Shown here piece after piece: positions 1 through 64,000 of a stretch of DNA of 64,000 nucleotides. Source of the stretch: Bacteriovoracaceae bacterium (lineage in GTDB: Bacteria; Bdellovibrionota; Bacteriovoracia; Bacteriovoracales; Bacteriovoracaceae); assembly GCA_029865945.1 (NCBI GenBank), contig JARXAH010000019.1, positions 1 to 64,000 of the forward strand. The letters are read 5' to 3'. Every line of letters begins with the position of its first letter. Position 1 is the first letter of the stretch. The notes beneath the pieces are model-generated. The model had not been told where the DNA came from. It saw only the letters and a list, made by a program, of their open reading frames with translations, and did no database searches. The position numbers and the translations under genes were made by a program.

Positions 1-36
1 TAAAAAATAGTTTCGAAGGTAGCGTTCAAAAATTTC

Positions 37-1965
37 TTAGAGCGCTATCACTCTTCCATCTTTTTGAATGGCAAACAACTTCATTTCCTTGACCCAATAT
101 TTTTGCTCTTTTTTCCAAACACCAATCGCCTTATCCATCTCATCCATATCATCTAGCTCATTTAACCAGTGCTGTCGGCTGCTCGATGAACTTAAGCGTT
201 GATAAAAAGCGTGGGCAGTAACAAAAGATTCAAATCCTAAGTATTCGGGAATGGATCCCAAGGATTCCAAAATATTTTCTCCATTATCTTTTACCCAATC
301 TCCAGTTCTCGACGAATCTAAAAAATATACTTTACTTGACCACTGCGTGGCCGTGCGAATGAGCTGAGCACTTCTCCACTGTGGCCCCCCTACATAAGTT
401 AAATTTTTTGCTTCGGCATAGATGAAGGAAGAAATAATTTGCATCGCTTCAGAGGGTGTGGAAGGTAAATACACCCAATCAAAATCAGTCTTCGGTTTTA
501 AAACTTGGATACGACTTAAATCATTTTTCGTTTTATAATAATAAAGTCGATACCATAAATTATATTCTTCTAATCTTTCACGAGAGTACTTTAGTCCCAG
601 CAACTCTAAAACAGAATCCCGGTAATCGGTCATTCCCCTTGAATAAGTGGAAACATTTTCTAAGGTAAATTTTTTCTCTTGTGATTCTTTCCAAACGGCA
701 TCAGCAATCGTCGCACCACTATTATCACCAGAATAAATTAAGACAAATTTTTTCCCCAAAGTTGTTGCTACATCCTCGTTGAAGAGGGCGTGATTTTGTG
801 ACTGAATTGAGCCACTGATTTCAAAGAGATCGAAATTTTTTATCTCGGTGGAAGATGATACTGGAGCGAGCGAAAAGAACACCATCTTTAATTGAGAAGC
901 GAGATTATATTCTTGTTCGCTAGTGGACGGAAACGCTCCGCCAATGACCATACCCACTTGATCTTTCGTCGCCAACTCAGTGTAAAGCGCCTCTAAGTTT
1001 TTGGGATTAGATGAATCTTTAATGACTAACTCAACCGGAGCTTTTAGTTGTTTTATCGCCTGCTTGATTCCTTGCAAAAACTTTTGAGAAATTTCAGCTC
1101 GCTCCCCACTTAGAGGCAACACCACTCCCATTTTTCCAAGCAAGATGAGATCATCAACCTCTAATCCGAGGTCTTTTCGATTAGAATTATTTTTTCCGCT
1201 ACGGGACTGAGAGGTGTAGGCATTTAACCAATGGCCTACTTTATCGGCCGCCCCATTCATCATCTTTCGTTTTAACTTTAATTGAATTCGCTGTCCCCAA
1301 TAATAGGCCGCATAGTTATCGGGCACCGTCATTTTATCAAGTAAACTCAACTGCTCATCGGGATCTTTATTTTCAATAATAGACTGAATTTTTAGGCCGC
1401 ATTCTTTTTTTAGCAACTCTTTTTCATCTTGAGTTTCTTGACACAAGTGAATGAGGGCAAATAAATTTTCAGAAATTAATTGTTGCGATTCCGCAAGCCA
1501 GTGATAGAGGGTGTAGTACTTGCTCTTGTCATTATCCGGAAGTATTTCAAAATTTACTAACTTTAAATTCTCCCATGACAATTTGGTTTGCATCATCTTG
1601 TAGTAACAAGTGGATATGTTAAGTGTAATTTGGGAATCGAGAGTTTTATCTTTGATGTCTAATGATTTTGCTTTTTGAAATTTTTTTGAAGAATTAGCAA
1701 AATCATTTAAAGAGTAAAGCGCCAACCCCCAAAGATTATATTTATCAATTTTTTCTTCATCATTAATGGCCGTATCATTGATCAATTCTAAAATTCTATC
1801 CGCGCCGCTATAATCTTTTTGTTGATACAATTTTCTAGCTTCTTTAATTTGAGTTACTTCAAACGATTCAACAGGTACTTGATTTGGGAGTGAGGGAGAT
1901 GTTTGTTGTTTCGGTGTTGCACAGGATAGCAAAAAAAACAAAGTGATTATAAAAAACTTCACCAT
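37..1965 (-). CDS. LpoA-like lipoprotein (TPR plus periplasmic-binding fold)
   Basis: The protein has about 642 residues and a lipoprotein signal: Lys3, a hydrophobic stretch, then LLSC with the lipidated Cys at residue 15. Residues about 40-250 are helical and TPR-like. From about residue 275 a stretch beginning GKMGVVLPLSG looks like the type I periplasmic-binding fold of penicillin-binding protein activators (LpoA/YraM) and of branched-chain amino-acid binding proteins. TPR plus this fold is the LpoA architecture, so a role in activating peptidoglycan synthesis from the outer membrane is inferred. An ATG two codons upstream lies only 2 nt from the GAGAGG SD, so I start at the second ATG, 8 nt from it. 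It follows dnaJ on the same strand after about 65 nt. Confidence 0.65.
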   Translation of the reverse strand: MVKFFIITLFFLLSCATPKQQTSPSLPNQVPVESFEVTQIKEARKLYQQKDYSGADRILELINDTAINDEEKIDKYNLWGLALYSLNDFANSSKKFQKAKSLDIKDKTLDSQITLNISTCYYKMMQTKLSWENLKLVNFEILPDNDKSKYYTLYHWLAESQQLISENLFALIHLCQETQDEKELLKKECGLKIQSIIENKDPDEQLSLLDKMTVPDNYAAYYWGQRIQLKLKRKMMNGAADKVGHWLNAYTSQSRSGKNNSNRKDLGLEVDDLILLGKMGVVLPLSGERAEISQKFLQGIKQAIKQLKAPVELVIKDSSNPKNLEALYTELATKDQVGMVIGGAFPSTSEQEYNLASQLKMVFFSLAPVSSSTEIKNFDLFEISGSIQSQNHALFNEDVATTLGKKFVLIYSGDNSGATIADAVWKESQEKKFTLENVSTYSRGMTDYRDSVLELLGLKYSRERLEEYNLWYRLYYYKTKNDLSRIQVLKPKTDFDWVYLPSTPSEAMQIISSFIYAEAKNLTYVGGPQWRSAQLIRTATQWSSKVYFLDSSRTGDWVKDNGENILESLGSIPEYLGFESFVTAHAFYQRLSSSSSRQHWLNELDDMDEMDKAIGVWKKEQKYWVKEMKLFAIQKDGRVIAL

Positions 1966-2029
1966 CGTCATATCCTCTCAAACTGTAACTTTTTGATTCT
2001 ACTTAGAGGATTCTAACCTGGGTATGTAT

Positions 2030-3136
2030 CTATTGAAATAAGTTTTTCATCTTCTCAAAGAACCCCTTAGACATGGGATTAGTATGGAGATGAGATTTTT
2101 CGGATTCGGCCAATTTTTTAAAGATCTCTTTTTGCTCAGACGTGAGAGATGTAGGAGTTTCCACTTTAATGGTCACTATTTGATCGCCAAGTCCTCGGCC
2201 ATCGAGTCTTGAAATTCCTTTTCCTCGCAATCTTTGTTTTTGTCCCGATTGCGTTCCAGCTTTGATACTTAATAAAACTTTGCCTCCCAAGGTGGGAACT
2301 TCTATTTCATCACCTAGCGCCGCTTGCGAAAAACTTATAGGAACTTCGCAGTGAACATCATATTCATCACGCACAAAAAGTTCGTGCTCTTGTACATTGA
2401 CTAGAACGTAAAGATCGCCGCCCGGTGCTCCCTTCGTTCCAGGCTGGCCTTCGCCTGAAAGTCTTAGCCGCTGACCGTGATCAATTCCGGCTGGAATTTT
2501 TACGTTGAGAGTAGATTTTTTACGGGTTGTTTGCACGATTTCGCCAATGCCACCGCACGTATAACAAGTTTGTGACATGACAAAAAATCCTTGCTGACGA
2601 CGAATTTCCCCAGCGCCATTACAGGTCGTACAAGGTTGAGGCGTCGTCCCTTCCTTGACCATATCTCTCGTTACATTAATTTCTTTTTCACATCCAAAAG
2701 CCGCTTCTTTGAAAGTAATCGTCACTGAACCTTCGAGATCGTCACCTTTTCTTCCGCCGCCCCGAGCACTTCCGCGTCGTTTTCCTCTTCCGCCGCCTGC
2801 GCCGCCACCTAAAAAATCGCCAAAGATATCACCGAAAATATCTCCAAGATCGCCGAAGTCTTGAAAACCTCCGGCACCACCGCCGCCACCAAACCCCTGG
2901 CCGTCGACACCAGCGTGTCCAAACTGATCATAGCGTTGCTTTTTTTCATCATTGAGGAGGACATCGGCCGCTTCGGAAGCTTCTTTGAATTTCGCTTCCG
3001 CTTCTTTATTTCCAGGATTGCGATCAGGGTGGAATTGCATGGCCAACTTACGATAAGCTTTTTTAATATCATCTTTGGAAGTCGTCTTTGTGACTCCTAA
3101 GATATCGTAATAATCACGTTTCGTTTGCTGAGACAT
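2030..3136 (-). CDS. dnaJ: Chaperone DnaJ with a reduced zinc domain
   Basis: This is the Hsp40 co-chaperone that stimulates DnaK ATPase and delivers unfolded substrates. The J domain (residues 1-70) carries HPD at 36-38. A Gly/Phe-rich linker covers about 73-130 and the C-terminal beta-sandwich substrate-binding region follows from about 210. At 368 residues the length is normal. The zinc domain is unusual: only two CxxCxGxG motifs are visible (C169/C172 and C191/C194) where canonical DnaJ has four. These match the inner pair (zinc centre II); the outer pair (centre I) is absent. It lies 36 nt behind dnaK in a grpE-dnaK-dnaJ operon. Confidence 0.97.
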   Translation of the reverse strand: MSQQTKRDYYDILGVTKTTSKDDIKKAYRKLAMQFHPDRNPGNKEAEAKFKEASEAADVLLNDEKKQRYDQFGHAGVDGQGFGGGGGAGGFQDFGDLGDIFGDIFGDFLGGGAGGGRGKRRGSARGGGRKGDDLEGSVTITFKEAAFGCEKEINVTRDMVKEGTTPQPCTTCNGAGEIRRQQGFFVMSQTCYTCGGIGEIVQTTRKKSTLNVKIPAGIDHGQRLRLSGEGQPGTKGAPGGDLYVLVNVQEHELFVRDEYDVHCEVPISFSQAALGDEIEVPTLGGKVLLSIKAGTQSGQKQRLRGKGISRLDGRGLGDQIVTIKVETPTSLTSEQKEIFKKLAESEKSHLHTNPMSKGFFEKMKNLFQ

Positions 3137-3172
3137 ATTTTATTCCACCCTACCAATTTCAGTTTCTAATAA

Positions 3173-5116
3173 TTAAACTTCTTTAAAGTCTGCATCGACG
3201 GCGCCATCTTTTCCACCATTTTTCTGGTTAGGATTAGCATTCGCAGCTTCGTCTGCATGGCCATGTTGTTGCTCGGATCCTGGGCCAGCAGCGCCAGCAC
3301 CATCAGCTCCTGCACCACCATACATTCCTTGCGTTGTTTGGTGAACCACATTTTGCAATTTTTCTAGAGCGGCCTTCACTTCTTCTAAATTTTCAGAAGC
3401 CGTTTTCGTTTTAGCTTCCGCGATCGCATTATTTATTTCGGTAGCTTTGTCAGCGGGTAATTTTCCTTCTGATTCTTTCACCATTTTTTCTGCGGCGTAT
3501 GTCATCGAATCTAACTCATTTTTCGCATCCACTAATTCCCGTTTTTTCGCATCCGCGTCGCGATTTAATTCCGCATCTTTTACCATACGCTGAATTTCAG
3601 CTTCCGTTAAACCAGAGCCACTGGTAATTTTAATTTCTTGTTTTTTATTCGTTGCTTTGTCAGTGGCCGAAACGTGAATGATTCCGTTGGCATCGATATC
3701 AAAAATAACTTCAATTTGCGGAACACCACGAGGAGCTGGGTTAATTCCCATCAAGTCGAAATTTCCAAGCAGTTTGTTATCTTTCGCGAAATCGCGCTCA
3801 CCTTGAAGGGCACGAATCGTTACCGCTGGTTGATTATCAGCGGCCGTCGAAAATACTTGAGACTTCTTAACAGGAATCGTCGTATTTTTTTCAATAATTT
3901 TTGTAAATCGTCCACCTAGCGTTTCAATACCAAGAGAGAGCGGAGTGACATCTAGCAAAAGCACATCTTTGACATCACCAGCAAGTACCCCACCTTGAAT
4001 CGCAGCACCAGCGGCCACCACTTCATCTGGATTTACGTTTTTACTTGGTTCTTTTCCAAAAATTTCTTTTACTTTAGTTTGTACGAGAGGAATACGAGTC
4101 GATCCCCCCACTAAAATTACGTCGTGAAGCGCGGATGTCGGTATTCCTGAATCGGCCAAGGCCGTTTTACATGGGCCAACTAAACGATCAATTAAATCAC
4201 CAATCAATTGCTCAAATTTTGCGCGAGAAAGATTGATATTTAAGTGTTTCGGCCCTGAAGCGTCCGCCGTAATAAAAGGAAGATTGATATCTGTTTGCGA
4301 GACAGAAGATAATTCATGTTTCGCTTTTTCTGCCGCTTCTTTTAAGCGCTGAAGCGCCATTTTATCTTTTTTAAGATCGATATTAGTTTCTTTTTTAAAT
4401 TCATCCGCAAGATAATTGATAATTCGGTAATCAAAATCTTCCCCACCTAAGAAGGTATCACCGTTAGTTGCTTTTACTTCAAAAACACCGTCTGCGGTAA
4501 TTTCCAAAATGGAAACGTCGAACGTACCACCACCAAGATCGAAGACGACGATATTTTTATCTTTTTTGTCTTCCATACCAAAGGCCAGCGCTGCCGCCGT
4601 AGGCTCGTTGATAATACGTTTCACATCTAGGCCCGCGATTCGTCCGGCATCTTTTGTGGCTTGTCTTTGAGAATCGTTAAAGTAAGCAGGAACAGTAATA
4701 ACTGCTTCGGTTACTGGTTGGCCCAAATAATCTTCTGCAGATTTTTTCATTTTTTCTAAGATGGCAGCTGAAACTTCTTGTGGTGAATGTTCTTTTCCAT
4801 CCACTTTTACCCACGCATCTCCATTATTGTTAGCAATCACTTCGAAGGGAGCTACTTCTTTAAATTTTTTCACTTCAGCGTCAGTGGCCTTGCGTCCAAT
4901 GAGTCGCTTGATACCAAACAAAGTTTTAGTCGGATTGGTTACAGATTGTCTCTTTGCTACTTGCCCAACTAAAGTTTCTCCGTTGGACGCATAAGCGACA
5001 ATCGAAGGAGTCGTGTTGTGTCCTTCTGCATTGGGAATAATTTTATATTTTCCGTTTTCTAATACACCCACGCACGAGTTGGTGGTTCCTAAGTCAATTC
5101 CAATAATTTTACCCAT
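3173..5116 (-). CDS. dnaK: Chaperone DnaK (Hsp70)
   Basis: This is the ATP-dependent cytosolic chaperone. The actin-like ATPase domain starts with GIDLGTTNS, followed by the phosphate-2 motif [10 protein letters not shown] and [10 protein letters not shown]. The substrate-binding beta domain begins near residue 390 and a helical lid follows. The C-terminal tail is Gly/Ala/Asn-rich and ends in DADFKEV, close to the conserved EEVD-like bacterial ending. At 647 residues it is slightly long because of that tail. A GGAGG SD sits 5 nt before the ATG. It lies between grpE (51 nt upstream) and dnaJ. Confidence 0.99.
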
Positions 5117-5167
5117 AAATCCTCCGTTTAAATTTTTACCGTTTTCGTTTTTTGTTTTTTTTCTTTA

Positions 5168-5734
5168 TTAATGATTAAGTTTATTCACAACCACCTTGGC
5201 CGCACGCAACAACCTTCCGTTGTGTAAATAGCCAGACTGCTGTACTTGCAAGATGATGCCATCTTCCTTTTTGTCTACGGTCTCTTGGGAAATAGCTTCA
5301 TGAAAGTTGGGATCGAATGGTTTACCAAGAACGTCAATTTTGGTGAGGCCATGCTTAGCGAGAGAATCCAAAAACATTTTTTGAATCATATTGAGGCCAA
5401 TGACGATATTTTTTATCTGAGGGTCTTGATTGTTAGCTATGGAGTTAACCGTTAATTCAAAGAGGTCAAGGGTGGGTAGTGTGTCTGCAATCACGGAATC
5501 GTTACCAAATTTTATAATTTGTTCGCGATCTCGCTCCCAGCGCTTCTTCATATTTTCCATTTCAGCAGCGAGGTAGTAGTATTTTTCTTTCCACTGATTT
5601 TTTTCCGCTTCTAGTTTTTCCGAAAGAGAACTTTCTGATAAATCCTCTGACAAATTTTCTTTTCCATTTTCTTTTCCGCTAGCAGTAGCATTTTCAGGAT
5701 TTAAGGCTTCATTTTCAGGTCTCATTTCACTCAT
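5168..5734 (-). CDS. grpE: Nucleotide exchange factor GrpE
   Basis: GrpE promotes ADP release from DnaK. The protein has 188 residues: an acidic, low-complexity N-terminus (1-40), a long coiled coil starting around residue 45, and the conserved C-terminal beta domain with the FDPNFHEAI motif and the ending GRLLRAAKVVV. A GGGGAG SD lies 6 nt before the ATG. It is the first gene of grpE-dnaK-dnaJ. No CIRCE inverted repeat and no clear RpoH-type promoter were found in the roughly 265 bp upstream, so the heat-shock control is not visible to me. Confidence 0.97.
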   Translation of the reverse strand: MSEMRPENEALNPENATASGKENGKENLSEDLSESSLSEKLEAEKNQWKEKYYYLAAEMENMKKRWERDREQIIKFGNDSVIADTLPTLDLFELTVNSIANNQDPQIKNIVIGLNMIQKMFLDSLAKHGLTKIDVLGKPFDPNFHEAISQETVDKKEDGIILQVQQSGYLHNGRLLRAAKVVVNKLNH

Positions 5735-6000
5735 AAAAAACTCCCCACTGGCCTCAAGGTACTTAATCGATCCAAGGCCTATTAAATGATTAAATTTATA
5801 TTATCTATTTTTGATGACTCAGATTAGAAACGATCAAGTATTACTAAGTGCCGAGTACAAAATACTAATCAACATAAAGATGTGGCCAATAAACGGTAAG
5901 TCAATGTTAGGGATAAAAAAAATGTCAATACGCGGCTTAACCTATTAAAATTAAATGAATTTTATCCTTGTTGGCAAGAGGGTGAGCATCAATTGATAAA

Positions 6001-7272
6001 CTAATTTTTTTCTTTAGCTTTACTTTCTTGTTTGGAGGCCAGCGGAAAAATGACTCCCATATGTTGTATCGTATCTCTGTCTTGGTAAACATCGTTACCA
6101 TTAAAAAAGGGTTGGCAAAAAGGGATTTGAAAAGTTGTATAGTAGGTGGCCCTTTTTGTCTGAAAGCTGGCGCCAAGAATATAATTGCCTGCAAATATTT
6201 TTTTATTTTTTTGAGCATCTGCTCCGATAGCGAAACCTAAAACATTTTTACGATGTCCTACTCCAAAATGAAATTGAGTAGAGATATCCCCAAACACAAA
6301 ACTACTTGTTCCTGCAGTGCCAGTTTGAAAGCCTTGATTGGTAGCAAAGTTTATGGAACATTTCTCACCGCTATAGAGACCTTTTTGAACACCAACTGAG
6401 GCCCTTAAAATAATGCCCATTTTAGTGTCATTTTCATCAGGTATGTAGTCATACTTTACAATATTATGTTGAAGCGTTTTTCCAAGAAAATTGTGCCAAC
6501 CTTTCTGAATTCCAGTCGCAAGAAATTTATTAACATCTTGAGAATTTAAATATCGAAAACCGGCCTCAACGCTCCACAAGTACCATTTTCCTTGGGACTT
6601 GTTATTCGCAAACAATTTAAGCATTGTTTCTTCGTTGAAACGAATTGATTCTTTAAAAACATCTCCGTAAGAGATAGCTGTTGGAATTGCCCACATCTTT
6701 CCCTCTAAATCATAAGCATACCAACTATCTTTTACCGATTTATTTTTTGCAAGTTCATTAACGTACTTGTCCTCATAACGAATACCATTTTTAGTGTAAT
6801 GAAGATCATCTCCATAAATTCTTTGATAAAATTCATTATCAATTAGGTAGCCATATTCTAATTTATTGCTTTCAATCAACTTCCCAGTATCTGTTTGATA
6901 AAAATCTCCTTCTTTTGTGTACAGCCCTGTAAAAAAACGCCCGCCCCAAGTGATTCCATTTTTATTTGTGGCACCTATATCTAGAAGAAATCCATGGGTA
7001 TATCCGGTATCGTTACCTGAACGAATTCCTAATAACAAATTATCATTTACAAGACTAAAACCCAAGGATAGAGGCCGCTTTGAAGTCGGAACACCGTAAG
7101 GCATGGGAATAGTATCTCTAAATTCACCTGGAATTTGATCCGGATTGGTGATCTTAATAACAAGTCGCTGCGTATCATCAGCAACTGAATTTTCTTGTTG
7201 TTCTTTTTGTGCTTGCGCCAAGATTTTACCTATACACAAGTTGGCGAGCAGTAAATATATAAATATCTTCAT
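6001..7272 (-). CDS. Outer-membrane protein, LpxR/DUF2219-like
   Basis: The protein has 423 residues with a Sec signal (about 1-20, ending AQA) and many alternating, aromatic-ended beta strands, as in an outer-membrane barrel. Motifs shared with LpxR lipid A 3'-O-deacylases are visible: NDN at 76-78 with D88 and YTHG at 91-94, matching the N-terminal END...YTNG region, and GWHN with H260, matching the conserved GWHNQL block that carries the catalytic histidine of LpxR. If correct, it would trim the 3' acyl chains of lipid A at the cell surface. Family assignment is by motif only; another barrel family is possible. No strong SD is seen, and its nearest neighbours are hemW and the chaperone operon. 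Confidence 0.55.
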   Translation of the reverse strand: MKIFIYLLLANLCIGKILAQAQKEQQENSVADDTQRLVIKITNPDQIPGEFRDTIPMPYGVPTSKRPLSLGFSLVNDNLLLGIRSGNDTGYTHGFLLDIGATNKNGITWGGRFFTGLYTKEGDFYQTDTGKLIESNKLEYGYLIDNEFYQRIYGDDLHYTKNGIRYEDKYVNELAKNKSVKDSWYAYDLEGKMWAIPTAISYGDVFKESIRFNEETMLKLFANNKSQGKWYLWSVEAGFRYLNSQDVNKFLATGIQKGWHNFLGKTLQHNIVKYDYIPDENDTKMGIILRASVGVQKGLYSGEKCSINFATNQGFQTGTAGTSSFVFGDISTQFHFGVGHRKNVLGFAIGADAQKNKKIFAGNYILGASFQTKRATYYTTFQIPFCQPFFNGNDVYQDRDTIQHMGVIFPLASKQESKAKEKN

Positions 7273-7378
7273 GGATTCAATATAACGATATCTAGAAAGT
7301 TCATTAATTTTTTTATTGTAATCTGTAGAAATTACCCTGAGGAAAATGAATTTACATTATCCATGAAAACGAAGGTGA

Positions 7379-8530
7379 TTAAAATTTAATCCGAGAAAGC
7401 AATTCTTTCATCAAACTGTCGAGGATGATCCATCCTTGGGGTGTGAATTGATATTGAGTCTTGCTGCTTACCTCACAAGTTAACAAATATTTTTTCTGGG
7501 CCCAATCAGAAAAAAGGCCCACTAATTTGCTACTTTCCTTAGGCGGTAAATTTTGAAAAACATCTAAATCAAAATTTTCAGCGACGCGAAAGCGCAAGTA
7601 AAAATTCTCCAGTAAAACTTGATCATTCTTAAGAATTTCTAAGTCATATTCTTGCTTCAAAAGTGATTCTTTCCAAACATAGCGCAAGAATTGATTATCA
7701 CCATACTGATAGTGGCCGGCAGCACTCGGGCCCAAGGCCGCTATATTTTTTCGAAACCAGTACCCATAATTATGCTTTCCTTCATATCCTGGGATTGCAT
7801 AGTTTGAGACCTCATAGTGCCTAAAGCCATGACTACTTAAAAATTCATCCACAAATTGATATTCATTCGCCACCCATTCATCTTCTGGAATAAATTTTTT
7901 AAGTGGATAATTCGTTTTGGGATTAAGAATATAGAGGCTTATATGCTTTGGGCGGTAGGTAAGAATTCGTTTCAATTCTGATTCTAAATGGCGACTCCCC
8001 GAATGAGGGATACCCAATAAAAAATCCACACTAAAATTAACATCTTGAGCAGAAATGAGTTCTAATGTCTCTATAACATCGCTCATCTTGGATTTTCGGT
8101 CGCAAACTTCGATAAGTTTTTCATCCAAGGTTTGCAGTCCAAAAGAATAGCGATTCACTCCACTTATCTGCCAAGTTTCAAAATCATTGACGGTCATGGT
8201 CCCTGGATCAATCTCTAAGGTGAATTCGTGTCCTGAAGCTGCGAAGTTAAGATGAGACGTTTTAAGAAATTGCTGCAACCACTTTGCACCACTCGCACCC
8301 AAAAGGGACGGAGTGCCCCCACCCACGTAGAGAGTTTCCAGGGGCGCAAAATTCATTTGATACTCTTCGTGTACTTTCTCTTGCAATATTTTTAAACTAG
8401 AAGTGAGATAATTTTGAAATAATTTCTCCTGATGTTCACGTTGCTCTGGTGTTTGTTTTAATTTATAAAAATCGCAGTAATTGCACAAATGCCGACAGTA
8501 AGGATAGTGAATGTAGAGAGATTTTATCAT
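7379..8530 (-). CDS. hemW: Radical SAM haem chaperone HemW-like
   Basis: This 383-residue radical SAM protein belongs to the HemN/HemW family. The 4Fe-4S ligands are C12, C16 and C19 (CxxxCxxC). The SAM-binding GGGTPS follows, and the HemN-type C-terminal region includes FYLRFR. HemW proteins insert haem into respiratory enzymes and, unlike HemN, are not true coproporphyrinogen oxidases. The start next to the iron-sulphur motif and the short N-terminus favour HemW. It is divergent from the M16 peptidase gene with only 32 bp between them, and no SD is visible before the ATG. Confidence 0.85.
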   Translation of the reverse strand: MIKSLYIHYPYCRHLCNYCDFYKLKQTPEQREHQEKLFQNYLTSSLKILQEKVHEEYQMNFAPLETLYVGGGTPSLLGASGAKWLQQFLKTSHLNFAASGHEFTLEIDPGTMTVNDFETWQISGVNRYSFGLQTLDEKLIEVCDRKSKMSDVIETLELISAQDVNFSVDFLLGIPHSGSRHLESELKRILTYRPKHISLYILNPKTNYPLKKFIPEDEWVANEYQFVDEFLSSHGFRHYEVSNYAIPGYEGKHNYGYWFRKNIAALGPSAAGHYQYGDNQFLRYVWKESLLKQEYDLEILKNDQVLLENFYLRFRVAENFDLDVFQNLPPKESSKLVGLFSDWAQKKYLLTCEVSSKTQYQFTPQGWIILDSLMKELLSRIKF

Positions 8531-8562
8531 ATTAAAACTTAATCAAAAAAATGGGACAATAA

Positions 8563-11157
8563 ATGAAATCTTCAATTCAAGCAAATTTAAAAAACATTCA
8601 TGGACTAAAAGTAGTCAAGGTCCACGACCCTGTGGCCACCAGTGCTAGTATTCAAATTTGGTTTGCGGCAGGATCAGCTTGTGAAACGAAAGAGGAGAAA
8701 GGGATCGCTCACTTTTTAGAGCATATGTTTTTTAAAGGAACAGAGCAATATCCTGGAAATAAATTAACGGCAGAACTTGAAAAAATGGGATCGGAAGTCA
8801 ATGCCTTCACGTCTTTCGATTACACTTGTTACTACGTTAATTGCCCTCAAAGTGGAATCCTTGAATGCTTAGAGCGCATGATTGATATGGTTTCCAATCC
8901 CCTCTTTTTAGAAAAAGATCTCCAATCGGAAATCGGCGTCGTGCAAGAAGAGTATAAGCGCTCCTTCGACTCTCCCTCGCAATTTCATTTTCATCAATTG
9001 CAAGAGCATTTTTTTAAACCACCTTACCATTATCCCATTTTAGGAAAACCCAGTGACATCGCTAGTTTCACTATTGATAAGATTAAAAATTTTAGAAATA
9101 AATATTATCACGCGGGAAGCACACTCATCGTTATTGCTGGAAATCTAAAAGGACTGGATGGGGGAATTGATAAGAAACTTAAACTTCAAAAAATTCCTAA
9201 AAAAAAGGGAAAAGTGGACCAAAAACAAGCCAGCTTTGCTCTTAATAAAATTCCAAGGCCCTTTTTGCATCACAAGAAAAGTGTCCAGCAGGTAAATTTA
9301 CAAATACTCATTCCCGGACACGCTTATGACACCAAAGAAGCACCGCTTGAAGAAATAGCGATTAATTTTTTAAGTTCAGGAGAGAGCTCTTATTTACACA
9401 AAAAACTCGTTCAGGAATTGGAAGTGGCCAACAGTATTAGTGGATCAACCATGTACTTAAAGGGCGGCGCCACTCATTTTTTAAGGGCCTCGATTAGCAC
9501 GGATAAATTTTTAGATTTTCAAAAAGCGTGGCCACAGGTTTGGGAAGAACTCGCCCATAATGACCTTGTGGAAGAAGAAATTCAAAAAATTAAAAATCAA
9601 TTCTACGCGAGTAAAATTTACGAAAAAGAGTCACTTGAGTCCTACGCCTTCACCTTAGGCCACAACTATATTTTTACGGGCAATTTGTTGGGCGACGATT
9701 CATTCTTGAAACGAGTGAAAGACGCCAAATTAATCGATGTGAAAAAACAATTAAACTCGCTCGTTAAAAAAACCTGGAGTTTTTCTCTACAAACACCAAT
9801 GAAATTTGACGATAAACTCATTGCACCTTTTTCTTCGGAAATTAATAAATATTCAGTTAATTTATTAAAAGAAAAAAAACACACCCCCATTAAAAAGAAA
9901 ACCTTTGAACGAGTAGAATTATTTACACTTACTGACCAGTTGCAAGTTTTTTATCGCTACAACCCTAAAACTCCCACATTTTCCCTTCATTCTCTTATTG
10001 ATGGTGGAATCATTAATGAAACGAAGGCCACTAACGGCCATTATCAAATGCTTTCACGCATGCTATCTCTCGAGCATAAAAAGAAAGATTACGATTCGCT
10101 TCAGTGGGAATTGGAATTTTTGGCCGCCTCCATCAATGGATATACGGGAAAAAATAGTTACGGCCTATCCATGTATGGCCTAACAGAGCATTGGGATAAA
10201 TTATTTGAAAATTATCTACTTTGCTTAAAATATCCAAAATTTTCTCAAGGACAATTTGATATTCAAAAAAATATTTTATTGCAAACTCTTAAAAATATTA
10301 CGGAAGATCCTGCGAAGCAATGTTTTAGAAATTTTCAAAATAATTTTTTCAAGACTCATCCCTATGGTTTAGATTCTTTAGGTAACAAGGAGTCATTAGA
10401 AAAATTAACCATTGAGCAATTGCAAACCCTTCATGATCATTCTCTCACCCAACGTCCCATTACTTTTCTTTTTAGTGGAGATATCGACCCCAAAACTTTT
10501 GAAAAAACAATCTTGAGTCGTTTTCAAAAAGAATTTTCTTTTGAAAATAAAAATCCATTATTGAAAATGGACACTGCTATCTATCAACCAAAGGCCTATG
10601 ACTCTCATTACTATGTTTCTATGGATAGAGAGCAATCTCATATTTTTATTGGATATCCATCTTTTAATGCCACTGATCCAAAAAATATTTTCCTCACCAT
10701 TTTAAATGATTTTTTGGCCGGACAATCCAGTGATCTCTTTAGAATTACGCGAGATGAGCTGGGACTTTGTTACGCGGTCCACCCGATGGCGAATTCCGGA
10801 CTCAATGCAGGTTATTGGGGAATTTACATTGCTACAGGAGAAGGCAAAGAAGAAGCGGCCTTAAAATCCATTCAAGGAATCCTTGCCGACCTCGGAAAAA
10901 AAGGACTCCGCGCCGATCAACTAGCGGATACCAAAACGAGTATTGCTGGCCAACAATCCCTTAAGCTTCAAACCAACGATGATTTTTGTAACTACTATTC
11001 ATTTTCGACACATTTTAAAATGGGCCTGGATTTTGAAAGTCAGAAATTAAAAAACTTAAAAAATGTATCACTAGAAGATTTTAATAAATTTATGCGCGAT
11101 TTCTTACAAAAAAAATCCCTCACCGTGTGTGTTGGGCGCAAAAATCCTTGGCCATAA
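8563..11157 (+). CDS. M16 family zinc metallopeptidase (two-module)
   Basis: This 864-residue protein has an inverted zinc motif HFLEH (H50, E53, H54) and a third ligand near E130 (VVQEEY), 76 residues downstream, typical of an active M16 N-terminal module. The second half, from about residue 430, repeats the M16 fold without HxxEH and ends with the GLCYAV substrate-cleft block, as in pitrilysin or PqqL-like single-chain enzymes. No signal peptide is seen, so it is probably cytosolic. It likely degrades oligopeptides, but the substrate is unknown. It heads a plus-strand run leading to the carboxylase genes. Confidence 0.88.
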   Translation: MKSSIQANLKNIHGLKVVKVHDPVATSASIQIWFAAGSACETKEEKGIAHFLEHMFFKGTEQYPGNKLTAELEKMGSEVNAFTSFDYTCYYVNCPQSGILECLERMIDMVSNPLFLEKDLQSEIGVVQEEYKRSFDSPSQFHFHQLQEHFFKPPYHYPILGKPSDIASFTIDKIKNFRNKYYHAGSTLIVIAGNLKGLDGGIDKKLKLQKIPKKKGKVDQKQASFALNKIPRPFLHHKKSVQQVNLQILIPGHAYDTKEAPLEEIAINFLSSGESSYLHKKLVQELEVANSISGSTMYLKGGATHFLRASISTDKFLDFQKAWPQVWEELAHNDLVEEEIQKIKNQFYASKIYEKESLESYAFTLGHNYIFTGNLLGDDSFLKRVKDAKLIDVKKQLNSLVKKTWSFSLQTPMKFDDKLIAPFSSEINKYSVNLLKEKKHTPIKKKTFERVELFTLTDQLQVFYRYNPKTPTFSLHSLIDGGIINETKATNGHYQMLSRMLSLEHKKKDYDSLQWELEFLAASINGYTGKNSYGLSMYGLTEHWDKLFENYLLCLKYPKFSQGQFDIQKNILLQTLKNITEDPAKQCFRNFQNNFFKTHPYGLDSLGNKESLEKLTIEQLQTLHDHSLTQRPITFLFSGDIDPKTFEKTILSRFQKEFSFENKNPLLKMDTAIYQPKAYDSHYYVSMDREQSHIFIGYPSFNATDPKNIFLTILNDFLAGQSSDLFRITRDELGLCYAVHPMANSGLNAGYWGIYIATGEGKEEAALKSIQGILADLGKKGLRADQLADTKTSIAGQQSLKLQTNDDFCNYYSFSTHFKMGLDFESQKLKNLKNVSLEDFNKFMRDFLQKKSLTVCVGRKNPWP

Positions 11158-11220
11158 AATTCCTAAGCGTTTAAGCTTTCCTCCTGAGTGCTAATGGAAT
11201 TGCATTTATGGAGGAAGGTA

Positions 11221-12324
11221 ATGTTGTGGCGTATAATAGGGAAGTTTGGATTTTGGTATTTTCTAACTTATCACTTAGCAGCGGCCCAACCAATTGAGCT
11301 AAACACGGATTTGCCGGAAATTCCCAATGCATCCGAGGAACCGGCCCCCCATCTTGAAAATAGAGTGGACTCTTGGATAACCAGATGGGCCCCCTCGGAA
11401 CTTGCGAATGATGACTTTTTTATTCGTAATGCCTTTAGTAAATTAATTGAGCAGCGCTGTACGCTTTATTCGAGGCGCGATGACTCCTGCTTTCTTGCTG
11501 CCAACAGCCTAGTGGATTTTCTCGACTACCAACACGTGATTCCCCCTGATTTTGCGGCCACGGGTAAATTTTATCGCATCATTTTTCAAAAAAAATTAAT
11601 TCGGTTCATGAACTCACCCAAAACAACCAAGGTTTTTGAAAAGTTGTGGACCAGGTTAAATGAAAAAAGTTCGACCCTTTATCTCTTTGAAGAAATCAAA
11701 AGTATTTTAGGAAGCAAAGAAAAGGCGATGGAATTTATCGCCGTCATTTTTCAAGATTTCTCCAATGAAACCATGCCTCTTAATTTCCTTAGGCTCATGA
11801 AATCAAGTCCGTCCTTGCAAAGCATTGCCTTAAAAAATTTATCTTTGTATGAAAAAATACTTCCGGAATTCGTATTTCAAGTTTACGGCAAGACACATGA
11901 AATTCCTTTGAAACCCATAAAATTTTTTCCAATCGGAAGTATTTTAAATAATTTGCCCAGGCTGGTGCCGCAAGCTTATCACTTTTATGTTCCGGCCTAT
12001 CTCGCGCTTCTTCTTAGGAAGCAAGCTCAAGTTAATCGTGAGGATTCAAAAAAAGTAGCTTTCTTATTTAACTATATGTACGAAGTTTTTACTGACATTT
12101 TGGTGGATGGAAATGTAGATATAGGATCTGGATTACTTAACCGAATTATGGGCGTAATAGAGCCACCACTGAGGCAAGAATTTAAGTTTAATGATGTTTA
12201 CATGGCTTGGGACGGTGTGGTGTGGTCCATTGACGATACCTTCACCCCCGTTTCACTTTTGGAACAATTTAAAAATGGACTCTCTCGTAATCCTAAGAAT
12301 TTTTTTATGACTTTTTTTCAATAA
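11221..12324 (+). CDS. Unknown exported protein
   Basis: I do not recognise the family. A frame is open from a GTG at 11188, but the ATG at 11221 has a near-perfect SD (GGAGGAAGG) ending about 5 nt upstream and starts a credible Sec signal peptide with an AAAQ cleavage region near residue 22. That gives 367 residues. The mature part looks helix-rich with few cysteines (a C-x(11)-C pair near residue 75) and no obvious catalytic motif. It lies 63 nt after the M16 peptidase and 39 nt before the carboxyltransferase gene, so co-transcription is likely. A periplasmic location is inferred. Confidence 0.7.
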   Translation: MLWRIIGKFGFWYFLTYHLAAAQPIELNTDLPEIPNASEEPAPHLENRVDSWITRWAPSELANDDFFIRNAFSKLIEQRCTLYSRRDDSCFLAANSLVDFLDYQHVIPPDFAATGKFYRIIFQKKLIRFMNSPKTTKVFEKLWTRLNEKSSTLYLFEEIKSILGSKEKAMEFIAVIFQDFSNETMPLNFLRLMKSSPSLQSIALKNLSLYEKILPEFVFQVYGKTHEIPLKPIKFFPIGSILNNLPRLVPQAYHFYVPAYLALLLRKQAQVNREDSKKVAFLFNYMYEVFTDILVDGNVDIGSGLLNRIMGVIEPPLRQEFKFNDVYMAWDGVVWSIDDTFTPVSLLEQFKNGLSRNPKNFFMTFFQ

Positions 12325-12363
12325 AGTTTTTTGCAAAATACTAAATACAAGTGAGATTTCTAT

Positions 12364-13926
12364 ATGAAAAATGAATGGAATGGCCCTTATGAAAAATTAG
12401 AAAAATTAAATCAAGAAACGCTAATGGGAGGCGGAAGTGACAAACTCGCCAAAATGCATGAACAAGGAAAATTCACCGCAAGAGAGCGTATTGAGAGACT
12501 AGTCGACTTAAATTCGTTTCAAGAATTCGACAAATTTGTTGTCCACAGGTCCCATAATTTTGGGATGGAAGAACATAAAATCTTAGGTGATGGAGTCATC
12601 ACAGGAATAGCTAAAATTCATGGAAAACCCGTGGCCATTTTTTCTCAAGATCCCACTTGCTGGGGCGGCGCGCTTGGATTGGCCCACGCAAAAAAAATTA
12701 TTAAAGTGATGGATTTTGCCTGCCAAAATCTCATCCCTATTATTGGAATTAATGACTCAGGCGGAGCTCGCATTCAAGAAGGCGTTGAATCGCTTGCTGG
12801 CTACGCAGATATATTTTATAAAAATGTGTTGGCTTCTGGGCTTGTTCCGCAAATTTCTCTCATCGCAGGGCCTTGCGCTGGTGGCGCTGTTTACTCTCCG
12901 GCGATGACCGATTTTGTATTCATGGTAGAAAAAACTTCCTTCATGTTTGTTACTGGGCCTGATGTGATTAAGGCAGTAACCCATGAAGAAGTGACCAAAG
13001 ATGTTTTGGGAGGCCCTAAGACCCATCACGGAAAATCAGGGGTGGCGCACTTTTCTTGCGAAAATGAAAGTGATGCCCTTGAGAGAATCAGAGAGCTTCT
13101 TCACTACATTCCCTCTCATTGGATGCAATCAAGAGAGAAACGTTTCAGTTCCGATACTATTTCTAGGCCTAATCCAAAAATAAAAGATATTATCCCTCTC
13201 AATTCCAAGAAGCCTTACGACGTAAGAGAAGTGATTCGAGAAATTACCGATGAATCTCAATTTCTCGAAGTACAATCAGATTTTGCGATGAATATCGTCG
13301 TTGGTTTTTCTTCCATTGGAGGAATTAAGGTAGGAATAGTGGCCAATCAACCTAATCACTTGGCCGGAGTATTAGATATTGATTCTAGTTGCAAGGGGGC
13401 TCGCTTTGTTCGCTTTTGTAATTCTTTTCAAATTCCGATTGTCACTTTAGTAGACGTGCCGGGATTTTTGCCAGGAGTATCCCAAGAACATGGAGGGATT
13501 ATTCGCCATGGATCCAAATTATTGTTTGCGTACTGCGAAGCAGATGTCCCTTTAGTTACATTAATTTTAAGAAAGGCCTATGGGGGTGCGTACGACGTGA
13601 TGGCCTCCAAACATATTGGAGCCGACATCAATTTGGCCTACCCAGCTTCTGAATTAGCCGTGATGGGGGCAGAGGGTGCCGTGAATATTCTTTATCGTAA
13701 AGAATTGAGCGGCTTATCATTAGACGAGCAAAACAAAAAAAGGGCCCTCTATATCGAACAATATCAAAATGAATTTTCCAATCCCTATAAGGCTGCCGAA
13801 CTTGGCTACATTGATGAGGTCATTGATCCCAGTGAAACAAGATTGAAGATCGCGACTTACCTTGAGCACTTATTGAATAAGCAAACTCATCGTCCAAAGA
13901 AGAAAAGCCATAACATTCCGCTGTAA
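12364..13926 (+). CDS. pccB: Acyl-CoA carboxylase carboxyltransferase subunit (PccB-like)
   Basis: The subunit transfers carboxyl from biotin to acyl-CoA, probably propionyl-CoA, forming methylmalonyl-CoA. It has 520 residues and both crotonase-like halves. GGARIQEG and the oxyanion region GPCAGGAVYSPA are in the N-terminal half. DVPGFLPG, the GGAYDVM block and the PASELAVMG stretch are in the C-terminal half. This single-chain form separates it from AccA/AccD of acetyl-CoA carboxylase. Biotin carboxylase and carrier genes follow directly. Substrate choice cannot be decided by eye; methylcrotonyl- or acetyl-CoA remain possible. Confidence 0.88.
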   Translation: MKNEWNGPYEKLEKLNQETLMGGGSDKLAKMHEQGKFTARERIERLVDLNSFQEFDKFVVHRSHNFGMEEHKILGDGVITGIAKIHGKPVAIFSQDPTCWGGALGLAHAKKIIKVMDFACQNLIPIIGINDSGGARIQEGVESLAGYADIFYKNVLASGLVPQISLIAGPCAGGAVYSPAMTDFVFMVEKTSFMFVTGPDVIKAVTHEEVTKDVLGGPKTHHGKSGVAHFSCENESDALERIRELLHYIPSHWMQSREKRFSSDTISRPNPKIKDIIPLNSKKPYDVREVIREITDESQFLEVQSDFAMNIVVGFSSIGGIKVGIVANQPNHLAGVLDIDSSCKGARFVRFCNSFQIPIVTLVDVPGFLPGVSQEHGGIIRHGSKLLFAYCEADVPLVTLILRKAYGGAYDVMASKHIGADINLAYPASELAVMGAEGAVNILYRKELSGLSLDEQNKKRALYIEQYQNEFSNPYKAAELGYIDEVIDPSETRLKIATYLEHLLNKQTHRPKKKSHNIPL

Positions 13927-13962
13927 TTTAACAACAAAAAAAATATAAAAAAAGTATCAAAC

Positions 13963-15405
13963 ATGAAACGAATTTTAATTGCCAACCGCGGCGAAATTGC
14001 GATTCGGGTGGCCAAGGCGGCCCGAGAACTAGGACACATTGCGATTGGCGTATGGACCGATTTTGAAACCAACGCTCCCCACTTGTCCTATTGTCAGGAA
14101 TGGGTACACCTAGCAGGTAATAACAATACGGAAACTTTCCTGAACATCAAAAAAATTATTTCCCTTTGCAAAGAACATAAAATCGATGCGGTCCATCCGG
14201 GATATGGATTTCTATCTGAGAATGCGGAGTTTTCCAAGGCGCTGAAAGATAATGGACTTATTTTTATTGGGCCCAAGAGTGAGGCGGTTCACCTGATGGG
14301 TGATAAAGCTATCTCTAAGCAAACGGCCGTGAAGTGTGGAGTTCCCGTCGTGCCTGGATCAACCGGTGCTGTGGGAAGTGTTGAGGAGGCCAAAGAAATT
14401 TCGAAGAAAATTGGGTACCCAGTTCTCCTTAAAGCGGTGGCCGGAGGTGGGGGAAAAGGGATGCGTGTTTGCCAACAAGAAAGTGAACTCGCCAATTTGT
14501 TTGAGGCCGTTCAAAGAGAATCCAAAAATTCTTTTGGAAATCCTGATCTTTTGATTGAAAAATATATTGTTAATCCTCACCACATTGAAGTTCAAATCAT
14601 GGGAGACAAAAAAGGAAACGTCTTTCATTTTTATGAACGTGAGTGCTCCATTCAACGACGTCATCAAAAAATTATTGAAGAAGCACCAAGCCCTTTCATT
14701 GGAGATGATCAAGCTCTTAGAAAGAGAATTTGTGAAACGGCGGTTAAACTAGGTCAAAGCGTTGGATACGACTCTGCCGGCACGGTGGAATTTGTTATGG
14801 GAGAAGATCGCAATTTTTATTTTTTAGAAATGAACACCAGAATCCAAGTAGAACACCCCATTACTGAAGAAATCACTGGAATTGACTTAGTTTCAAATAT
14901 GATACGCGTTGCCTTCGAAGAGCCACTCGATTTTAAATCACAAAGTGACATCATTCACTATGGACACTCCATCGAAGCTCGCCTATGTGCCGAAGATCCC
15001 ATCACGATGCTTCCGGCCGCAGGAACGATTGAAGATCTTCAGTATATTTTACCCCAGGGTGGAAGATTTGATCATTGCGCCTTTTCTGGCTACCAAATTA
15101 AATCCGATTTTGATCCCATGTTTGGCAAATTTATTGTTTATGCCACCAATCGCGAACTTGCACTCAAAAAGATAATTTTTGGGCTCGATAATTTATTCAT
15201 TACTGGCCTTAAGTGCAACATTCCTCTGCTAAAAGAAATTTTCCAAGAGGAAGATTTTCAAAAAGGTCACTACGATACGGGCTATATCGGGCAGCATATG
15301 GACGCGCTGTCTAAGAAAATCCAATCAAAAATGGAAAACAAGCAAAATGAAAAACTATTAGAGCATGGTATAGCAAGGCTAATTGATTCAACCTTGAAGC
15401 TTTAA
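13963..15405 (+). CDS. Biotin carboxylase subunit of acyl-CoA carboxylase
   Basis: This ATP-grasp enzyme carboxylates carrier-bound biotin using bicarbonate. The 480 residues begin with the biotin carboxylase signature ILIANRGEIA. The glycine-rich ATP loop AVAGGGGKGMR, EAPSPF, the metal-binding FLEMNTRIQVEHP and the C-terminal EARLCAEDP block follow. The length matches stand-alone AccC-type subunits, not fused PccA chains, because the carrier domain is a separate gene 45 nt downstream. The SD is weak. It may be specific to this cluster or shared with fatty-acid synthesis. Confidence 0.9.
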   Translation: MKRILIANRGEIAIRVAKAARELGHIAIGVWTDFETNAPHLSYCQEWVHLAGNNNTETFLNIKKIISLCKEHKIDAVHPGYGFLSENAEFSKALKDNGLIFIGPKSEAVHLMGDKAISKQTAVKCGVPVVPGSTGAVGSVEEAKEISKKIGYPVLLKAVAGGGGKGMRVCQQESELANLFEAVQRESKNSFGNPDLLIEKYIVNPHHIEVQIMGDKKGNVFHFYERECSIQRRHQKIIEEAPSPFIGDDQALRKRICETAVKLGQSVGYDSAGTVEFVMGEDRNFYFLEMNTRIQVEHPITEEITGIDLVSNMIRVAFEEPLDFKSQSDIIHYGHSIEARLCAEDPITMLPAAGTIEDLQYILPQGGRFDHCAFSGYQIKSDFDPMFGKFIVYATNRELALKKIIFGLDNLFITGLKCNIPLLKEIFQEEDFQKGHYDTGYIGQHMDALSKKIQSKMENKQNEKLLEHGIARLIDSTLKL

Positions 15406-15450
15406 ATAAAGAAGTAAAAAAGAAATAAAAAAGAAAATGAGAGTGTCGTT

Positions 15451-15984
15451 ATGATTTATTATTTTACAAATGAAAAAGCTAATTATCGCTTGGAAATCAG
15501 CGCTTACCATTTAGACGCAAAGCGCGATTTAGAAAATACAAGATTTAAATATTCCATTAATTCACTTGCCTCTAATACTTCTCAATTCAAAGAAGGAAGT
15601 TTTACTTTGCGAAAAGTAGGAGAAGACTTCTTTTACACACTTGACCAGAAGCTGTGGCAGCGCCTTCCTAAAAAATATTCCTCCAAAGAAATCTTTGGTG
15701 ATCAAGCGTTAAAAATTTTTGATGGTTTTTTACCCTCAGGAGCGTCAGGTACCAAGGGCGGGGACGGTTCCATTCAATCACAAATGCCTGGAAAAATATC
15801 GAAAATTTCCGTTAAAGTCGGTGATGAGGTAAAAGAAGGACAATCACTCCTTATCATGGAGGCCATGAAAATGGAGAACGAAGTTAAATCTCCGCTTGCG
15901 GGAATTGTAGAAAAGATTTTTGTCACTTCCAATCAAAATGTCGACTCAAACGCTCCACTAATCTTTGTAAAAAAATTGCCCTAA
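15451..15984 (+). CDS. Biotin carboxyl carrier protein of acyl-CoA carboxylase
   Basis: The 177-residue protein ends in a biotinyl-lipoyl domain (about 105-177) with the biotin attachment motif EAMKMENE, the biotinylated lysine being about residue 140. The first 100 residues are not the Pro/Ala-rich arm of AccB but look like the BT-type linker domain that joins carrier and carboxylase in propionyl-CoA carboxylases. That supports an acyl-CoA carboxylase other than the fatty-acid-synthesis enzyme. It is the last gene of the three-gene set. Confidence 0.88.
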   Translation: MIYYFTNEKANYRLEISAYHLDAKRDLENTRFKYSINSLASNTSQFKEGSFTLRKVGEDFFYTLDQKLWQRLPKKYSSKEIFGDQALKIFDGFLPSGASGTKGGDGSIQSQMPGKISKISVKVGDEVKEGQSLLIMEAMKMENEVKSPLAGIVEKIFVTSNQNVDSNAPLIFVKKLP

Positions 15985-15994
15985 TTTTTCTATT

Positions 15995-16023
15995 TTTAGT
16001 TTTTCTTAAATTTAACTTATAAT
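15995..16023 (+). promoter_or_regulatory. Possible sigma70-type promoter
   Basis: A perfect TATAAT (16018-16023) sits 61 nt before the start of the 187-residue unknown gene. The -35 region at 17 nt spacing (TTTAGT) is poor. The site lies just after the stop of the biotin carrier gene, a natural place for a new transcript to begin. Confidence 0.35.
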
Positions 16024-16084
16024 GAGATTAGTAGAGAGAACCTGAGGAGCAAACGAAATAACTGACAAGAGCAAGCAAGGTGAC

Positions 16085-16648
16085 ATGACAGAAAAGAAAT
16101 TGCCATTACAACAATTAGCGTTAAATCCCATTTCAGAAAAAATCACTCTCCATCAATATATTTTTGATCATATCTCATTGGCGAATAAAAAATTATATCG
16201 ACCGATCCATGATATTTATTTATTTTATTGCGCTCAACTATTTGAAAAATACATGACAAGTGAAAAATTTTTTTCTATCACTTCTCTTGGACAACTTTAC
16301 TTAGAACTACAAACGCCTCCTGCAGTCAGTGATGAGAAACAAGTTTTCGAAAGTTCAACTTCTCTTCCTGTTAAATTACAGTCTCTTGCAGATACCGCCT
16401 TTCTCACTTGTGCTATATTCTCAGAATCTAAAAAAACTAAATTACTTGGTCTCAACTATTACTCCCAAATTTGTAAAAATTCTTATTTTCAATTGAATCG
16501 CTTGAGGCCATCCTACCTCGATCAACCGAATTTCTTTTTTCAGTATGCTAATCATTCCCCTCTAGTTCTTACCCTTCTTAATGATATAAAAATCGATAGC
16601 GATTCCAACCAAATCTGGCAACTATTCAAATCTCAAATGTCTGCGTAA
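16085..16648 (+). CDS. Unknown protein upstream of cheA
   Basis: The family is not recognised. The product has 187 residues with no signal peptide or membrane segment, is mainly helical, and is rich in Tyr, Phe, Leu and Ser. The start has an AAGGTG SD a few bases before the ATG. It has its own TATAAT-type promoter candidate and lies 84 nt upstream of cheA, on the same strand. A separate sigma28-like promoter is seen in that gap, so it need not belong to the chemotaxis operon. Cytosolic location is inferred. Confidence 0.65.
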   Translation: MTEKKLPLQQLALNPISEKITLHQYIFDHISLANKKLYRPIHDIYLFYCAQLFEKYMTSEKFFSITSLGQLYLELQTPPAVSDEKQVFESSTSLPVKLQSLADTAFLTCAIFSESKKTKLLGLNYYSQICKNSYFQLNRLRPSYLDQPNFFFQYANHSPLVLTLLNDIKIDSDSNQIWQLFKSQMSA

Positions 16649-16684
16649 ATTTTCAAATTTAAATCATAATTATAATTATCTCTA

Positions 16685-16711
16685 TTAATTTTATAAAATT
16701 CTGGCCGATAG
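16685..16711 (+). promoter_or_regulatory. Sigma28 (FliA)-like promoter of the che operon
   Basis: TTAA (16685-16688), a 15-nt spacer, then GCCGATAG (16704-16711). Each element is one base off the sigma28 consensus TAAA-N15-GCCGATAA. The element ends 21 nt before the cheA ATG, giving a leader of about 15 nt with the AAGGA SD near its 5' end. A matching element with the same 21-nt distance lies before the sigma54 activator. Confidence 0.45.
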
Positions 16712-16732
16712 GCTCTCAAGGATAAATATTTT

Positions 16733-18829
16733 ATGGATGACTTGGATAAAGAGTTCAAGCAAGATTTTCTTACGGAAGCTAAGGAACTATTGGATAGTAC
16801 TGAGCGCTCATTTTTAGAATTAGAACAGCAACCTGATGACTCATCACTTATTAATAATATTTTTCGATTTGCCCACAACTTAAAAGGAACTTCTCGAGCA
16901 GTGGGCTTTGGCCAAATTGCTGAACTTACCCACAATGCTGAAAATCTTCTCTTGAAACTTAAGCAAGGAGAAATGAAAGCAAACGAAAGAACGGTCAATG
17001 CTTTATTATCCTTCAATGACAAAGTTAAAGAAATGGTTGAAGGCCTTCAACAAGACTTAGACAAACAATTTGAAATCGCTGGACTAGTTCTTGAATTAGA
17101 ACAAATTTGTAGTAACAAAATTGAAACAATTGAAAATGAAACGTCGGATGGAGCAGAAGGAACCGATTCCGATTCCGATTCCCCTGAGGAAAGTGAATTA
17201 GTTGATGTTGCCCCGCCTAGTGAATTATTTGAAGAACATCCCGAATCAACACCAGAGGCATCTCCAATCATTGATGAAGTACAACTTGCAGTGGATTACG
17301 AATTAGCTAAAAATGGACGACAAAATTTCGATTCTGATGACCATGATTTTCCCAAAGTTGCTGCAAGCGCTGACCTTGCGCAGTCCAATAAAGATGATCA
17401 AGTTGAAATTAATCCTGACGCATTAAAAGACCTTGAAGAGCTTTATGGAATTAGCAAAGACGCAGAAGTCACTGCGATAGTTAAAGCGGATGTCAAAGTT
17501 GAAGCCAAAGTTGACGCCCATATCAACGCCAGAGAAGAAAACAAAATATTAGTAAAACCGGCCGTAGCCAATGAAAGCACAAAAGTTGCTTCGAAAGAAC
17601 CTCTCAAAGAAAAAGAAAAAGAAAAAGAAAAAGAAAATGGCAAAGAACGAGAAGATGAAACGATTCGAGTTTCTCTTATGAGACTGGAAAAATTAAATGA
17701 CTTAGTAGGTGAATTAGTCATTCTTCAAAGTGTGGCAGAGCAGGCACTTCTGCAATCTAGTAACAGCAAAATTGCCAGATCACTTGGAAAATTATGTAAA
17801 GACATCCAAGACCTCTCCATGTCGCTTCGCATGGTACAAGTCGGCCCCACGTTTCAAAAATTAAACCGAACCGTTCGCGATACATCAAAATTATTAAATA
17901 AAAAAGTCGAGTTAAAAATTATTGGAGAAACCACAGAAATAGATAAGATTGTTCTAGAAAAATTAGGCGATCCACTCGTTCACATCATTCGTAACGCTGT
18001 CGATCACGGAGTAGAAACCCCAGACGTCAGATTAGCAAGCGGCAAAAATGAAACGGGTATTGTTGAAGTGATGGCGTTTCATGAAGGAAACTTTTTAGTC
18101 ATCCAAGTTACCGACGACGGAAAAGGAATTGATCCCAAAAAAATCACTCAAAAGGCCATTGAAAAAGGAATCCTTTCAAAATCCCAAACAATCACAGATC
18201 AGCAGGCCGTGGAATTAGTTTTTCATCCGGGTTTTTCCACTAAAGAACAAGTATCAGAAGTATCTGGCCGTGGTGTGGGAATGGATGTGGTCAAAACAAA
18301 TATTGAGTCTCTGGGTGGCAGCGTAAAAATACAATCTAGGCCGGGTGTGGGTTCGGCGATCCGCATGGTACTTCCGTTAACACTTGCCATCATCGATGGA
18401 ATGCAAGTCATTTGTGGAAATCAGCATTTAATCATTCCAAGAATTCAAGTTCACGAAGTAACAAAACTTGATCCTGCCAGGTTAACCATCATGACAGGAC
18501 GAACACCTTATTATCGTCTTCGTGATGAGGTCATTCCAGTATTTAATTTAAGTAAAGATTTTTCCATTCCTTCCAAAATGGAACCAGAGATAGCTTTAAT
18601 TGTTCGCACTGGAAAGGCAACCTACGCAGTCGCCATTAACGATGTTGAAAGACAACAACAAGTGGTGGTTAAACCGCCAACAACAGAAACTCTTTCCACC
18701 AAAGGAATCATGGGTACAACTATTTTAAGTAATGGATCTCCGGCCCTCATTTTAGATTTACTGGAAATTTATAAAAATAAAATTGCAAAAGAATCTATTT
18801 CATCTGTTAAAACAGCAGGCGCGGCCTAA
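16733..18829 (+). CDS. cheA: Chemotaxis histidine kinase CheA
   Basis: CheA autophosphorylates on the HPt domain and passes phosphate to receiver domains under receptor control. In its 698 residues: HPt (1-105) with H48 in AHNLKGTSR; a long acidic, low-complexity linker (about 130-310) with a KEKEKE run; dimerisation helices (LVGELVILQ); a HATPase domain with the N box HIIRNAVDHG, DDGKGID, FHPGFSTKE and GRGVGMDVVK; and a C-terminal CheW-like domain. I cannot see a P2 (CheY/CheB docking) domain; the linker occupies its place. It is the first gene of the che operon. Confidence 0.97.
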   Translation: MDDLDKEFKQDFLTEAKELLDSTERSFLELEQQPDDSSLINNIFRFAHNLKGTSRAVGFGQIAELTHNAENLLLKLKQGEMKANERTVNALLSFNDKVKEMVEGLQQDLDKQFEIAGLVLELEQICSNKIETIENETSDGAEGTDSDSDSPEESELVDVAPPSELFEEHPESTPEASPIIDEVQLAVDYELAKNGRQNFDSDDHDFPKVAASADLAQSNKDDQVEINPDALKDLEELYGISKDAEVTAIVKADVKVEAKVDAHINAREENKILVKPAVANESTKVASKEPLKEKEKEKEKENGKEREDETIRVSLMRLEKLNDLVGELVILQSVAEQALLQSSNSKIARSLGKLCKDIQDLSMSLRMVQVGPTFQKLNRTVRDTSKLLNKKVELKIIGETTEIDKIVLEKLGDPLVHIIRNAVDHGVETPDVRLASGKNETGIVEVMAFHEGNFLVIQVTDDGKGIDPKKITQKAIEKGILSKSQTITDQQAVELVFHPGFSTKEQVSEVSGRGVGMDVVKTNIESLGGSVKIQSRPGVGSAIRMVLPLTLAIIDGMQVICGNQHLIIPRIQVHEVTKLDPARLTIMTGRTPYYRLRDEVIPVFNLSKDFSIPSKMEPEIALIVRTGKATYAVAINDVERQQQVVVKPPTTETLSTKGIMGTTILSNGSPALILDLLEIYKNKIAKESISSVKTAGAA
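17606..17637 (+). repeat. Hexanucleotide repeat inside cheA
   Basis: About five tandem GAAAAA units (four perfect) encode alternating Lys-Glu in the CheA linker. The six-base period means gain or loss of a unit keeps the frame and changes only linker length. A shorter GATTCC triplet repeat lies about 430 bp upstream in the same linker region. Confidence 0.85.
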
Positions 18830-18843
18830 GGAAAGGATCAATT

Positions 18844-19305
18844 ATGTTTGATGAAAAAAAAGAAGTTAATAACATTGAGAAATATCTCTTATTTGAATTA
18901 GGCAAAGAATTATATGCCATAGAACTTTTAGAGGTAAAAGAAGTGATCACGCCGCCTGAAACAACTCCTATCCCTAAATGCCAACCTTACGTTTGCGGAC
19001 TCATGAATTTAAGAGGCTTAGTACTCACCATAGTTGACTTGCGAAAAAAATTAAATATCACGCAAGGTCCAATCACACCAGAGAATGCCGTCATTATTTT
19101 TGATTTAAAAAATAGATTAGTGGGCGGCGTCGTAGATTCAATCGTTAAGGTCATTAACTTGAAAAAAGATGCCATTAAACCCGTACCCGATGACAACACT
19201 ACCGGGCATCACCTGAAAGGCGTGATCGAACATGAAAACACGCTATGCTTACTAATTGACGCTAATAAAATGTTTGAATCTGTTCCGCAAAAAAAAGCAG
19301 CATAA
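18844..19305 (+). CDS. cheW: Chemotaxis coupling protein CheW
   Basis: CheW bridges receptors and CheA in the signalling array. The 153-residue protein is a single CheW SH3-like domain with the features FELGKELYAI, VKEVI, the GLMNLRG block and the DLRKKL segment. It starts 14 nt after cheA with an AAGGA SD, so the two are likely translated together. The C-terminal tail ends PQKKAA. Confidence 0.97.
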   Translation: MFDEKKEVNNIEKYLLFELGKELYAIELLEVKEVITPPETTPIPKCQPYVCGLMNLRGLVLTIVDLRKKLNITQGPITPENAVIIFDLKNRLVGGVVDSIVKVINLKKDAIKPVPDDNTTGHHLKGVIEHENTLCLLIDANKMFESVPQKKAA

Positions 19306-19352
19306 ACAATATAAACTAGTATAAAAATTTAAAAACTAAACGGAGCAAAGAA

Positions 19353-21785
19353 ATGAAATCGCTTAAAACAAAAATCTTAGTTAGCCTGCTTGCTGTTGGT
19401 ATCATCCCTTTCAGTCTTCTAGGTTTTTTTATTTATCGCAATTTTTCGGACTCTCTCATGGATTCACATTACGAGAAATTAAAATTTATCAATGATTTAA
19501 AAAAGAAAGAGGTTACTGAATTTTTTAAAAAGCTAAGTGATGAAACCTTCCTCAACACTGAAAACCCAACCACGGCCGAAGCAATAAAAAACTTATCCGA
19601 ATCTTTCTATAAATTTGGTTCTGAAACTGGATGGTCGCAGGAACTAAATTCTGAGTATGAAAAAGAATTAAAAAAATATTACACCAACGATTTCAATACC
19701 GAATTTAAAAAGCAAAATGAAAATGAAGAATCTAAATCCGATGAGGTATTCAATCAACTAAAGCGAGAAAACTTAGTCTTACAATATAGCTACATTGCCA
19801 AAAATAAAAACCCGCTTGGCTCAAAACATCTTTTGTCCCACGATGACCTACCTACAACTTACAATAAATTTCATCAAAAGTATCATCCATGGTTTAGAGA
19901 GCAGCTAGAGCGGATTGGTCTATATGATATTTTTCTAGTCGATCTACAGGGATCGGTAGTTTATACCGTATTTAAAGAACTCGACTTTGCAACCAACTTG
20001 AAAACAGGCCCATATGCTAAATCATCACTTGCAAAACTTTACGAAGAAATTTTAAAGCAAGACCCCAGCAAACCTAAAACTTTATTTGCTGATTACGAAA
20101 ATTATTACGCAAGTTACAATGGGGCCGCATCATTCATGGGAGCTCCTATCGTTGAAAATGGAAAAATAATTGGTGTCTTTGCCGTGCAAATCTCCTTTGA
20201 TAAAATCAACGAACTTACTGGCTTTATTCCCAAGGGAATTACCGACATTGAAACACTCATGGTCGGAACTGACTTCAAATTAAGAAGTGATACCCTTTTC
20301 AATAAAGATACTTTTAACGTGAAAAACTCTTTCCGCTATCCAGAAAAATACTCTATTAAATCAAAAGAAATTGATCAAGCCATCACAGGAAATTCCTTAA
20401 ACGGAAGACGAATCAACCTTCGCGGGCATGATGTGATTTACGCAATTGATTCACTCGATATTTTTGGCAACAAATGGTCGATTGAAACTAACCACAAGGC
20501 CGAAGCGGCGCTTGCCTCCCTTGTTCACGTACAAAAAATCATCTACCTTTTTGCGGCCGTCATCTTTTCAGTAATTCTCTTTCTTGCTCTTTTTGTTTCC
20601 AATCGTTTTTCTAATCTTTTAAGATCCATTGCCACTAGATTAAAAAATGAAATTACATCCTTAACTATCAATGCCAAAAAACTTTCCGAATCTTCATCTA
20701 GTTTATCTGCTGCCACGACAGAACAATCGTCGAGCTTACAAGAAACAGTGGCGTCTATCGATGAAATTTCTGCCATGGTCGCAAGGAATTCTGATAGTGC
20801 AAATCAAGCTACAGAAGTTTCTGAAAAATCTACGAAGGCCGCGCAAAAAGGAAAAGAAAAAACAGAGGAACTAATGTCATCCATTAATCAAATTAAATCT
20901 GGAAATGATGAAATGATGAAAAAAATGCAAAGGTCCAACGACGAAATTTCTGAAATAGTAAAAGTTATTCAAGATATTTCCCAAAAAACTAAAGTAATTA
21001 ACGATATTGTTTTCCAAACTAAGTTACTTTCTTTTAACGCATCGGTTGAGGCAGCGCGAGCAGGTGAGCACGGAAAAGGTTTTGCTGTTGTAGCTGAAGA
21101 GGTTGGGAATCTCGCTTCGATGTCTGGGAAGGCGGCCAACGAAATTAGCGAAATGCTAGAAAGAAGTGTGAAGAAAGTATCTTCAGTTGTAGATGGATCT
21201 AAATTATTGATGGATGACATGATGAAAGATATTAAATCCAAAGTGGATGTGGGAACGAAAAATGCCTCTGAGTGTTCAGTTGCACTAGAAGAAATTTTAT
21301 CAAACGTTTCTGTTGCCAATGAAATGGTACGAGAAATTGCGACAGCGTCAATTGAGCAAACTACTGGCGTTAAAGAGATCAATAAGGCCATGTCGGAACT
21401 TGATAAGGTAACCCAATCTAATAACTCCGTCTCGCAAGAAGTCTCTCTATCTGCTAATGATTTAAGCGGACAATCAAGCAGAATTGAAAAGATTACTAAC
21501 GAATTAAGTTTTTTTGTTGATGGGAATATTGAGGTTCGTGAATTTAAAAATCATGATTCTCATTCAGAAAAATCTAACAGGAAAAATTCGACCTCTTCGC
21601 ACGGAAAATCAGAAATGGGAAAAGTGCTTACACTAACCCCTAAACAGGGAACGAAAAAATCCTTAAATCCTGCACCCAATCATGCTTCAGGAGCAAAAGT
21701 TTCGTCTGAAAAAGACAGTATCAATTATGCAGTGGTAGAAAATTCAACGCCGGAACATAATGATCCACGTTTCGAAGAAGTATAA
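19353..21785 (+). CDS. Methyl-accepting chemotaxis protein with dCACHE-like sensor
   Basis: This is an 810-residue receptor: a first membrane segment at about 8-27, a large periplasmic sensor (about 30-390) of double-CACHE type (the FADYENYYASYNGAASF region is typical), a second membrane segment at about 396-418, then the signalling coiled coil. The conserved hairpin tip, with EAARAGEHGKGFAVVAEEV, is near residue 565-585. No HAMP domain is visible between the second membrane segment and the coiled coil. A polar tail of about 85 residues ends in DPRFEEV, possibly an adaptation-enzyme tether. The ligand is unknown. Confidence 0.92.
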   Translation: MKSLKTKILVSLLAVGIIPFSLLGFFIYRNFSDSLMDSHYEKLKFINDLKKKEVTEFFKKLSDETFLNTENPTTAEAIKNLSESFYKFGSETGWSQELNSEYEKELKKYYTNDFNTEFKKQNENEESKSDEVFNQLKRENLVLQYSYIAKNKNPLGSKHLLSHDDLPTTYNKFHQKYHPWFREQLERIGLYDIFLVDLQGSVVYTVFKELDFATNLKTGPYAKSSLAKLYEEILKQDPSKPKTLFADYENYYASYNGAASFMGAPIVENGKIIGVFAVQISFDKINELTGFIPKGITDIETLMVGTDFKLRSDTLFNKDTFNVKNSFRYPEKYSIKSKEIDQAITGNSLNGRRINLRGHDVIYAIDSLDIFGNKWSIETNHKAEAALASLVHVQKIIYLFAAVIFSVILFLALFVSNRFSNLLRSIATRLKNEITSLTINAKKLSESSSSLSAATTEQSSSLQETVASIDEISAMVARNSDSANQATEVSEKSTKAAQKGKEKTEELMSSINQIKSGNDEMMKKMQRSNDEISEIVKVIQDISQKTKVINDIVFQTKLLSFNASVEAARAGEHGKGFAVVAEEVGNLASMSGKAANEISEMLERSVKKVSSVVDGSKLLMDDMMKDIKSKVDVGTKNASECSVALEEILSNVSVANEMVREIATASIEQTTGVKEINKAMSELDKVTQSNNSVSQEVSLSANDLSGQSSRIEKITNELSFFVDGNIEVREFKNHDSHSEKSNRKNSTSSHGKSEMGKVLTLTPKQGTKKSLNPAPNHASGAKVSSEKDSINYAVVENSTPEHNDPRFEEV

Positions 21786-21814
21786 ATTCATACAAAAACG
21801 AGGATTGATTATCT

Positions 21815-23575
21815 ATGTCGACTGCAAAAAAATTAATTAGTTGGGAAGAATTAATATCAAAGGTGTGTCAGTTTGCCGCCGAAACCAGTGCCAATGTTTT
21901 CAGCGAAAAACAACTCCCCATGGTTGAATCAAGATTGAAACGAAGGCTATCCGAATTAAAACTATCTGGACCCGATGAATACCTAGATTACTGGAATAAT
22001 AATACCGCATCAGAAAATAAAATTATTTTAAGTTTACTGACAACTCACTTTACTTCTTTTTTTCGAGAATTCATGCACTTTGAGTGGATCGGTAAAAATT
22101 TGAGCTCCATCATAAAAAATGTAAAAGCTGAGGGCCGCTCAAAAATCACTATTTGGTCAGCCGCATGCTCAAAGGGCCAAGAGGTATGGTCGCTAGCTAT
22201 GTGGTTTCAAAACCAAATGGAACAACAAGAAACAAAAATTTCTTGGGAAATATTTGGATCTGACATTGATGAGCATTCCGTAAAAGAAGCGATGAATGGT
22301 GTTTATCACAAGCGGGAGTTAGAAACAGCTCCTAGAAAATTATGGGAAAATCATTGGGTACAAGGTAAAGCGGAACTAGCAGATTGGTATAAAGTCAAAA
22401 AACAAATTCATGAAAAGGCGACGTTTGGTTCCTATAACCTTATCGATTTAAAAATGCCGGCCCAACAAAAATTTGATCTGATCATGTGCCGCAACGTGCT
22501 CATTTACTTTGATAAAACAAACCAGTCTAAGGCCGTTAAAAATATGCTCTCCCACCTCTATCCTTCGGGAGTCTTGATTACTGGCCTATCGGAATCCTTG
22601 ACCGGATCGGAATTAGATTTAAGGTCCCTATCTCCCTCTGTGTATCAATTTAAATCCTTTGTTGATTTACTACCCAAGGTGGCGTCAGAATCCAAAAAAT
22701 CTACTTCATCTCCTTCACTCAACACTCTTCCTGTTCCTCTCAAAGTATTTTGCGTTGATGACTCTCCCACTGTCATTAAATTGCTAAAGCATTTATTTCA
22801 AGATCAAGATTTTACGGTTGTGGGAACAGCAAGCAACGGGCAAGAGGCGCTTGAAAAAATTCCCAAGTCTAACCCTGATGTCATCACCCTTGATATTCAC
22901 ATGCCCATCATGGATGGCCTAACATTAGTTAAAAATTCCGATTTAGCAAGCAAGTATCCCATCGTGGTTGTAAGCTCCGTGCAACGAGATGATCAGACTA
23001 TTATTGGGCCTCTCTTTGAAAAAGGCGTAAAAGATTTTGTTGAAAAACCCACACTAGAAAATATTAAAATAATTAAAGAAGAGTTGTTTCAAAAATTAAA
23101 AATGTCTTGGCTAGATAAATCCAATAAATCGACCGCCTTAAAAAGCGATAATTCTTCTAACGCTAGCACAAAACAAAAAGATCTCCCTCCTATTTACATT
23201 ACCGTTAACGAAAATGAGGCGAGTAAAATATTTGATTTTACTTCCCAAAATTTACAAAACACCTTAACGCTTTATTTTATAGTTGACACAAAAATTGATA
23301 ACTTAAAATCAACTTGGAATCTTTATAAAAATAAATTTTCCCCTAAATCAAAAATTATTTCCTACTCAGATTACAAAAATGAATTGCAACCAAAAATTTG
23401 GATTCATACAAAGAATTCTCCTGAAGAAATTATTCTTAAGAATGCATCTGAGCACGACTTTATCATTGCCGAAGAAACTAATGTCAACTCTAGTGAAATC
23501 AAAAAAATTGCGTTCGATATTTCTCCTCTCACTTCCATACCTTATCTCATCAATAAGTATGGGGAGGTAAAATAG
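21815..23575 (+). CDS. cheR: CheR methyltransferase fused to a receiver domain
   Basis: Residues 1-280 are CheR, which methylates receptor glutamates with SAM: the N-terminal helical domain, the TTHFTSFFRE block, IWSAACSKGQE (SAM loop), GSDID and CRNVLIYF. Residues about 308-430 form a response-regulator receiver with DD near 315, phospho-acceptor D360 in LDIHMP and a late VEKP lysine. The last 145 residues match nothing I recognise. The stop codon (TAG) is followed at once by the TTG start of cheB in the same frame. Confidence 0.93.
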   Translation: MSTAKKLISWEELISKVCQFAAETSANVFSEKQLPMVESRLKRRLSELKLSGPDEYLDYWNNNTASENKIILSLLTTHFTSFFREFMHFEWIGKNLSSIIKNVKAEGRSKITIWSAACSKGQEVWSLAMWFQNQMEQQETKISWEIFGSDIDEHSVKEAMNGVYHKRELETAPRKLWENHWVQGKAELADWYKVKKQIHEKATFGSYNLIDLKMPAQQKFDLIMCRNVLIYFDKTNQSKAVKNMLSHLYPSGVLITGLSESLTGSELDLRSLSPSVYQFKSFVDLLPKVASESKKSTSSPSLNTLPVPLKVFCVDDSPTVIKLLKHLFQDQDFTVVGTASNGQEALEKIPKSNPDVITLDIHMPIMDGLTLVKNSDLASKYPIVVVSSVQRDDQTIIGPLFEKGVKDFVEKPTLENIKIIKEELFQKLKMSWLDKSNKSTALKSDNSSNASTKQKDLPPIYITVNENEASKIFDFTSQNLQNTLTLYFIVDTKIDNLKSTWNLYKNKFSPKSKIISYSDYKNELQPKIWIHTKNSPEEIILKNASEHDFIIAEETNVNSSEIKKIAFDISPLTSIPYLINKYGEVK

Positions 23576-24943
23576 TTGTCCTCAAATTTAACGCTTGGAA
23601 AAATTATTTCTGAAACGGCAGGTAAGTGGAAAATCGACTTAATTCCTGATTATGTTTTTGTTTGGAAACAAGGCCCAAAACCTCAATCTATTTTTTGCAA
23701 AAACTTAGACGAAATACCAACGACTTGGTGGTCAGGCGAACCTTGCAAGGTATTTTATTTTCATCAAAATAAAAATCTCGTTTCTTCACAAAGCAAGCTG
23801 CCCCCTGGATCCAAGCTCATTGCTTATCAATTAACTACACCACGAGCACAAGTGGAGCTTGATTTTTCTAGCAATGTGGTACGTTTTCAAGGAAAGCGTA
23901 CCAAACGGGTCCTCATGGTGGAAGACTCGCCAACCATGCGCAAAGTATTAAAGCATATTTTTTTGCAATTCCCAGATTGGGAATTAATTTCAGAATCAGC
24001 AAGTGCAAAAGATTTATCAGAGCAGTTATTAATCCATCTTCCTGATCTTGTGACCTTAGATTTACACTTGGGCGATTCCAATGGAATAGAAATCATGCAA
24101 AGATTTTTATCTCCTAAAAAAATTCCTACGATACTAATCACTTCGCAATCTATTAAAGATGGAAATATGGTCATGGAAGCTCTTAGTGCTGGTGCCATGG
24201 ATTACCTACAAAAGCCTCAAACTAATAATTGGAATGAATTAAAGGATGCGCTTTTAGAAAAAATGAATCTCATTGTTAATGCAAAATGGCTCAATAAATC
24301 TAGCTTCAAAAATGAAATTAACTCGCAATTTAAATTACAATTTTCTGATTTTGACCATACCATTATTGCCATAGGATCCTCAACCGGAGGCCCACAAGCT
24401 CTTCAGGAAGTTTTACAAAATTTGCCCGATGAAATTCCTCCTATTTTAATAACACAACATATACCGGCCGGTTTTTCGAAGGCATTGGCCGATCGCCTAA
24501 ACACTCTTTGCCCTTTTACCATCAAAGAAGCGCAGGATGGTGAAACGATATCTCGCAATGTTGTGTATATTGCTCCAGGTGATAAGCATATGCTTATTAC
24601 GCAGGATGGAACTCGCATAGCTCTAGACGACTCTCCACCCATTAACCGATTTCGCCCCTCGGTGGATGCCATGTTTCAGTCTATTTCTCTTCGATGTAAA
24701 AAGAAAATTGTTGGAGTCATATTAACTGGCATGGGCAAGGACGGTGCGCAAGGTTTGCTTCAATTACGAAACCTCGGTGCACTTACCATTGCTCAAGACG
24801 AAGCTACTTGTGTAGTTTATGGAATGCCTAAAGAAGCGATCAGGCTTGAAGCTGCTCAAAGTATTACTCCCATTCAACATGTTGCCAATGAAATTGTTAA
24901 GCTTGCCAACCTCAAAGTTTCAACAATGAAGCTGGCAAAATAA
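23576..24943 (+). CDS. cheB: Protein-glutamate methylesterase CheB
   Basis: CheB demethylates or deamidates receptors when phosphorylated by CheA. The start is TTG, directly after the preceding TAG, with GGGGAGG 8 nt upstream. Residues 1-110 are an unrecognised extra region. A receiver domain (about 112-235) has phospho-acceptor D162 in LDLHLGD. The methylesterase domain (about 260-445) has the catalytic triad S269 (GSSTGGP), H295 (QHIPAGF) and D389 (GMGKDGAQG). At 455 residues it is about 100 longer than usual CheB because of the N-terminal region. Confidence 0.94.
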   Translation: MSSNLTLGKIISETAGKWKIDLIPDYVFVWKQGPKPQSIFCKNLDEIPTTWWSGEPCKVFYFHQNKNLVSSQSKLPPGSKLIAYQLTTPRAQVELDFSSNVVRFQGKRTKRVLMVEDSPTMRKVLKHIFLQFPDWELISESASAKDLSEQLLIHLPDLVTLDLHLGDSNGIEIMQRFLSPKKIPTILITSQSIKDGNMVMEALSAGAMDYLQKPQTNNWNELKDALLEKMNLIVNAKWLNKSSFKNEINSQFKLQFSDFDHTIIAIGSSTGGPQALQEVLQNLPDEIPPILITQHIPAGFSKALADRLNTLCPFTIKEAQDGETISRNVVYIAPGDKHMLITQDGTRIALDDSPPINRFRPSVDAMFQSISLRCKKKIVGVILTGMGKDGAQGLLQLRNLGALTIAQDEATCVVYGMPKEAIRLEAAQSITPIQHVANEIVKLANLKVSTMKLAK

Positions 24944-24952
24944 ACGATTCAA

Positions 24953-26530
24953 TTACGAAACTTTCTTAATTCTCTTATCTAGCCCATACTTATCAACTTT
25001 CATAATTAAACTCGCTCTACTAATATCAAGCTCTTTAGATAAGCGCGATTTATTAAAATTGCAGCGCTTTAATCCTTCCTTAATCATCAATGCTTCTAAT
25101 TCTTCTAAGGCCTCTTTCATTTTTCCGTTTATATTTACCCCAGGTATGGAAGAGACAGAGGTTGCATTAATACCACCCACTTTATCAATAATTTTCGGAC
25201 TTATCATATCTGGTGTAATTAATTTTTCATCACCCGCTAAAACAACTAAACGCTCAACTTCATTGGTAAGCTCACGAATATTTCCTGGCCAAGTATAATC
25301 CATCATTTTCTCTAAAGTCTTTTTCGAATATGTTTTTAGTTCAATATTTTTTTCTTTGCACTTTCGCTCTAAGTATTCTTCCATCAATAGTGGTATATCT
25401 TCGCGCCGATCTCTCAATGCTGGCAAAGTCACATTGATCACATTTATTCGGTAATATAAGTCTTCTCGAAATTCACCTTTTGCAATCATTTCTTTAAGCG
25501 GCTTATTCGTAGCAGCGATAATTCTTACGTTAACTTTTTTCGGAGTTGTCGCACCCACTGGCAAAAATGTACCTTCTTGTAAAATTCTTAGCAACTTCAC
25601 TTGCATACTTAAAGTTGTATCTCCAATTTCATCTAAAAATAAAGTTCCCCCGTCTGCCGTTTCAAATAATCCTTTCTTATCTTTTATGGCCCCCGTGAAC
25701 GATCCTTTCACATGACCAAATAATTCTGAGTCGAGTAAATTGTCATTGAATGCAGAACAGTTTTGCGCCAAAAATATTTTGTCTTTTCTTGGGGAATTAT
25801 AATGTATCGCTTTTGCAACTAATTCTTTTCCAGTTCCATTTTCACCTTGGATCAGAATGGTAGATTCGGTTGTTGCAATTTTTTCCAGCAATTTATATAT
25901 TTCTTGCATTCGTTGAGATTTACCAATCATCTGGTGATATCGATATTTATTGGCAACTTCAGAGTGCAAATCGTTTATCATTTGCTCCCTCTTTACTATT
26001 TCTTCCTGGTAAGTGGTTACTTCCTCTGCATACAGGATAATTAATTCCTTGAGATACTCACCTTGAATAATTTCTAATTTTGATAATTTTTTTACGCATA
26101 AATCAGCTTCCTCTACTAGAAATCCAACCTGCATTAATTTTTGAACCACCTTCTGTGAATCTTCGTTGGTAAAAAGTCCGTTGGTGTAACAAAATCCGAC
26201 GACATATCCAATGATCCCTCCATCAAAACTGACGACAGAAATAATTGATTTCACAAACGGAAATGAAGTATGAAAATCGACAGATTTCAGTCCACTTTCT
26301 CTTAATGCAAAAATACCTTTTTCTATATCCTCTTGAAGAACTTGCCTGCCTTGCTGGGACGACATGAGCATCTTAAAAAAATAGGAGTAATATTTGAAAC
26401 CTGCTGTTTCGTGTGAGGGCAGCTTGCCAAATTCATCTGTTAACACCAAATCTAATTGAAACCATCTTCCAATTATTTCTTCAAGTTTTTGAATAACGTG
26501 CAAATCTTTAATACGCGACATGCTAAACAT
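24953..26530 (-). CDS. Sigma54-dependent transcriptional activator
   Basis: This 525-residue enhancer-binding protein would activate RpoN promoters. Residues 1-190 form a sensory region (GAF/PocR-like by impression) without a receiver aspartate, followed by a coiled coil. The AAA+ domain (about 200-440) has Walker A GENGTGKE, Walker B GGTLFLDEIGD, sensor ATN and the arginine-finger region REDLYYRI. The sigma54-contact loop reads GSFTGA where GAFTGA is usual. A Fis-type helix-turn-helix ends the protein. GGAGG lies 5 nt before the ATG. The gene converges on cheB with 9 bp between stops. Confidence 0.93.
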   Translation of the reverse strand: MFSMSRIKDLHVIQKLEEIIGRWFQLDLVLTDEFGKLPSHETAGFKYYSYFFKMLMSSQQGRQVLQEDIEKGIFALRESGLKSVDFHTSFPFVKSIISVVSFDGGIIGYVVGFCYTNGLFTNEDSQKVVQKLMQVGFLVEEADLCVKKLSKLEIIQGEYLKELIILYAEEVTTYQEEIVKREQMINDLHSEVANKYRYHQMIGKSQRMQEIYKLLEKIATTESTILIQGENGTGKELVAKAIHYNSPRKDKIFLAQNCSAFNDNLLDSELFGHVKGSFTGAIKDKKGLFETADGGTLFLDEIGDTTLSMQVKLLRILQEGTFLPVGATTPKKVNVRIIAATNKPLKEMIAKGEFREDLYYRINVINVTLPALRDRREDIPLLMEEYLERKCKEKNIELKTYSKKTLEKMMDYTWPGNIRELTNEVERLVVLAGDEKLITPDMISPKIIDKVGGINATSVSSIPGVNINGKMKEALEELEALMIKEGLKRCNFNKSRLSKELDISRASLIMKVDKYGLDKRIKKVS

Positions 26531-26551
26531 GTATACCTCCAGGTGTACAAC

Positions 26552-26578
26552 ATATCGGCAGTCATGAAATTTTATTGA
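26552..26578 (-). promoter_or_regulatory. Sigma28-like promoter of the sigma54 activator gene
   Basis: On the minus strand: TCAA (26578-26575), a 15-nt spacer, then GCCGATAT (26559-26552). Each element is one base off the sigma28 consensus. It ends 21 nt before the ATG, exactly the distance seen at cheA. The core GCCGATA is identical at both sites. Confidence 0.4.
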
Positions 26579-26612
26579 ATAGAATTTTTACTATGGTTTT
26601 AAGAAACTAAAA

Positions 26613-27161
26613 TTACCAATTTTGTGGGCCAATAAATTTTTGCATTAGTTGACCATTTTGATTAAACGTAAATGTTTCCGGTACCTTGGATACTCCAAAC
26701 TTTAAATACGCTTCCTCTTCAGTGTCGAGTAATAGTACAGAATAATCTTTATTAATTTTAATTTTACTTAAAAATTGCTGTGTTTTCTCTTTAGAGTCAT
26801 CTACTGCAATCAATAAAAGTAAATTTTTTTTGGGCCCAATCTTATTTGTAGTGTCTATATATTCAACTAACTTAGGTAACTCAGTTAAACAAGGTACACA
26901 CCATGTGGCCCAAAAGTGAACATAGATAACATCAGCTGAATTTATTTTGCTTTTTAGTATTTGCCCTAAGGTCGTACTTCTATTATTTTCTTCTTCAATA
27001 AAAGAAGCAGCTTTAAATACTTCCGATGTAATTTTTGATGAAATCCCATCGCTTACATTTTTGTTTGGATTTGAGCAAGAAAAAAGAATTTCAATTAAAA
27101 TGATAACTATCGAATTACGAAACAAGTGTTGAGCAAGTGATTTTCTACCAATCGTATTCAC
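26613..27161 (-). CDS. TlpA-like thioredoxin-fold lipoprotein
   Basis: The 182-residue protein has a hydrophobic N-terminus ending in a lipobox (ILFSC, Cys at residue 29), then a TlpA/ResA-type redoxin domain with WATWCVPC. A cis-proline region (VPETFTF) follows later. Such proteins are membrane-anchored periplasmic thiol reductants, often for cytochrome c maturation or disulphide repair; the specific partner is unknown. The protein stops soon after the last strand (GPQNW), so the C-terminal helix is short. It lies 61 bp beyond rplQ on the same strand with no terminator visible between them. Confidence 0.82.
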   Translation of the reverse strand: MNTIGRKSLAQHLFRNSIVIILIEILFSCSNPNKNVSDGISSKITSEVFKAASFIEEENNRSTTLGQILKSKINSADVIYVHFWATWCVPCLTELPKLVEYIDTTNKIGPKKNLLLLIAVDDSKEKTQQFLSKIKINKDYSVLLLDTEEEAYLKFGVSKVPETFTFNQNGQLMQKFIGPQNW

Positions 27162-27222
27162 ATCAAATGTATTTTTTTAATATACAAATAAACTCATTTC
27201 GGAAAATTGAACAAGTTTTACT

Positions 27223-27579
27223 CTAGTCTACTAAACTAAGGTAAGCCATCTTAGCAGCATCCCCAACTCTAGGCTCAGCGATACGGACGATTCTCGTGTA
27301 TCCGCCATTTCGTGTAGCTACTTTCGGCCCAATATTTGTAAATAAAGCACTCACAGCAGCCTTGCTATTTATTTTTGAGTAAACAAGTCTTCGATTGGCT
27401 ACTGTATCTGTCTTAGAAATCGTTATAAGTTTTTCAACAAAAATTCTAAGCGCTTTACACTTGGTAATTGTTGTTTTTAATTTTCCATGACCAATAAAAT
27501 CAGCAGCTAGACCTGCGATGATTGTATGTCTCTGAGTTCTTTCCATGTTTAGACGGTATTTATGATTTTTGTGTCGCAT
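27223..27579 (-). CDS. rplQ: 50S ribosomal protein L17
   Basis: The 118-residue protein has the L17 N-terminus RHKNHKYRLNM and the KLKTTITK block. It sits near the exit of the peptide tunnel in the large subunit. It is the last gene of the alpha operon, 99 bp after rpoA, and ends the ribosomal super-cluster. No intrinsic terminator is visible behind it, so read-through into the TlpA-like gene is possible. Confidence 0.97.
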   Translation of the reverse strand: MRHKNHKYRLNMERTQRHTIIAGLAADFIGHGKLKTTITKCKALRIFVEKLITISKTDTVANRRLVYSKINSKAAVSALFTNIGPKVATRNGGYTRIVRIAEPRVGDAAKMAYLSLVD

Positions 27580-27678
27580 AATTTTTCCTATAAATTTTTT
27601 CTAATTCTTTATACACTTTAAAATTAAACCTAAAAACTATTTTTTCCCATCATTCTAAAAATATTTGAAATAAATTCA

Positions 27679-28731
27679 CTACGATTTAAGTTTTTCATCC
27701 TTAATCGAGCTACCTGCAGTGGGAGATTGCATTTGTTTCATAATATTATCTATTTTCATTCCTAATCCTAGGCCCATGCTAGTCAAAATTTCCTTAATTT
27801 CGTTCAAGGATTTACGACCAAAGTTCTTAGTTCTTAGCATCTCGCCTTCTGTTTTTGACACCAACTCATAAATATACTTAATATTTGCGTTTTGGAGACA
27901 ATTTGCAGAACGTACTGATAGCTCTAGCTCTGAAACTGGCTTTAATAAAAATTCATTAGTTACACCACTTTTAGAAACCGAGCTCTTGCTTGTAAGTTCA
28001 ACTGGTGTATCTTCATCCTCAAAATTCATAAACACCGTCAATTGGTCTCTCATGATTTTAGCAGACAATGCGACAGCATCTACAGGATCGATCCCAGAAT
28101 TTGTCCAGACCTCTAATGTTAACTTGTCGAAGTCAGTCCGTTTCCCAACCCTTGAATTAGTTACTGTATAGTTAACACGCTGAACTGGTGAAAACAATGT
28201 GTCTATATAAACCCAACCAACAGGTAGATCAAACCTATCTTTGTTGTCAGTCGCAGTTACATACCCTTTACCTCTGGCAATTTTAAGCTCCATTCTAATG
28301 AACCCACCGGATGAAATATTGCAGATAATCTTATTTGGATTCAATACATGGACGTCAGTAGGTAACTGGATATTTCCAGCAAGAACAGGACCTTCTCCTT
28401 GCTTCTCTAAGGTTAAAACAATATCTTCTTTTGCGCTCAGTCTAAAATTAATTTCTTTTAAATTTAAGATTATTTCTGAGACTTCTTCTTTTACATTGCT
28501 GATAGTACTAAATTCATGGTCTGCGCCATCAATCTTGACCGCAACTACCCCTGCTCCTTGAATCGAGGACAGTAGTACTCTACGTAGTGAGTTACCTAAA
28601 GTGAGGCCGTATCCTCGCTCAAGTGGTTTAGCAACAAATTTTCCATAATTTGGCTTCAGCGCATCGCTATCCACTTCTAAAGCGGCTGGTCGAATCATTT
28701 CAGACCAGTTCTTTGACATAAAAGTATCCAT
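27679..28731 (-). CDS. rpoA: RNA polymerase alpha subunit
   Basis: The alpha subunit dimerises to nucleate RNA polymerase assembly and reads UP elements and activators through its C-terminal domain. The N-terminal domain contains [19 protein letters not shown]-type dimer residues (positions about 40-60). The alpha-CTD (about 260-330) has [12 protein letters not shown] with the DNA-binding Arg, and the [10 protein letters not shown] helix. I start at the ATG behind GAGGTGACC, giving 350 residues; the open frame extends 9 codons further upstream without support. rpsK lies upstream; no rpsD is between them. Confidence 0.98.
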
Positions 28732-28814
28732 GGTCACCTCAAAAAATATAATACACAATTATAAAATTAAATTATCGTAACATTAAAAGCGGCAGTATCC
28801 AAAATAGATTTGCT

Positions 28815-29198
28815 CTAGACCCTTCTTCGCTTTGGAGCTCTGCAACCATTGTGAGGAATTGGACTTACATCAGCGACAGAAGATATTCGCAAACCAGAAG
28901 CCAAAACGCCTCTGATCGCATTTTCTCGACCTGCTCCTGGGCCTTTCACTTTAACTTCGACCGAAGAAACACCATATTCTTTTACTTTTTGAGATGCTTC
29001 CTGCGAAGCAACTTGTGCAGCAAAAGGAGTTGACTTTTTAGAGCCACGGAAGCCTAAAGCTCCTGCACTTGCCCAAGCCAGTGCATTACCTTCCAAATCT
29101 GTATAAGTTACTATTGTATTATTGAACGAAGCCAATATATTGCAAATAACATGAGGAACATTTTTCTTAATTTTTTTCTTAACTACTTTTGTATTCAT
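28815..29198 (-). CDS. rpsK: 30S ribosomal protein S11
   Basis: The 127-residue S11 helps form the small-subunit platform near the mRNA exit. The family features include the [12 protein letters not shown] block, [11 protein letters not shown] and the conserved ending [10 protein letters not shown]. It is co-directional between rpsM and rpoA. In many bacteria rpsD follows here, but it is missing from this cluster. Confidence 0.98.
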
Positions 29199-29221
29199 GA
29201 AATTGATATCCTTAAATTAGT

Positions 29222-29605
29222 TTATGATTTTAGAGATTTAATTGATTTCTTTCCAGCGATGGCAACTGCTGGGCCCTTCCTGGTTCTAGCATTGGTATGC
29301 GTCCTCTGTCCGCGTACTGGCAAGCTCTTTCTATGCCTAGTGCCTCTGTAGCAATTTAGGTCTTTTAATCTCTTAATGTTCATTGCAATATCACGCCTTA
29401 AATCACCTTCAAGCGTGTAGCCTTCGAGCGCTTGTCGAATCTGTTTTACATCTTCGTCTGTTATATCGTTTGAACTTTTTGTATTTTCGATTCCAGCTTT
29501 TTTAAGAACTTCCTCGGAAATTTTAGGGCCTATTCCATAAATTGCACGAATTGCAATTTTCATTGACTTATTTCGTGGTAAATCTACACCTAATATCCTA
29601 GCCAT
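29222..29605 (-). CDS. rpsM: 30S ribosomal protein S13
   Basis: S13 sits in the small-subunit head and contacts P-site tRNA and the intersubunit bridge. The 127 residues begin [10 protein letters not shown], contain the helix-two-turn-helix AIYGIGPK, and end with the basic tail after [14 protein letters not shown], which reaches the tRNA. It lies 30 bp after rpmJ and 23 bp before rpsK. Confidence 0.98.
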
Positions 29606-29635
29606 ATCTTGATTCCTTTTAAATTAGTAATATAT

Positions 29636-29752
29636 TTATCCCTGTCTTTGCTTATGCTTTGGGCTTGATTTACAAATAACTCTAACTACGCCTTTTCTCT
29701 TAATAACCTTACAGTTAATACATATTTTTTTTACTGATGATCTAACTTTCAT
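29636..29752 (-). CDS. rpmJ: 50S ribosomal protein L36
   Basis: This small gene was found by reading the adk-rpsM gap. It encodes 38 residues starting [15 protein letters not shown]. The zinc-ribbon ligands C11, C14, C27 and H33 are all present, so this is the zinc-binding form. It lies 30 bp before rpsM, its usual place, and 57 bp after adk. map and infA, which often sit between adk and rpmJ, are absent. Confidence 0.95.
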
Positions 29753-29809
29753 AAATTGCCCTTTCTGATTTAATGCGAAGAATATTTTTATATCATGATT
29801 CAAAAAATT

Positions 29810-30472
29810 TCAATGAGTCATTTCAGTTATCTTCAAAATTTCACGGGTAACCGAGTTAACTGCCAACTCAGCATCAATCTCGTGGAAATTTTTACTTTCG
29901 CTATAGAAGCTTATGAGAGGTGAAGTCTCAATCTCAAAAATCTCAACCCTCTTTCTGACTACCTCTTCTCTATCGTCGCTTCTCTGTATTAGATCTACAC
30001 CTGTAATATCACACTTTCCTCTAACCTTGGGAGGAGACGATATTAAGTTGTATATATACTTTCCGTCAGGGGTCATTCTTCTGTTTGACAGCCTTTCAAC
30101 TACTTTCCTTCCATCAAGTTTAAAATAAATTACATTAAAAGGTTTTAACTCATGGTACTTAGAAAAAGCTTTTGCCTGAGTTACATTCCGAGGAAAACCA
30201 TCATAAATATAATTAAACACACTATAGTCAGTATTAGTTTTTAACAATTCTAAGACTAACTCATCAGAGACAAGGGCACCGGAAGCAATTACCTCTTTAA
30301 CATCTTTGCCAAGTTGGCTATCTTTACCTATCTCCTTGCGAAGCAAATCCCCAGTCGAAACATGATTAAAATTCTTCGTATCTGCTAATATCTTTGCTTG
30401 AGTTCCTTTCCCTGACCCAGGCATCCCAATAAAAACTAGGTCAATTTTTTTTTCAGTAGACTTCAAAAGCAT
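29810..30472 (-). CDS. adk: Adenylate kinase
   Basis: Adenylate kinase interconverts ATP, AMP and ADP in the cytosol. The 220 residues carry the P-loop GMPGSGKGTQ (about 16-25), the AMP-site stretch YDGFPRNVTQA and the LID domain around RRMTPDGKYIYN. The LID lacks a zinc-binding cysteine set. The start ATG shares one base with the secY stop (TAATG), so translation is coupled to secY. Confidence 0.97.
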   Translation of the reverse strand: MLLKSTEKKIDLVFIGMPGSGKGTQAKILADTKNFNHVSTGDLLRKEIGKDSQLGKDVKEVIASGALVSDELVLELLKTNTDYSVFNYIYDGFPRNVTQAKAFSKYHELKPFNVIYFKLDGRKVVERLSNRRMTPDGKYIYNLISSPPKVRGKCDITGVDLIQRSDDREEVVRKRVEIFEIETSPLISFYSESKNFHEIDAELAVNSVTREILKITEMTH

Positions 30473-31851
30473 TAAAACCTTCTAGAGCTTGACGATGATT
30501 TTCCTTTAACCTTGTAAAGCTTGTCATATCGTTGAGATATCAAAAATCCTTCTGCCTGAGCAATAGTGTCGAGCGCTACGCCTACTAATATCAACAATGA
30601 AGTTCCGCCAAAATAAAAAGGCACGTTAAAGTTTACTAGCAAGATTGTGGGTAAAACACATATCAAGGACACATAGATACCGCCAATTAACGCCAATTTA
30701 TTGACTACTGAAGTTAAAAAATCTTCCGTTTTAGCCCCGGGCCTAATACCTGGTAAAAAACCACCGTTTTTTTGTAGATTTTCAGAAATATCTTTAGCTC
30801 TAAACTGAAGAGTTGCGTAGAAAAATGAAAAGAATATAATGAGTCCCACTAAAATAATTGTGTATAAACTGTTTCCCGGAAGAAGTGCTGCTTGGAAAGA
30901 TTCTAGCACTGTTCTTAGGATTGAAAGAGAATCTGGAATTCTTGAAGCAAGATTGAATTGAGTTATTGTTCCCGGAATACTCAATAATGCGTAGGCGAAT
31001 ATAGGAGGCATAATACCAGAAACATTCAATTTTATTGGAAGGTGGCTGACTTGTCCGCCATACACACGATTATTAACGACTCTCTTAGCATAATGTACTG
31101 GAACTTTTCTGTAGGACCTCTCTATGTAAACTACAAACCAGAAAGCAATCACAATTATCAACAAAATTGCGATTACAGCAATAAAGCTTATTTCATTATT
31201 CATGAATAAGTTATAAGTTCCTCTGAAGGCTTTAGGGATACTTGCAGCAATACCTGCGAAAATTATCAAGGAAATCCCGTTTCCGATACCTTTTTCAGTT
31301 ATTCTCTCCCCTAGCCACATTACAAACAGTGAGCCCGCAGTCATTGTCAAAATCGCCATAACCTTGAAACTAATTCCAGGATTAATAACAATTGAAGTAC
31401 CAGAAATACCAGAAGAAGATTCCATCATTACAGTTAGTCCATAGCCCTGAAACATGCAAAGGACCACTGAAAAATATCTTGTCCATTGAGAAATTTTCTT
31501 TCTGCCGTCCGATTCCTTTTGCAATTCAGCGAAGTATGGAAAAGAAAGTGCAAGCAAACTAAAGATAATTGATGAAGTAATATAAGGCATTACCCCGAGC
31601 GCGAATATAGAAAATCTTTCAAGAGCTCCACCAGTAAAGCGATTGTAAAAGCCAATTGCAGTATTAGACAGACTCCCAAAAAATGATTCCATTGAGAGTA
31701 AATCAACGCCTGGTACTGTTATTTGAGTCCCAACACGAAAAACTGCCAAGCAAAAAAGAGTAAAAAGAACCCTTCGAAGTAATTCATTTTTTCTCCCATC
31801 GGAACCTGGGCGACTCAAACTTTCATCACTAACGGAGACATTTGTGGCCAT
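30472..31851 (-). CDS. secY: Protein translocase subunit SecY
   Basis: SecY is the channel of the Sec translocon in the inner membrane. The 459-residue protein has ten predicted membrane segments, the first near RRVLFTLFCLAVFRVG and the plug region after it. GVMPYITSSI, GNGISLIIFAGI and the IRPGAKTEDFL cytosolic block are conserved. It sits in the spc operon after rplO and overlaps adk by one base. Its partner secE is 25 kb upstream in the same super-cluster. Confidence 0.98.
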   Translation of the reverse strand: MATNVSVSDESLSRPGSDGRKNELLRRVLFTLFCLAVFRVGTQITVPGVDLLSMESFFGSLSNTAIGFYNRFTGGALERFSIFALGVMPYITSSIIFSLLALSFPYFAELQKESDGRKKISQWTRYFSVVLCMFQGYGLTVMMESSSGISGTSIVINPGISFKVMAILTMTAGSLFVMWLGERITEKGIGNGISLIIFAGIAASIPKAFRGTYNLFMNNEISFIAVIAILLIIVIAFWFVVYIERSYRKVPVHYAKRVVNNRVYGGQVSHLPIKLNVSGIMPPIFAYALLSIPGTITQFNLASRIPDSLSILRTVLESFQAALLPGNSLYTIILVGLIIFFSFFYATLQFRAKDISENLQKNGGFLPGIRPGAKTEDFLTSVVNKLALIGGIYVSLICVLPTILLVNFNVPFYFGGTSLLILVGVALDTIAQAEGFLISQRYDKLYKVKGKSSSSSRRF

Positions 31852-31873
31852 TTATCTAAACCTTTTATTTATC

Positions 31874-32326
31874 TTAGTTGATATTTGATCCACTTTTAGC
31901 GATTAACTCTTTTGCAGCACTTGAAAACTTAAATTCATTTGAGAAACTTACTTTTACTGTGAGTTCTCCCTTCGCTAAAATCTTTATTGATGAAGAATAT
32001 GGAATCGATTTTATTAATCCCTTTGAGATCAATGAATCGCTATTAACTATTTCTCCATTAGTGTATTTTTTATTAATTGAGCAAAAATTCACATGCTGCA
32101 CAAGAACGGAAAAAGGATAATTTGAGAATCCTCTTTTTGGAAGTCTTCGGTAGGTCGGTGTCTGACCCCCTTCAAAGCCAAGTCGAATAGTTCCGCCTTT
32201 TCTTGCCTTTTGTCCCTTGTGGCCCTTGCCCGCTTGAGTTCCCCAACCAGAGCCTTGGCCTCGACCAATTCTCTTTCTTGTTTTTGTACTTCCCTCTGCA
32301 GGCTTTAAATTATTAAGAGTAATCAT
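31874..32326 (-). CDS. rplO: 50S ribosomal protein L15
   Basis: The 150-residue protein shows the L15 N-terminus [12 protein letters not shown], the Gly/Arg-rich extension [21 protein letters not shown] that threads through 23S rRNA, and GFEGGQTP. It assembles late in the large subunit. It lies 4 bp after rpmD and 22 bp before secY. Confidence 0.97.
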
Positions 32327-32330
32327 AGTA

Positions 32331-32522
32331 TTATTCCTTTACTTCCAACCAATTAATCATTTTCTTCACCATGCCCCTATTGGTAGGCACATTTAAAACT
32401 TTTGATTCATCCCCGATTTTCTTTAACCCCAATCCTCTAATGGTACTGGTCTGTTCTTTTGTACACTTGATCGTGCTTCTCAAAAGTCTTAACTTTAAGT
32501 GGCTATTTTTTTTAACCGTCAT
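32331..32522 (-). CDS. rpmD: 50S ribosomal protein L30
   Basis: This small 63-residue L30 has the family core [21 protein letters not shown] with [13 protein letters not shown]. It sits between rpsE (54 bp upstream) and rplO (4 bp downstream), as expected for the spc operon. Confidence 0.95.
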
Positions 32523-32576
32523 ACATATACCTTATTAAAAGATTCGTCTTATTTTAATTATAAATTTATCTAATTT

Positions 32577-33194
32577 TTATTTTACTCTTATCCGTTTAAT
32601 ATCAGCGCCTCTCAAAAAGGCTACATCTTTCGCAGATTTTAATTGTTTTAAAGCTTCAAATGTTGCCTTAATCACGTTATGAGGGTTCGTGCTTCTTTGA
32701 GACTTCGTTAAAACATTTTTTATTCCAGCAAGTTCCAAAATCGAACGACATGCACCAGCAGCCTTAATTCCAGTTCCCTCTGCTGCGGGGCGAAACATAA
32801 TATTGCCTGCACCAAACTTACCTATAACTTCATGCGGAATGGTTCCGTTATCAATAGGAATTGATACAAGTTTCTTCGACGCTAGTTGCCCAGCTTTTCG
32901 TATTGCATCAGGCACTTCTTTTGCTTTCCCCAATCCGTACCCAACTCTGCCGTTCTTATCACCGACTACAATTAATGCGGCAAAAGAAAATCTACGTCCA
33001 CCCTTCACAACTTTTGCTACCCTATTTACAGCAACAACTCTTTCCTCAAGATCAACTTTTAAAGCATCAGGAGAAGTCGGCTTTCTATCGCCCTTAGATC
33101 TTTGCGGTCGATTCTTTCTATTTTTAAAGTCTGGTGTATTATTATTTGAGTCATTTGTTCCGCTAGCTGCTTGGTTTTCATTTTCAGTAGACAT
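32577..33194 (-). CDS. rpsE: 30S ribosomal protein S5
   Basis: S5 maintains decoding fidelity at the mRNA entry. The protein has 205 residues, about 40 more than E. coli S5, owing to a low-complexity Asn/Lys/Asp-rich N-terminal extension (1-48). The dsRNA-binding-like core follows: [35 protein letters not shown], and the loop with [14 protein letters not shown]. It lies in the spc operon between rplR and rpmD. Confidence 0.97.
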
Positions 33195-33226
33195 CTAATA
33201 AATCTCCTTAAAAGCTATAAAATTAT

Positions 33227-33601
33227 TTAAAAAACAACACCAGTAGATCTTATAGCATCAGCGAGGGCCGCAATAACTCCGGTGTATCTCTTTCCAGCTC
33301 TATCAAATACCGCTTTCTTAATCCCTAGCTCTCCAAGCTTACCGCCTACCGCGGATCCAACTGTTTTAGCACTCCCTGTATTAACCCCATCGCCAATCTT
33401 GCTTTTCCCAAAAGTATTAACTGCTAAAATAGTTTTACCTTCTAAGTCGTTAATCACTTGTACAGAAAGATTTTTGTTACTTTTCACTACGCAAATTCTA
33501 GGTACTTCTTCAGTTCCGTTAATCTTCTTTCTGATAGAAAGCTTTCTTCTATATTCCTTTGCCTTAGTTTCATTTTTAATTTTCTTATACTGCTTTCTCA
33601 T
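33227..33601 (-). CDS. rplR: 50S ribosomal protein L18
   Basis: L18 binds 5S rRNA in the central protuberance. The 124 residues have the basic start MRKQYKKIKNETKAKEYRRK, the RICVVKSNKNLSVQVIND strand pair and the FDRAGKRYTGVIAALADAIR ending typical of L18. It lies between rplF and rpsE. Confidence 0.97.
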   Translation of the reverse strand: MRKQYKKIKNETKAKEYRRKLSIRKKINGTEEVPRICVVKSNKNLSVQVINDLEGKTILAVNTFGKSKIGDGVNTGSAKTVGSAVGGKLGELGIKKAVFDRAGKRYTGVIAALADAIRSTGVVF

Positions 33602-33632
33602 ACTCTCTCTCTTAATTATTAATGTTATTCAT

Positions 33633-34175
33633 TTATTTTTTTGCACTTGTCTTACCGGCTTTTCTAATTATTTTTTCCTCAGAGTACTTAATACCCTTTC
33701 CCTTGTAAGGTTCAGGCGGTCTGAAGCCTCTAATTTTGGCTGAGACTAGCCCAACTAATTCTTTGTCAAAGCCAGAAACCGTAATTTTATTTTTATCAAC
33801 TTTTGCTTCTATTCCTTTTGGAAGTTGAAACTCTATTGGATGTGAAAATCCAAGATTTAAAGTAAGCATACTTCCTGCGACAGCTGCCCGGTAACCAACT
33901 CCAGTAAATTCAAGATCTTTGCTGAATCCATCGGTTACGCCATGTATATTATTTGCTATTATTGTGCGGTAAAGACCCCACTTTGAGTTGCTCTTTCCAC
34001 TGGACAATTGAGTTGGGCTTAGCTCTAGACCTCCCTCAATTTTTTTTAGCTCAAAACCATCTGGAAGTTTCATTTCAATCTTTCCCTTTGGTCCGCTGAA
34101 AATAATGTTACCATTATCTACCTTGGCTTCTGTTTTACCCTTAACTTCTATAATTTTTTTACCGATTCTTGACAT
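33633..34175 (-). CDS. rplF: 50S ribosomal protein L6
   Basis: L6 lies near the GTPase-associated centre. The 180 residues begin MSRIGKKIIEV, include the GVTDGFSKDLEFTGVGYRA block and end with the L6 signature PEPYKGKGIKYSEE followed by a basic tail. It lies 29 bp after rpsH. Confidence 0.98.
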   Translation of the reverse strand: MSRIGKKIIEVKGKTEAKVDNGNIIFSGPKGKIEMKLPDGFELKKIEGGLELSPTQLSSGKSNSKWGLYRTIIANNIHGVTDGFSKDLEFTGVGYRAAVAGSMLTLNLGFSHPIEFQLPKGIEAKVDKNKITVSGFDKELVGLVSAKIRGFRPPEPYKGKGIKYSEEKIIRKAGKTSAKK

Positions 34176-34204
34176 AAATTAGTCACCTTATCTCAAAATA
34201 TTAA

Positions 34205-34588
34205 TTACCAAACGCTACAAATTACTTCGCCGCCAACTTTTAACTGCTTAGCTTTTCTAGATGAGAGCACGCCCTTTGATGTTGAAATCACTGTAACACC
34301 AAGTCCGCTTCTAACTCTGTTAAAATTAAGATAGCCCTGATATTTTCTAAGCCCTGGTTTAGAACTTCTTGAAATTCCTTGCAGTGCGCCTTCTTTTAAA
34401 TAAATTCTAATTCTTAATTTAGCTGGATCTTGGGCCAAAATTTTAAATGATCGAATAAAACCTTCTTCTTTTAGAACCTTGCAAATATTAGCTTTAATTT
34501 TACTTGCTGGTACTTCAACCGATTCAAAACCTGCGGAAAGAGCGTTTCGAATCGAGGTCAACATATTAGCAATAGGGTCAGTTATCAT
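34205..34588 (-). CDS. rpsH: 30S ribosomal protein S8
   Basis: S8 binds helix 21 of 16S rRNA and in E. coli represses the spc operon. The 127 residues have the start MITDPIANMLTSIRNA and the conserved C-terminal STSKGVLSSRKAK with GGEVICSVW. Whether an S8 operator exists near rplE was not resolved by eye. Confidence 0.98.
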   Translation of the reverse strand: MITDPIANMLTSIRNALSAGFESVEVPASKIKANICKVLKEEGFIRSFKILAQDPAKLRIRIYLKEGALQGISRSSKPGLRKYQGYLNFNRVRSGLGVTVISTSKGVLSSRKAKQLKVGGEVICSVW

Positions 34589-34626
34589 AAATACACTCCT
34601 AAAATAAACTACTCAAATATCTACAT

Positions 34627-34932
34627 TTACCAACTTGCTTTAGTTACGCCAGGAATCAACCCCTGAAGTGCCAACTCTCTAAACTTCATCCTTGAAAGTC
34701 CAAATTTTTGGTATACCCCCCTGCTTCTTCCTGTAAGCAAGCACCTACTACGATATCTCACAGAACTTCCATTACGGTTAAGCTTTTGTAATTTTCTCAT
34801 TGCCAAGTCTCTCGAATCATCGCTTAGCATATCGTCTATAATGTTCGCCTTGAGTAATTTTCTTTTCTTTGCTTGCGACGCAATCATTTTTTTTCTTTTT
34901 TCATTTTTAACAACAGATGCTAATGTAGCCAT
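34627..34932 (-). CDS. rpsN: 30S ribosomal protein S14 (zinc-free form)
   Basis: The 101-residue S14 of the small-subunit head is the long form without the zinc CxxC pairs of short S14; only one Cys is seen, in [16 protein letters not shown]. It ends in the universal [15 protein letters not shown] block. It lies between rplE and rpsH. Confidence 0.97.
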
Positions 34933-34970
34933 TTTAAATATTCCTTATGTCGATATTATAATTTTAATAA

Positions 34971-35510
34971 TTAAGATTTGAATGGCATTCCAAAAGCCCT
35001 TAATAATGCTCTTCCCTCTTCATTAGTTTTTGCTGTTGTTACAAAGTTTATTGCCATTCCTCGAACCTTATCAACTTTGTCATAATTAATCTCTGGAAAA
35101 ATAATTTGTTCTTTTAAGCCGAGACTATAGTTACCATTTCCGTCAAACCCACTAGCGTTAAGGCCACGAAAGTCTTTTACTCGCGGTAAAGAAAAATTAA
35201 CCAACCTATCTAAAAATTCAAACATTCTTTCGCCACGTAAGGTAACCATAGCACCTAGAGCCAAGCCTGTTCGGATTTTAAAAGTAGCTATTGATTTTTT
35301 TGCTTTTGCAACAACAGGCTTCTGACCGGTAATTGATCCCAAATCTTCAACCACGCTTTCGATTATTTTTGGATTAGCAACAGCATCACGCGTTACACAT
35401 GAAACAACAATTTTTTCTAACCTTGGAACTTGGTTTACATTTTTGAACCCAAAAGTACTAATAAGTTCTTTCTTGATTTCTTTTTCATATTTTTCTTTAA
35501 GTCTAGACAT
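34971..35510 (-). CDS. rplE: 50S ribosomal protein L5
   Basis: L5 binds 5S rRNA and contacts P-site tRNA. The 179 residues include [14 protein letters not shown], the [19 protein letters not shown] stretch, [18 protein letters not shown] and the RDFRGL-like loop ([13 protein letters not shown]). It lies 28 bp after rplX in the spc operon. Confidence 0.98.
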
Positions 35511-35538
35511 TATAAGATCCTCTAAAATAAATTATTTT

Positions 35539-35847
35539 TTAAACTATTGTATTGCAAGCTTTTAAAAATCTTACCTTCTTCCCGTCAACTAGTTTTATTC
35601 CCACCCGCGATTGCTTTTGCTTAACCACGCTATAGTGCGAGACATTACTAATGTGTAGGGGAGCCTCTATTTCTATAAAACCAGGCTGTTGATCTGTTTG
35701 CGTAGCCTTTTTCGCTTTCTTTACAAGATTTACTCCCTCGATCACAACCTGATTATTATCAGCATTGATTTTTCGAACTTTACCTTGCTTGCCTCTGCTT
35801 TTTCCAGCTAGAACAATTACCAAGTCGCCTATTTTAATTTTATTCAT
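35539..35847 (-). CDS. rplX: 50S ribosomal protein L24
   Basis: L24 is an assembly-initiator protein with a KOW domain. The 102 residues start MNKIKIGDLVIVLAGKSRGK, the KOW motif, with GVNLVKKAKK and the HISNVSHY block following. It lies 18 bp after rplN. Confidence 0.97.
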   Translation of the reverse strand: MNKIKIGDLVIVLAGKSRGKQGKVRKINADNNQVVIEGVNLVKKAKKATQTDQQPGFIEIEAPLHISNVSHYSVVKQKQSRVGIKLVDGKKVRFLKACNTIV

Positions 35848-35865
35848 ATCTGTAATCCTAGTTAT

Positions 35866-36237
35866 TTATAATACTTCAGTTGCTAGCGAACATATTTTAG
35901 TAAAGTTCTTATTTCTAAGTTCTCTTGAGACAGGCCCTAGAATTCTCGTTCCTACTGGATCACTCGATTCTTTTGCAATGAGAACAACACTGTTATCATC
36001 AAATCTGATGGATGAACCATCTTCTCTTATAACTGGAGATTTTGTTCGCACAACCACCGCATATTTGACGTCACCTTTCTTTACTTTGGCTCCGTTAATA
36101 GCATCCTTAACAGCGACCACTATCACGTCACCGACTCCAGCAAACATTCTCTTTGAGCCACCTAAAACCTTAATACATTCAACTAATCTTGCTCCAGAAT
36201 TATCAGCAACTGTTAGCTTTGTAAGCATCTGAATCAT
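35866..36237 (-). CDS. rplN: 50S ribosomal protein L14
   Basis: L14 forms an intersubunit bridge. The 123-residue protein has the near-invariant [17 protein letters not shown] start, the [11 protein letters not shown] strand, VVVRTK and the RIFGPV-type sequence [11 protein letters not shown]. It lies between rpsQ and rplX. Confidence 0.98.
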
Positions 36238-36274
36238 ATAGCTACCCTTTTAGTAAACTTTTAAATATCATTCT

Positions 36275-36520
36275 CTAAGCAATTACTGCCGGTAAAATTA
36301 TCCATCTCTTTAACTTAGAGATAGGTTTTGATTCCATTAGTGTTACAACATCCCCGATATTTGTTAAATTCAATTCATCATGAGCATGGTATTTCTTACT
36401 CGTAAGCATGAATTTACTATACTTTGGGTGTTTATATCGTCGAACTACTTCAACGACTAAGGACTTATTGCCTGACTTGCTAACAACCTTTCCCTTAAAT
36501 GTTCTCTTAAGCTTGTGCAT
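36275..36520 (-). CDS. rpsQ: 30S ribosomal protein S17
   Basis: S17 binds 16S rRNA early in 30S assembly. The 81-residue OB-fold protein includes the FKGKVVSKSGNKS strand and the RRYKHPKYSKF loop, followed by HDELNLTNIGD, the family signature region. It starts 9 bp after the rpmC stop. Confidence 0.97.
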   Translation of the reverse strand: MHKLKRTFKGKVVSKSGNKSLVVEVVRRYKHPKYSKFMLTSKKYHAHDELNLTNIGDVVTLMESKPISKLKRWIILPAVIA

Positions 36521-36529
36521 TTTTAACTC

Positions 36530-36697
36530 CTAGGCGCTATGGCCAGCAACTATTTTCGCAATTTCTTTTTTCAGTAAATTAGCTTTAGCTTGATTAAAAG
36601 TCCCTGATACACTCTTCTCAAGCTTCATTTCAAATATCTGCTTTTTTAATTTTTCAACTTTCAATTTACTTGCTGTTGTCTGAATATTTTCTTTCAT
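36530..36697 (-). CDS. rpmC: 50S ribosomal protein L29
   Basis: This small gene was recovered by reading the rplP-rpsQ gap. It encodes 55 residues starting MKENIQTTASKLKVEK, in two helices. The segment IFEMKLEKSVSGTFNQAK aligns with the LRFQ...TGQLEN...R block of L29, though it is diverged and shorter than usual (60-67 residues). Position between rplP (7 bp) and rpsQ supports the call. L29 lies by the tunnel exit near the trigger factor site. Confidence 0.9.
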   Translation of the reverse strand: MKENIQTTASKLKVEKLKKQIFEMKLEKSVSGTFNQAKANLLKKEIAKIVAGHSA

Positions 36698-36704
36698 TTT
36701 CTAC

Positions 36705-37124
36705 CTATTTACTTTCTACGAACTTAGAAATGATTTTAGTTTTTACTGGCAATTTATAAGAAGCTACCCTCAAAGCCTCGTGAGCAGTTGCTTTGTCAAG
36801 CCCCTTTACTTCAAACATAATTCTTCCAGGTTTTACCACAGCGACCCATAACTCTGGAGAACCTTTCCCGCTTCCCATTCTTACCTCAGCCGGCTTACGA
36901 GTGAGTGACTTGTGTGGAAAAATTTTAATATAGACTTCTCCACCCTTCTTCGTGTGTCGCGATATGGCAACTCTCGCTGCCTCTATTTGTCTATTTGTTA
37001 TAAATCCAGGAGTAGATGCCTGAATGCCAAATTCTCCAAACGTAAGAGTATTGCCACGTAGTGCAACTCCTCTCATTCTTCCCTTCTGTTGTTTTCTCCA
37101 CTTAACTTTTTTTGGACTTAACAT
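36705..37124 (-). CDS. rplP: 50S ribosomal protein L16
   Basis: L16 organises the A-site region of the large subunit. The 139 residues open with [19 protein letters not shown]; the [16 protein letters not shown] and [22 protein letters not shown] blocks follow. It sits between rpsC and rpmC in the S10 operon. Confidence 0.98.
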
Positions 37125-37155
37125 AATTATTTCACCTTAAAAATTAAAACAGACC

Positions 37156-37782
37156 CTATTGATAAATCTCACCTTTATAAACCCAGACCTTAACTCCTAT
37201 TATTCCGTACGTAGTGTTGGCTTCCGCAGTATTATAATCAATGTCTGCTCTTAACGTGTGTAGCGGTACCTTTCTTTCAGCATAACCTTCCGTGCGAGCC
37301 ATCTCAGCCCCACCAAGCCTGCCAGCGCACTTTATTTTTATTCCTTTAACTCCGGACCTAAATGCTGATGTCATTACTTTTTTCATAGCTCTTCTAAATG
37401 CAACTCTTTTTTCAAGTTGGTGTGCAATATTTTCTGCAATTAACTTAGCTTCTGCGTCCGGTCTTTTTACTTCAGCAATATTAAAGAAAATTGTACTATT
37501 TGTAATTTGCTTAAGGTCATGTCTGATTTTTTCTATTCCGGCACCTTTCTTTCCTATAGCCACACCAGGTTTTGCTGAATATACAGTTATCTTGACTTGG
37601 TTTGCAGTTCTTGAAATTTCAGTTTTGGCAATTGAAGCTCCTGCTAGAACATCATTCAAATACTTTCTAATTCGTAAATCCTGGGAAAGTATCTCAGGGT
37701 AATTATCCTTAACATACCAATTAGAGTGCCAACCCTTTATATAACCAAGTCTAAAACCATACGGATGTACTTTTTGGCCCAT
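37156..37782 (-). CDS. rpsC: 30S ribosomal protein S3
   Basis: S3 lies at the mRNA entry and takes part in mRNA unwinding. The 208 residues begin MGQKVHPYGFRLGY. A KH domain carries KPGVAIGKKGAGIEKIR, and the C-terminal domain has KIKCAGRLGGAEMARTE. It lies 15 bp after rplV. Confidence 0.98.
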   Translation of the reverse strand: MGQKVHPYGFRLGYIKGWHSNWYVKDNYPEILSQDLRIRKYLNDVLAGASIAKTEISRTANQVKITVYSAKPGVAIGKKGAGIEKIRHDLKQITNSTIFFNIAEVKRPDAEAKLIAENIAHQLEKRVAFRRAMKKVMTSAFRSGVKGIKIKCAGRLGGAEMARTEGYAERKVPLHTLRADIDYNTAEANTTYGIIGVKVWVYKGEIYQ

Positions 37783-37797
37783 ATTCAGATTCCCCTA

Positions 37798-38136
37798 TTA
37801 TTTTTTTTCGTCCAATTTGATACTTATTTTACTTGATCTCTTATTTATTCTAAATGCCCGACCCTGAGCCCGTGGCATTATGCGTTTCAAAGTCGGTCCT
37901 TCGTCAACGAGTACTTCCGTTAATCTAAGGTTATCCAAATCATAACGAGACGACTTATCAGCAATCGATAATCCACTATTAATTAGTTTTACTATAGCAA
38001 GCGCTATTTCTCTTTTTTCATTATACCGAAGGACCTGAAGCGCCTCTGACACTCTCTTCCCTCTAACTAGATTCGCGACTAATCTAGCTTTCTTAGCTGA
38101 GAAACCTAGCGAATTATTTTTAACTGCAACTGTCAT
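37798..38136 (-). CDS. rplV: 50S ribosomal protein L22
   Basis: L22 lines the exit tunnel through its beta-hairpin. The 112 residues include SAKKARLVANLVRGK, and the hairpin with PRAQGRAFRINKRSSKISI whose tip forms part of the tunnel constriction. It lies between rpsS and rpsC. Confidence 0.98.
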   Translation of the reverse strand: MTVAVKNNSLGFSAKKARLVANLVRGKRVSEALQVLRYNEKREIALAIVKLINSGLSIADKSSRYDLDNLRLTEVLVDEGPTLKRIMPRAQGRAFRINKRSSKISIKLDEKK

Positions 38137-38180
38137 ATAAAATCCTTAAGTATCAGTAATAAATTAAACAACCCTTATCT

Positions 38181-38474
38181 CTAACCGTCTTTCTTATCTT
38201 TTTTATCTGCAGCACTGTGACCGTGAAAAACTCTTGTAAGAGAAAATTCACCAAGTTTGTGACCAACCATATTCTCAGTTACGTATACAGGAATAAATTT
38301 TTTTCCATTGTGAACTGCAAAAGTTAATCCAATGAAGTCTGGAACTATTGTTGATCTTCTCGACCAAGTTTTAATTACCTTATTTCCTTTCTTGTCATTT
38401 TCTAATTTGGCTTTTTTAGCTTTATCAAGCAGTGAAAACTCAATAAAGGGACCTTTTTTAAGTGAACGTGGCAT
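38181..38474 (-). CDS. rpsS: 30S ribosomal protein S19
   Basis: S19 in the small-subunit head contacts S13 and the A-site tRNA region. The 97 residues start [12 protein letters not shown] and contain [31 protein letters not shown] and the short basic tail. It lies 25 bp after rplB. Confidence 0.98.
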
Positions 38475-38499
38475 AACTATATCATCCTTTTCTTAAACG

Positions 38500-39321
38500 C
38501 TATTTCCGTCTCTTAACAATAAATTTATTAGTACGTTTATTTTTCCTAGTTTTAAAGCCCTTAGTAGACATACCCCAAGGAGTAACTGGGTGCCTTCCTC
38601 CAGATGTTCTACCTTCACCACCACCATGAGGGTGATCAATTGGATTCATGGCAACACCCCTTACGGATGGCCTCCAACCACGGTGCCTGCTCTTTCCGGC
38701 TTTTCCAATACTAATTAACTCATGTTCTAGGTTTCCGACTTGTCCGATTGTTGCTACACAACTTTCTGGAAATTTTCTTAATTCACCAGATGGCAATCTT
38801 AGTAAAACATGTCCTAACTCTCGTGCCATAATTTGTGCATATGCACCAGCTGACCTGGCTACCTGAGCTCCCGATCCAGGATAAAGTTCCACAGCGTGTA
38901 CTAGCGTACCAACAGGGATTTCTCTTAATTGTTTTGCGTTTCCTACTTTAATATCTGCTTCGTTACTAGAAGTTATTTTGTCTCCAATATTCATGCCAAT
39001 TGGTGATAAAATATATCTCTTGTCACCATCTAAATATGATACGAGAGCTATGTGAGCTGTACGATTCGGGTCATAGTGAATACCTTTTACAATACCAACA
39101 ATGCCTGTCTTATCACGTTTAAAATCAATTAATCGGTACTGTCTTTTATTTCCGCCTGACCGATGTCGCGATGTAATTCTACCTTGATTATTTCTTCCAA
39201 GAATCTTTGATTTACTTTCCTTAAGCGATTTTGGAGCAGAGTCGCCACTGAAAGTTCTTGAACTTTGAACAACCATTCCTCTTACGCCAGGAGTTGTTGG
39301 TTTAAATTTTCTTAAAGCCAT
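38500..39321 (-). CDS. rplB: 50S ribosomal protein L2
   Basis: L2 is needed for subunit joining and peptidyl transfer. The 273-residue protein has [11 protein letters not shown]-type [16 protein letters not shown], the [17 protein letters not shown] stretch, and the conserved C-terminal [18 protein letters not shown] with its essential His. It lies between rplW and rpsS. Confidence 0.99.
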
Positions 39322-39355
39322 AATAACTGTCCTTTAATTTCTAAAAAAACAAATT

Positions 39356-39649
39356 CTACAGAGACTTGAAAAGTTCTATTTTTTGCCCTTCAGCAATTTG
39401 CACATACGCTTTCTTATAATAATTAATTTTCGTAGAAACATATTTCCCAAATCTCTTTGGTGGTTTTCTACCATTCACTGTATTTACTCGTAATACCTTG
39501 ACATCAAACAGCTTCTCTATTGCACTTTTGATTGCATGCTTACTTGCACCATCACAAACTTCGAATGAATATCTATTCAGCGCATCAACTAAAGAGGAAG
39601 ACTTCTCAGTTAGTATAGGTCTCTTAATTATTAAAGTTGCGTTTTCCAT
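39356..39649 (-). CDS. rplW: 50S ribosomal protein L23
   Basis: L23 is a docking site for SRP and trigger factor at the tunnel exit. The 97 residues have IIKRPILTEKSSSL, the FEVCDGASKHAIKSAIEKLF helix and NGRKPPKRFGKY. Its first 19 bases overlap the end of rplD in another frame; the AAGG SD lies inside rplD, suggesting translational coupling. Confidence 0.97.
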   Translation of the reverse strand: MENATLIIKRPILTEKSSSLVDALNRYSFEVCDGASKHAIKSAIEKLFDVKVLRVNTVNGRKPPKRFGKYVSTKINYYKKAYVQIAEGQKIELFKSL

Positions 39650-40278
39650 ATACCTTGTATCCTTTCAAGTAATTGTTTAAAGCACTCTTGATTTATAACT
39701 AAATTTTCATATTTAACCATGTCGTAAATATTCAAAGCACCAATACTTAGTGCTTTAGCGTTAGCTAGATTACTAGTAGCAAGCAAAACTTTATCTTCCT
39801 CAGTAGTAGATACGAACAATGCTTTGCCCATTTTTTTACTAGATAATATGTTATAGACCTCTTTTGTCTTTCCTGAATAATTGAACTCGCTAACTACGTA
39901 CAAGCTGTTGGAGTGAAACTTATCAATTAGAACAGAGTCAAGAGCTCTTAAATATGCTTTCTTGTTAACTTTTTGTTCGTATGATCTAGGAGATGGACCA
40001 TGTACAGTTCCGCCCCCAGGCATTAATGGAGAGCGAGTTGAACCTTGTCTGGCCCTACCTGTGCCCTTTTGCTTAAACGGTTTCTTGCCGCCACCAGATA
40101 CCATCGCTTTAGTTTTTGTAGCAGCTGTTCCGGCCCTACGACCCGCAAGTGTAGCTGTCACAACTTGATGAACTAGGGCAGTACTTTTTCTCTCTGGATC
40201 AAATTTAAAGTTAATACTAATTTTACCAACTTCATCTAATTTTTGATCGTATAACTTCAACGCTGTATTTTCCGACAT
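39631..40278 (-). CDS. rplD: 50S ribosomal protein L4
   Basis: L4 lines the tunnel and in E. coli represses the S10 operon. I start at the ATG of MSENTALK (215 residues), with an AAGGGAA SD; a TTG two codons upstream has poorer spacing. The tunnel loop KPFKQKGTGRARQGSTRSP and the GGGTVHGPSPR block are typical. It overlaps rplW by 19 nt. Confidence 0.97.
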   Translation of the reverse strand: MSENTALKLYDQKLDEVGKISINFKFDPERKSTALVHQVVTATLAGRRAGTAATKTKAMVSGGGKKPFKQKGTGRARQGSTRSPLMPGGGTVHGPSPRSYEQKVNKKAYLRALDSVLIDKFHSNSLYVVSEFNYSGKTKEVYNILSSKKMGKALFVSTTEEDKVLLATSNLANAKALSIGALNIYDMVKYENLVINQECFKQLLERIQGIWKTQL

Positions 40279-40314
40279 AAACAATTCCCTTAAATACTAA
40301 TTAAAAATCACAAT

Positions 40315-40968
40315 TTACTTCTTAACTGACTGCTTTATAAATACAAAAGATTCATTTGCGCCAGGAACGCACCCTCTTACTAGCATGTATCCCTTCTCAG
40401 TGTTCACTTCAACAACCTTCAGGTTTTGAACAGTCACTTTTTCGTCGCCCATATGTCCAGGCATTTTCTTTTCAGCAAATACTCTAGCTGGAGTTGCACG
40501 GTTTCCAATAGATCCCGATCGACGGTGAAACTGAGATCCATGAGCTCCAGGACCACCAGCGAAACCATGTCTTTTCATAACACCTTGGAAGCCTTTACCT
40601 TTGGACACCCCAGTCACATCAACGAATTCAATTTTTGAAAGATTGGAAAAGTCTACTTCAGCACCTAAACTCTCAATATTAGCGCTATCTGTTTTTACTT
40701 CGTAAAAACGCGCAAAGTTATTTTCAACTTTTGCTTTTCTTAAATGTCCAATTAATGGTTTAGGTAGAATAGATTCACGTTTTTGGTAATAACCGACTTG
40801 CAGAGCACTGTAGCCATCTTTTTCAGCAAGCTTAACTTGAGTGATTTTCGAAGGAATAAGTTTAATTACAGTAACGGGCACAGTATTGCCGTCTTTATCA
40901 AAAATTCTTGTCATTCCGGCTTTCTGGCCGACAACTACCCCAACGGATAGTTTCATAGAATCAGACAT
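40315..40968 (-). CDS. rplC: 50S ribosomal protein L3
   Basis: L3 starts large-subunit assembly and reaches the peptidyl-transferase centre. The 217 residues include VVVGQKAGMTRIFD, GVSKGKGFQGVMKRHGFAGGP, and HRRSGSIGNRATP with the conserved Gln/His loop region, then GHMGDEKVTVQNLKV. It is the second gene of the S10 segment, behind rpsJ. Confidence 0.98.
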   Translation of the reverse strand: MSDSMKLSVGVVVGQKAGMTRIFDKDGNTVPVTVIKLIPSKITQVKLAEKDGYSALQVGYYQKRESILPKPLIGHLRKAKVENNFARFYEVKTDSANIESLGAEVDFSNLSKIEFVDVTGVSKGKGFQGVMKRHGFAGGPGAHGSQFHRRSGSIGNRATPARVFAEKKMPGHMGDEKVTVQNLKVVEVNTEKGYMLVRGCVPGANESFVFIKQSVKK

Positions 40969-41036
40969 TGGAACTCCTTAAAAGGATCGAGTTCATAATC
41001 TGTTAGATTATGTTCAAATAATATTTATAATAAAAA

Positions 41037-41345
41037 CTAATACTTAATTTCTACATCTACACCAGCTGACAAGTCGAGCTTCATCAACGAATCAACTGTT
41101 TGTTGAGTTGGGTCAATGATGTCAATTAGTCTCTTGTGAGTTCGCATTTCAAACTGCTCGCGAGACTTCTTGTCAATATGAGGGGACCGAAGAACAGTAA
41201 ATCGATTAATTTCAGTTGGCATCGGAATTGGTCCTGCAACTCGCGCACCTGTATTACGTGCAGTCTGAACTATTTCTTGAACTGACTGATCTAAAATGTT
41301 GTAGTCGTAAGCTCGTAACTTAATTCTTAATCGATTTAATTTCAC
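41037..41345 (-). CDS. rpsJ: 30S ribosomal protein S10
   Basis: S10 (NusE) is both a small-subunit head protein and an antitermination factor partner of NusB. The 102 residues start at a GTG ([20 protein letters not shown]) with an AAGGTG SD 8 nt upstream. [29 protein letters not shown] is covered at about 38-66. It lies 82 bp after fusA; a promoter candidate sits in that gap. Confidence 0.98.
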
Positions 41346-41378
41346 AGATCACACCTTTCTTTTAAAATTAACTTAAAA

Positions 41379-41407
41379 GTTATACATGTAGATTTACTAC
41401 AGTGCAA
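41379..41407 (-). promoter_or_regulatory. Possible promoter of the S10 segment
   Basis: Minus strand: TTGCAC, 17-nt spacer, TATAAC, about 30 nt before the rpsJ start. The -10 matches five of six consensus bases, the -35 three. The spacer contains a GTAG-N5-CTAC inverted repeat. It lies in the 82-bp fusA-rpsJ gap, where tufA would sit in many proteobacteria. Confidence 0.35.
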
Positions 41408-41427
41408 CTCTTTAGTTGTTTTTTTTA

Positions 41428-43560
41428 TTAAAATAAATAACTCATGCCTTTAGTATCCAAAATTTTCTTAGTTTTATTTAGATCTAATGAATCATAGTGT
41501 GAAAATTTCATAGTAAAAGTACCTCTTCCCTGTGTGCTTGATCTCAGAACGGTACTGTAGCCAAATAAATCTCCTAAAGGGGCAGTACAAAGTATCGCTT
41601 CAATATTTCCAGAAGAATTAACAGATAAAATATTGCCTCCTCGTGATGCAATACTTGAAATTACTTCTCCAGAGTACTCTAGAGGACAAGAAATTTCTAA
41701 TTCCATAATCGGTTGCATTAGTAAAGGCTGTGCCCTCCTAAAAGCACTTTGTATTGCATTAACCGCCGCTATTTTAAAAGCAATTTCCGATGATTTATCT
41801 TCTTCATAATGAATATTCAGAATTTCTACGGCCGTACTTAATACTGGATAGCCAAGCAAAACTCCTGCTTTAAAAAAATCATCAATACCGGCAATAGCGG
41901 CTTTAATGAATTGTTTTGGTAGTTCGCCAATTGATCTATAAGAATTTGAAACGATATTTTGCTGATTTTTAGAGTCAATAATAGGTGAAATTTTTATCTC
42001 TATTTCTGCAAGCATTTGCTTGCCTGCTATCTCAGAATGCAAGTGCTCTTTGAAAATTGCTTCTTTTGAGATTCGCTCTCGATAACTAACTTGTGGAGCA
42101 CCAATATTAAGAGGGATTCCAGATTCTCTCTTAAGCCTATCGATAATAATTTCTAAATGTAACTCGCCCATTCCCTTAATCAAAGTTTGGCCGGTTTCTT
42201 TATTTATCGAGTAGTGAAAAGTAGGATCTTCCGCTTTGAGTGATTGCAAGGCCTGCTGAAATTTATCTTCGTCTTCGGATTTTTTAAGCTCTACTGCCAA
42301 ATCCATTACAGGATCGGGAAAGTTCATAGGGTCGAGAATGATGGGAGCAGATGATGAACAAAAAGTTTCCCCTGTTCGCGTCTCTTTAGGCCCGCCGACA
42401 GCAACAATATCGCCCGCGTATGCTTCTTTGAGTTCCGTTCTTTTATTTGCATGCATTTTTAAGATTTTTAAAATTTTTTCTTTTTTTCCATTGTTTGAGT
42501 TAAGAAGGACATCTCCAACAGCAAGCGACCCACTATAAATTCTTAAAAAAGTTAAGCTCCCTAAAAATGAGTCATTCATTATTTTGAATGCCAATGCGCA
42601 AAAATGTGATTCTACGGATAGAGGAAATGAAACAATTTTGTCTTTTCCAGAAAGTGCGTATCCTGTAATTTCTTTAAAATCCATTGGGTTTGGAAGAAAA
42701 TCAATAACTCCATCTAATAGCGGCTGAATGCCTTTATTCTTAAAAGCAGAACCACAATATACAGGTATTAAACCATTGTGAATCGTGCATAACCTGATTG
42801 ATTTTTTTAATTCATCGCTTGAGATTGAATCGCCGTTTAAATATTTTGTTGCAAGCTCTTCATCAAAATCAATCATTGTACATATAAGTTCATCACGATA
42901 AATTTTTACAAGCTCATCTTCCTCAGAAGACAGTGTTTCAATTTTGAAATTTTTACCCTGTTCACTTTCATTCCAAATTATTTTATTTGCATCTAAAATG
43001 TCTATGACTCCGGCAAAATTATCCTCTTTGCCAATGGGAAGCTGCATGATTGCAATTTTCTTATTTAGCTTTGACCTAATTTGCTCAAGACAATTTTCAA
43101 AATCTGCCCCTAGGCGATCCATTTTATTTATGAATGCGATACGAGGAACTTTATATTTATCAGCTTGTCGCCAGACGGTTTCCGATTGCGGTTGCACTCC
43201 TGCAACCGCACAAAAAACTCCAACGGCCCCATCCAGAACTCTAAGTGAACGCTCAACCTCAATAGTAAAATCAACATGCCCCGGCGTATCAATAAGGTTG
43301 ATCTTATGATTCTTCCACTCGCATGTTGTTGCGGCAGATGTAATTGTAATTCCTCTTTCTTGTTCTTGAATCATCCAGTCCATGGTGGCAGTACCCTCAT
43401 GAACTTCACCAATTTTATAATTGATCCCCGTATAAAATAAAATTCTTTCGCTAACGGTTGTTTTACCTGCATCAATGTGTGCAATGATTCCAATATTACG
43501 AATAGATTGCATTCTTGAACCCGAAGCAGAAGTGGAATTCGAATTTGTTATTTGGGCCAT
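41428..43560 (-). CDS. fusA: Elongation factor G
   Basis: EF-G is the GTPase driving translocation and, with RRF, recycling. In 710 residues all G motifs are present: [33 protein letters not shown] and GSAFKN. Domains II to V follow, with GMGELHLEI and the domain V SRGG region. It is somewhat diverged: the domain IV loop before SSE reads HYEEDK, so the position of the conserved tip His (E. coli H583) is Glu (about E586). An N-terminal Ser/Asn-rich extension of about 15 residues precedes the G domain. It is separated from rpsG by a terminator-like hairpin. No tuf follows. Confidence 0.96.
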
Positions 43561-43611
43561 GAAATTTTTCGCCTAACTTATTACTAGATTGAATTTCTTA
43601 AACTTTTCAAC

Positions 43612-43640
43612 AAAAAAAATGGGCCTAAAATTGGCCCATT
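43612..43640 (-). terminator. Intrinsic terminator between rpsG and fusA
   Basis: Minus-strand reading gives AATGGGCC, a 7-nt loop, GGCCCATT (perfect 8-bp stem, 43640-43618), then a run of six further T (43617-43612). It lies 55 bp beyond the rpsG stop and about 50 bp before fusA, inside what is usually one str operon. On the opposite strand no gene would use it. Confidence 0.75.
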
Positions 43641-43694
43641 ATTATAATGAAAAATAATTTTCTAAAAATAACTTCAATTAATTAAACCAAAAAA

Positions 43695-44165
43695 CTACCA
43701 CTTCAAATGTGCAAAAGCTTTATTTGCTTCGGCCATTTTATAAACGTCTTCTTTTTTCTTGATAGCTCCGCCTCTATTGTTTGCAGCATCAATCAATTCT
43801 TCTGCCAACTTATCAAGCATACTTTTACCTGAACGATCTTTTGCATTATCTCTAATCCATTTGATGGCCAATGATTGTCTTCTATTTGGTCTAACCTCTA
43901 TTGGAACTTGGTAAGTTGCTCCACCAATTCTTCTAGACTTTACTTCAACTGAAGGCTTAACATTGCTCATTGCTTTCTTGAATACTTTTATACCTTCTTC
44001 AGACATTTTTGATTCAATTTGATCTAATGCCCCATAGAATATTTTCTCAGCAATAGATTTTTTACCTGACTCCATAATTCCATTTATAAATTTAGTGATT
44101 GTAATATCATTAAATCGTGGATCTGGTAGTACGTCTCTAATTTCCGCTTTGTGTTTTCTACTCAT
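43695..44165 (-). CDS. rpsG: 30S ribosomal protein S7
   Basis: S7 nucleates the small-subunit head and in E. coli represses the str operon. The 156 residues open with [18 protein letters not shown] and contain [21 protein letters not shown] and the [25 protein letters not shown] tail region. It lies 39 bp after rpsL; a terminator follows. Confidence 0.98.
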
Positions 44166-44204
44166 TTTTTATTTTCCTTATTTCCTTAAATTCTCTCAAA
44201 TTCT

Positions 44205-44579
44205 TTATTTTTTAGGACGTTTTGCACCATACTTAGATCGTTGTTGTTTCATCTTGTCTACACCAGAACAATCTAATGCTCCTCGGACTGTGTGATAACG
44301 TACCCCAGGTAAATCTTTTACTCTTCCGCCCCGTACTAATACGATTGAGTGTTCCTGAAGATTATGACCTTCACCACCAATATAAGACGTAACCTCGTAA
44401 CCACTTGTTAACTTCACACGACAAACTTTTCTCATCGCTGAGTTTGGTTTTTTAGGAGTTGTTGTAAATACTCTCGTACAAACACCTCTTCGCTGTGGGC
44501 ATCCCACAAGTGCAGGTGACTTTGTTTTGTCAGATCGCAACTCACGACCTATACGTACTAATTGATTAATCGTTGGCAT
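44205..44579 (-). CDS. rpsL: 30S ribosomal protein S12
   Basis: S12 sits at the decoding centre. The 124 residues have [29 protein letters not shown] with the lysines at the streptomycin-resistance site in wild-type form, and [14 protein letters not shown]. No resistance substitution is visible there. It lies 81 bp after rpoC in the same direction. Confidence 0.98.
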
Positions 44580-44660
44580 ACCAATAAACTCCTATATTTT
44601 ACACTTTACAGATCTGACTTACGCTTTATATCAGATTTTTTTACCATTTTAAATAGCTTT

Positions 44661-47600
44661 CTATAATCTCAACCCCAGATCCTGAAAAGAATCCTCGGTT
44701 TCGACAGAAGCTTCATAGTCCCTGTATCGAGAAACACCAGTACCAGCAGGAATTAGCCTACCCATAATGACGTTTTCTTTTAGACCACGCAACTCATCTT
44801 TTTTACCTTCAAGCGTGGCTTGCGTTAGAACTTTTGTCGTTTCTTGAAATGAAGCGGCCGAAATGAACGATTCAGTAGTTAGTGAAGCTTTGGTAATTCC
44901 CAATAACATTGGCTTAGCGCTAGCTGGCTTCAGGTTTTGCGCAATTAATTGCTTATTTACTTCAAAAAATTCATGTTTCGTAACTGAATCACCTACGACA
45001 AACAAAGTATCACCTGGATCAGTAATTTCAATTTTTTTCAGCATTTGACTGACAATTACTTCAATGTGCTTGTCGTTGATATCTACACCTTGAAGTCGAT
45101 ATACGTCCTGTATTTCATCTGTAATGTAGCGTGCCAAGGCCTTATCACCAAGTACACGAAGAATATCATGTGGATTCGTAGATCCATCCATGATTTGATC
45201 ACCTGGTCTAACAAAGTCACCTTCATTAACAATAACGTAACGACCCTTCGGAACTGTGTACACCACAGGCTCAATACTTTCATCTTCAGGCTTGATTAAT
45301 ATTTTACGATTACCTCTTACTTCTGGACCAAACTGAATTGTACCTGAGATATCAGCAATCTGTGCTGAGTTAGCAGGTTTTCTTGCTTCAAATAATTCCG
45401 CAACTCGAGGAAGACCTCCGGTAATATCTTTTGTTTTGGTAGTTTCTCTTTGTACTTTTGCAATTACATCACCAGCTTTAGTAATCTCACCTTCGGCCAC
45501 AACTATATTTGAATTTACTGGAAGACGATAAGACGCGGCTCGTTTTGTACCAGGAACAATAACAGGATTGTTATTTTCATCTAGGATAACAACTCTTGGC
45601 TGTTTTGATGTGTCCTTAGATTCAATGACCACTCTGTGTGATAGCCCCGTAACACTATCCATTTGCTCGCCAACTGTGACACCCACAATAATATCTTCAA
45701 GTTTAACTTTACCGGCCACTTCCGACATGATGGGCATTGTGAACGGATCCCACTCAAGAAACTTATCCCCTACGTTTATTTTTTGGCCCTCTTTAAAGAA
45801 AAGTTTTGCTCCATATACGGCAGGATAGCGTTCTTTTTCGATGCCTGTTTCAGTGCGAATAACAATTTCCCCAGTCTTGTTCATAATAATTACGTGGCCT
45901 TCAAGACTTTCTACGAATTTAACGTTTTCTAATTTTATAAGACCTGCTGTTTTAGCCTCTGATTTGTTTACTTGTGCTCCAGCAGTTGCAGTCCCACCTA
46001 CGTGGAATGTTCTCATGGTAAGCTGAGTTCCAGGCTCTCCAATGGACTGTGCAGCAATAACGCCGACAGCTTCTCCTAGGCTTACCAGCTGACCTCTTGC
46101 TAAGTCTCGACCGAAACAAAGCATGCAGTATCCAAATCTCTCTCTACAGGTAAGAACAGAACGTACTTTTATTTGATCCACATCCTCCTCTTCAATCATC
46201 GGAGAATCTTTCTCCACGAAGAGGTGATTTTTACTAAATATTACTCTGCCATCTTTTCCATAAACGTCTTCAAGCGAAACTCTTCCAAGTACACGCTTAG
46301 AAACATGTTCTACGATCTCCCCTGCTTCAATTCTTGAAACGAGGACTATTCCATCATCAGTTTCACAATCTTCTCTGCGAATAATTCCGTCTTGAGCAAC
46401 ATCTACTAAGCGTCTTGTCAGATAACCTGAGTTTGCCGTTTTCAGTGCTGTATCCGCCAATCCTTTCCTTGCACCGTGCGATGAAGCAAAATATTGTAAT
46501 ACTGATAAACCTTCTCGGAAGTTAGATGTAATCGGTGTTTCAATAATTTCGCCAGAGGGTTTTGCCATTAAACCTCTCATACCAGCTAACTGTCTGATCT
46601 GTACCGTAGATCCCCTAGCTCCTGAATCGGCCATCATGAAAATTGCATTGAAGGATGGTGCTAGAACACTTTCATTTTTTTCGTTCGTAAAATCTTGAGT
46701 TGATAAATTTTCTATCATCACTTTACTTAGGCGCTCATTTGTTTGTGCCCAAACATCTACGATTTTGTTGTAACGTTCACCGTTTGTAATTGAACCGTCA
46801 TTATATTCGTTGGTAATTTGTTCTACTTCTTTTTGTGATGCTGCAATAATAGCTGGTTTTTCTTTTGGAATTACCATGTCTTTAATGTTGATTGAGATAC
46901 CTGCTTTACTAGCATATTCATATCCTAATCTCATAATCGCATCAGCAAATAACACTGTGTCTTTTTCATTTCCACGACGATAAGCTTTATCAATTAATTT
47001 ACTTAATTCTTTTTTATTTAAAACTTTATTGATGTCTTCATACTTTAAGCATTTTGGTAAAATATCAAAAACAAAAGTACGTCCAACTGTTGTTTCAACT
47101 AATGCTCCATCCATTCTAATCTTGATTGGAGTTTGCAAATGGAGATTATTTGTTTCATAGGCAAACTGTGCTTCTTCTTTTGTAGAAAAAACTCTTCCGT
47201 AGCCACGAGCAAATGGTCGAACGCGAGACATGTAATACATTCCGAGCACAATATCTTGAGACGGAACGATAATTGGAGTTCCATCTTTCGGAGAAAGAAT
47301 ATTATTTGACGACATTGCCAAAACGCGTGATTCAATTTGTGCTTCAAGAGACAGAGGAACGTGAACTGCCATTTGATCCCCGTCAAAGTCAGCGTTAAAT
47401 GCTGTACAAACGAGTGGATGCAATTGGATTGCTTTACCTTCAATCAATATTGGTTCAAATGCTTGAATACCAAGTCGGTGAAGTGTTGGAGCTCTATTTA
47501 GTAAAACTGGATGCTCTTGGACAACGTCCTCTAAAATATCCCATACCTCTTGTCTTTGCTGATCAACCATTTTCTTTGCAACTTTAATGGTTGTGCAGTG

Positions 47601-48776
47601 ACCTTTTTCAATTAATTTGTTGTAAATAAAAGGCTTAAATAATTCGAGTGCCATAAGCTTCGGCAATCCGCATTGATGTAAGCGCAAATTTGGTCCTACT
47701 ACAATCACAGATCGACCAGAATAATCGACCCTTTTTCCTAGTAAGTTCTGTCTAAAACGACCTTGCTTACCCTTAAGCATATCAGAAAGAGATCTAAGAG
47801 GACGCTTGTTCGCACCGGTAAAAACTTTTCCTCTTCGGCCGTTGTCAAAAAGAGCATCAACAGATTCTTGCAACATTCTTTTTTCATTTCGAATAATTAT
47901 CTCTGGAGCGTTTAGCTCTTTAAGTCTTTTTAATCGATTGTTTCTGTTGATAACTCTTCTGTATAAGTCATTTAAATCAGACGTTGCAAATCGACCAGCT
48001 TCCAGTGGAACTAATGGTCTCAAATCTGGTGGAAGAACTGGAATAACGTCCATCATAAACCAACTAGGCTTATTAGGAGATTTCAAAATTGACTCAACAA
48101 CTTTTAATCGCTTAATTATTTTTGTTCGCGCTAAGTCAGTAGTTGCTTCCGAAAGACCACGACGCAAATCACGGTTAAGAACATCTAGATCTACCTTTTC
48201 AAGTAAATCCTTAACTACTTCCCCGCCCATGCCAGCTTTGAAAGTAACACCAGCTTCCTTTAATTCATGTGCTTTTTGCTCTGATAAAATCACACCAATT
48301 GAAAGCCCACCTTCCTGATCATTGGATATAGAATCAGTAACAATATAAGCTTCATTATAAAGAATTTTTTCTAGATCTTTTAGAGTAAGGTCAATTAGTG
48401 CTCCAATACGAGAAGGCAAAGAGCGCAAAAACCAAATATGGGCCACTGGACTTGCGAGTTCAATATGTCCACAACGCTCACGTCGTACTTTTGAAAGTGT
48501 AACTTCAACGCCACACTTTTCGCAGACTACGCCCCTATGCTTCATTCGTTTATATTTTCCGCAAATACACTCGTAATCTTTAATTGGCCCGAAAATTTTA
48601 GCACAAAACAAACCATCTCTTTCTGGTTTAAATGTTCTGTAATTGATGGTTTCGGGTTTTTTTACTTCTCCAAAAGACCATTCTCTGATGACATCAGGAG
48701 ACGCGATTCGAAGAGAAACACCTTCGATACTAATTGGATCTTTCGGTTTATCAAAAAAATTTAACAAATCTTTCAT
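44661..48776 (-). CDS. rpoC: RNA polymerase beta' subunit
   Basis: Beta' carries the catalytic magnesium. I start at MKDLLNFF behind a GGAG SD, giving 1371 residues; a frame of six more codons upstream has no support. Visible: the N-terminal zinc ribbon CxCxK...CEKCGVEV (about 70-90), the catalytic NADFDGDQM near residue 464, the second zinc site with [13 protein letters not shown], and a C-terminal RLIPAGTG block. It follows rpoB after about 60 bp. Confidence 0.99.
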
Positions 48777-48837
48777 TAGGATAACTCCAACCAATTACAA
48801 TTTTTATTTTTAAGCTAATTAAATACAGTTCAATTAA

Positions 48838-51800
48838 TTAAATCGTTGCGTCTGGTGCTGTTTCTTCAAGTTTAATATCTAACGCTAACGCTTGAAGTTC
48901 TCTTACAAGCACGTTGAATGACTCAGGCAAGCCTGGCTCAAGTACTCTTTCACCTTTAACTATTGATTCATACATTCGTGTTCTACCAACCACATCATCC
49001 GACTTAACGGTCAAAAATTCTTGCAAGGTATAAGCAGCTCCATATGCTTCGAGTGCCCAAACTTCCATTTCCCCAAGACGCTGACCCCCGAACTGAGCTT
49101 TACCGCCCAAAGGTTGTTGAGTGACAAGTGAATAAGGACCAGTTGAACGAGCATGAATTTTTTCATCCACTAAGTGGTGAAGTTTCAACATATACATGGT
49201 ACCGACGGTCACTTCTTCCGAAAATGCTTCTCCACTTACACCATCAAAAAGAGTAGTTTTCCCGCTCTTATCTAAGTCTGCAAGTTCTAGCATTTCTTCG
49301 ATATCTTTTTCAGACGCTCCATCAAATACAGGAGTTGCAAATCTAATACCGGTTGCAAGGTTTTCAGATAAATCAAATACTTCTTTATTTGTAGCTTTTT
49401 TGAGCCACTTATCCATTTCTTCATCTTTATAGATTCGAGACAACAAATCTTTTATGCGATTAGCATCAGCATATGTCTCAGCCAAATATTTAATCTTTTG
49501 GCCCAACCCTCTACCGGCCCATCCAAGGTGAAGCTCGAATAGTTGCCCAATATTCATCCTCGATGGTACACCTAATGGATTCAATACGATTTCCAATGGT
49601 TCACCGTTTGCAAGGAATGGCATGTCTTCCACAGGTAGAACTCGAGAAATTACACCTTTATTTCCGTGTCTTCCTGCCATTTTATCACCTGCTTGAAGCT
49701 TACGTTTAATCGCAACGTAAACGACAACTTTCTTAATGACGCCAGGTAATAACTCATCACCCTTGTGCAATTTATTAATCTCTTCATTAGTTCGAAGTCT
49801 AACTTGATTAATTTCGTTCCTAATGTCTGCAAATAAGTCACTTAACTTTTCTTCAAATTCACTCTTAAGCGGTAAAAATCCAATCAAATCAAATGGTATT
49901 TTACTTAATACTGCCTCGGAAATTTCCATTCCTTTCGCTAGCAATTCAGTTGCTCCATCTTCACTAATTAATTTATCAGAAGTCTTTTGCCCTTCGAGTA
50001 GTTTAGCAATTTTCTTAAGTGCAGCTTTTTGTATTGCTCCTACCTCGATACGCTCATCACGTCTCAAAACAGCAGTTTCTCTTTCAATAATTGCCTTAGA
50101 CCTAGCATCAAGTTCTACTCCTTCACGAGTGAAAACATGGGCGTCAATTACCGTACCTCGCACTGAAGATGAAACTCTCAATGAAGTATCTTTTACATCC
50201 CCAGCTTTATCTCCAAAAATAGCTTTCAATAATTTTTCTTCTGGAGATAATTGAGTTTCACCTTTTGGAGTAATTTTACCTACTAAAACATCTCCAGGTT
50301 TAACCATGGCGCCAATTCTTATGATCCCGGCTTCATCTAAATCTTTAAGTGCTTCTTCTGAAATATTAGGAATATCGCGAGTAATTTCTTCTTTTCCAAG
50401 TTTGGTATCTCTTGCTTCAACTTCGAAACTTTCAATATGAATTGATGTAAATACATCTCTCGCTAATAAAGCTTCTGAAATAAGAATTGAATCCTCATAG
50501 TTGTATCCACCCCATGGCATAAACGCCACAAGTACATTTTGACCAAGTGCTAAATCTCCAAACTGTGTTCCAGGACCATCGGCAATAACATCGCCAGCCT
50601 TAACATGATCCCCTTCTTTAACGAGGGCCTTTTGGTTATTACATGTGTTTTGGTTAGAGCGTTGATACTTAAGTAACTTATAAATATCTACTCCGTTTCC
50701 ATCGCCCTTGTTACTGTCTCTTTGAACTACGATTCTACTTGAATCTACAAAAATTACTTTTCCAGTATGTTCTGCAAATACGATCGCACCAGAATCTTTT
50801 GCAACGATTTGCTCTACACCCGTTCCAACGATTGGTGCATCTGTTTTTACGACGGGAACTGCTTGCCTCATCATGTTAGAACCCATGAGTGCTCGGTTTG
50901 CATCATCATGCTCGAGGAAAGGTATTAGTGAAGTTGCAATAGAAATCATCTGTGATGGTGCTACGTCCATCAATTCCACTTCTGGAGCATCAACAAGTGC
51001 TAATTCACCGCGCTTCCTTACTGGAATCATGTTTCCGCTAACAATCCCCTTCTTGATGGATTCAGGATCAGACTGAGCAATAATTTTGCCCTCTTCTTGG
51101 AAGGCAGAAAAATAAGTCACTCCCTCTTGAATTTTCCCTTTCTCATCAACTTTTCTATAAGGTGTTTCAATGAAACCGTACTCTGAAACTCTTGCAAATG
51201 TAGCAAGCGAGGTAATCAAACCAATATTTGGACCTTCTGGAGTTTCAATCGGACACATCCTACCATAATGAGTGGGATGTACATCTCGAACCTCAAAGCC
51301 AGCCCTTTCTCTTGTTAAGCCACCAGGACCTAGAGCGGAAAGTCTTCTTTTATGTGTAACTTCAGATAAGGGATTTGTTTGGTCCATAAACTGGGAAAGT
51401 TGCGAGGTACCAAAAAATTCTTTGATCGAAGCTGCAACTGGTTTTTGATTAATTAAATCATGAGGCATCATATTTTCAAGTTCTTGAATGGCCATCCGCT
51501 CTTTTACAGATCGTTCCATTCTCACTAAACCAACTCGAAATTGATTTTCAAGTAACTCACCAACGGCCCGAACACGTCGATTTCCTAAGTGATCAATATC
51601 ATCAACATTTCCACGACCATTATTTAATTCTACGAGATAACGGACAGTCATGACGATGTCTTCTTTCGTCAAAATCGTATTTTCAACAGGTACATCTAAA
51701 TTAAACTTGTAATTGATCTTCATTCGACCAACACGTGAAAGATCATATTTTACTTGATTAAAAAATAAACCTTGAAACAACTGAGTAGCAGATTCAATAG

Positions 51801-52959
51801 TTGGCGGCTCACCTGGTCTTAAACGTTCAAATACCTTTATGAGCGCTTCGTCTGTGCTAGAAGTTTTATCTAAAATAAGTGTATTTCGTATTTGATCACC
51901 AAAATTAACGTTATCGATATAAAGCACCTTAATTGACTTAACACCTGCAGTCTGAAGCTCCTGAATTTTTCCTTCAGTTAATGGCTCATTAGCAGATACT
52001 ATTACTTCCCCTGTTTTAGAGTGGTAAACATCTTTTGCTGAAATTTTTCCGACGATATAAGTTAATGGAACTGGAATTTTTTTTACCTTGCCTTCTAGTA
52101 ATTTTTTTGTCGCAAGCTTGGTAATTTTCTTCCCTTCTTTGATAAAAACTTTCCCACTTTCTGGATCGTTAATATCAAAGTTAGCACGTGAACCCGTTAG
52201 TAAGTCCCAATTAAGTTCTGTCTCGTATTTATCTTTAGTTAAGTGAATTGTTTCTTTTTCATAAAATAAATCTAGCAACTCTTCATCTGTATATCCCATT
52301 GCTTTAAGGATTACGGTTGCATGCAATTTTCTCTTTCTATCAATGCGTGCATACAAAATATTTTTATGATCAAACTCAAAATCTAGCCATGATCCACGAT
52401 GAGGTATAATACGCGCGGAGTACAAAAGCTTACCGCTAGAATGTTTCCGCCCTTGATCATGCTCAAAAATAATCCCTGGTGATCGGTGTAACTGAGACAC
52501 AATCACTCTCTCTGTTCCGTTATAAATAAATGACCCTGTTGGCGCCATCAACGGTATGTTTCCAAGATAAATTTCTTGTTCTTTAATTGATGAAATATTC
52601 TTCTCAGAGATGTCTTTTCCCTCTGATTCTTCGTAAAAAACAAGTTTTACTGTAACTTTAAGTGGTGCTTCGTAAGAAAGGCCTCTTGCTCGACATTCTT
52701 TTATGGTATATTTTGGCTCTTCAAAGGCATAATTTTCAAATTCAAGTGACAATGTTTTGTTAAAATCGTGAATCGGAAACACAGACTTAAAAACGGCCTG
52801 CAATCCTTTGTTCTCACGTTTTCCGATGGCAACATCTTTTTGTAGAAATTCTTCGTAGGAATTTATCTGAAGTTTCATCAAACTAGGAGGGGTAAGGGCG
52901 TATTCACATTTTCTAAAATTTTTTCGGTACCATTGATTTCTATCTATTATCCCTGACAT
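48838..52959 (-). CDS. rpoB: RNA polymerase beta subunit
   Basis: Beta forms one side of the RNA polymerase cleft. In 1373 residues, the rifampicin region (about 520-550) reads [21 protein letters not shown] with unmutated Asp, His and Ser at the classical resistance sites. Downstream are the GRHGNKGV and PHGG-like motifs ([11 protein letters not shown]) and the C-terminal [25 protein letters not shown] block, which is conserved. A 19-bp hairpin without a T tract lies in the 160-bp gap from rplL. Confidence 0.99.
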
Positions 52960-53032
52960 TGTTTTCTCCAGAGTTGCAAGCTATATGAAGTTAAAATACT
53001 TTTATAAGCATTTGGAAAAATAACGAACGCAA

Positions 53033-53076
53033 GGTAACACCATGCCTTAAACTTTCATTTAAAGCTTGGTGCTACC
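53033..53076 (-). promoter_or_regulatory. Long hairpin between rplL and rpoB
   Basis: In the minus-strand transcript, GGTAGCACCAAGC... pairs with ...GGCATGGTGTTACC over about 19 bp, with one mismatch, two G-T pairs and a 6-nt loop. No T run follows, so a simple terminator is unlikely. E. coli has an attenuator and an RNase III site in the same gap; this could be an analogous processing or attenuation element. Confidence 0.6.
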
Positions 53077-53119
53077 CTAAAATTATCATTTGATTTCAAA
53101 TTCTAACTGAAAAAAAACC

Positions 53120-53482
53120 TTATTTCAATTCAACTTTTGCGCCAGCTGCTTCTAGTTTTTTCTTCATTTCTTCAGCATCTGCTTTCGTTGCACCTTCTTT
53201 AACGTTTTTAGGTGCTCCTTCCACTAAATCCTTGGCTTCTTTAAGTCCTAGACCTGTAATGGCACGCACTTCTTTAATAACGTTAATCTTATTTGCACCA
53301 GCCTCAGTTAAAACAACAGTAAATTCAGTTTTTTCTTCAACCGCGGCAGCAGGACCAGCAGCGCCAGCTACTGCAACAGGAGCAGCTGAAACACCAAATT
53401 TAGTTTCAAGTTCTTTCACTAAATTTGCTAGGTCGATAACAGACATTTTTGAGATGTACTCGATTAATTGTTCGTTGTTCAT
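53120..53482 (-). CDS. rplL: 50S ribosomal protein L7/L12
   Basis: L7/L12 forms the stalk that recruits translational GTPases. The 120 residues comprise an N-terminal dimerisation helix, an Ala-rich hinge (about 32-52) and the C-terminal domain with [36 protein letters not shown] and [16 protein letters not shown]. It lies 52 bp after rplJ. Confidence 0.98.
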
Positions 53483-53534
53483 AATAACTCCTTTAAAATC
53501 AATTTATAATTTAATAATATTTTTTTATATCTAA

Positions 53535-54035
53535 CTAAACTTGCGCTCCAGCTTCTTTTTGCTCTCTAATGGATTCAAGCACTCTAGCAAAAGAAGAAAT
53601 AGGTGCTAGCATGGTCGCTAAAACTGATGCTAACATAACTTCTTTGCTCGGCAAGTTAGCTAACTGTACGATTTCAGCAACGGACATTTTTTTCTTTTCT
53701 GCGTACCCACCTTTGAGTTTAACTAATTCATTGTCTTTGCCAAAATCATTAATGATTTTTGCCACTGCAGATGGATCACCAAAACAAAATGCAACTGCGT
53801 TTGGTCCTTTTAATTGCGAAAATAAATCTTCACAATAAGTTCCTTCTGTCGCCTTTGCAAAAAAAGTGTTCTTAGAAACAGCTACAAAACCTTCTGCATC
53901 TCTAATTTTCTTTCTAATTGAGGTAGTTGCTTCTGAATTTACCCCAACGAGATTTGTGAGAAACATGGCCTGCGACTTTTCAAAAAGTGATTTCAAATCA
54001 CTAATTGACTCCGTTCGCTGAACTTTAGACTTCAT
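53535..54035 (-). CDS. rplJ: 50S ribosomal protein L10
   Basis: L10 anchors the L7/L12 stalk and represses its own operon in many bacteria. I take the ATG 6 nt after GGAGG, giving 166 residues. AMFLTNLVGVNSEATTSIRKKIR and the KGGYAEKKKMSVAEIVQLANLPSKE stretch are typical, and the C-terminal helix binds L12. A structured leader of about 120 nt precedes it. Confidence 0.97.
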   Translation of the reverse strand: MKSKVQRTESISDLKSLFEKSQAMFLTNLVGVNSEATTSIRKKIRDAEGFVAVSKNTFFAKATEGTYCEDLFSQLKGPNAVAFCFGDPSAVAKIINDFGKDNELVKLKGGYAEKKKMSVAEIVQLANLPSKEVMLASVLATMLAPISSFARVLESIREQKEAGAQV

Positions 54036-54038
54036 CAA

Positions 54039-54161
54039 TTACCTCCTATTGTTTACAAGGAGGGGAATCTGGGCAGGACTTACGAGCATGACCAATTTTT
54101 GAGTGGCCATACTCACCGGCTTTCATCAACCCCACTGTTGCATTATTTTAATATTAAAAAA
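54039..54161 (-). promoter_or_regulatory. Putative L10 autoregulatory leader
   Basis: The 123 nt between rplA and rplJ can fold: an outer pairing of CAA-GGGG with CCCC-TTG encloses a GAGT-ATGGCC-ACTC hairpin. Its position matches the known L10(L12)4-binding leader. I could not confirm the kink-turn or the Rfam consensus by eye. Confidence 0.4.
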
Positions 54162-54860
54162 TTAAGCTAAGTTAATTACTTCTAGTGTATCCAACTTAAC
54201 ACCTGGTCCCATTGTCGTGCTGATGGTTAGTGACTGCAAATAAGTCCCTTTAGACGCAGAAGGTTTTGCACGTAAAATCGCAGTTATCATGGCCTTGAAG
54301 TTTTCAAGTATCTTATCTTCTGGGAAGGATTTTTTCCCAATGGCAACGTGAACAATACCTGTTTTGTCAGTCCTATATTCGACCTTACCTGATTTTTGTT
54401 CCTTAACTGCTTTTGCTACATCTGTAACCACTGTTCCCAATTTTGGGTTCGGCATTAAACCGCGCGGTCCCAAAATCCTTGCTATTTTACCAGCTTTCGC
54501 CATCATTTCCGGAGTTGCAATTACTCTATCAAAATCAAGCCAACCGCCTGCAATTTTCGTAATAAGATCGTCAGCTCCAGCTTCGTCTGCCCCAGCGTCT
54601 AGAGCTTCTTTAATCTTATCTCCGGAAGAAATAACAATGACTCTGACTTTTTTACCAGTTCCTGCGGGCATCACTAAAGCACCACGTACCATTTGATCTG
54701 CGTGTCTTGGATCCACTCCAAGTTTAAATGCTAAATCAATAGACTCATCAAATTTAGCATAAGCAACTTTTTTAATAAGAGCGATTGCTTCTACAGGTGA
54801 GTAAAGTTTAGGTTGTACTTGCTTTACGGCAACAAGATATTTTTTAGATGCGTTTGACAT
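54162..54860 (-). CDS. rplA: 50S ribosomal protein L1
   Basis: L1 forms the mobile stalk that moves E-site tRNA and represses rplKA translation in E. coli. The 232 residues include [24 protein letters not shown], the [10 protein letters not shown] segment and [14 protein letters not shown], then [14 protein letters not shown]. It starts behind AGGAGG. A short perfect hairpin lies in its 69-bp leader. Confidence 0.98.
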
Positions 54861-54929
54861 TGATCCTCCTGGTATTAGCGGAGTACGAGTACTCCTCCCA
54901 AAAAAAGTTTCTAATAAAGTTGAACTATT

Positions 54930-55361
54930 TTACTTACTATATTCTAGCTTAATTCCCATTGATCTCACCGATCCCTCGACAGTTCTCATCGCATTATCAA
55001 GGTTGGCTGCCGTAAGGTCTGGCATTTTATGTTTCGCTATTTCTTCTACATGTTTCTTGGAAATATTGCCAGCCACCTCGTGCCCAGGCTTGTGAGCTCC
55101 ACTCTTAATTTTGGTTTTATCTTTTACTAGATAAGTAACTGGTGGAGTTTTTGTTATAAATGTAAAAGTTCTATCAGAGTAGACAGTAATGATTGTAGGT
55201 AACATTACGCCCGGTTCTTTTTGGGTACGAGCATTGAAAGACTTGCAAAACTCCATAATGTTAACGCCTTTCTGCCCAAGCGCTGGACCAATCGGCGGAG
55301 ATGGATTTGCTTGTCCACCCGGAATTTGTAATTTAATAAAACCTGTAATTTTTTTTGCCAT
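54930..55361 (-). CDS. rplK: 50S ribosomal protein L11
   Basis: L11 sits in the GTPase-associated centre and mediates the stringent response. The 143 residues have the start [43 protein letters not shown], and a C-terminal rRNA-binding domain ending in GTVRSMGI-like [12 protein letters not shown]. It lies 49 bp after nusG. Confidence 0.98.
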
Positions 55362-55410
55362 ACGACTACCTAATCCTTGCTATTTTTAGTTAAAACTTAA
55401 ATTATTAAAA

Positions 55411-55968
55411 CTATATTTTTTCAACTTGGGAAAACTCAAGTTCTACTGGAGTTGGTCTTCCAAAAATTGATACTTGTACTTTAACTTTACCTTTATCACT
55501 CACTGACTCAACTATGCCCACGAAACTAGTAAAAGGTCCTTCGATTACTTTTACATTGTCTCCTTCAGAAAATTGTCCAAAGGGCTTAGTTTTCTTAAAG
55601 CCTTCGGCCAACTGACCAATTAACTGATTTGCTTCCACATCACTAATAGGAAGAGGCTTATTCTTCTCTCCACCCACAAAAGCTGAGATTTTATCAGTGT
55701 TTTTGACTAAATGCCAAGTCTTTTCGTTCATCACCATATTTATTAGCAGGTAACCGGGAAAAAATTTCCGCTTCATGTTGCGTTTTTTTCCTTTAACGTT
55801 GGCGACGATAGTTTCTTCAGGGAGCAGGATTTCCCCGAAGAACTCCTGAACTTTATGACTTTCAATTCGATCTTTTAAGCTTTTTACAACTCTGTGCTCG
55901 AAACCACTGTGAACATAGACAACATACCACTTATGTTCAGCAGAAATAATACTTTTTAACTCATTCAT
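55411..55968 (-). CDS. nusG: Transcription antitermination factor NusG
   Basis: NusG binds RNA polymerase and couples it to the ribosome or Rho. The 185 residues comprise the NGN domain (WYVVYVHSGFEHRV, KKRNMKRKFFPGYLLINM, TDKISAFVGG) and a C-terminal KOW domain (FSEGDNVKVIEGPFTSFVGIVE). It lies between secE and rplK as is common in bacteria. Confidence 0.98.
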   Translation of the reverse strand: MNELKSIISAEHKWYVVYVHSGFEHRVVKSLKDRIESHKVQEFFGEILLPEETIVANVKGKKRNMKRKFFPGYLLINMVMNEKTWHLVKNTDKISAFVGGEKNKPLPISDVEANQLIGQLAEGFKKTKPFGQFSEGDNVKVIEGPFTSFVGIVESVSDKGKVKVQVSIFGRPTPVELEFSQVEKI

Positions 55969-55996
55969 GCATTTCTCGAATTTTAATTTTTAAAAT

Positions 55997-56398
55997 TTAA
56001 AGTTTAGTCAATGAACTAAATAATAATCCAGCTGCAACATCAAATAAACTTAAAACTAAGCCAATGACACAAACCCAAATCATAATCACAATGGCCGATC
56101 GAAAGGCATCATTTCTCTCTGGATAAACTACTTTAAATAATTCCCCTACTGTATCATTAAAGTAGGTAACCCATTCCTTGTTTTTGTTGATAACAAAATA
56201 ACACACGATCGCAGATACTATCCCAAGGACGTGGGAAACGAGTTTATAGCTAGGAATAGATTTTTCTAATTCGAACCAAATATTAGCTTGAGCTAAAACT
56301 TCAAACACTAGGTACCAAGAGAACATGCTAATAATAAAAAATAACGTGCTGAGCACCTTCTTTTGTACTGCTTCTTGTTGGCCGGCTATTTGTGCCAT
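55997..56398 (-). CDS. secE: Protein translocase subunit SecE
   Basis: SecE clamps SecY in the membrane. At 133 residues (start MAQIAGQQEA behind CGGAGA) it is of the longer, E. coli-like kind with three hydrophobic segments. The last, IVMIWVCVIGLVLSLFDVAAGLLF, follows the conserved KVVYPERNDAFRSA cytosolic helix. A TTG six codons upstream is open but lacks an SD. A hairpin-rich leader separates it from tRNA-Trp. Confidence 0.96.
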   Translation of the reverse strand: MAQIAGQQEAVQKKVLSTLFFIISMFSWYLVFEVLAQANIWFELEKSIPSYKLVSHVLGIVSAIVCYFVINKNKEWVTYFNDTVGELFKVVYPERNDAFRSAIVIMIWVCVIGLVLSLFDVAAGLLFSSLTKL

Positions 56399-56464
56399 AG
56401 GATTCTCCGATTTCAATTAATCTCAATAATTTATTTATCCTGGATTCGGAAAACTTGTCAGTTT

Positions 56465-56552
56465 GCAGTGTTCCAGGAGCTTCACACTGCGTAACACGAA
56501 ATTTGGCGAATCACGTTTTCATCAATTCAGTTCTGGTGGTTTCACCAACTGA
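56465..56552 (-). promoter_or_regulatory. Two hairpins in the secE leader
   Basis: Between tRNA-Trp and secE the transcript can form a hairpin CAGTT-GGTG / CACC-AG-AACTG (56552-56527) and a perfect 7-bp hairpin GCAGTGT / ACACTGC with a 12-nt loop (56490-56465). Neither is followed by a T run. They may be RNA-processing sites between the tRNA and the mRNA. Confidence 0.45.
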
Positions 56553-56576
56553 GACTATTTACAAATTGCCTCGCAA

Positions 56577-56653
56577 TGGCGGGTGCAGAGAGACTCGAAC
56601 TCCCAACCTACTGATTTGGAATCAGTCGCTCTAACCATTAGAGCTATGCACCC
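56577..56653 (-). tRNA. tRNA-Trp (CCA)
   Basis: This is a full cloverleaf: acceptor GGGTGCA pairs with TGCACCC, the anticodon arm is ACTGA-TTCCAAA-TCAGT with anticodon CCA, and the T arm contains GTTCGAGTC. The CCA end is encoded. It lies between tuf and secE and begins a few bases after a terminator-like hairpin. Confidence 0.97.
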
Positions 56654-56654
56654 C

Positions 56655-56699
56655 AAAACAAAGTGGGGCCAAACAAGCATTTGCTAGTTTAGCCCCACT
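56655..56699 (-). terminator. Terminator-like hairpin between tuf and tRNA-Trp
   Basis: Minus strand: AGTGGGGC pairs with GCCCCACT, extended by AAAC/GTTT and AGC/GCT with single mismatches, then TTGTTTT. It lies about 55 bp after the tuf stop and ends just before the tRNA-Trp 5' end. It probably ends most tuf transcripts; the interrupted T tract would allow some read-through. Confidence 0.65.
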
Positions 56700-56752
56700 C
56701 GATGTCGTTATTAAACTTTATTCAAACTTACAGTCAAATCATCAGAGAACTA

Positions 56753-57943
56753 TTAACCAACAATTTCACTTACCGCGCCAGCACCAATTGTCTTACCACC
56801 TTCGCGGATTGCAAAACGTAAGCCTTTTTCCATCGCTACCGGTGTAATCAACTCTACTTCAAAGCTAGTGTTATCACCTGGCATGATCATTTCAGAACCT
56901 GGATTCAACGTTACTGCTCCAGTTACATCTGTAGTTCTAAAATAAAACTGTGGTCTATATCCTGGGAAAATTGGAGTGTGTCTTCCACCCTCTTCCTTTG
57001 TAAGGATATAAACTTCGCACTTAAATTTCTTATGTACTGAAACTGATCCTGGCTTAATTAAACACTGACCACGTTCAACGTCTTCTCTTTTTGTACCACG
57101 TAGTAGAATCCCAACGTTATCTCCAGCTCTTCCTTCATCAAGAAGCTTTCTGAACATTTCCACGCCAGTTACTGTCGTTTTTTGTGTAGCTCTAATACCT
57201 ACGATCTCAATATCTTCACCAACTTTAACAATTCCTCTTTCAACTCTTCCAGTAACAACTGTACCACGACCACTGATCGAGAATACATCTTCCACTGGCA
57301 TCAAGAAGTCTTTATCGATTGCTCTAGCTGGAGTAGGTATATAAGCATCAACCTTATCCATTAATTCAAAAATTCTTTCTTTTCCGATTTCTGGATTTCT
57401 ATTTTCCACGGCAGCTAATGCACTTCCCTTAACGAAAGGAATTTCATCTCCAGGAAATTTATATGAACTTAAAAGCTCTCTTAATTCCATTTCAACTAGA
57501 TCTAAAAGTTCAGAATCATCAACCATGTCAACTTTATTCAAGAAAACAACGATGGAAGGAACTCCTACTTGGCGAGCAAGAAGAATATGTTCGCGAGTTT
57601 GAGGCATCGGGCCGTCAGCAGCGCTACATACAAGAATTGCACCGTCCATCTGAGCAGCACCAGTAATCATGTTTTTTACATAATCGGCATGTCCCGGGCA
57701 ATCTACGTGAGCGTAGTGGCGATTGGCAGTTTGATATTCTACGTGAGCTGTATTAATTGTAATACCACGTGCCTTTTCTTCAGGCGCGCTATCAATGTCA
57801 GCATATTTCTTTGCTTCCCCGCCGAATTTCTCAGCAAGTGTCATCGTAATCGCAGCTGTAAGTGTCGTCTTACCATGATCCACGTGACCAATTGTACCAA
57901 TGTTTACGTGAGGTTTACTTCGATCAAATTTTTCCTTAGCCAT
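56753..57943 (-). CDS. tuf: Elongation factor Tu
   Basis: EF-Tu delivers aminoacyl-tRNA to the ribosome. I start at [12 protein letters not shown] behind AAGGAGA, giving 396 residues. G motifs: GHVDHGKTT, the [12 protein letters not shown] switch [14 protein letters not shown] and SAL-type GSALAA. Domains II and III follow, ending VSEIVG. It lies downstream of four tRNA genes (tufB-like arrangement). No second tuf is seen after fusA in this window. Confidence 0.99.
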
Positions 57944-58160
57944 GAACATTCTCCTTGAGGTGAAAATTTACGATTATTATTATCTATTTTTTTAAAATGA
58001 TCCCAAATGAACAAATTTTTGTATATTTTTCACAGTAAATAATTATTAAAATAATAAGCTACAGCCAAAAACCATAACACATCTTCAAACAATCTGAACA
58101 GCAGTAACATATTTACTCAATTACTTTTATACTTTTGCTAAATCGTAGCATGTCCATCAA

Positions 58161-58235
<75 letters not shown>

Positions 58236-58258
58236 AAATTTCCTTGGCCAGAATAAAA

Positions 58259-58334
58259 TGGAGCGGGCGAAGAGGCTCGAACTCTCGACCCCCAGCTTGG
58301 AAGGCTGGTGCTCTACCAACTGAGCTACACCCGC
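58259..58334 (-). tRNA. tRNA-Gly (TCC)
   Basis: Acceptor GCGGGTG pairs with CGCCCGC (one G-T pair). The anticodon arm CCAGC-CTTCCAA-GCTGG gives TCC. CCA is encoded. It is third in the cluster, equivalent to E. coli glyT. Confidence 0.97.
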
Positions 58335-58395
58335 AAAACACTATTTGGTATGATAAATATTGCCACTATCAATATTGCTTGTGCAATGCTTTTAA

Positions 58396-58481
58396 TGGTG
58401 GAGTGGGATGGATTCGAACCATCGAAAGCATACGCTGTCAGATTTACAGTCTGATCCCTTTGGCCACTCGGGAACCACTCC
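58396..58481 (-). tRNA. tRNA-Tyr (GTA)
   Basis: Class II tRNA of 86 nt with a long variable arm. Acceptor GGAGTGG pairs with CCACTCC, the anticodon loop CTGTAAA gives GTA, and CCA is encoded. It is second in the cluster, equivalent to E. coli tyrU. Confidence 0.97.
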
Positions 58482-58535
58482 TCAAAAAAATGTCAGTATC
58501 TAAATCGCCTAAATTTAATGCACCAATATTTAAAA

Positions 58536-58611
58536 TGGAGCTGCCCATAGGATTCGAACCTACGACCGTCGGTTTACAAAACCGATGCTCTACCAACTGA
58601 GCTAGGGCAGC
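58536..58611 (-). tRNA. tRNA-Thr (TGT)
   Basis: Acceptor GCTGCCC pairs with GGGCAGC. The anticodon arm TCGGT-TTTGTAA-ACCGA gives TGT. CCA is encoded. It is first in the cluster, equivalent to E. coli thrU, about 17 nt from the predicted transcription start. Confidence 0.97.
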
Positions 58612-58634
58612 TCAATGAAAATTAGGTTAAAAGT

Positions 58635-58663
58635 TTTATAAAGCTTTCCGGTAGTTTTATCAA
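58635..58663 (-). promoter_or_regulatory. Sigma70-type promoter of the tRNA-tuf operon
   Basis: Minus strand: TTGATA (58663-58658), 17-nt spacer, TATAAA (58640-58635), each five of six matches to consensus. Predicted start about 58628, 17 nt before the first tRNA. It is the best promoter match I found in the window. Confidence 0.7.
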
Positions 58664-58712
58664 GAAAATTCCTTGAAAAATGAAATACCTACTGACTTTA
58701 TTTTTTTACAAA

Positions 58713-59504
58713 CTAAAATTTACCAAGAAATCGATCTAAGACGATGGCAGTAGCAACTGAAACGTTGAGCGATTTAATTTCTGTTGAATCACCTTGAAGC
58801 GGCCAAACTTCATCTAGAATTCTTAATATTGCGTGTGAAATTCCTTTTTCTTCGTTTCCAAATACAAGACAGAGGGGAGCTTTTTCGTTTCGATGTTTCT
58901 CAATTTCAGATTTTATATCAGTTTTTGTATCTGAGTTTTCGCTAAAACCAATAATGCGGTAGGATTTTTTTTTCAAGATGGTTAGCGCCCTGACTAGTGA
59001 GTCGACAGAATAAATATCCACAAATTCTAGCGCGCCACTTGCAGTTCGATAACAACCAGGAGTTAGCTTAAACCCACCTTTGCGAGATAGTATAATGGAA
59101 CTGGAATTATAGAAGGCACAGGTACGCGCGATGGCGGCGGCATTGTGGATGTCAGTGATTTGATCAAGAGCTATAATTAATTGAGGGTTGGCAGCTACTA
59201 AATCAGAAAATTGGACAGGCGGACGCTTCGGCGCCAAATACAAAATTTCCCCGGGTGGCCTAGTGTATTGAAAATCAAACTGGGAAAATAATTTTTCAAT
59301 TTGCTGTTGAAAAGATTCGTGAGAACTGGGGGTGAATGTTAGTCCTCTTTCTTTTGCGACTTTTGAAATTTCAGGATAAGACGATTGGAATTTAGACCAG
59401 CCATCCATGGTTCCAAAAAGTTTTCCACACTGTCTTTGATTATTTTTGATGGATTGATAAATGCTATGATGGCCAATGATGATTTCAAAATTTTCTGCAA
59501 TCAT
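58713..59504 (-). CDS. TrmH/SpoU family RNA 2'-O-methyltransferase (RlmB-like)
   Basis: The 263-residue protein has an N-terminal region like the L7Ae-type substrate-binding domain of RlmB, then a SpoU knot domain: motif 1 around NAAAIARTCAFY, motif 2 LVFGNEEKGIS and motif 3 LNVSVATAIV. Likely substrates are a 23S rRNA guanosine (RlmB) or a tRNA ribose; I cannot separate them. Its ATG overlaps the proS stop (ATGA), so it is translationally coupled. Confidence 0.85.
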   Translation of the reverse strand: MIAENFEIIIGHHSIYQSIKNNQRQCGKLFGTMDGWSKFQSSYPEISKVAKERGLTFTPSSHESFQQQIEKLFSQFDFQYTRPPGEILYLAPKRPPVQFSDLVAANPQLIIALDQITDIHNAAAIARTCAFYNSSSIILSRKGGFKLTPGCYRTASGALEFVDIYSVDSLVRALTILKKKSYRIIGFSENSDTKTDIKSEIEKHRNEKAPLCLVFGNEEKGISHAILRILDEVWPLQGDSTEIKSLNVSVATAIVLDRFLGKF

Positions 59505-61258
59505 AAAGATAAACCAAGGCGAGAGTTGATTTGATCACTTATAAATTGTATCGCTTCTGAAAGAGGGATTTTGCGTACTTCTTTTTCAGTACGTAATTTT
59601 AATTCTACTAAATTGGTGGTTAGGAAATCTCTTTCGGTGATGAGTAAACGGAAAGGTAGTCCAAGAAGGTCTGAATCTTTAAAGGTAACTCCTGGACTTA
59701 AGAAGCGATCGTCATAAAACACTTCAAAATTGAGTTTTTTTAATTTTTCATAAACCCCGTCTATTTCATGAATGAAGGATTGGTCTTTAAAAATTCCGCA
59801 TAAGTGTATGTGGTAAGGAGCAAGGGATATTGGCCAAATGATTCCATTTTCATCGAAGGATTGCTCAAGAGCGGACGCAATCGTTCTTGTGACTCCGATC
59901 CCATAGGTGCCCATAAGAGGAATAAAAGGTTTTCCACTTTCATCTAAGACAGTTGCTTGCAGTTTTTTTGAATACTTGTCTCCCAGTTGAAAGATGTGTC
60001 CAACTTCGATTCCTTTCGTGATTTTGACCTGATGTTTTTTATCAAGAGTTAAGTCGCCTTCTTGGGAGAGCCTGATGTCAGCTACTTGATAGTCGTCAAC
60101 CTTCAGATCTCGCGAAGGAGAAAAATTTTGGTAATGAAAGTGGTAAGCGTTGGCACCACAAATATAGGAATTTTTCAAGTCTATGCTCTGGTCAATGAGT
60201 AAGGTGAAATCCTCTGTAAATTTTGTATCAAGTGGGCCAAAGTAGCCGGGTGCAAGCTCAAGGGCCTGAGCTTCGGAATTTGATCCCATGAATATTTCGT
60301 CAGCACCTAAAAAATTTTTTAATTTCACTTCATTGAGTTCATCGTCACCACAAATGAGTGCCAAGACAAATTTTGTTTTTTGATTGGCAAGAAATGTGAT
60401 CTTGTAAAAGAGAGCTTTGAGGAAATGAGAGGATGGTTGCTTAAAAAAATTCGTGAGGTCTTCAATCGAGGAAATCTTGGGAGTTGATATTTTTTCAAGA
60501 GGGGAAGAATTTTTTGTACCTGGCGCCGACGTCTTGAGGGTAATTGATTTTTCAATGTTGGCGGCCCAACGAGTTTCTTCACAATAAACTAAAGTATCTT
60601 CACCACTTTGTGCTAGCACTTGAAATTCGTGGGTCTTTGATTGAGATGAGGCAATGGCCCCTCCATCGGCTTCGACAACTAAAAATTCTAGTCCCACGCG
60701 CTCAAATATTTGTTGGTACGCCTGATAAAATTTTTCGTATCCAGCATCTAAATCTTCTTTGTTGGCGTGGAAACTATAAGCGTCGTGCATTAAGAATTCG
60801 CGTCCGCGCAATAAACCAAAGCGGGGACGGATTTCGTCTCGAAACTTAGTGTTCACTTGATGAAAAGCGACGGGAAGGGATTTATACGACTTTGCATATT
60901 TGCGGAATATATTGACGACGGCCTCTTCATTGGTCGGGCTAAAACAATATTTTTTTTCGTGTCGATCTTGAATCTTAAGCATGAGTGGGCCCATGACATC
61001 CCAGCGACCAGATTCCATCCATAACTCGCTTGGTGTTACGACGCTCATTTGTAATTCAAAACAAGAAATATTCTCCATCTCTTCAATGATTATTTGAGAC
61101 ATTTTGCGAATGGATTTTTGCATGAGGGGTAAGTAATCAAAGAGGCCTGCGCCCGTTTTATGGATTAGGCCTGCTCGCAAGAGCAGTTGATGAGAAATGA
61201 TTTCTGCATCTTTTGGAATCTCTTTATAAGTACTCCATAAACATTTTGTTGCGCGCAT
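59501..61258 (-). CDS. proS: Prolyl-tRNA synthetase (bacterial type)
   Basis: ProS charges tRNA-Pro. I start at MRATKCLWSTYKE behind AAAAGG (585 residues); the 15 upstream codons are hydrophobic and unlikely. Class II motifs are seen at RPRFGLLRGREFLMHDAYSF (motif 2), and motif 3 near GIGVTRT. The insertion between motifs 2 and 3 (about 220-390) is the YbaK-like editing domain that removes mischarged alanine. It lies 54 bp after lpxC and overlaps the methyltransferase gene by 4 nt. Confidence 0.96.
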   Translation of the reverse strand: MRATKCLWSTYKEIPKDAEIISHQLLLRAGLIHKTGAGLFDYLPLMQKSIRKMSQIIIEEMENISCFELQMSVVTPSELWMESGRWDVMGPLMLKIQDRHEKKYCFSPTNEEAVVNIFRKYAKSYKSLPVAFHQVNTKFRDEIRPRFGLLRGREFLMHDAYSFHANKEDLDAGYEKFYQAYQQIFERVGLEFLVVEADGGAIASSQSKTHEFQVLAQSGEDTLVYCEETRWAANIEKSITLKTSAPGTKNSSPLEKISTPKISSIEDLTNFFKQPSSHFLKALFYKITFLANQKTKFVLALICGDDELNEVKLKNFLGADEIFMGSNSEAQALELAPGYFGPLDTKFTEDFTLLIDQSIDLKNSYICGANAYHFHYQNFSPSRDLKVDDYQVADIRLSQEGDLTLDKKHQVKITKGIEVGHIFQLGDKYSKKLQATVLDESGKPFIPLMGTYGIGVTRTIASALEQSFDENGIIWPISLAPYHIHLCGIFKDQSFIHEIDGVYEKLKKLNFEVFYDDRFLSPGVTFKDSDLLGLPFRLLITERDFLTTNLVELKLRTEKEVRKIPLSEAIQFISDQINSRLGLSL

Positions 61259-61312
61259 AGTAAGCCTTTTAAAAATAATTCTAAAAAATAAAAAAATAAT
61301 CAATAAATATAT

Positions 61313-62230
61313 TTAAGCTAAAGAGGGATGCAAGTCGAGCATTGTTAAATCTTCTTCCACAGTTTTGGGAAGTGAAATGGCAGAAATAATTTCATAATTT
61401 GATGGGTCACTTAATATTTTTCGGCAAAGTTGATTGTGAACAAGGTGGCCCGACCTAAAGGTTTTCATTCGGCCAAGGAGAGGATGACCAAGTAAAGACA
61501 TGTCGCCAACCACATCTAAAATTTTGTGCCGGATAAATTCATTGGGGAATCGAAGACCTTCAGAATTCATCACCTTAAAATCGTCTAATACGATGGCATT
61601 ATCTAAGGAACCGCCGCGGGCGAGTCCTTTACGTTTCAGCATATCGACATCTTTAAAAAATCCAAATGTGCGGGCGCGGCTAATTTCTCGAATGTAGTTA
61701 GTGGGAGAAAATTGAAAGGACATTTTCTGTCGCTTTATCAGGGGGTGAGGGAACACCACTTCACTCTCGATAATGAGATGATCGCACGGAGAAATGACGG
61801 CCCATTTATCCTGAAGTTTTACTTCTAATTCTTTCTTAACGACTAGAAATTTTTTGTGCTGACTTAGGTGAGTTAAACCGGCCTCTTTAAGGACGTAAAT
61901 GAAGGGCGCTGCCGAGCCATCCATGATAGGAACTTCTGGCCCGTTGATTTCGATAAGAAGATTATCAATTCCCAGTGCGTAGAGAGCAGATAACAAGTGC
62001 TCAATGGTGTGGATCACATAATTTTTTTCACCAATTCCGGTATTATTTTCAGTGGCCGATACCCTTAGGGCGTGGGCCGGAATTTCTTTTCGCTCCGGCA
62101 AATCCGTGCGAACAAAAACAATTCCCGTATCACTGTTGGCAGGTATCAGGGTTAACTCGACTTTTTTACCAGAGTGAATTCCTCTTCCGCCAACTTTTGT
62201 CTCTCTTGCCAAGGTTCTTTGAAAAAGCAT
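61313..62230 (-). CDS. lpxC: UDP-3-O-acyl-N-acetylglucosamine deacetylase LpxC
   Basis: LpxC commits UDP-acyl-GlcNAc to lipid A synthesis. The 305 residues include the zinc ligand His of HTIEHLLSALYALGIDN, and HKILDVVGD with the His and Asp ligands, then GHPLLG. Presence of LpxC shows the organism makes lipid A. The ATG shares a base with the ruvB stop (TAATG). Confidence 0.97.
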   Translation of the reverse strand: MLFQRTLARETKVGGRGIHSGKKVELTLIPANSDTGIVFVRTDLPERKEIPAHALRVSATENNTGIGEKNYVIHTIEHLLSALYALGIDNLLIEINGPEVPIMDGSAAPFIYVLKEAGLTHLSQHKKFLVVKKELEVKLQDKWAVISPCDHLIIESEVVFPHPLIKRQKMSFQFSPTNYIREISRARTFGFFKDVDMLKRKGLARGGSLDNAIVLDDFKVMNSEGLRFPNEFIRHKILDVVGDMSLLGHPLLGRMKTFRSGHLVHNQLCRKILSDPSNYEIISAISLPKTVEEDLTMLDLHPSLA

Positions 62231-63270
62231 TATTTACTCTTTTCTTTTTCTAATATTTCTAAGTGATCAATTGATTTTTGCGTTAGTACCCTACCACGCG
62301 ATGTTCTGATCATCAGGCCCTCTTTAAGTAAAAAGGGTTCTACCACAGATTCCAGAGTTTCGCGCTCCTCAGAAAGGGTGGCGGCCAAAGATTCAATTCC
62401 GACCGGCCCCCCCTTATAGTAGTCGCGCATGACTATGAGTAGTTTACGATCCAGCGAATCGAGCCCGAGAGTGTCAATGTCCATAAGCTTAAATGCTAAA
62501 AGTAGCTCATCGTGACTTAGGTCTTGAATTTTTTTTACAATGCAATAGTCGCGAATTCTTCGCAAAATGCGGTTAGCGATCCGAGGAGTGCCACGACACC
62601 TTGTGGCCATTAACTCAATCGTTGATTGGGACAAAACTAAATCAAATAATTGGGAATTCATGAGTAAAATTTTGTGTAAATCTTTGTGGGAATAATATTC
62701 AAAATGGAAACTTCCGATAAAGCGGTCCCTAAGGGGTGCGGAGAGCATTCCTGATTTAGTCGTAGCACCTATGAGGGTAAAGGGTTGTAAATCAATTTTC
62801 ATCGTGCGAGCACTTGGGCCTTGGCCGATAATAATATCAATTCGAAAATCTTCCATGGCAGAGTAGAGAATTTCTTCAATGGAGATCGAGAGACGATGAA
62901 TTTCGTCTATAAAGAGCACGTCTCCGTGTTGAAGCTGAGTGAGAATGGAAGCGAGGTCGCCTTTTTTCTCGATGGCAGGGCCACTAATCACGTAATGGTT
63001 AACTCCCATCATTTTGCTAATGAGGAGTGCTAGTGAAGTTTTTCCTAGTCCTGGGGGGCCGGAGAAGAGCAAATGATCGAGGGGGGCCTTTCGGGATTTG
63101 GCCGAATGTATCATAAGTGAAACATTATCTTTGATGTAATCTTGGCCAATATAGTTTTCTAAATCTTTTGGCCTTAAATTGAGTTCTTGCGATTTTTCTG
63201 AATCAGATAGCGGCAATGGGGAGAGAGAATTCGCTGGTTTTAATGTTTTTAAAGTTAAATCAATATCCAT
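62230..63270 (-). CDS. ruvB: Holliday junction helicase motor RuvB
   Basis: RuvB drives branch migration with RuvA. The 346-residue AAA+ protein has RPKDLENYIGQ, Walker A GPPGLGKTSLA, Walker B LFIDEIHRL, the sensor region IGATTKSGMLSAPLRDRF and a winged-helix C-terminus with RTSRGRVLT. It lies 12 bp after ruvA and is coupled to lpxC. Confidence 0.98.
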   Translation of the reverse strand: MDIDLTLKTLKPANSLSPLPLSDSEKSQELNLRPKDLENYIGQDYIKDNVSLMIHSAKSRKAPLDHLLFSGPPGLGKTSLALLISKMMGVNHYVISGPAIEKKGDLASILTQLQHGDVLFIDEIHRLSISIEEILYSAMEDFRIDIIIGQGPSARTMKIDLQPFTLIGATTKSGMLSAPLRDRFIGSFHFEYYSHKDLHKILLMNSQLFDLVLSQSTIELMATRCRGTPRIANRILRRIRDYCIVKKIQDLSHDELLLAFKLMDIDTLGLDSLDRKLLIVMRDYYKGGPVGIESLAATLSEERETLESVVEPFLLKEGLMIRTSRGRVLTQKSIDHLEILEKEKSK

Positions 63271-63282
63271 GCTTAATTTCCA

Positions 63283-63906
63283 TTAGTTTTTATTCATTAA
63301 GGCGGTTTTAATTAATTGCTCTGACGAATAATTGGGATTTAATGCATAAATATCCTCTAAGATTTTCTTCGCCTCATAGGCAGAATAGCCCAAACTTTCA
63401 AGAGCTAGAACTCCTTCATAGAGGGGAGAATCTTTGGAAATATTTTTGTTTTCATTCTCCCAGCGATTGGCAAAGCTTGAGGTAGAGGATTTTTTTGAAG
63501 CAGTTAAATGAGGATCCCATTTCTCTACTTTATCTTTAAGTTGAAGAATAAGTTGCTTGGCGGTTTTTACACCTACTCCAGCGACATGCTTAAAGGCATT
63601 TACATTTTCTTGAAGGATTGATTGTATCAAAACCGAAGCGCCAAGAGTGGAAATAATATTAAACGCCGTTTTGGGCCCTACCCCGTTTACTGAAGTAAGG
63701 AGTTGGAAAAATTTTTTATTTTCGAGAGAATCAAAACCAAAAAGTATTTGAGCGTCTTCTCTTATGACATGCTCAATAAAAATTTGTATTTCTTCACCCT
63801 CGAGATAGGCCTGTGATGTTTTTACTTCATAGCCCACACCTGCCACTTGCAAAATAATTTCTTGAGGTGCGCTGTGAATGACTTTTCCTTGTAAGTGCGC
63901 GATCAT
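63283..63906 (-). CDS. ruvA: Holliday junction-binding protein RuvA
   Basis: RuvA binds the four-way junction as a tetramer and loads RuvB. The 207 residues have the N-terminal OB fold (MIAHLQGKVI), two helix-hairpin-helix motifs (SVNGVGPKTAF and VAGVGVKTAKQLI) and a C-terminal three-helix domain that regulates RuvB. AAAGGAAAG provides the SD. Confidence 0.97.
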   Translation of the reverse strand: MIAHLQGKVIHSAPQEIILQVAGVGYEVKTSQAYLEGEEIQIFIEHVIREDAQILFGFDSLENKKFFQLLTSVNGVGPKTAFNIISTLGASVLIQSILQENVNAFKHVAGVGVKTAKQLILQLKDKVEKWDPHLTASKKSSTSSFANRWENENKNISKDSPLYEGVLALESLGYSAYEAKKILEDIYALNPNYSSEQLIKTALMNKN

Positions 63907-63922
63907 TTGCTTTCCTTTCGAC

Positions 63923-64000
63923 TTATGCTCTTAAAAATTCGGCTTTATTTTGCGGAATTAAATTTTTGGTTTGGTACCAGTGTCCCATAGCAAGCAACAA
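63923..64000 (-). CDS. ruvC: C-terminal end of a gene, probably ruvC (partial)
   Basis: A minus-strand frame enters from the right edge and stops at 63923, encoding 25 residues with LLLAMGHWYQ and a short polar tail. The position 16 bp before ruvA and the small-hydrophobic helix with a His resemble the end of RuvC resolvase (DALA-A-xxH region). The catalytic residues lie outside the window, so the call rests mainly on context. Confidence 0.5.
   Translation of the reverse strand: MLLAMGHWYQTKNLIPQNKAEFLRA

Follow-up and report, generated by a model that had tools for sequence, protein, structure and literature searches.

Probable FliA promoters before the che operon and a sigma-54 activator gene in a Bacteriovoracaceae genome

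A 64-kb stretch (hereafter the window, analysed over its whole length) of a genome of the Bacteriovoracaceae group (3.08 Mb in 103 contigs) carries a chemotaxis operon and the gene of a sigma-54 activator in convergent orientation, with cheB ending at 24943 and the activator gene at 24953. Nearly the same short sequence stands at the two opposite ends of this pair of transcription units, about 10 kb apart (Table 1). As the genes converge, they have no promoter region in common. Are both sites promoters of the flagellar sigma factor FliA (sigma-28), and does their resemblance reflect joint control of the two genes, as the initial annotation proposed?

Table 1. Features of the locus, in window coordinates
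Feature	Coordinates	Strand	Details and basis
Probable FliA-type promoter of che operon	16685..16711	+	TTAA 16685-16688, N15, GCCGATAG 16704-16711; 21-nt gap to ATG at 16733; start predicted at about 16718
cheA	16733..18829	+	698 aa; Hpt, dimerisation, HATPase and CheW domains (Pfam)
cheW	18844-19305	+	Rest of che operon (18844..24943)
Chemoreceptor (mcp)	19353-21785	+	Rest of che operon
cheR with receiver domain	21815-23575	+	586 aa; rest of che operon
Receiver-cheB	23576-24943	+	Rest of che operon
Sigma-54 activator	24953..26530	-	525 aa; Pfam, motif, structure model
Very probable FliA-type promoter of sigma-54 activator	26552..26578	-	TCAA 26578-26575, N15, GCCGATAT 26559-26552; 21-nt gap to ATG at 26530; start predicted at about 26545
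Thioredoxin-like (TlpA-type) gene	26613..27161	-	Upstream neighbour of activator, conserved by synteny
rplQ-like gene, end of ribosomal operon	27223..27579	-	Named from sequence of orthologous neighbours; synteny in 50 loci

The motif positions and the 21-nt distances given in the initial annotation proved exact when checked on the sequence, and both sites have a TAAA-like -35 box and a GCCGATAA-like -10 box about 15 nt apart. The pattern TYAA-N15-GCCGATA has exactly two matches in the 64 kb, namely these two, each directly 5' of a gene; the mean expected by chance in the window is 0.08, and none of 100 shuffles reached two.

The initial annotation made its reading depend on a fliA gene, and the genome has one: a single protein encoded on contig C23 scores 267 bits against TIGR02479 (curated cut-off 189.6). 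The gene lies directly behind flhF-like and flhG-like ORFs, with an flhA-like ORF also preceding (all read from sequence); other sigma-like genes are present in the genome as well. A two-block profile was trained on the flagellin upstream regions of 13 relatives, with cheA and activator regions kept out of the training. It converged on CTAAAG-N14-GNCGAWAAGTT, whose register agrees with that of the two window sites and in which the classical FliA element (TAAA-N15-GCCGATAA) is recognizable, followed by a conserved tail. The motif had been expected before flagellar genes, and it does precede the flagellins of relatives and, among the five flagellin-family genes of this genome, those on C11 and C37, which show TYAA-N15-type, FliA-like spacing to TCCGAT; two others, L026 and L028 on C95, have no clear FliA site by eye and may depend on a different promoter or on read-through. 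Two further sites on C23 were noted. About 200 nt before fliL (L017:8480-8790), a FliA-like site overlaps a TATAAT-like box (TGAATTTGTATAATAATGGCCGATGA). The top profile score among 138 upstream regions of the window and C23 (18.8 bits) belongs to L018:38-1672 (C23:60038-61672, minus strand), where the site lies 9 nt from the start of a long ORF whose N-terminus resembles an export signal.

Applied to the activator, the flagellin profile exceeds the 99% shuffle level upstream of 47 of the 53 orthologues, the window's own included, where the site scores 12.6 bits (shuffled 99% level 9.5) and the region ranks third of the 138. Upstream of neighbouring genes in the same loci the same 99% value is exceeded in 2/50 cases for rplQ, 0/48 for tlpA and 0/39 for mmdA. 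The element can be seen by eye at nearly all activator orthologues, as TGTCAAGTTT...TGCCGATAAGTTAGAC or TCTAAAG...TGCCGAAAAGTTAGACA, about 30-101 nt from the start codon, and a sigma-70 promoter was sought for the activator with none found at the right place. We conclude that the activator site is very probably a FliA promoter, retained across the Bacteriovoracia. At the activator promoters (L127-L178) conservation runs past the -10 as AGTTnnACA, beyond that of the flagellin promoters; this may be a start-region element or an operator.

The activator itself combines a PocR-like sensory domain (residues ~1-190), an AAA+ domain (201-367; PF00158, 236.7 bits) with the Walker motif GENGTGKE and a GSFTGA loop, and a Fis-type HTH (475-515); no receiver domain was found with Pfam. 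The loop reads GAFTGA in 32/52 orthologues and GSFTGA in 18/52. Matches to PF10114 (PocR) were obtained for 11 of 12 family members (best 5e-6), with one member, inspected in detail, at 16.8 bits, below the cut-off of 23.9. The AlphaFold model of the N-terminal domain is confident and of mixed alpha/beta type, and its nearest PDB folds, at low scores, are IclR/CodY ligand-binding domains. Orthologues occur in records named Bacteriovoracaceae, Halobacteriovorax, Bacteriovorax and relatives.

The cheA site was examined with the same profile. (The operon behind it encodes a CheR methyltransferase fused to a receiver domain, adjoining a receiver-CheB.) At 5.7 bits the site falls between the 90% and 95% shuffle levels and ranks 17 of 138, with a -35 that is weak against the flagellin profile (TTAA; ATTAAT). 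This modest score would suit a look-alike that arose by chance, FliA dependence then being confined to the activator and cheA being read from upstream or from a promoter of the sigma-70 type; immediately 5' of the cheA -10 there is a TATAAA-like sequence, and the preceding ORF ends 84 nt before cheA, with no terminator found between. We regard such an arrangement as unlikely, however. Exact consensus matches so near to starts are rare, and before cheA in relatives one again finds FliA-like sites with this register: 6/12 upstream regions exceed the 95% shuffle level, although the 12 include pairs from one genus and are not fully independent. In these regions a CGAT- or CGAA-type box recurs with weaker -35 boxes, and in the matches that hold up the box lies about 31-55 nt from the start. 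A sigma-70-like site was sought upstream of cheA on the plus strand and none was found at the right place, and the FliA targets of B. bacteriovorus include chemotaxis genes (PMC3627812). The cheA site is therefore still a probable FliA promoter, less certain than that of the activator.

As to joint control, the equal 21-nt distance, taken in the initial annotation as a sign of it, is a coincidence, because the distance varies widely among activator and cheA orthologues alike. Control through adjacency was rejected too: most loci have the order rplQ-tlpA-activator-mmdA-accC, and among some 50 loci examined, che genes lie near the activator in none of the others, the che operon adjoining it in this genome only, where mmdA-accC are found on the far side of the operon. 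What stands of joint FliA control of two flanking genes is thus that both very probably have FliA promoters; the adjacency is peculiar to this genome and therefore points to common membership of a regulon rather than to a special link between two neighbours. In many relatives (L141, L144, L149, L152, L133 and others) an inverted repeat is conserved between activator and mmdA (tagcctcctaaa ... tttaggaggcttttttt ATG), and the Shine-Dalgarno sequence of mmdA falls within its 3' arm. The repeat resembles a terminator overlapping a ribosome-binding site and has a TATAAT-like box in its loop; it is absent before mmdA in the window.

How widely the motif is distributed was asked of the whole genome by searching for patterns and by examining short stretches. 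The consensus put forward in the initial annotation, TAAA-N14-16-GCCGATA, gave 8 matches, several of them within genes, and is too E. coli-like for this group. TYAA-CCGATA pairs at FliA spacing are concentrated between genes. Counted plainly over spacings of 10-22, TTAA or TCAA followed by CCGATA has 21 matches at N16 against a mean of ~14 at other spacings, a mild excess over chance that alone proves little. The spacing count was replaced by a position test, which classified about 140 of 195 matches as outside or inside long ORFs. Outside lie 11/21 of the N16 matches, 7/11 of the N17 matches and 17/108 of those at other spacings. With N16 and N17 pooled, a choice made after the counts were seen (N17 being the published spacing), 18/32 against 17/108 gives a Fisher p of about 1e-5; for N16 alone p = 0.003. 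The count is conservative, because the cheA site was scored as intra-ORF owing to an antisense reading frame. The genes behind the intergenic N16/N17 sites, judged from their N-termini, encode PAS- and GAF-type signalling proteins, kinases, proteins that bear a lipoprotein or export signal and, on C87, a chemoreceptor. By this test, FliA-like sites precede many non-flagellar genes in this genome.

Class III flagellar promoters of E. coli, those of chemotaxis genes included, have the form TAAA-N15-GCCGATAA, and the -35, the spacing and the -10 are in the same register here; unlike the E. coli set, the set in this genome extends to genes for lipoproteins, exported proteins and kinases and to that of a sigma-54 activator. 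In the flagellar hierarchies of Vibrio (FlrA/FlrC) and Pseudomonas (FleQ/FleR) a sigma-54 activator stands above FliA. FliA and sigma-54 activators would likewise share one circuit here, with FliA instead placed above the activator, which lacks a receiver domain and a demonstrated flagellar role. The nearest parallel lies in another lineage of the phylum: in Bdellovibrio bacteriovorus, TTAAG-N16-CCGATA was found in 92 of 140 mapped attack-phase promoters, and FliA was proposed as a global attack-phase regulator whose scope takes in chemotaxis and surface proteins (Karunker et al. 2013, PMC3627812). That promoter is nearly the same as ours, the window sites being one base shorter from TTAA (N16 to CCGATA), and that regulon likewise holds chemotaxis, surface-protein and transcriptional-regulator genes, among the latter bd0931 and bd1891 (PMC3627812). 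FliA also drove the flagellin and tad promoters when tested heterologously in E. coli, and could not be deleted (PMC5430801). As far as the promoter motifs tell, the present finding is the same phenomenon as the attack-phase role of Bdellovibrio FliA, in a related group. The proposed tie to the flagellar programme is supported as to FliA and too narrow as to scope, given the much wider set that FliA controls in Bdellovibrio (PMC3627812).

With fliA present, flagellin-profile hits at activators throughout the group and more weakly at cheA, and FliA-spaced motifs concentrated between genes, the FliA reading of both sites is upheld, and we consider it highly likely that they are FliA promoters within a broad regulon of the Bdellovibrio type. 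Could the conserved element serve another sigma factor of the sigma-28 or ECF kind, or be an operator? Further sigma-like genes exist in the genome, and conservation past the -10 of the activator (AGTTnnACA) is more than a minimal -10 needs; this is nonetheless improbable, as flagellin promoters of the same family share the -35, the spacing, the -10 and AAGTT, which points to the same sigma factor, and the consensus is the published FliA one. Chance similarity at both sites, for which the mild genome-wide enrichment of the bare pattern might be cited, can practically be dismissed, with two exact matches directly before genes where 0.08 were expected and with conservation across dozens of genomes refuting it at the activator.

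On the FliA reading, FliA would direct RNA polymerase to TYAA(G)-N15-(G)CCGATA, and transcription would start a few bases downstream, leaving short leaders. The che operon and the activator would then be made in the motile phase; for the activator, which lies behind rplQ, its promoter would provide motile-phase expression apart from the growth-phase ribosomal operon. Through its PocR-like ligand-sensing domain the activator may respond to a small molecule by opening sigma-54 promoters. No target could be named, since a search for sigma-54 promoters on the main flagellar contig and in the window gave one weak match, and no credible sigma-54 site was found between activator and mmdA in relatives. 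Perhaps, and we offer this only tentatively, FliA sets up a second-tier switch across the Bacteriovoracia. A ligand-sensing sigma-54 activator, shielded from the ribosomal operon and restricted to the motile phase, would then allow a set of sigma-54 genes to be opened when a metabolite is sensed, as might happen when the cell turns from searching to growth.

The conserved FliA promoter of a PocR-like sigma-54 activator at the end of a ribosomal operon may be new; no description of it was found in the literature searched, which covered few subscription journals. At the level of sequence, the global role of FliA is extended from Bdellovibrio to the related Bacteriovoracaceae. Dozens of genomes conserve the activator along with its FliA promoter; it could carry a signal from the motile to the sigma-54 programme and offers itself directly for experimental work in those members of the group that can be cultured. 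If the second-tier switch is true, the order in which sigma-54 and FliA usually stand in flagellar circuits would be inverted in these bacteria.

Follow-up and report, generated by a model that had tools for sequence, protein, structure and literature searches.

In the textbook chemotaxis pathway, feedback from the kinase acts on only one of the two adaptation enzymes, CheB; CheR is constitutive (PMC2829493). The locus described here raises the question of why the other adaptation enzyme, CheR, should be joined to a receiver domain (REC) and to a further C-terminal tail. If the receiver on CheR is phosphorylated, then both adaptation enzymes would be under feedback, which would constitute a different control design. 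The window (i.e., the whole stretch of DNA that was analysed, 64,000 nucleotides of contig JARXAH010000019.1 from a Bacteriovoracaceae bacterium, assembly GCA_029865945.1) contains a chemotaxis cluster on the plus strand, in the order cheA, cheW, mcp, cheR-REC and cheB (Table 1). The genome from which it comes is 3.08 Mb in 103 contigs and is 96% complete. The chain occurs in bacteria that are related to bacterial predators.

The initial annotation listed cheA, cheW, mcp, cheR and cheB without a cheY, and this was borne out: the genes of the cluster are all present and no free cheY was found in the window, the only Response_reg matches on the contig being those in cheR-REC and cheB, according to a scan of the whole genome (36 matches, E up to 0.001). 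The CheB of the cluster comprises about 112 additional N-terminal residues, followed by a receiver and an intact methylesterase domain. In the cluster CheA, no P2 domain was found by Pfam; its linker contains many charged residues. Upstream of cheA is an ORF (16085–16648, 187 aa) without a credible family match.

Table 1. Positions of the chemotaxis genes and of the domains and motifs within them (numbering of the window).
Feature	Position	Strand	Remarks
cheA	16733..18829	+	698 aa; Hpt, ~200-residue linker, dimerisation, HATPase, CheW-like (Pfam)
cheW	18844..19305	+	153 aa
mcp	19353..21785	+	810 aa; MCP signalling domain and sub-threshold dCache match
Receptor C-terminal tail DPRFEEV	21762..21782	+	
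cheR-REC-pseudocheB	21815..23575	+	586 aa
CheR SAM-binding methyltransferase domain (putative)	22049..22624	+	nine sampled motif residues identical in 40/40
CheB-type receiver	22745..23053	+	phospho-acceptor D360 codon 22892-22894
Tail (pseudoCheB)	23102..23572	+	probable degenerate CheB methylesterase domain, no triad, D[IV]xPxTS near C-terminus
Intact partner cheB	23576..24943	+	455 aa; TTG start immediately 3' of cheR-REC stop codon
CheB N-terminal extension	23576..23908	+	candidate pseudoCheD via subgroup of relatives excluding window's
CheB methylesterase domain	24365..24895	+	Ser-His-Asp triad present

Some match to the chain at E 0.001 was obtained in every one of the 129 genomes that belong to this taxonomic family. 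The best 30 loci were taken (L041–L070, the window among them), and an aligning C-terminal tail was present in all 30. Together with three named loci (Bacteriovoracaceae bacterium UBA4097, Bacteriovorax sp. and Bdellovibrionales bacterium) and seven further loci, these form a set of 40 sequences, and the inclusion of 18 distant loci, drawn from 58 profile-matched genomes outside the family, gives a set of 58 tails. Some of the rows are near copies, and the CheR domains of L124 (UBA4097) and L044 are identical, an identity by which the family is assigned to Bdellovibrionota. In ten other genomes, the chain was matched nearly from end to end, tail included, with 44–47% identity; thus, its architecture is not due to chance.

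The first part of the chain was matched by Pfam as CheR at residues 79–270 (PF01739; E 3.8e-48; 164 bits, with a cut-off of 27), preceded by a CheR_N match at residues 15–59 that was narrowly below its cut-off, and by phmmer to the structure 1af7 (E 1.7e-33). Nine residues which we take to belong to the catalytic methyltransferase motifs (A117, S119, G121, E123, D150, N208, R226, N227 and Y231) are unchanged across all 40 family sequences. By its domain and motif residues, the chain is a putative methyltransferase of the CheR family.

The second part was matched as Response_reg at residues 311–413 (E 1.5e-21). In the window chain, this domain has the acceptor D360, the two acidic residues D315 and D316, S387 and K411. 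Of these five positions, only 387 varies among the 40 family sequences, with S in 38 of them and T in two. Thus, the earlier description of this CheR as fused to a complete receiver with D360 holds, both by Pfam and by the retention of the phosphorylation residues in all 40 sequences. In a tree of 54 receivers, that of the window lies among the receivers of CheBs and apart from all single-domain receivers but one, the exception being the long-branched single-domain receiver L013 of this same genome; several of the supports are moderate. A CheY-type receiver was rejected on the basis of this tree.

The third part had been called an unknown tail of 145 residues. A tail is indeed present, but it is longer (residues 430–586, about 157 residues) and is best interpreted as a degenerate CheB domain. 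Neither Pfam nor NCBIfam gave a match to the tail, in the window or in those relatives that were tried, which could favour an unrelated alpha/beta domain without CheB origin. An unrelated domain is nevertheless highly improbable, given that the profile match covers the whole domain and that the controls were clean. By hhalign, 30 tails matched CheB domains with 91% (P 1e-6, 81 columns), 40 tails with 85% (P 6e-6, 154 columns), and 58 tails matched 55 CheB domains with 93.1% (P 3.3e-7, 158 columns), the controls for the 58 tails (REC, CheR, CheD and the N-terminal extension of CheB) each remaining below 1%. Also against an unrelated domain, an HMM of 30 tails found the intact CheB domain in four of 22 CheB chains (L211, L221, L222 and L225; E values of 4e-5 to 4e-4, for a set of this small size) and missed the other 18. 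The tail HMM had no match at E 1e-4 among 73 CheB chains of named loci, taken from the best 80 of at least 593 matches. Furthermore, the tail follows a CheB-type receiver, i.e., it occupies the same place as the methylesterase in intact CheR-REC-CheB fusions.

For the window itself, the link between tail and CheB has two steps, because its own subgroup of 12 tails matches CheB only via the 46 other tails. The subgroup gave no direct match (hhalign 0.4%), which counts towards an unrelated domain; it matched the other 46 tails with 97.9% (P 5e-13), and these matched CheB with 93.4% over 79 columns. An HMM of the 46 tails picked up the tail of the window at E 4.9e-5 (for a search space of one), the weakest value among the 12.

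The tail of the relative L125 (four sequences) yielded a weak AlphaFold2 model (pLDDT 58.1), for which VIA-align placed CheB structures at ranks 1–4 (Z 10.4, 9.5, 9.4 and 9.2, the next row having 8.2; rmsd 3.2–3.5 over 123–135 residues), a further argument against an unrelated domain. Foldseek placed CheB at ranks 7, 13, 20 and 29 for the same model, and all of its matches, whether to CheB or not, had E values above 0.001. For the AlphaFold2 model of the window tail (pLDDT 60.7), all Z values were below 5, the top row was thioredoxin-like (Z 4.7) and CheB was absent from the listed structural matches; this lends the unrelated domain some support but is not proof of a different fold. The tail profile A4 matched PDB sequences only at E 0.2 or worse, CheB not being among them. 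CheD as the identity of the tail was rejected (hhalign 0.2%), as was an unknown new domain, on profile, HMM and tree evidence.

The catalytic residues appear to have been lost from this domain. In the merged alignment, Ser, His and Asp of the triad are each present in all 55 CheB domains, whereas among the 58 tails Ser is present in 24, His in none and Asp in one, and no tail has the complete triad (an earlier alignment of 40 tails gave 19, 0 and 0, respectively). In the window tail, the three aligned residues are N, D and E. Thus, the tail looks like a dead methylesterase domain. Close to its C-terminus, there is a motif, D[IV]xPxTS, which is conserved with some exceptions. The ratio dN/dS, calculated for pairs of relatives' tails (the window being in none), was 0.017–0.097 in the eight of 11 pairs that had an estimable dS; three pairs were saturated and dS exceeded 1.7 in seven of the other eight, the sole pair far from saturation being L045/L046 (dS 0.36, ratio 0.017). 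Judged from these ratios, the tail is under purifying selection; a freely decaying sequence was rejected, as dN/dS is far below 1.

A possible origin for such a domain can be seen within the genome itself, which has four CheR and four CheB matches. On contig C48, two ORFs (647 and 676 aa) each encode CheR, REC and CheB as one chain, with all three domains above the Pfam cut-offs, and it is the presence of these two intact fusions in the same genome that suggests that the tail is a decayed CheB domain. It is very probable that the chain is derived from such a fusion, that the methylesterase triad was lost, and that the domain was kept as a pseudo-enzyme with an intact CheB beside it or in the same chain. 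The two intact fusions are close together on the minus strand of C48 (L039, G000:C48; ORFs 3485–5428 and 7738–9768), in a region with receptors and with ORFs that, by eye, are CheA-like, CheW-like and hybrid-kinase-like.

In a tree of CheR domains (125 rows, rooted at the midpoint), the 40 pseudo chains, three long chains and the intact fusion L207 share one side of a 100/99 branch, and this set is nested within a 100/98 group that holds nine further intact fusions; outside the group are 70 single CheRs and two other fusions. The single CheRs were taken from 69 of 77 other named loci, with filters of E 1e-38 and <330 aa. A single loss of the triad is likely, although the tree does not fix the branching order inside the inner group. 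A pattern search of contigs found CheR-REC-tail as one chain in three of the best 80 of at least 593 matches; most of the others among these 80 have cheR and cheB as separate genes, and L191, L194 and L203 have the order CheB-CheR within one chain.

Single chains of about 1050–1180 aa were observed in L218, L219, L220, L277 and L278, consisting of CheR, REC, a pseudoCheB-like region, REC and CheB. In three of the long fusions, the middle region resembles the tails (87.7%) and the N-terminal extension of CheB (63%), with no direct match to CheB (0.1%).

Within the class, 48 of 129 genomes were matched by the tail profile A4; in the phylum Bdellovibrionota, 106 of 368 genomes were matched (56 of 181 genera), more than a quarter of those searched, with one match per genome. 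These counts err in both directions, because the five weakest rows (E above 1e-6) are possibly true CheB domains and because three long chains were missed by the profile. The initial annotation had named, as a refutation of its reading, a widespread and already characterised CheR-REC family: the family is widespread, but no characterisation of it was found in open-licence papers.

Gene neighbourhoods were compared at 38 loci (20 plus the 18 distant ones). Directly after cheR-REC-pseudocheB there is an intact cheB in 30, in four the cheB is within the same chain (L241, L242, L277 and L278; a fifth long chain is L219), and in four it is not adjacent (L239, L270, L272 and L280). A single-domain receiver is present inside the examined stretch in nine of the 38, which weakens the claim that the absence of a free receiver is essential. 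Such absence is perhaps overcounted, because the stretches vary in length (the contig of L125 is 4.9 kb).

The receptor of the cluster ends in DPRFEEV. An ending [FW]x[DE][VIL] occurs in 19 of 22 receptors near clusters of the family, the receptors without it being those in L124, L271 and L284, and in none of the five other receptors of the window genome. One of the CheR features, a G-x-G in the β-subdomain, is a mark of CheRs that are tethered to a receptor pentapeptide; in this family, G184 is present in 40 of 40 sequences and G186 in 35 of 40, the window having A186. The published rule for the pentapeptide at the receptor C-terminus is xZxxZ, where Z is F, W or Y (PMC7390727), to which RFEEV conforms at position 2 but not at position 5; the receptor tails of the family have V, I or L at position 5, the aromatic residue being absent. 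At L245 (G000:C7), on the minus strand, a receptor gene is divided by an in-frame stop into open stretches of 311 and 268 codons, which is either a broken gene or a sequence error.

The search for a cheY elsewhere in the genome, which had been proposed along with the initial annotation, was successful. The receiver encoded at G000:C11:13036-13389 is a canonical CheY, judged from its matches to CheY structures (best E 7.8e-40), and CheX (E 4e-17) and flagellin are on the same 12.5-kb stretch. Because CheY, CheX and flagellin share this stretch and FliG_C was matched in the genome, the motor is most likely served by a separate CheY, which would bind to it; the initial annotation had supposed as much. 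At L287 (10863–12465), CheY, a protein of 181 aa with sub-threshold CheZ and Hpt matches, and CheX follow one another, and flagellin is some 3 kb beyond them.

These features can be brought together in the following mechanism. The CheA of the cluster, with no CheY beside it, would phosphorylate the receivers of both CheB and CheR-REC-pseudoCheB. In CheB, phosphorylation would release the methylesterase; in CheR-REC-pseudoCheB, it would alter the contact between REC and pseudoCheB, which in turn would gate either the activity of CheR or the way in which it docks, via the RFEEV tail, to the receptor of the cluster itself. A single kinase would thereby exert feedback on both adaptation enzymes, and the motor would receive its signal through the CheY encoded close to cheX and flagellin in another part of the genome. 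The architecture suggests that the activity of CheR may be switched by the sensing pathway, rather than being always on. That REC-pseudoCheB controls the activity or docking of CheR in response to phosphorylation is, from comparison of sequences, a proposition with about an even chance of being correct. A broader and more tentative proposal, with rather less than an even chance, is that of a phylum-wide module, in which one CheA would run a phospho-switched CheR with a dead methylesterase and a phospho-activated CheB, the N-terminus of which may be a dead CheD, on a receptor with the tail RFE[DE][VI].

The strongest of the alternatives is that the pseudoCheB domain serves in docking alone, i.e., that it confines CheR to the vicinity of the receptor tail, of CheA or of the partner CheB, and that activity is not controlled by phosphorylation. 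The adjacency or fusion of CheB in 34 of the 38 neighbourhoods and the shared ending of the 19 receptor tails are consistent with a scaffold, as is the location of the conserved motif near the end of the tail, outside the catalytic triad. Invariance of the acceptor residues in all 40 sequences is, however, not required of a receiver that is not used, and a scaffold alone is considered unlikely.

Somewhat less likely still is a phosphate sink, in which the receiver would drain phosphate from CheA and so shorten or shape the signal, with CheR and the tail not regulated by the receiver. As the cluster lacks a CheY, it encodes no acceptors other than these two receivers, and the acceptor residues of the receiver on CheR are conserved, as would be expected of a sink. 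Yet a sink does not need its CheB-type receiver to be still joined to a constrained domain, and nine of the 38 neighbourhoods do have a single-domain receiver.

It is improbable that the receiver and pseudoCheB form a separate output module of the pathway, attached to CheR but with a role outside adaptation: multidomain response regulators are typical of the clusters of alternative-function pathways (PMC3447774), which together with the lack of a cheY in the cluster would favour such a module, but there is no recognised output domain, and both homology and gene order bind the chain to the CheR-CheB pair.

The chain can be compared with systems that are already known. CheB, which comprises REC and methylesterase, has the same domain order, in that a CheB-type receiver is followed, in the relatives, by a methylesterase homologue. 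It differs in that the 58 tails lack the triad, that a CheB segment of about 30 residues has no counterpart, and that the window family adds the conserved D[IV]xPxTS as well as a CheR in front. Intact CheR-REC-CheB fusions (the two in this genome and others in the same family) share the domain order, and 10 of the 12 sampled are on the same side of the CheR tree as the pseudo chains; their methylesterase is recognised directly by Pfam or by a CheB profile, whereas the window chain has a pseudo-enzyme and a separate intact CheB. Single-domain CheRs (1af7, 1bc5) share the methyltransferase domain and its motifs, the receiver being additional in the window chain. The CheR of E. coli has been described as constitutively active (PMC2829493). 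CheR also has an add-on in the CheR-TPR fusions, but this is TPR and not REC-pseudoCheB, and in FrzF of Myxococcus the TPR part implies inhibition of methylation (PMC3447774). In Pseudomonas aeruginosa Che2, the C-terminal tail of McpB, GWEEF, is reported to bind both CheR2 and CheB2 of the cluster, and there is likewise one tailed receptor per genome for one cluster; that tail ends in an aromatic residue and RFEEV in an aliphatic one, and the available part of that source does not mention a receiver on CheR2 (PMC7698151).

The individual parts are known. Joined in one chain as CheR, CheB-type receiver and predicted dead methylesterase, an arrangement widespread in one phylum, they are apparently undescribed: no description of CheR-REC-CheB or CheR-REC-pseudoCheB was found in open-licence papers, which is not proof of absence, nor was one found there of a pseudo-enzyme domain derived from CheB.

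The N-terminal extension of the partner CheB is possibly a second pseudo-enzyme. In a subgroup of relatives that excludes the window's, it matched the C-terminal half of CheD by hhalign with 67% (P 5e-5), and in that subgroup it is possibly a pseudoCheD. With all sequences pooled, the match to CheD was 35%, and for the window's own subgroup 0.4%; the two subgroups of extensions matched each other with just 21%. As a further remnant of CheB or CheR, the extension gave no match. Single-chain CheD-REC-CheB fusions with a recognisable CheD were observed in L154 (1759–3345; from a Bdellovibrio sp. MAG), L109, L114, L115, L121 and L122.
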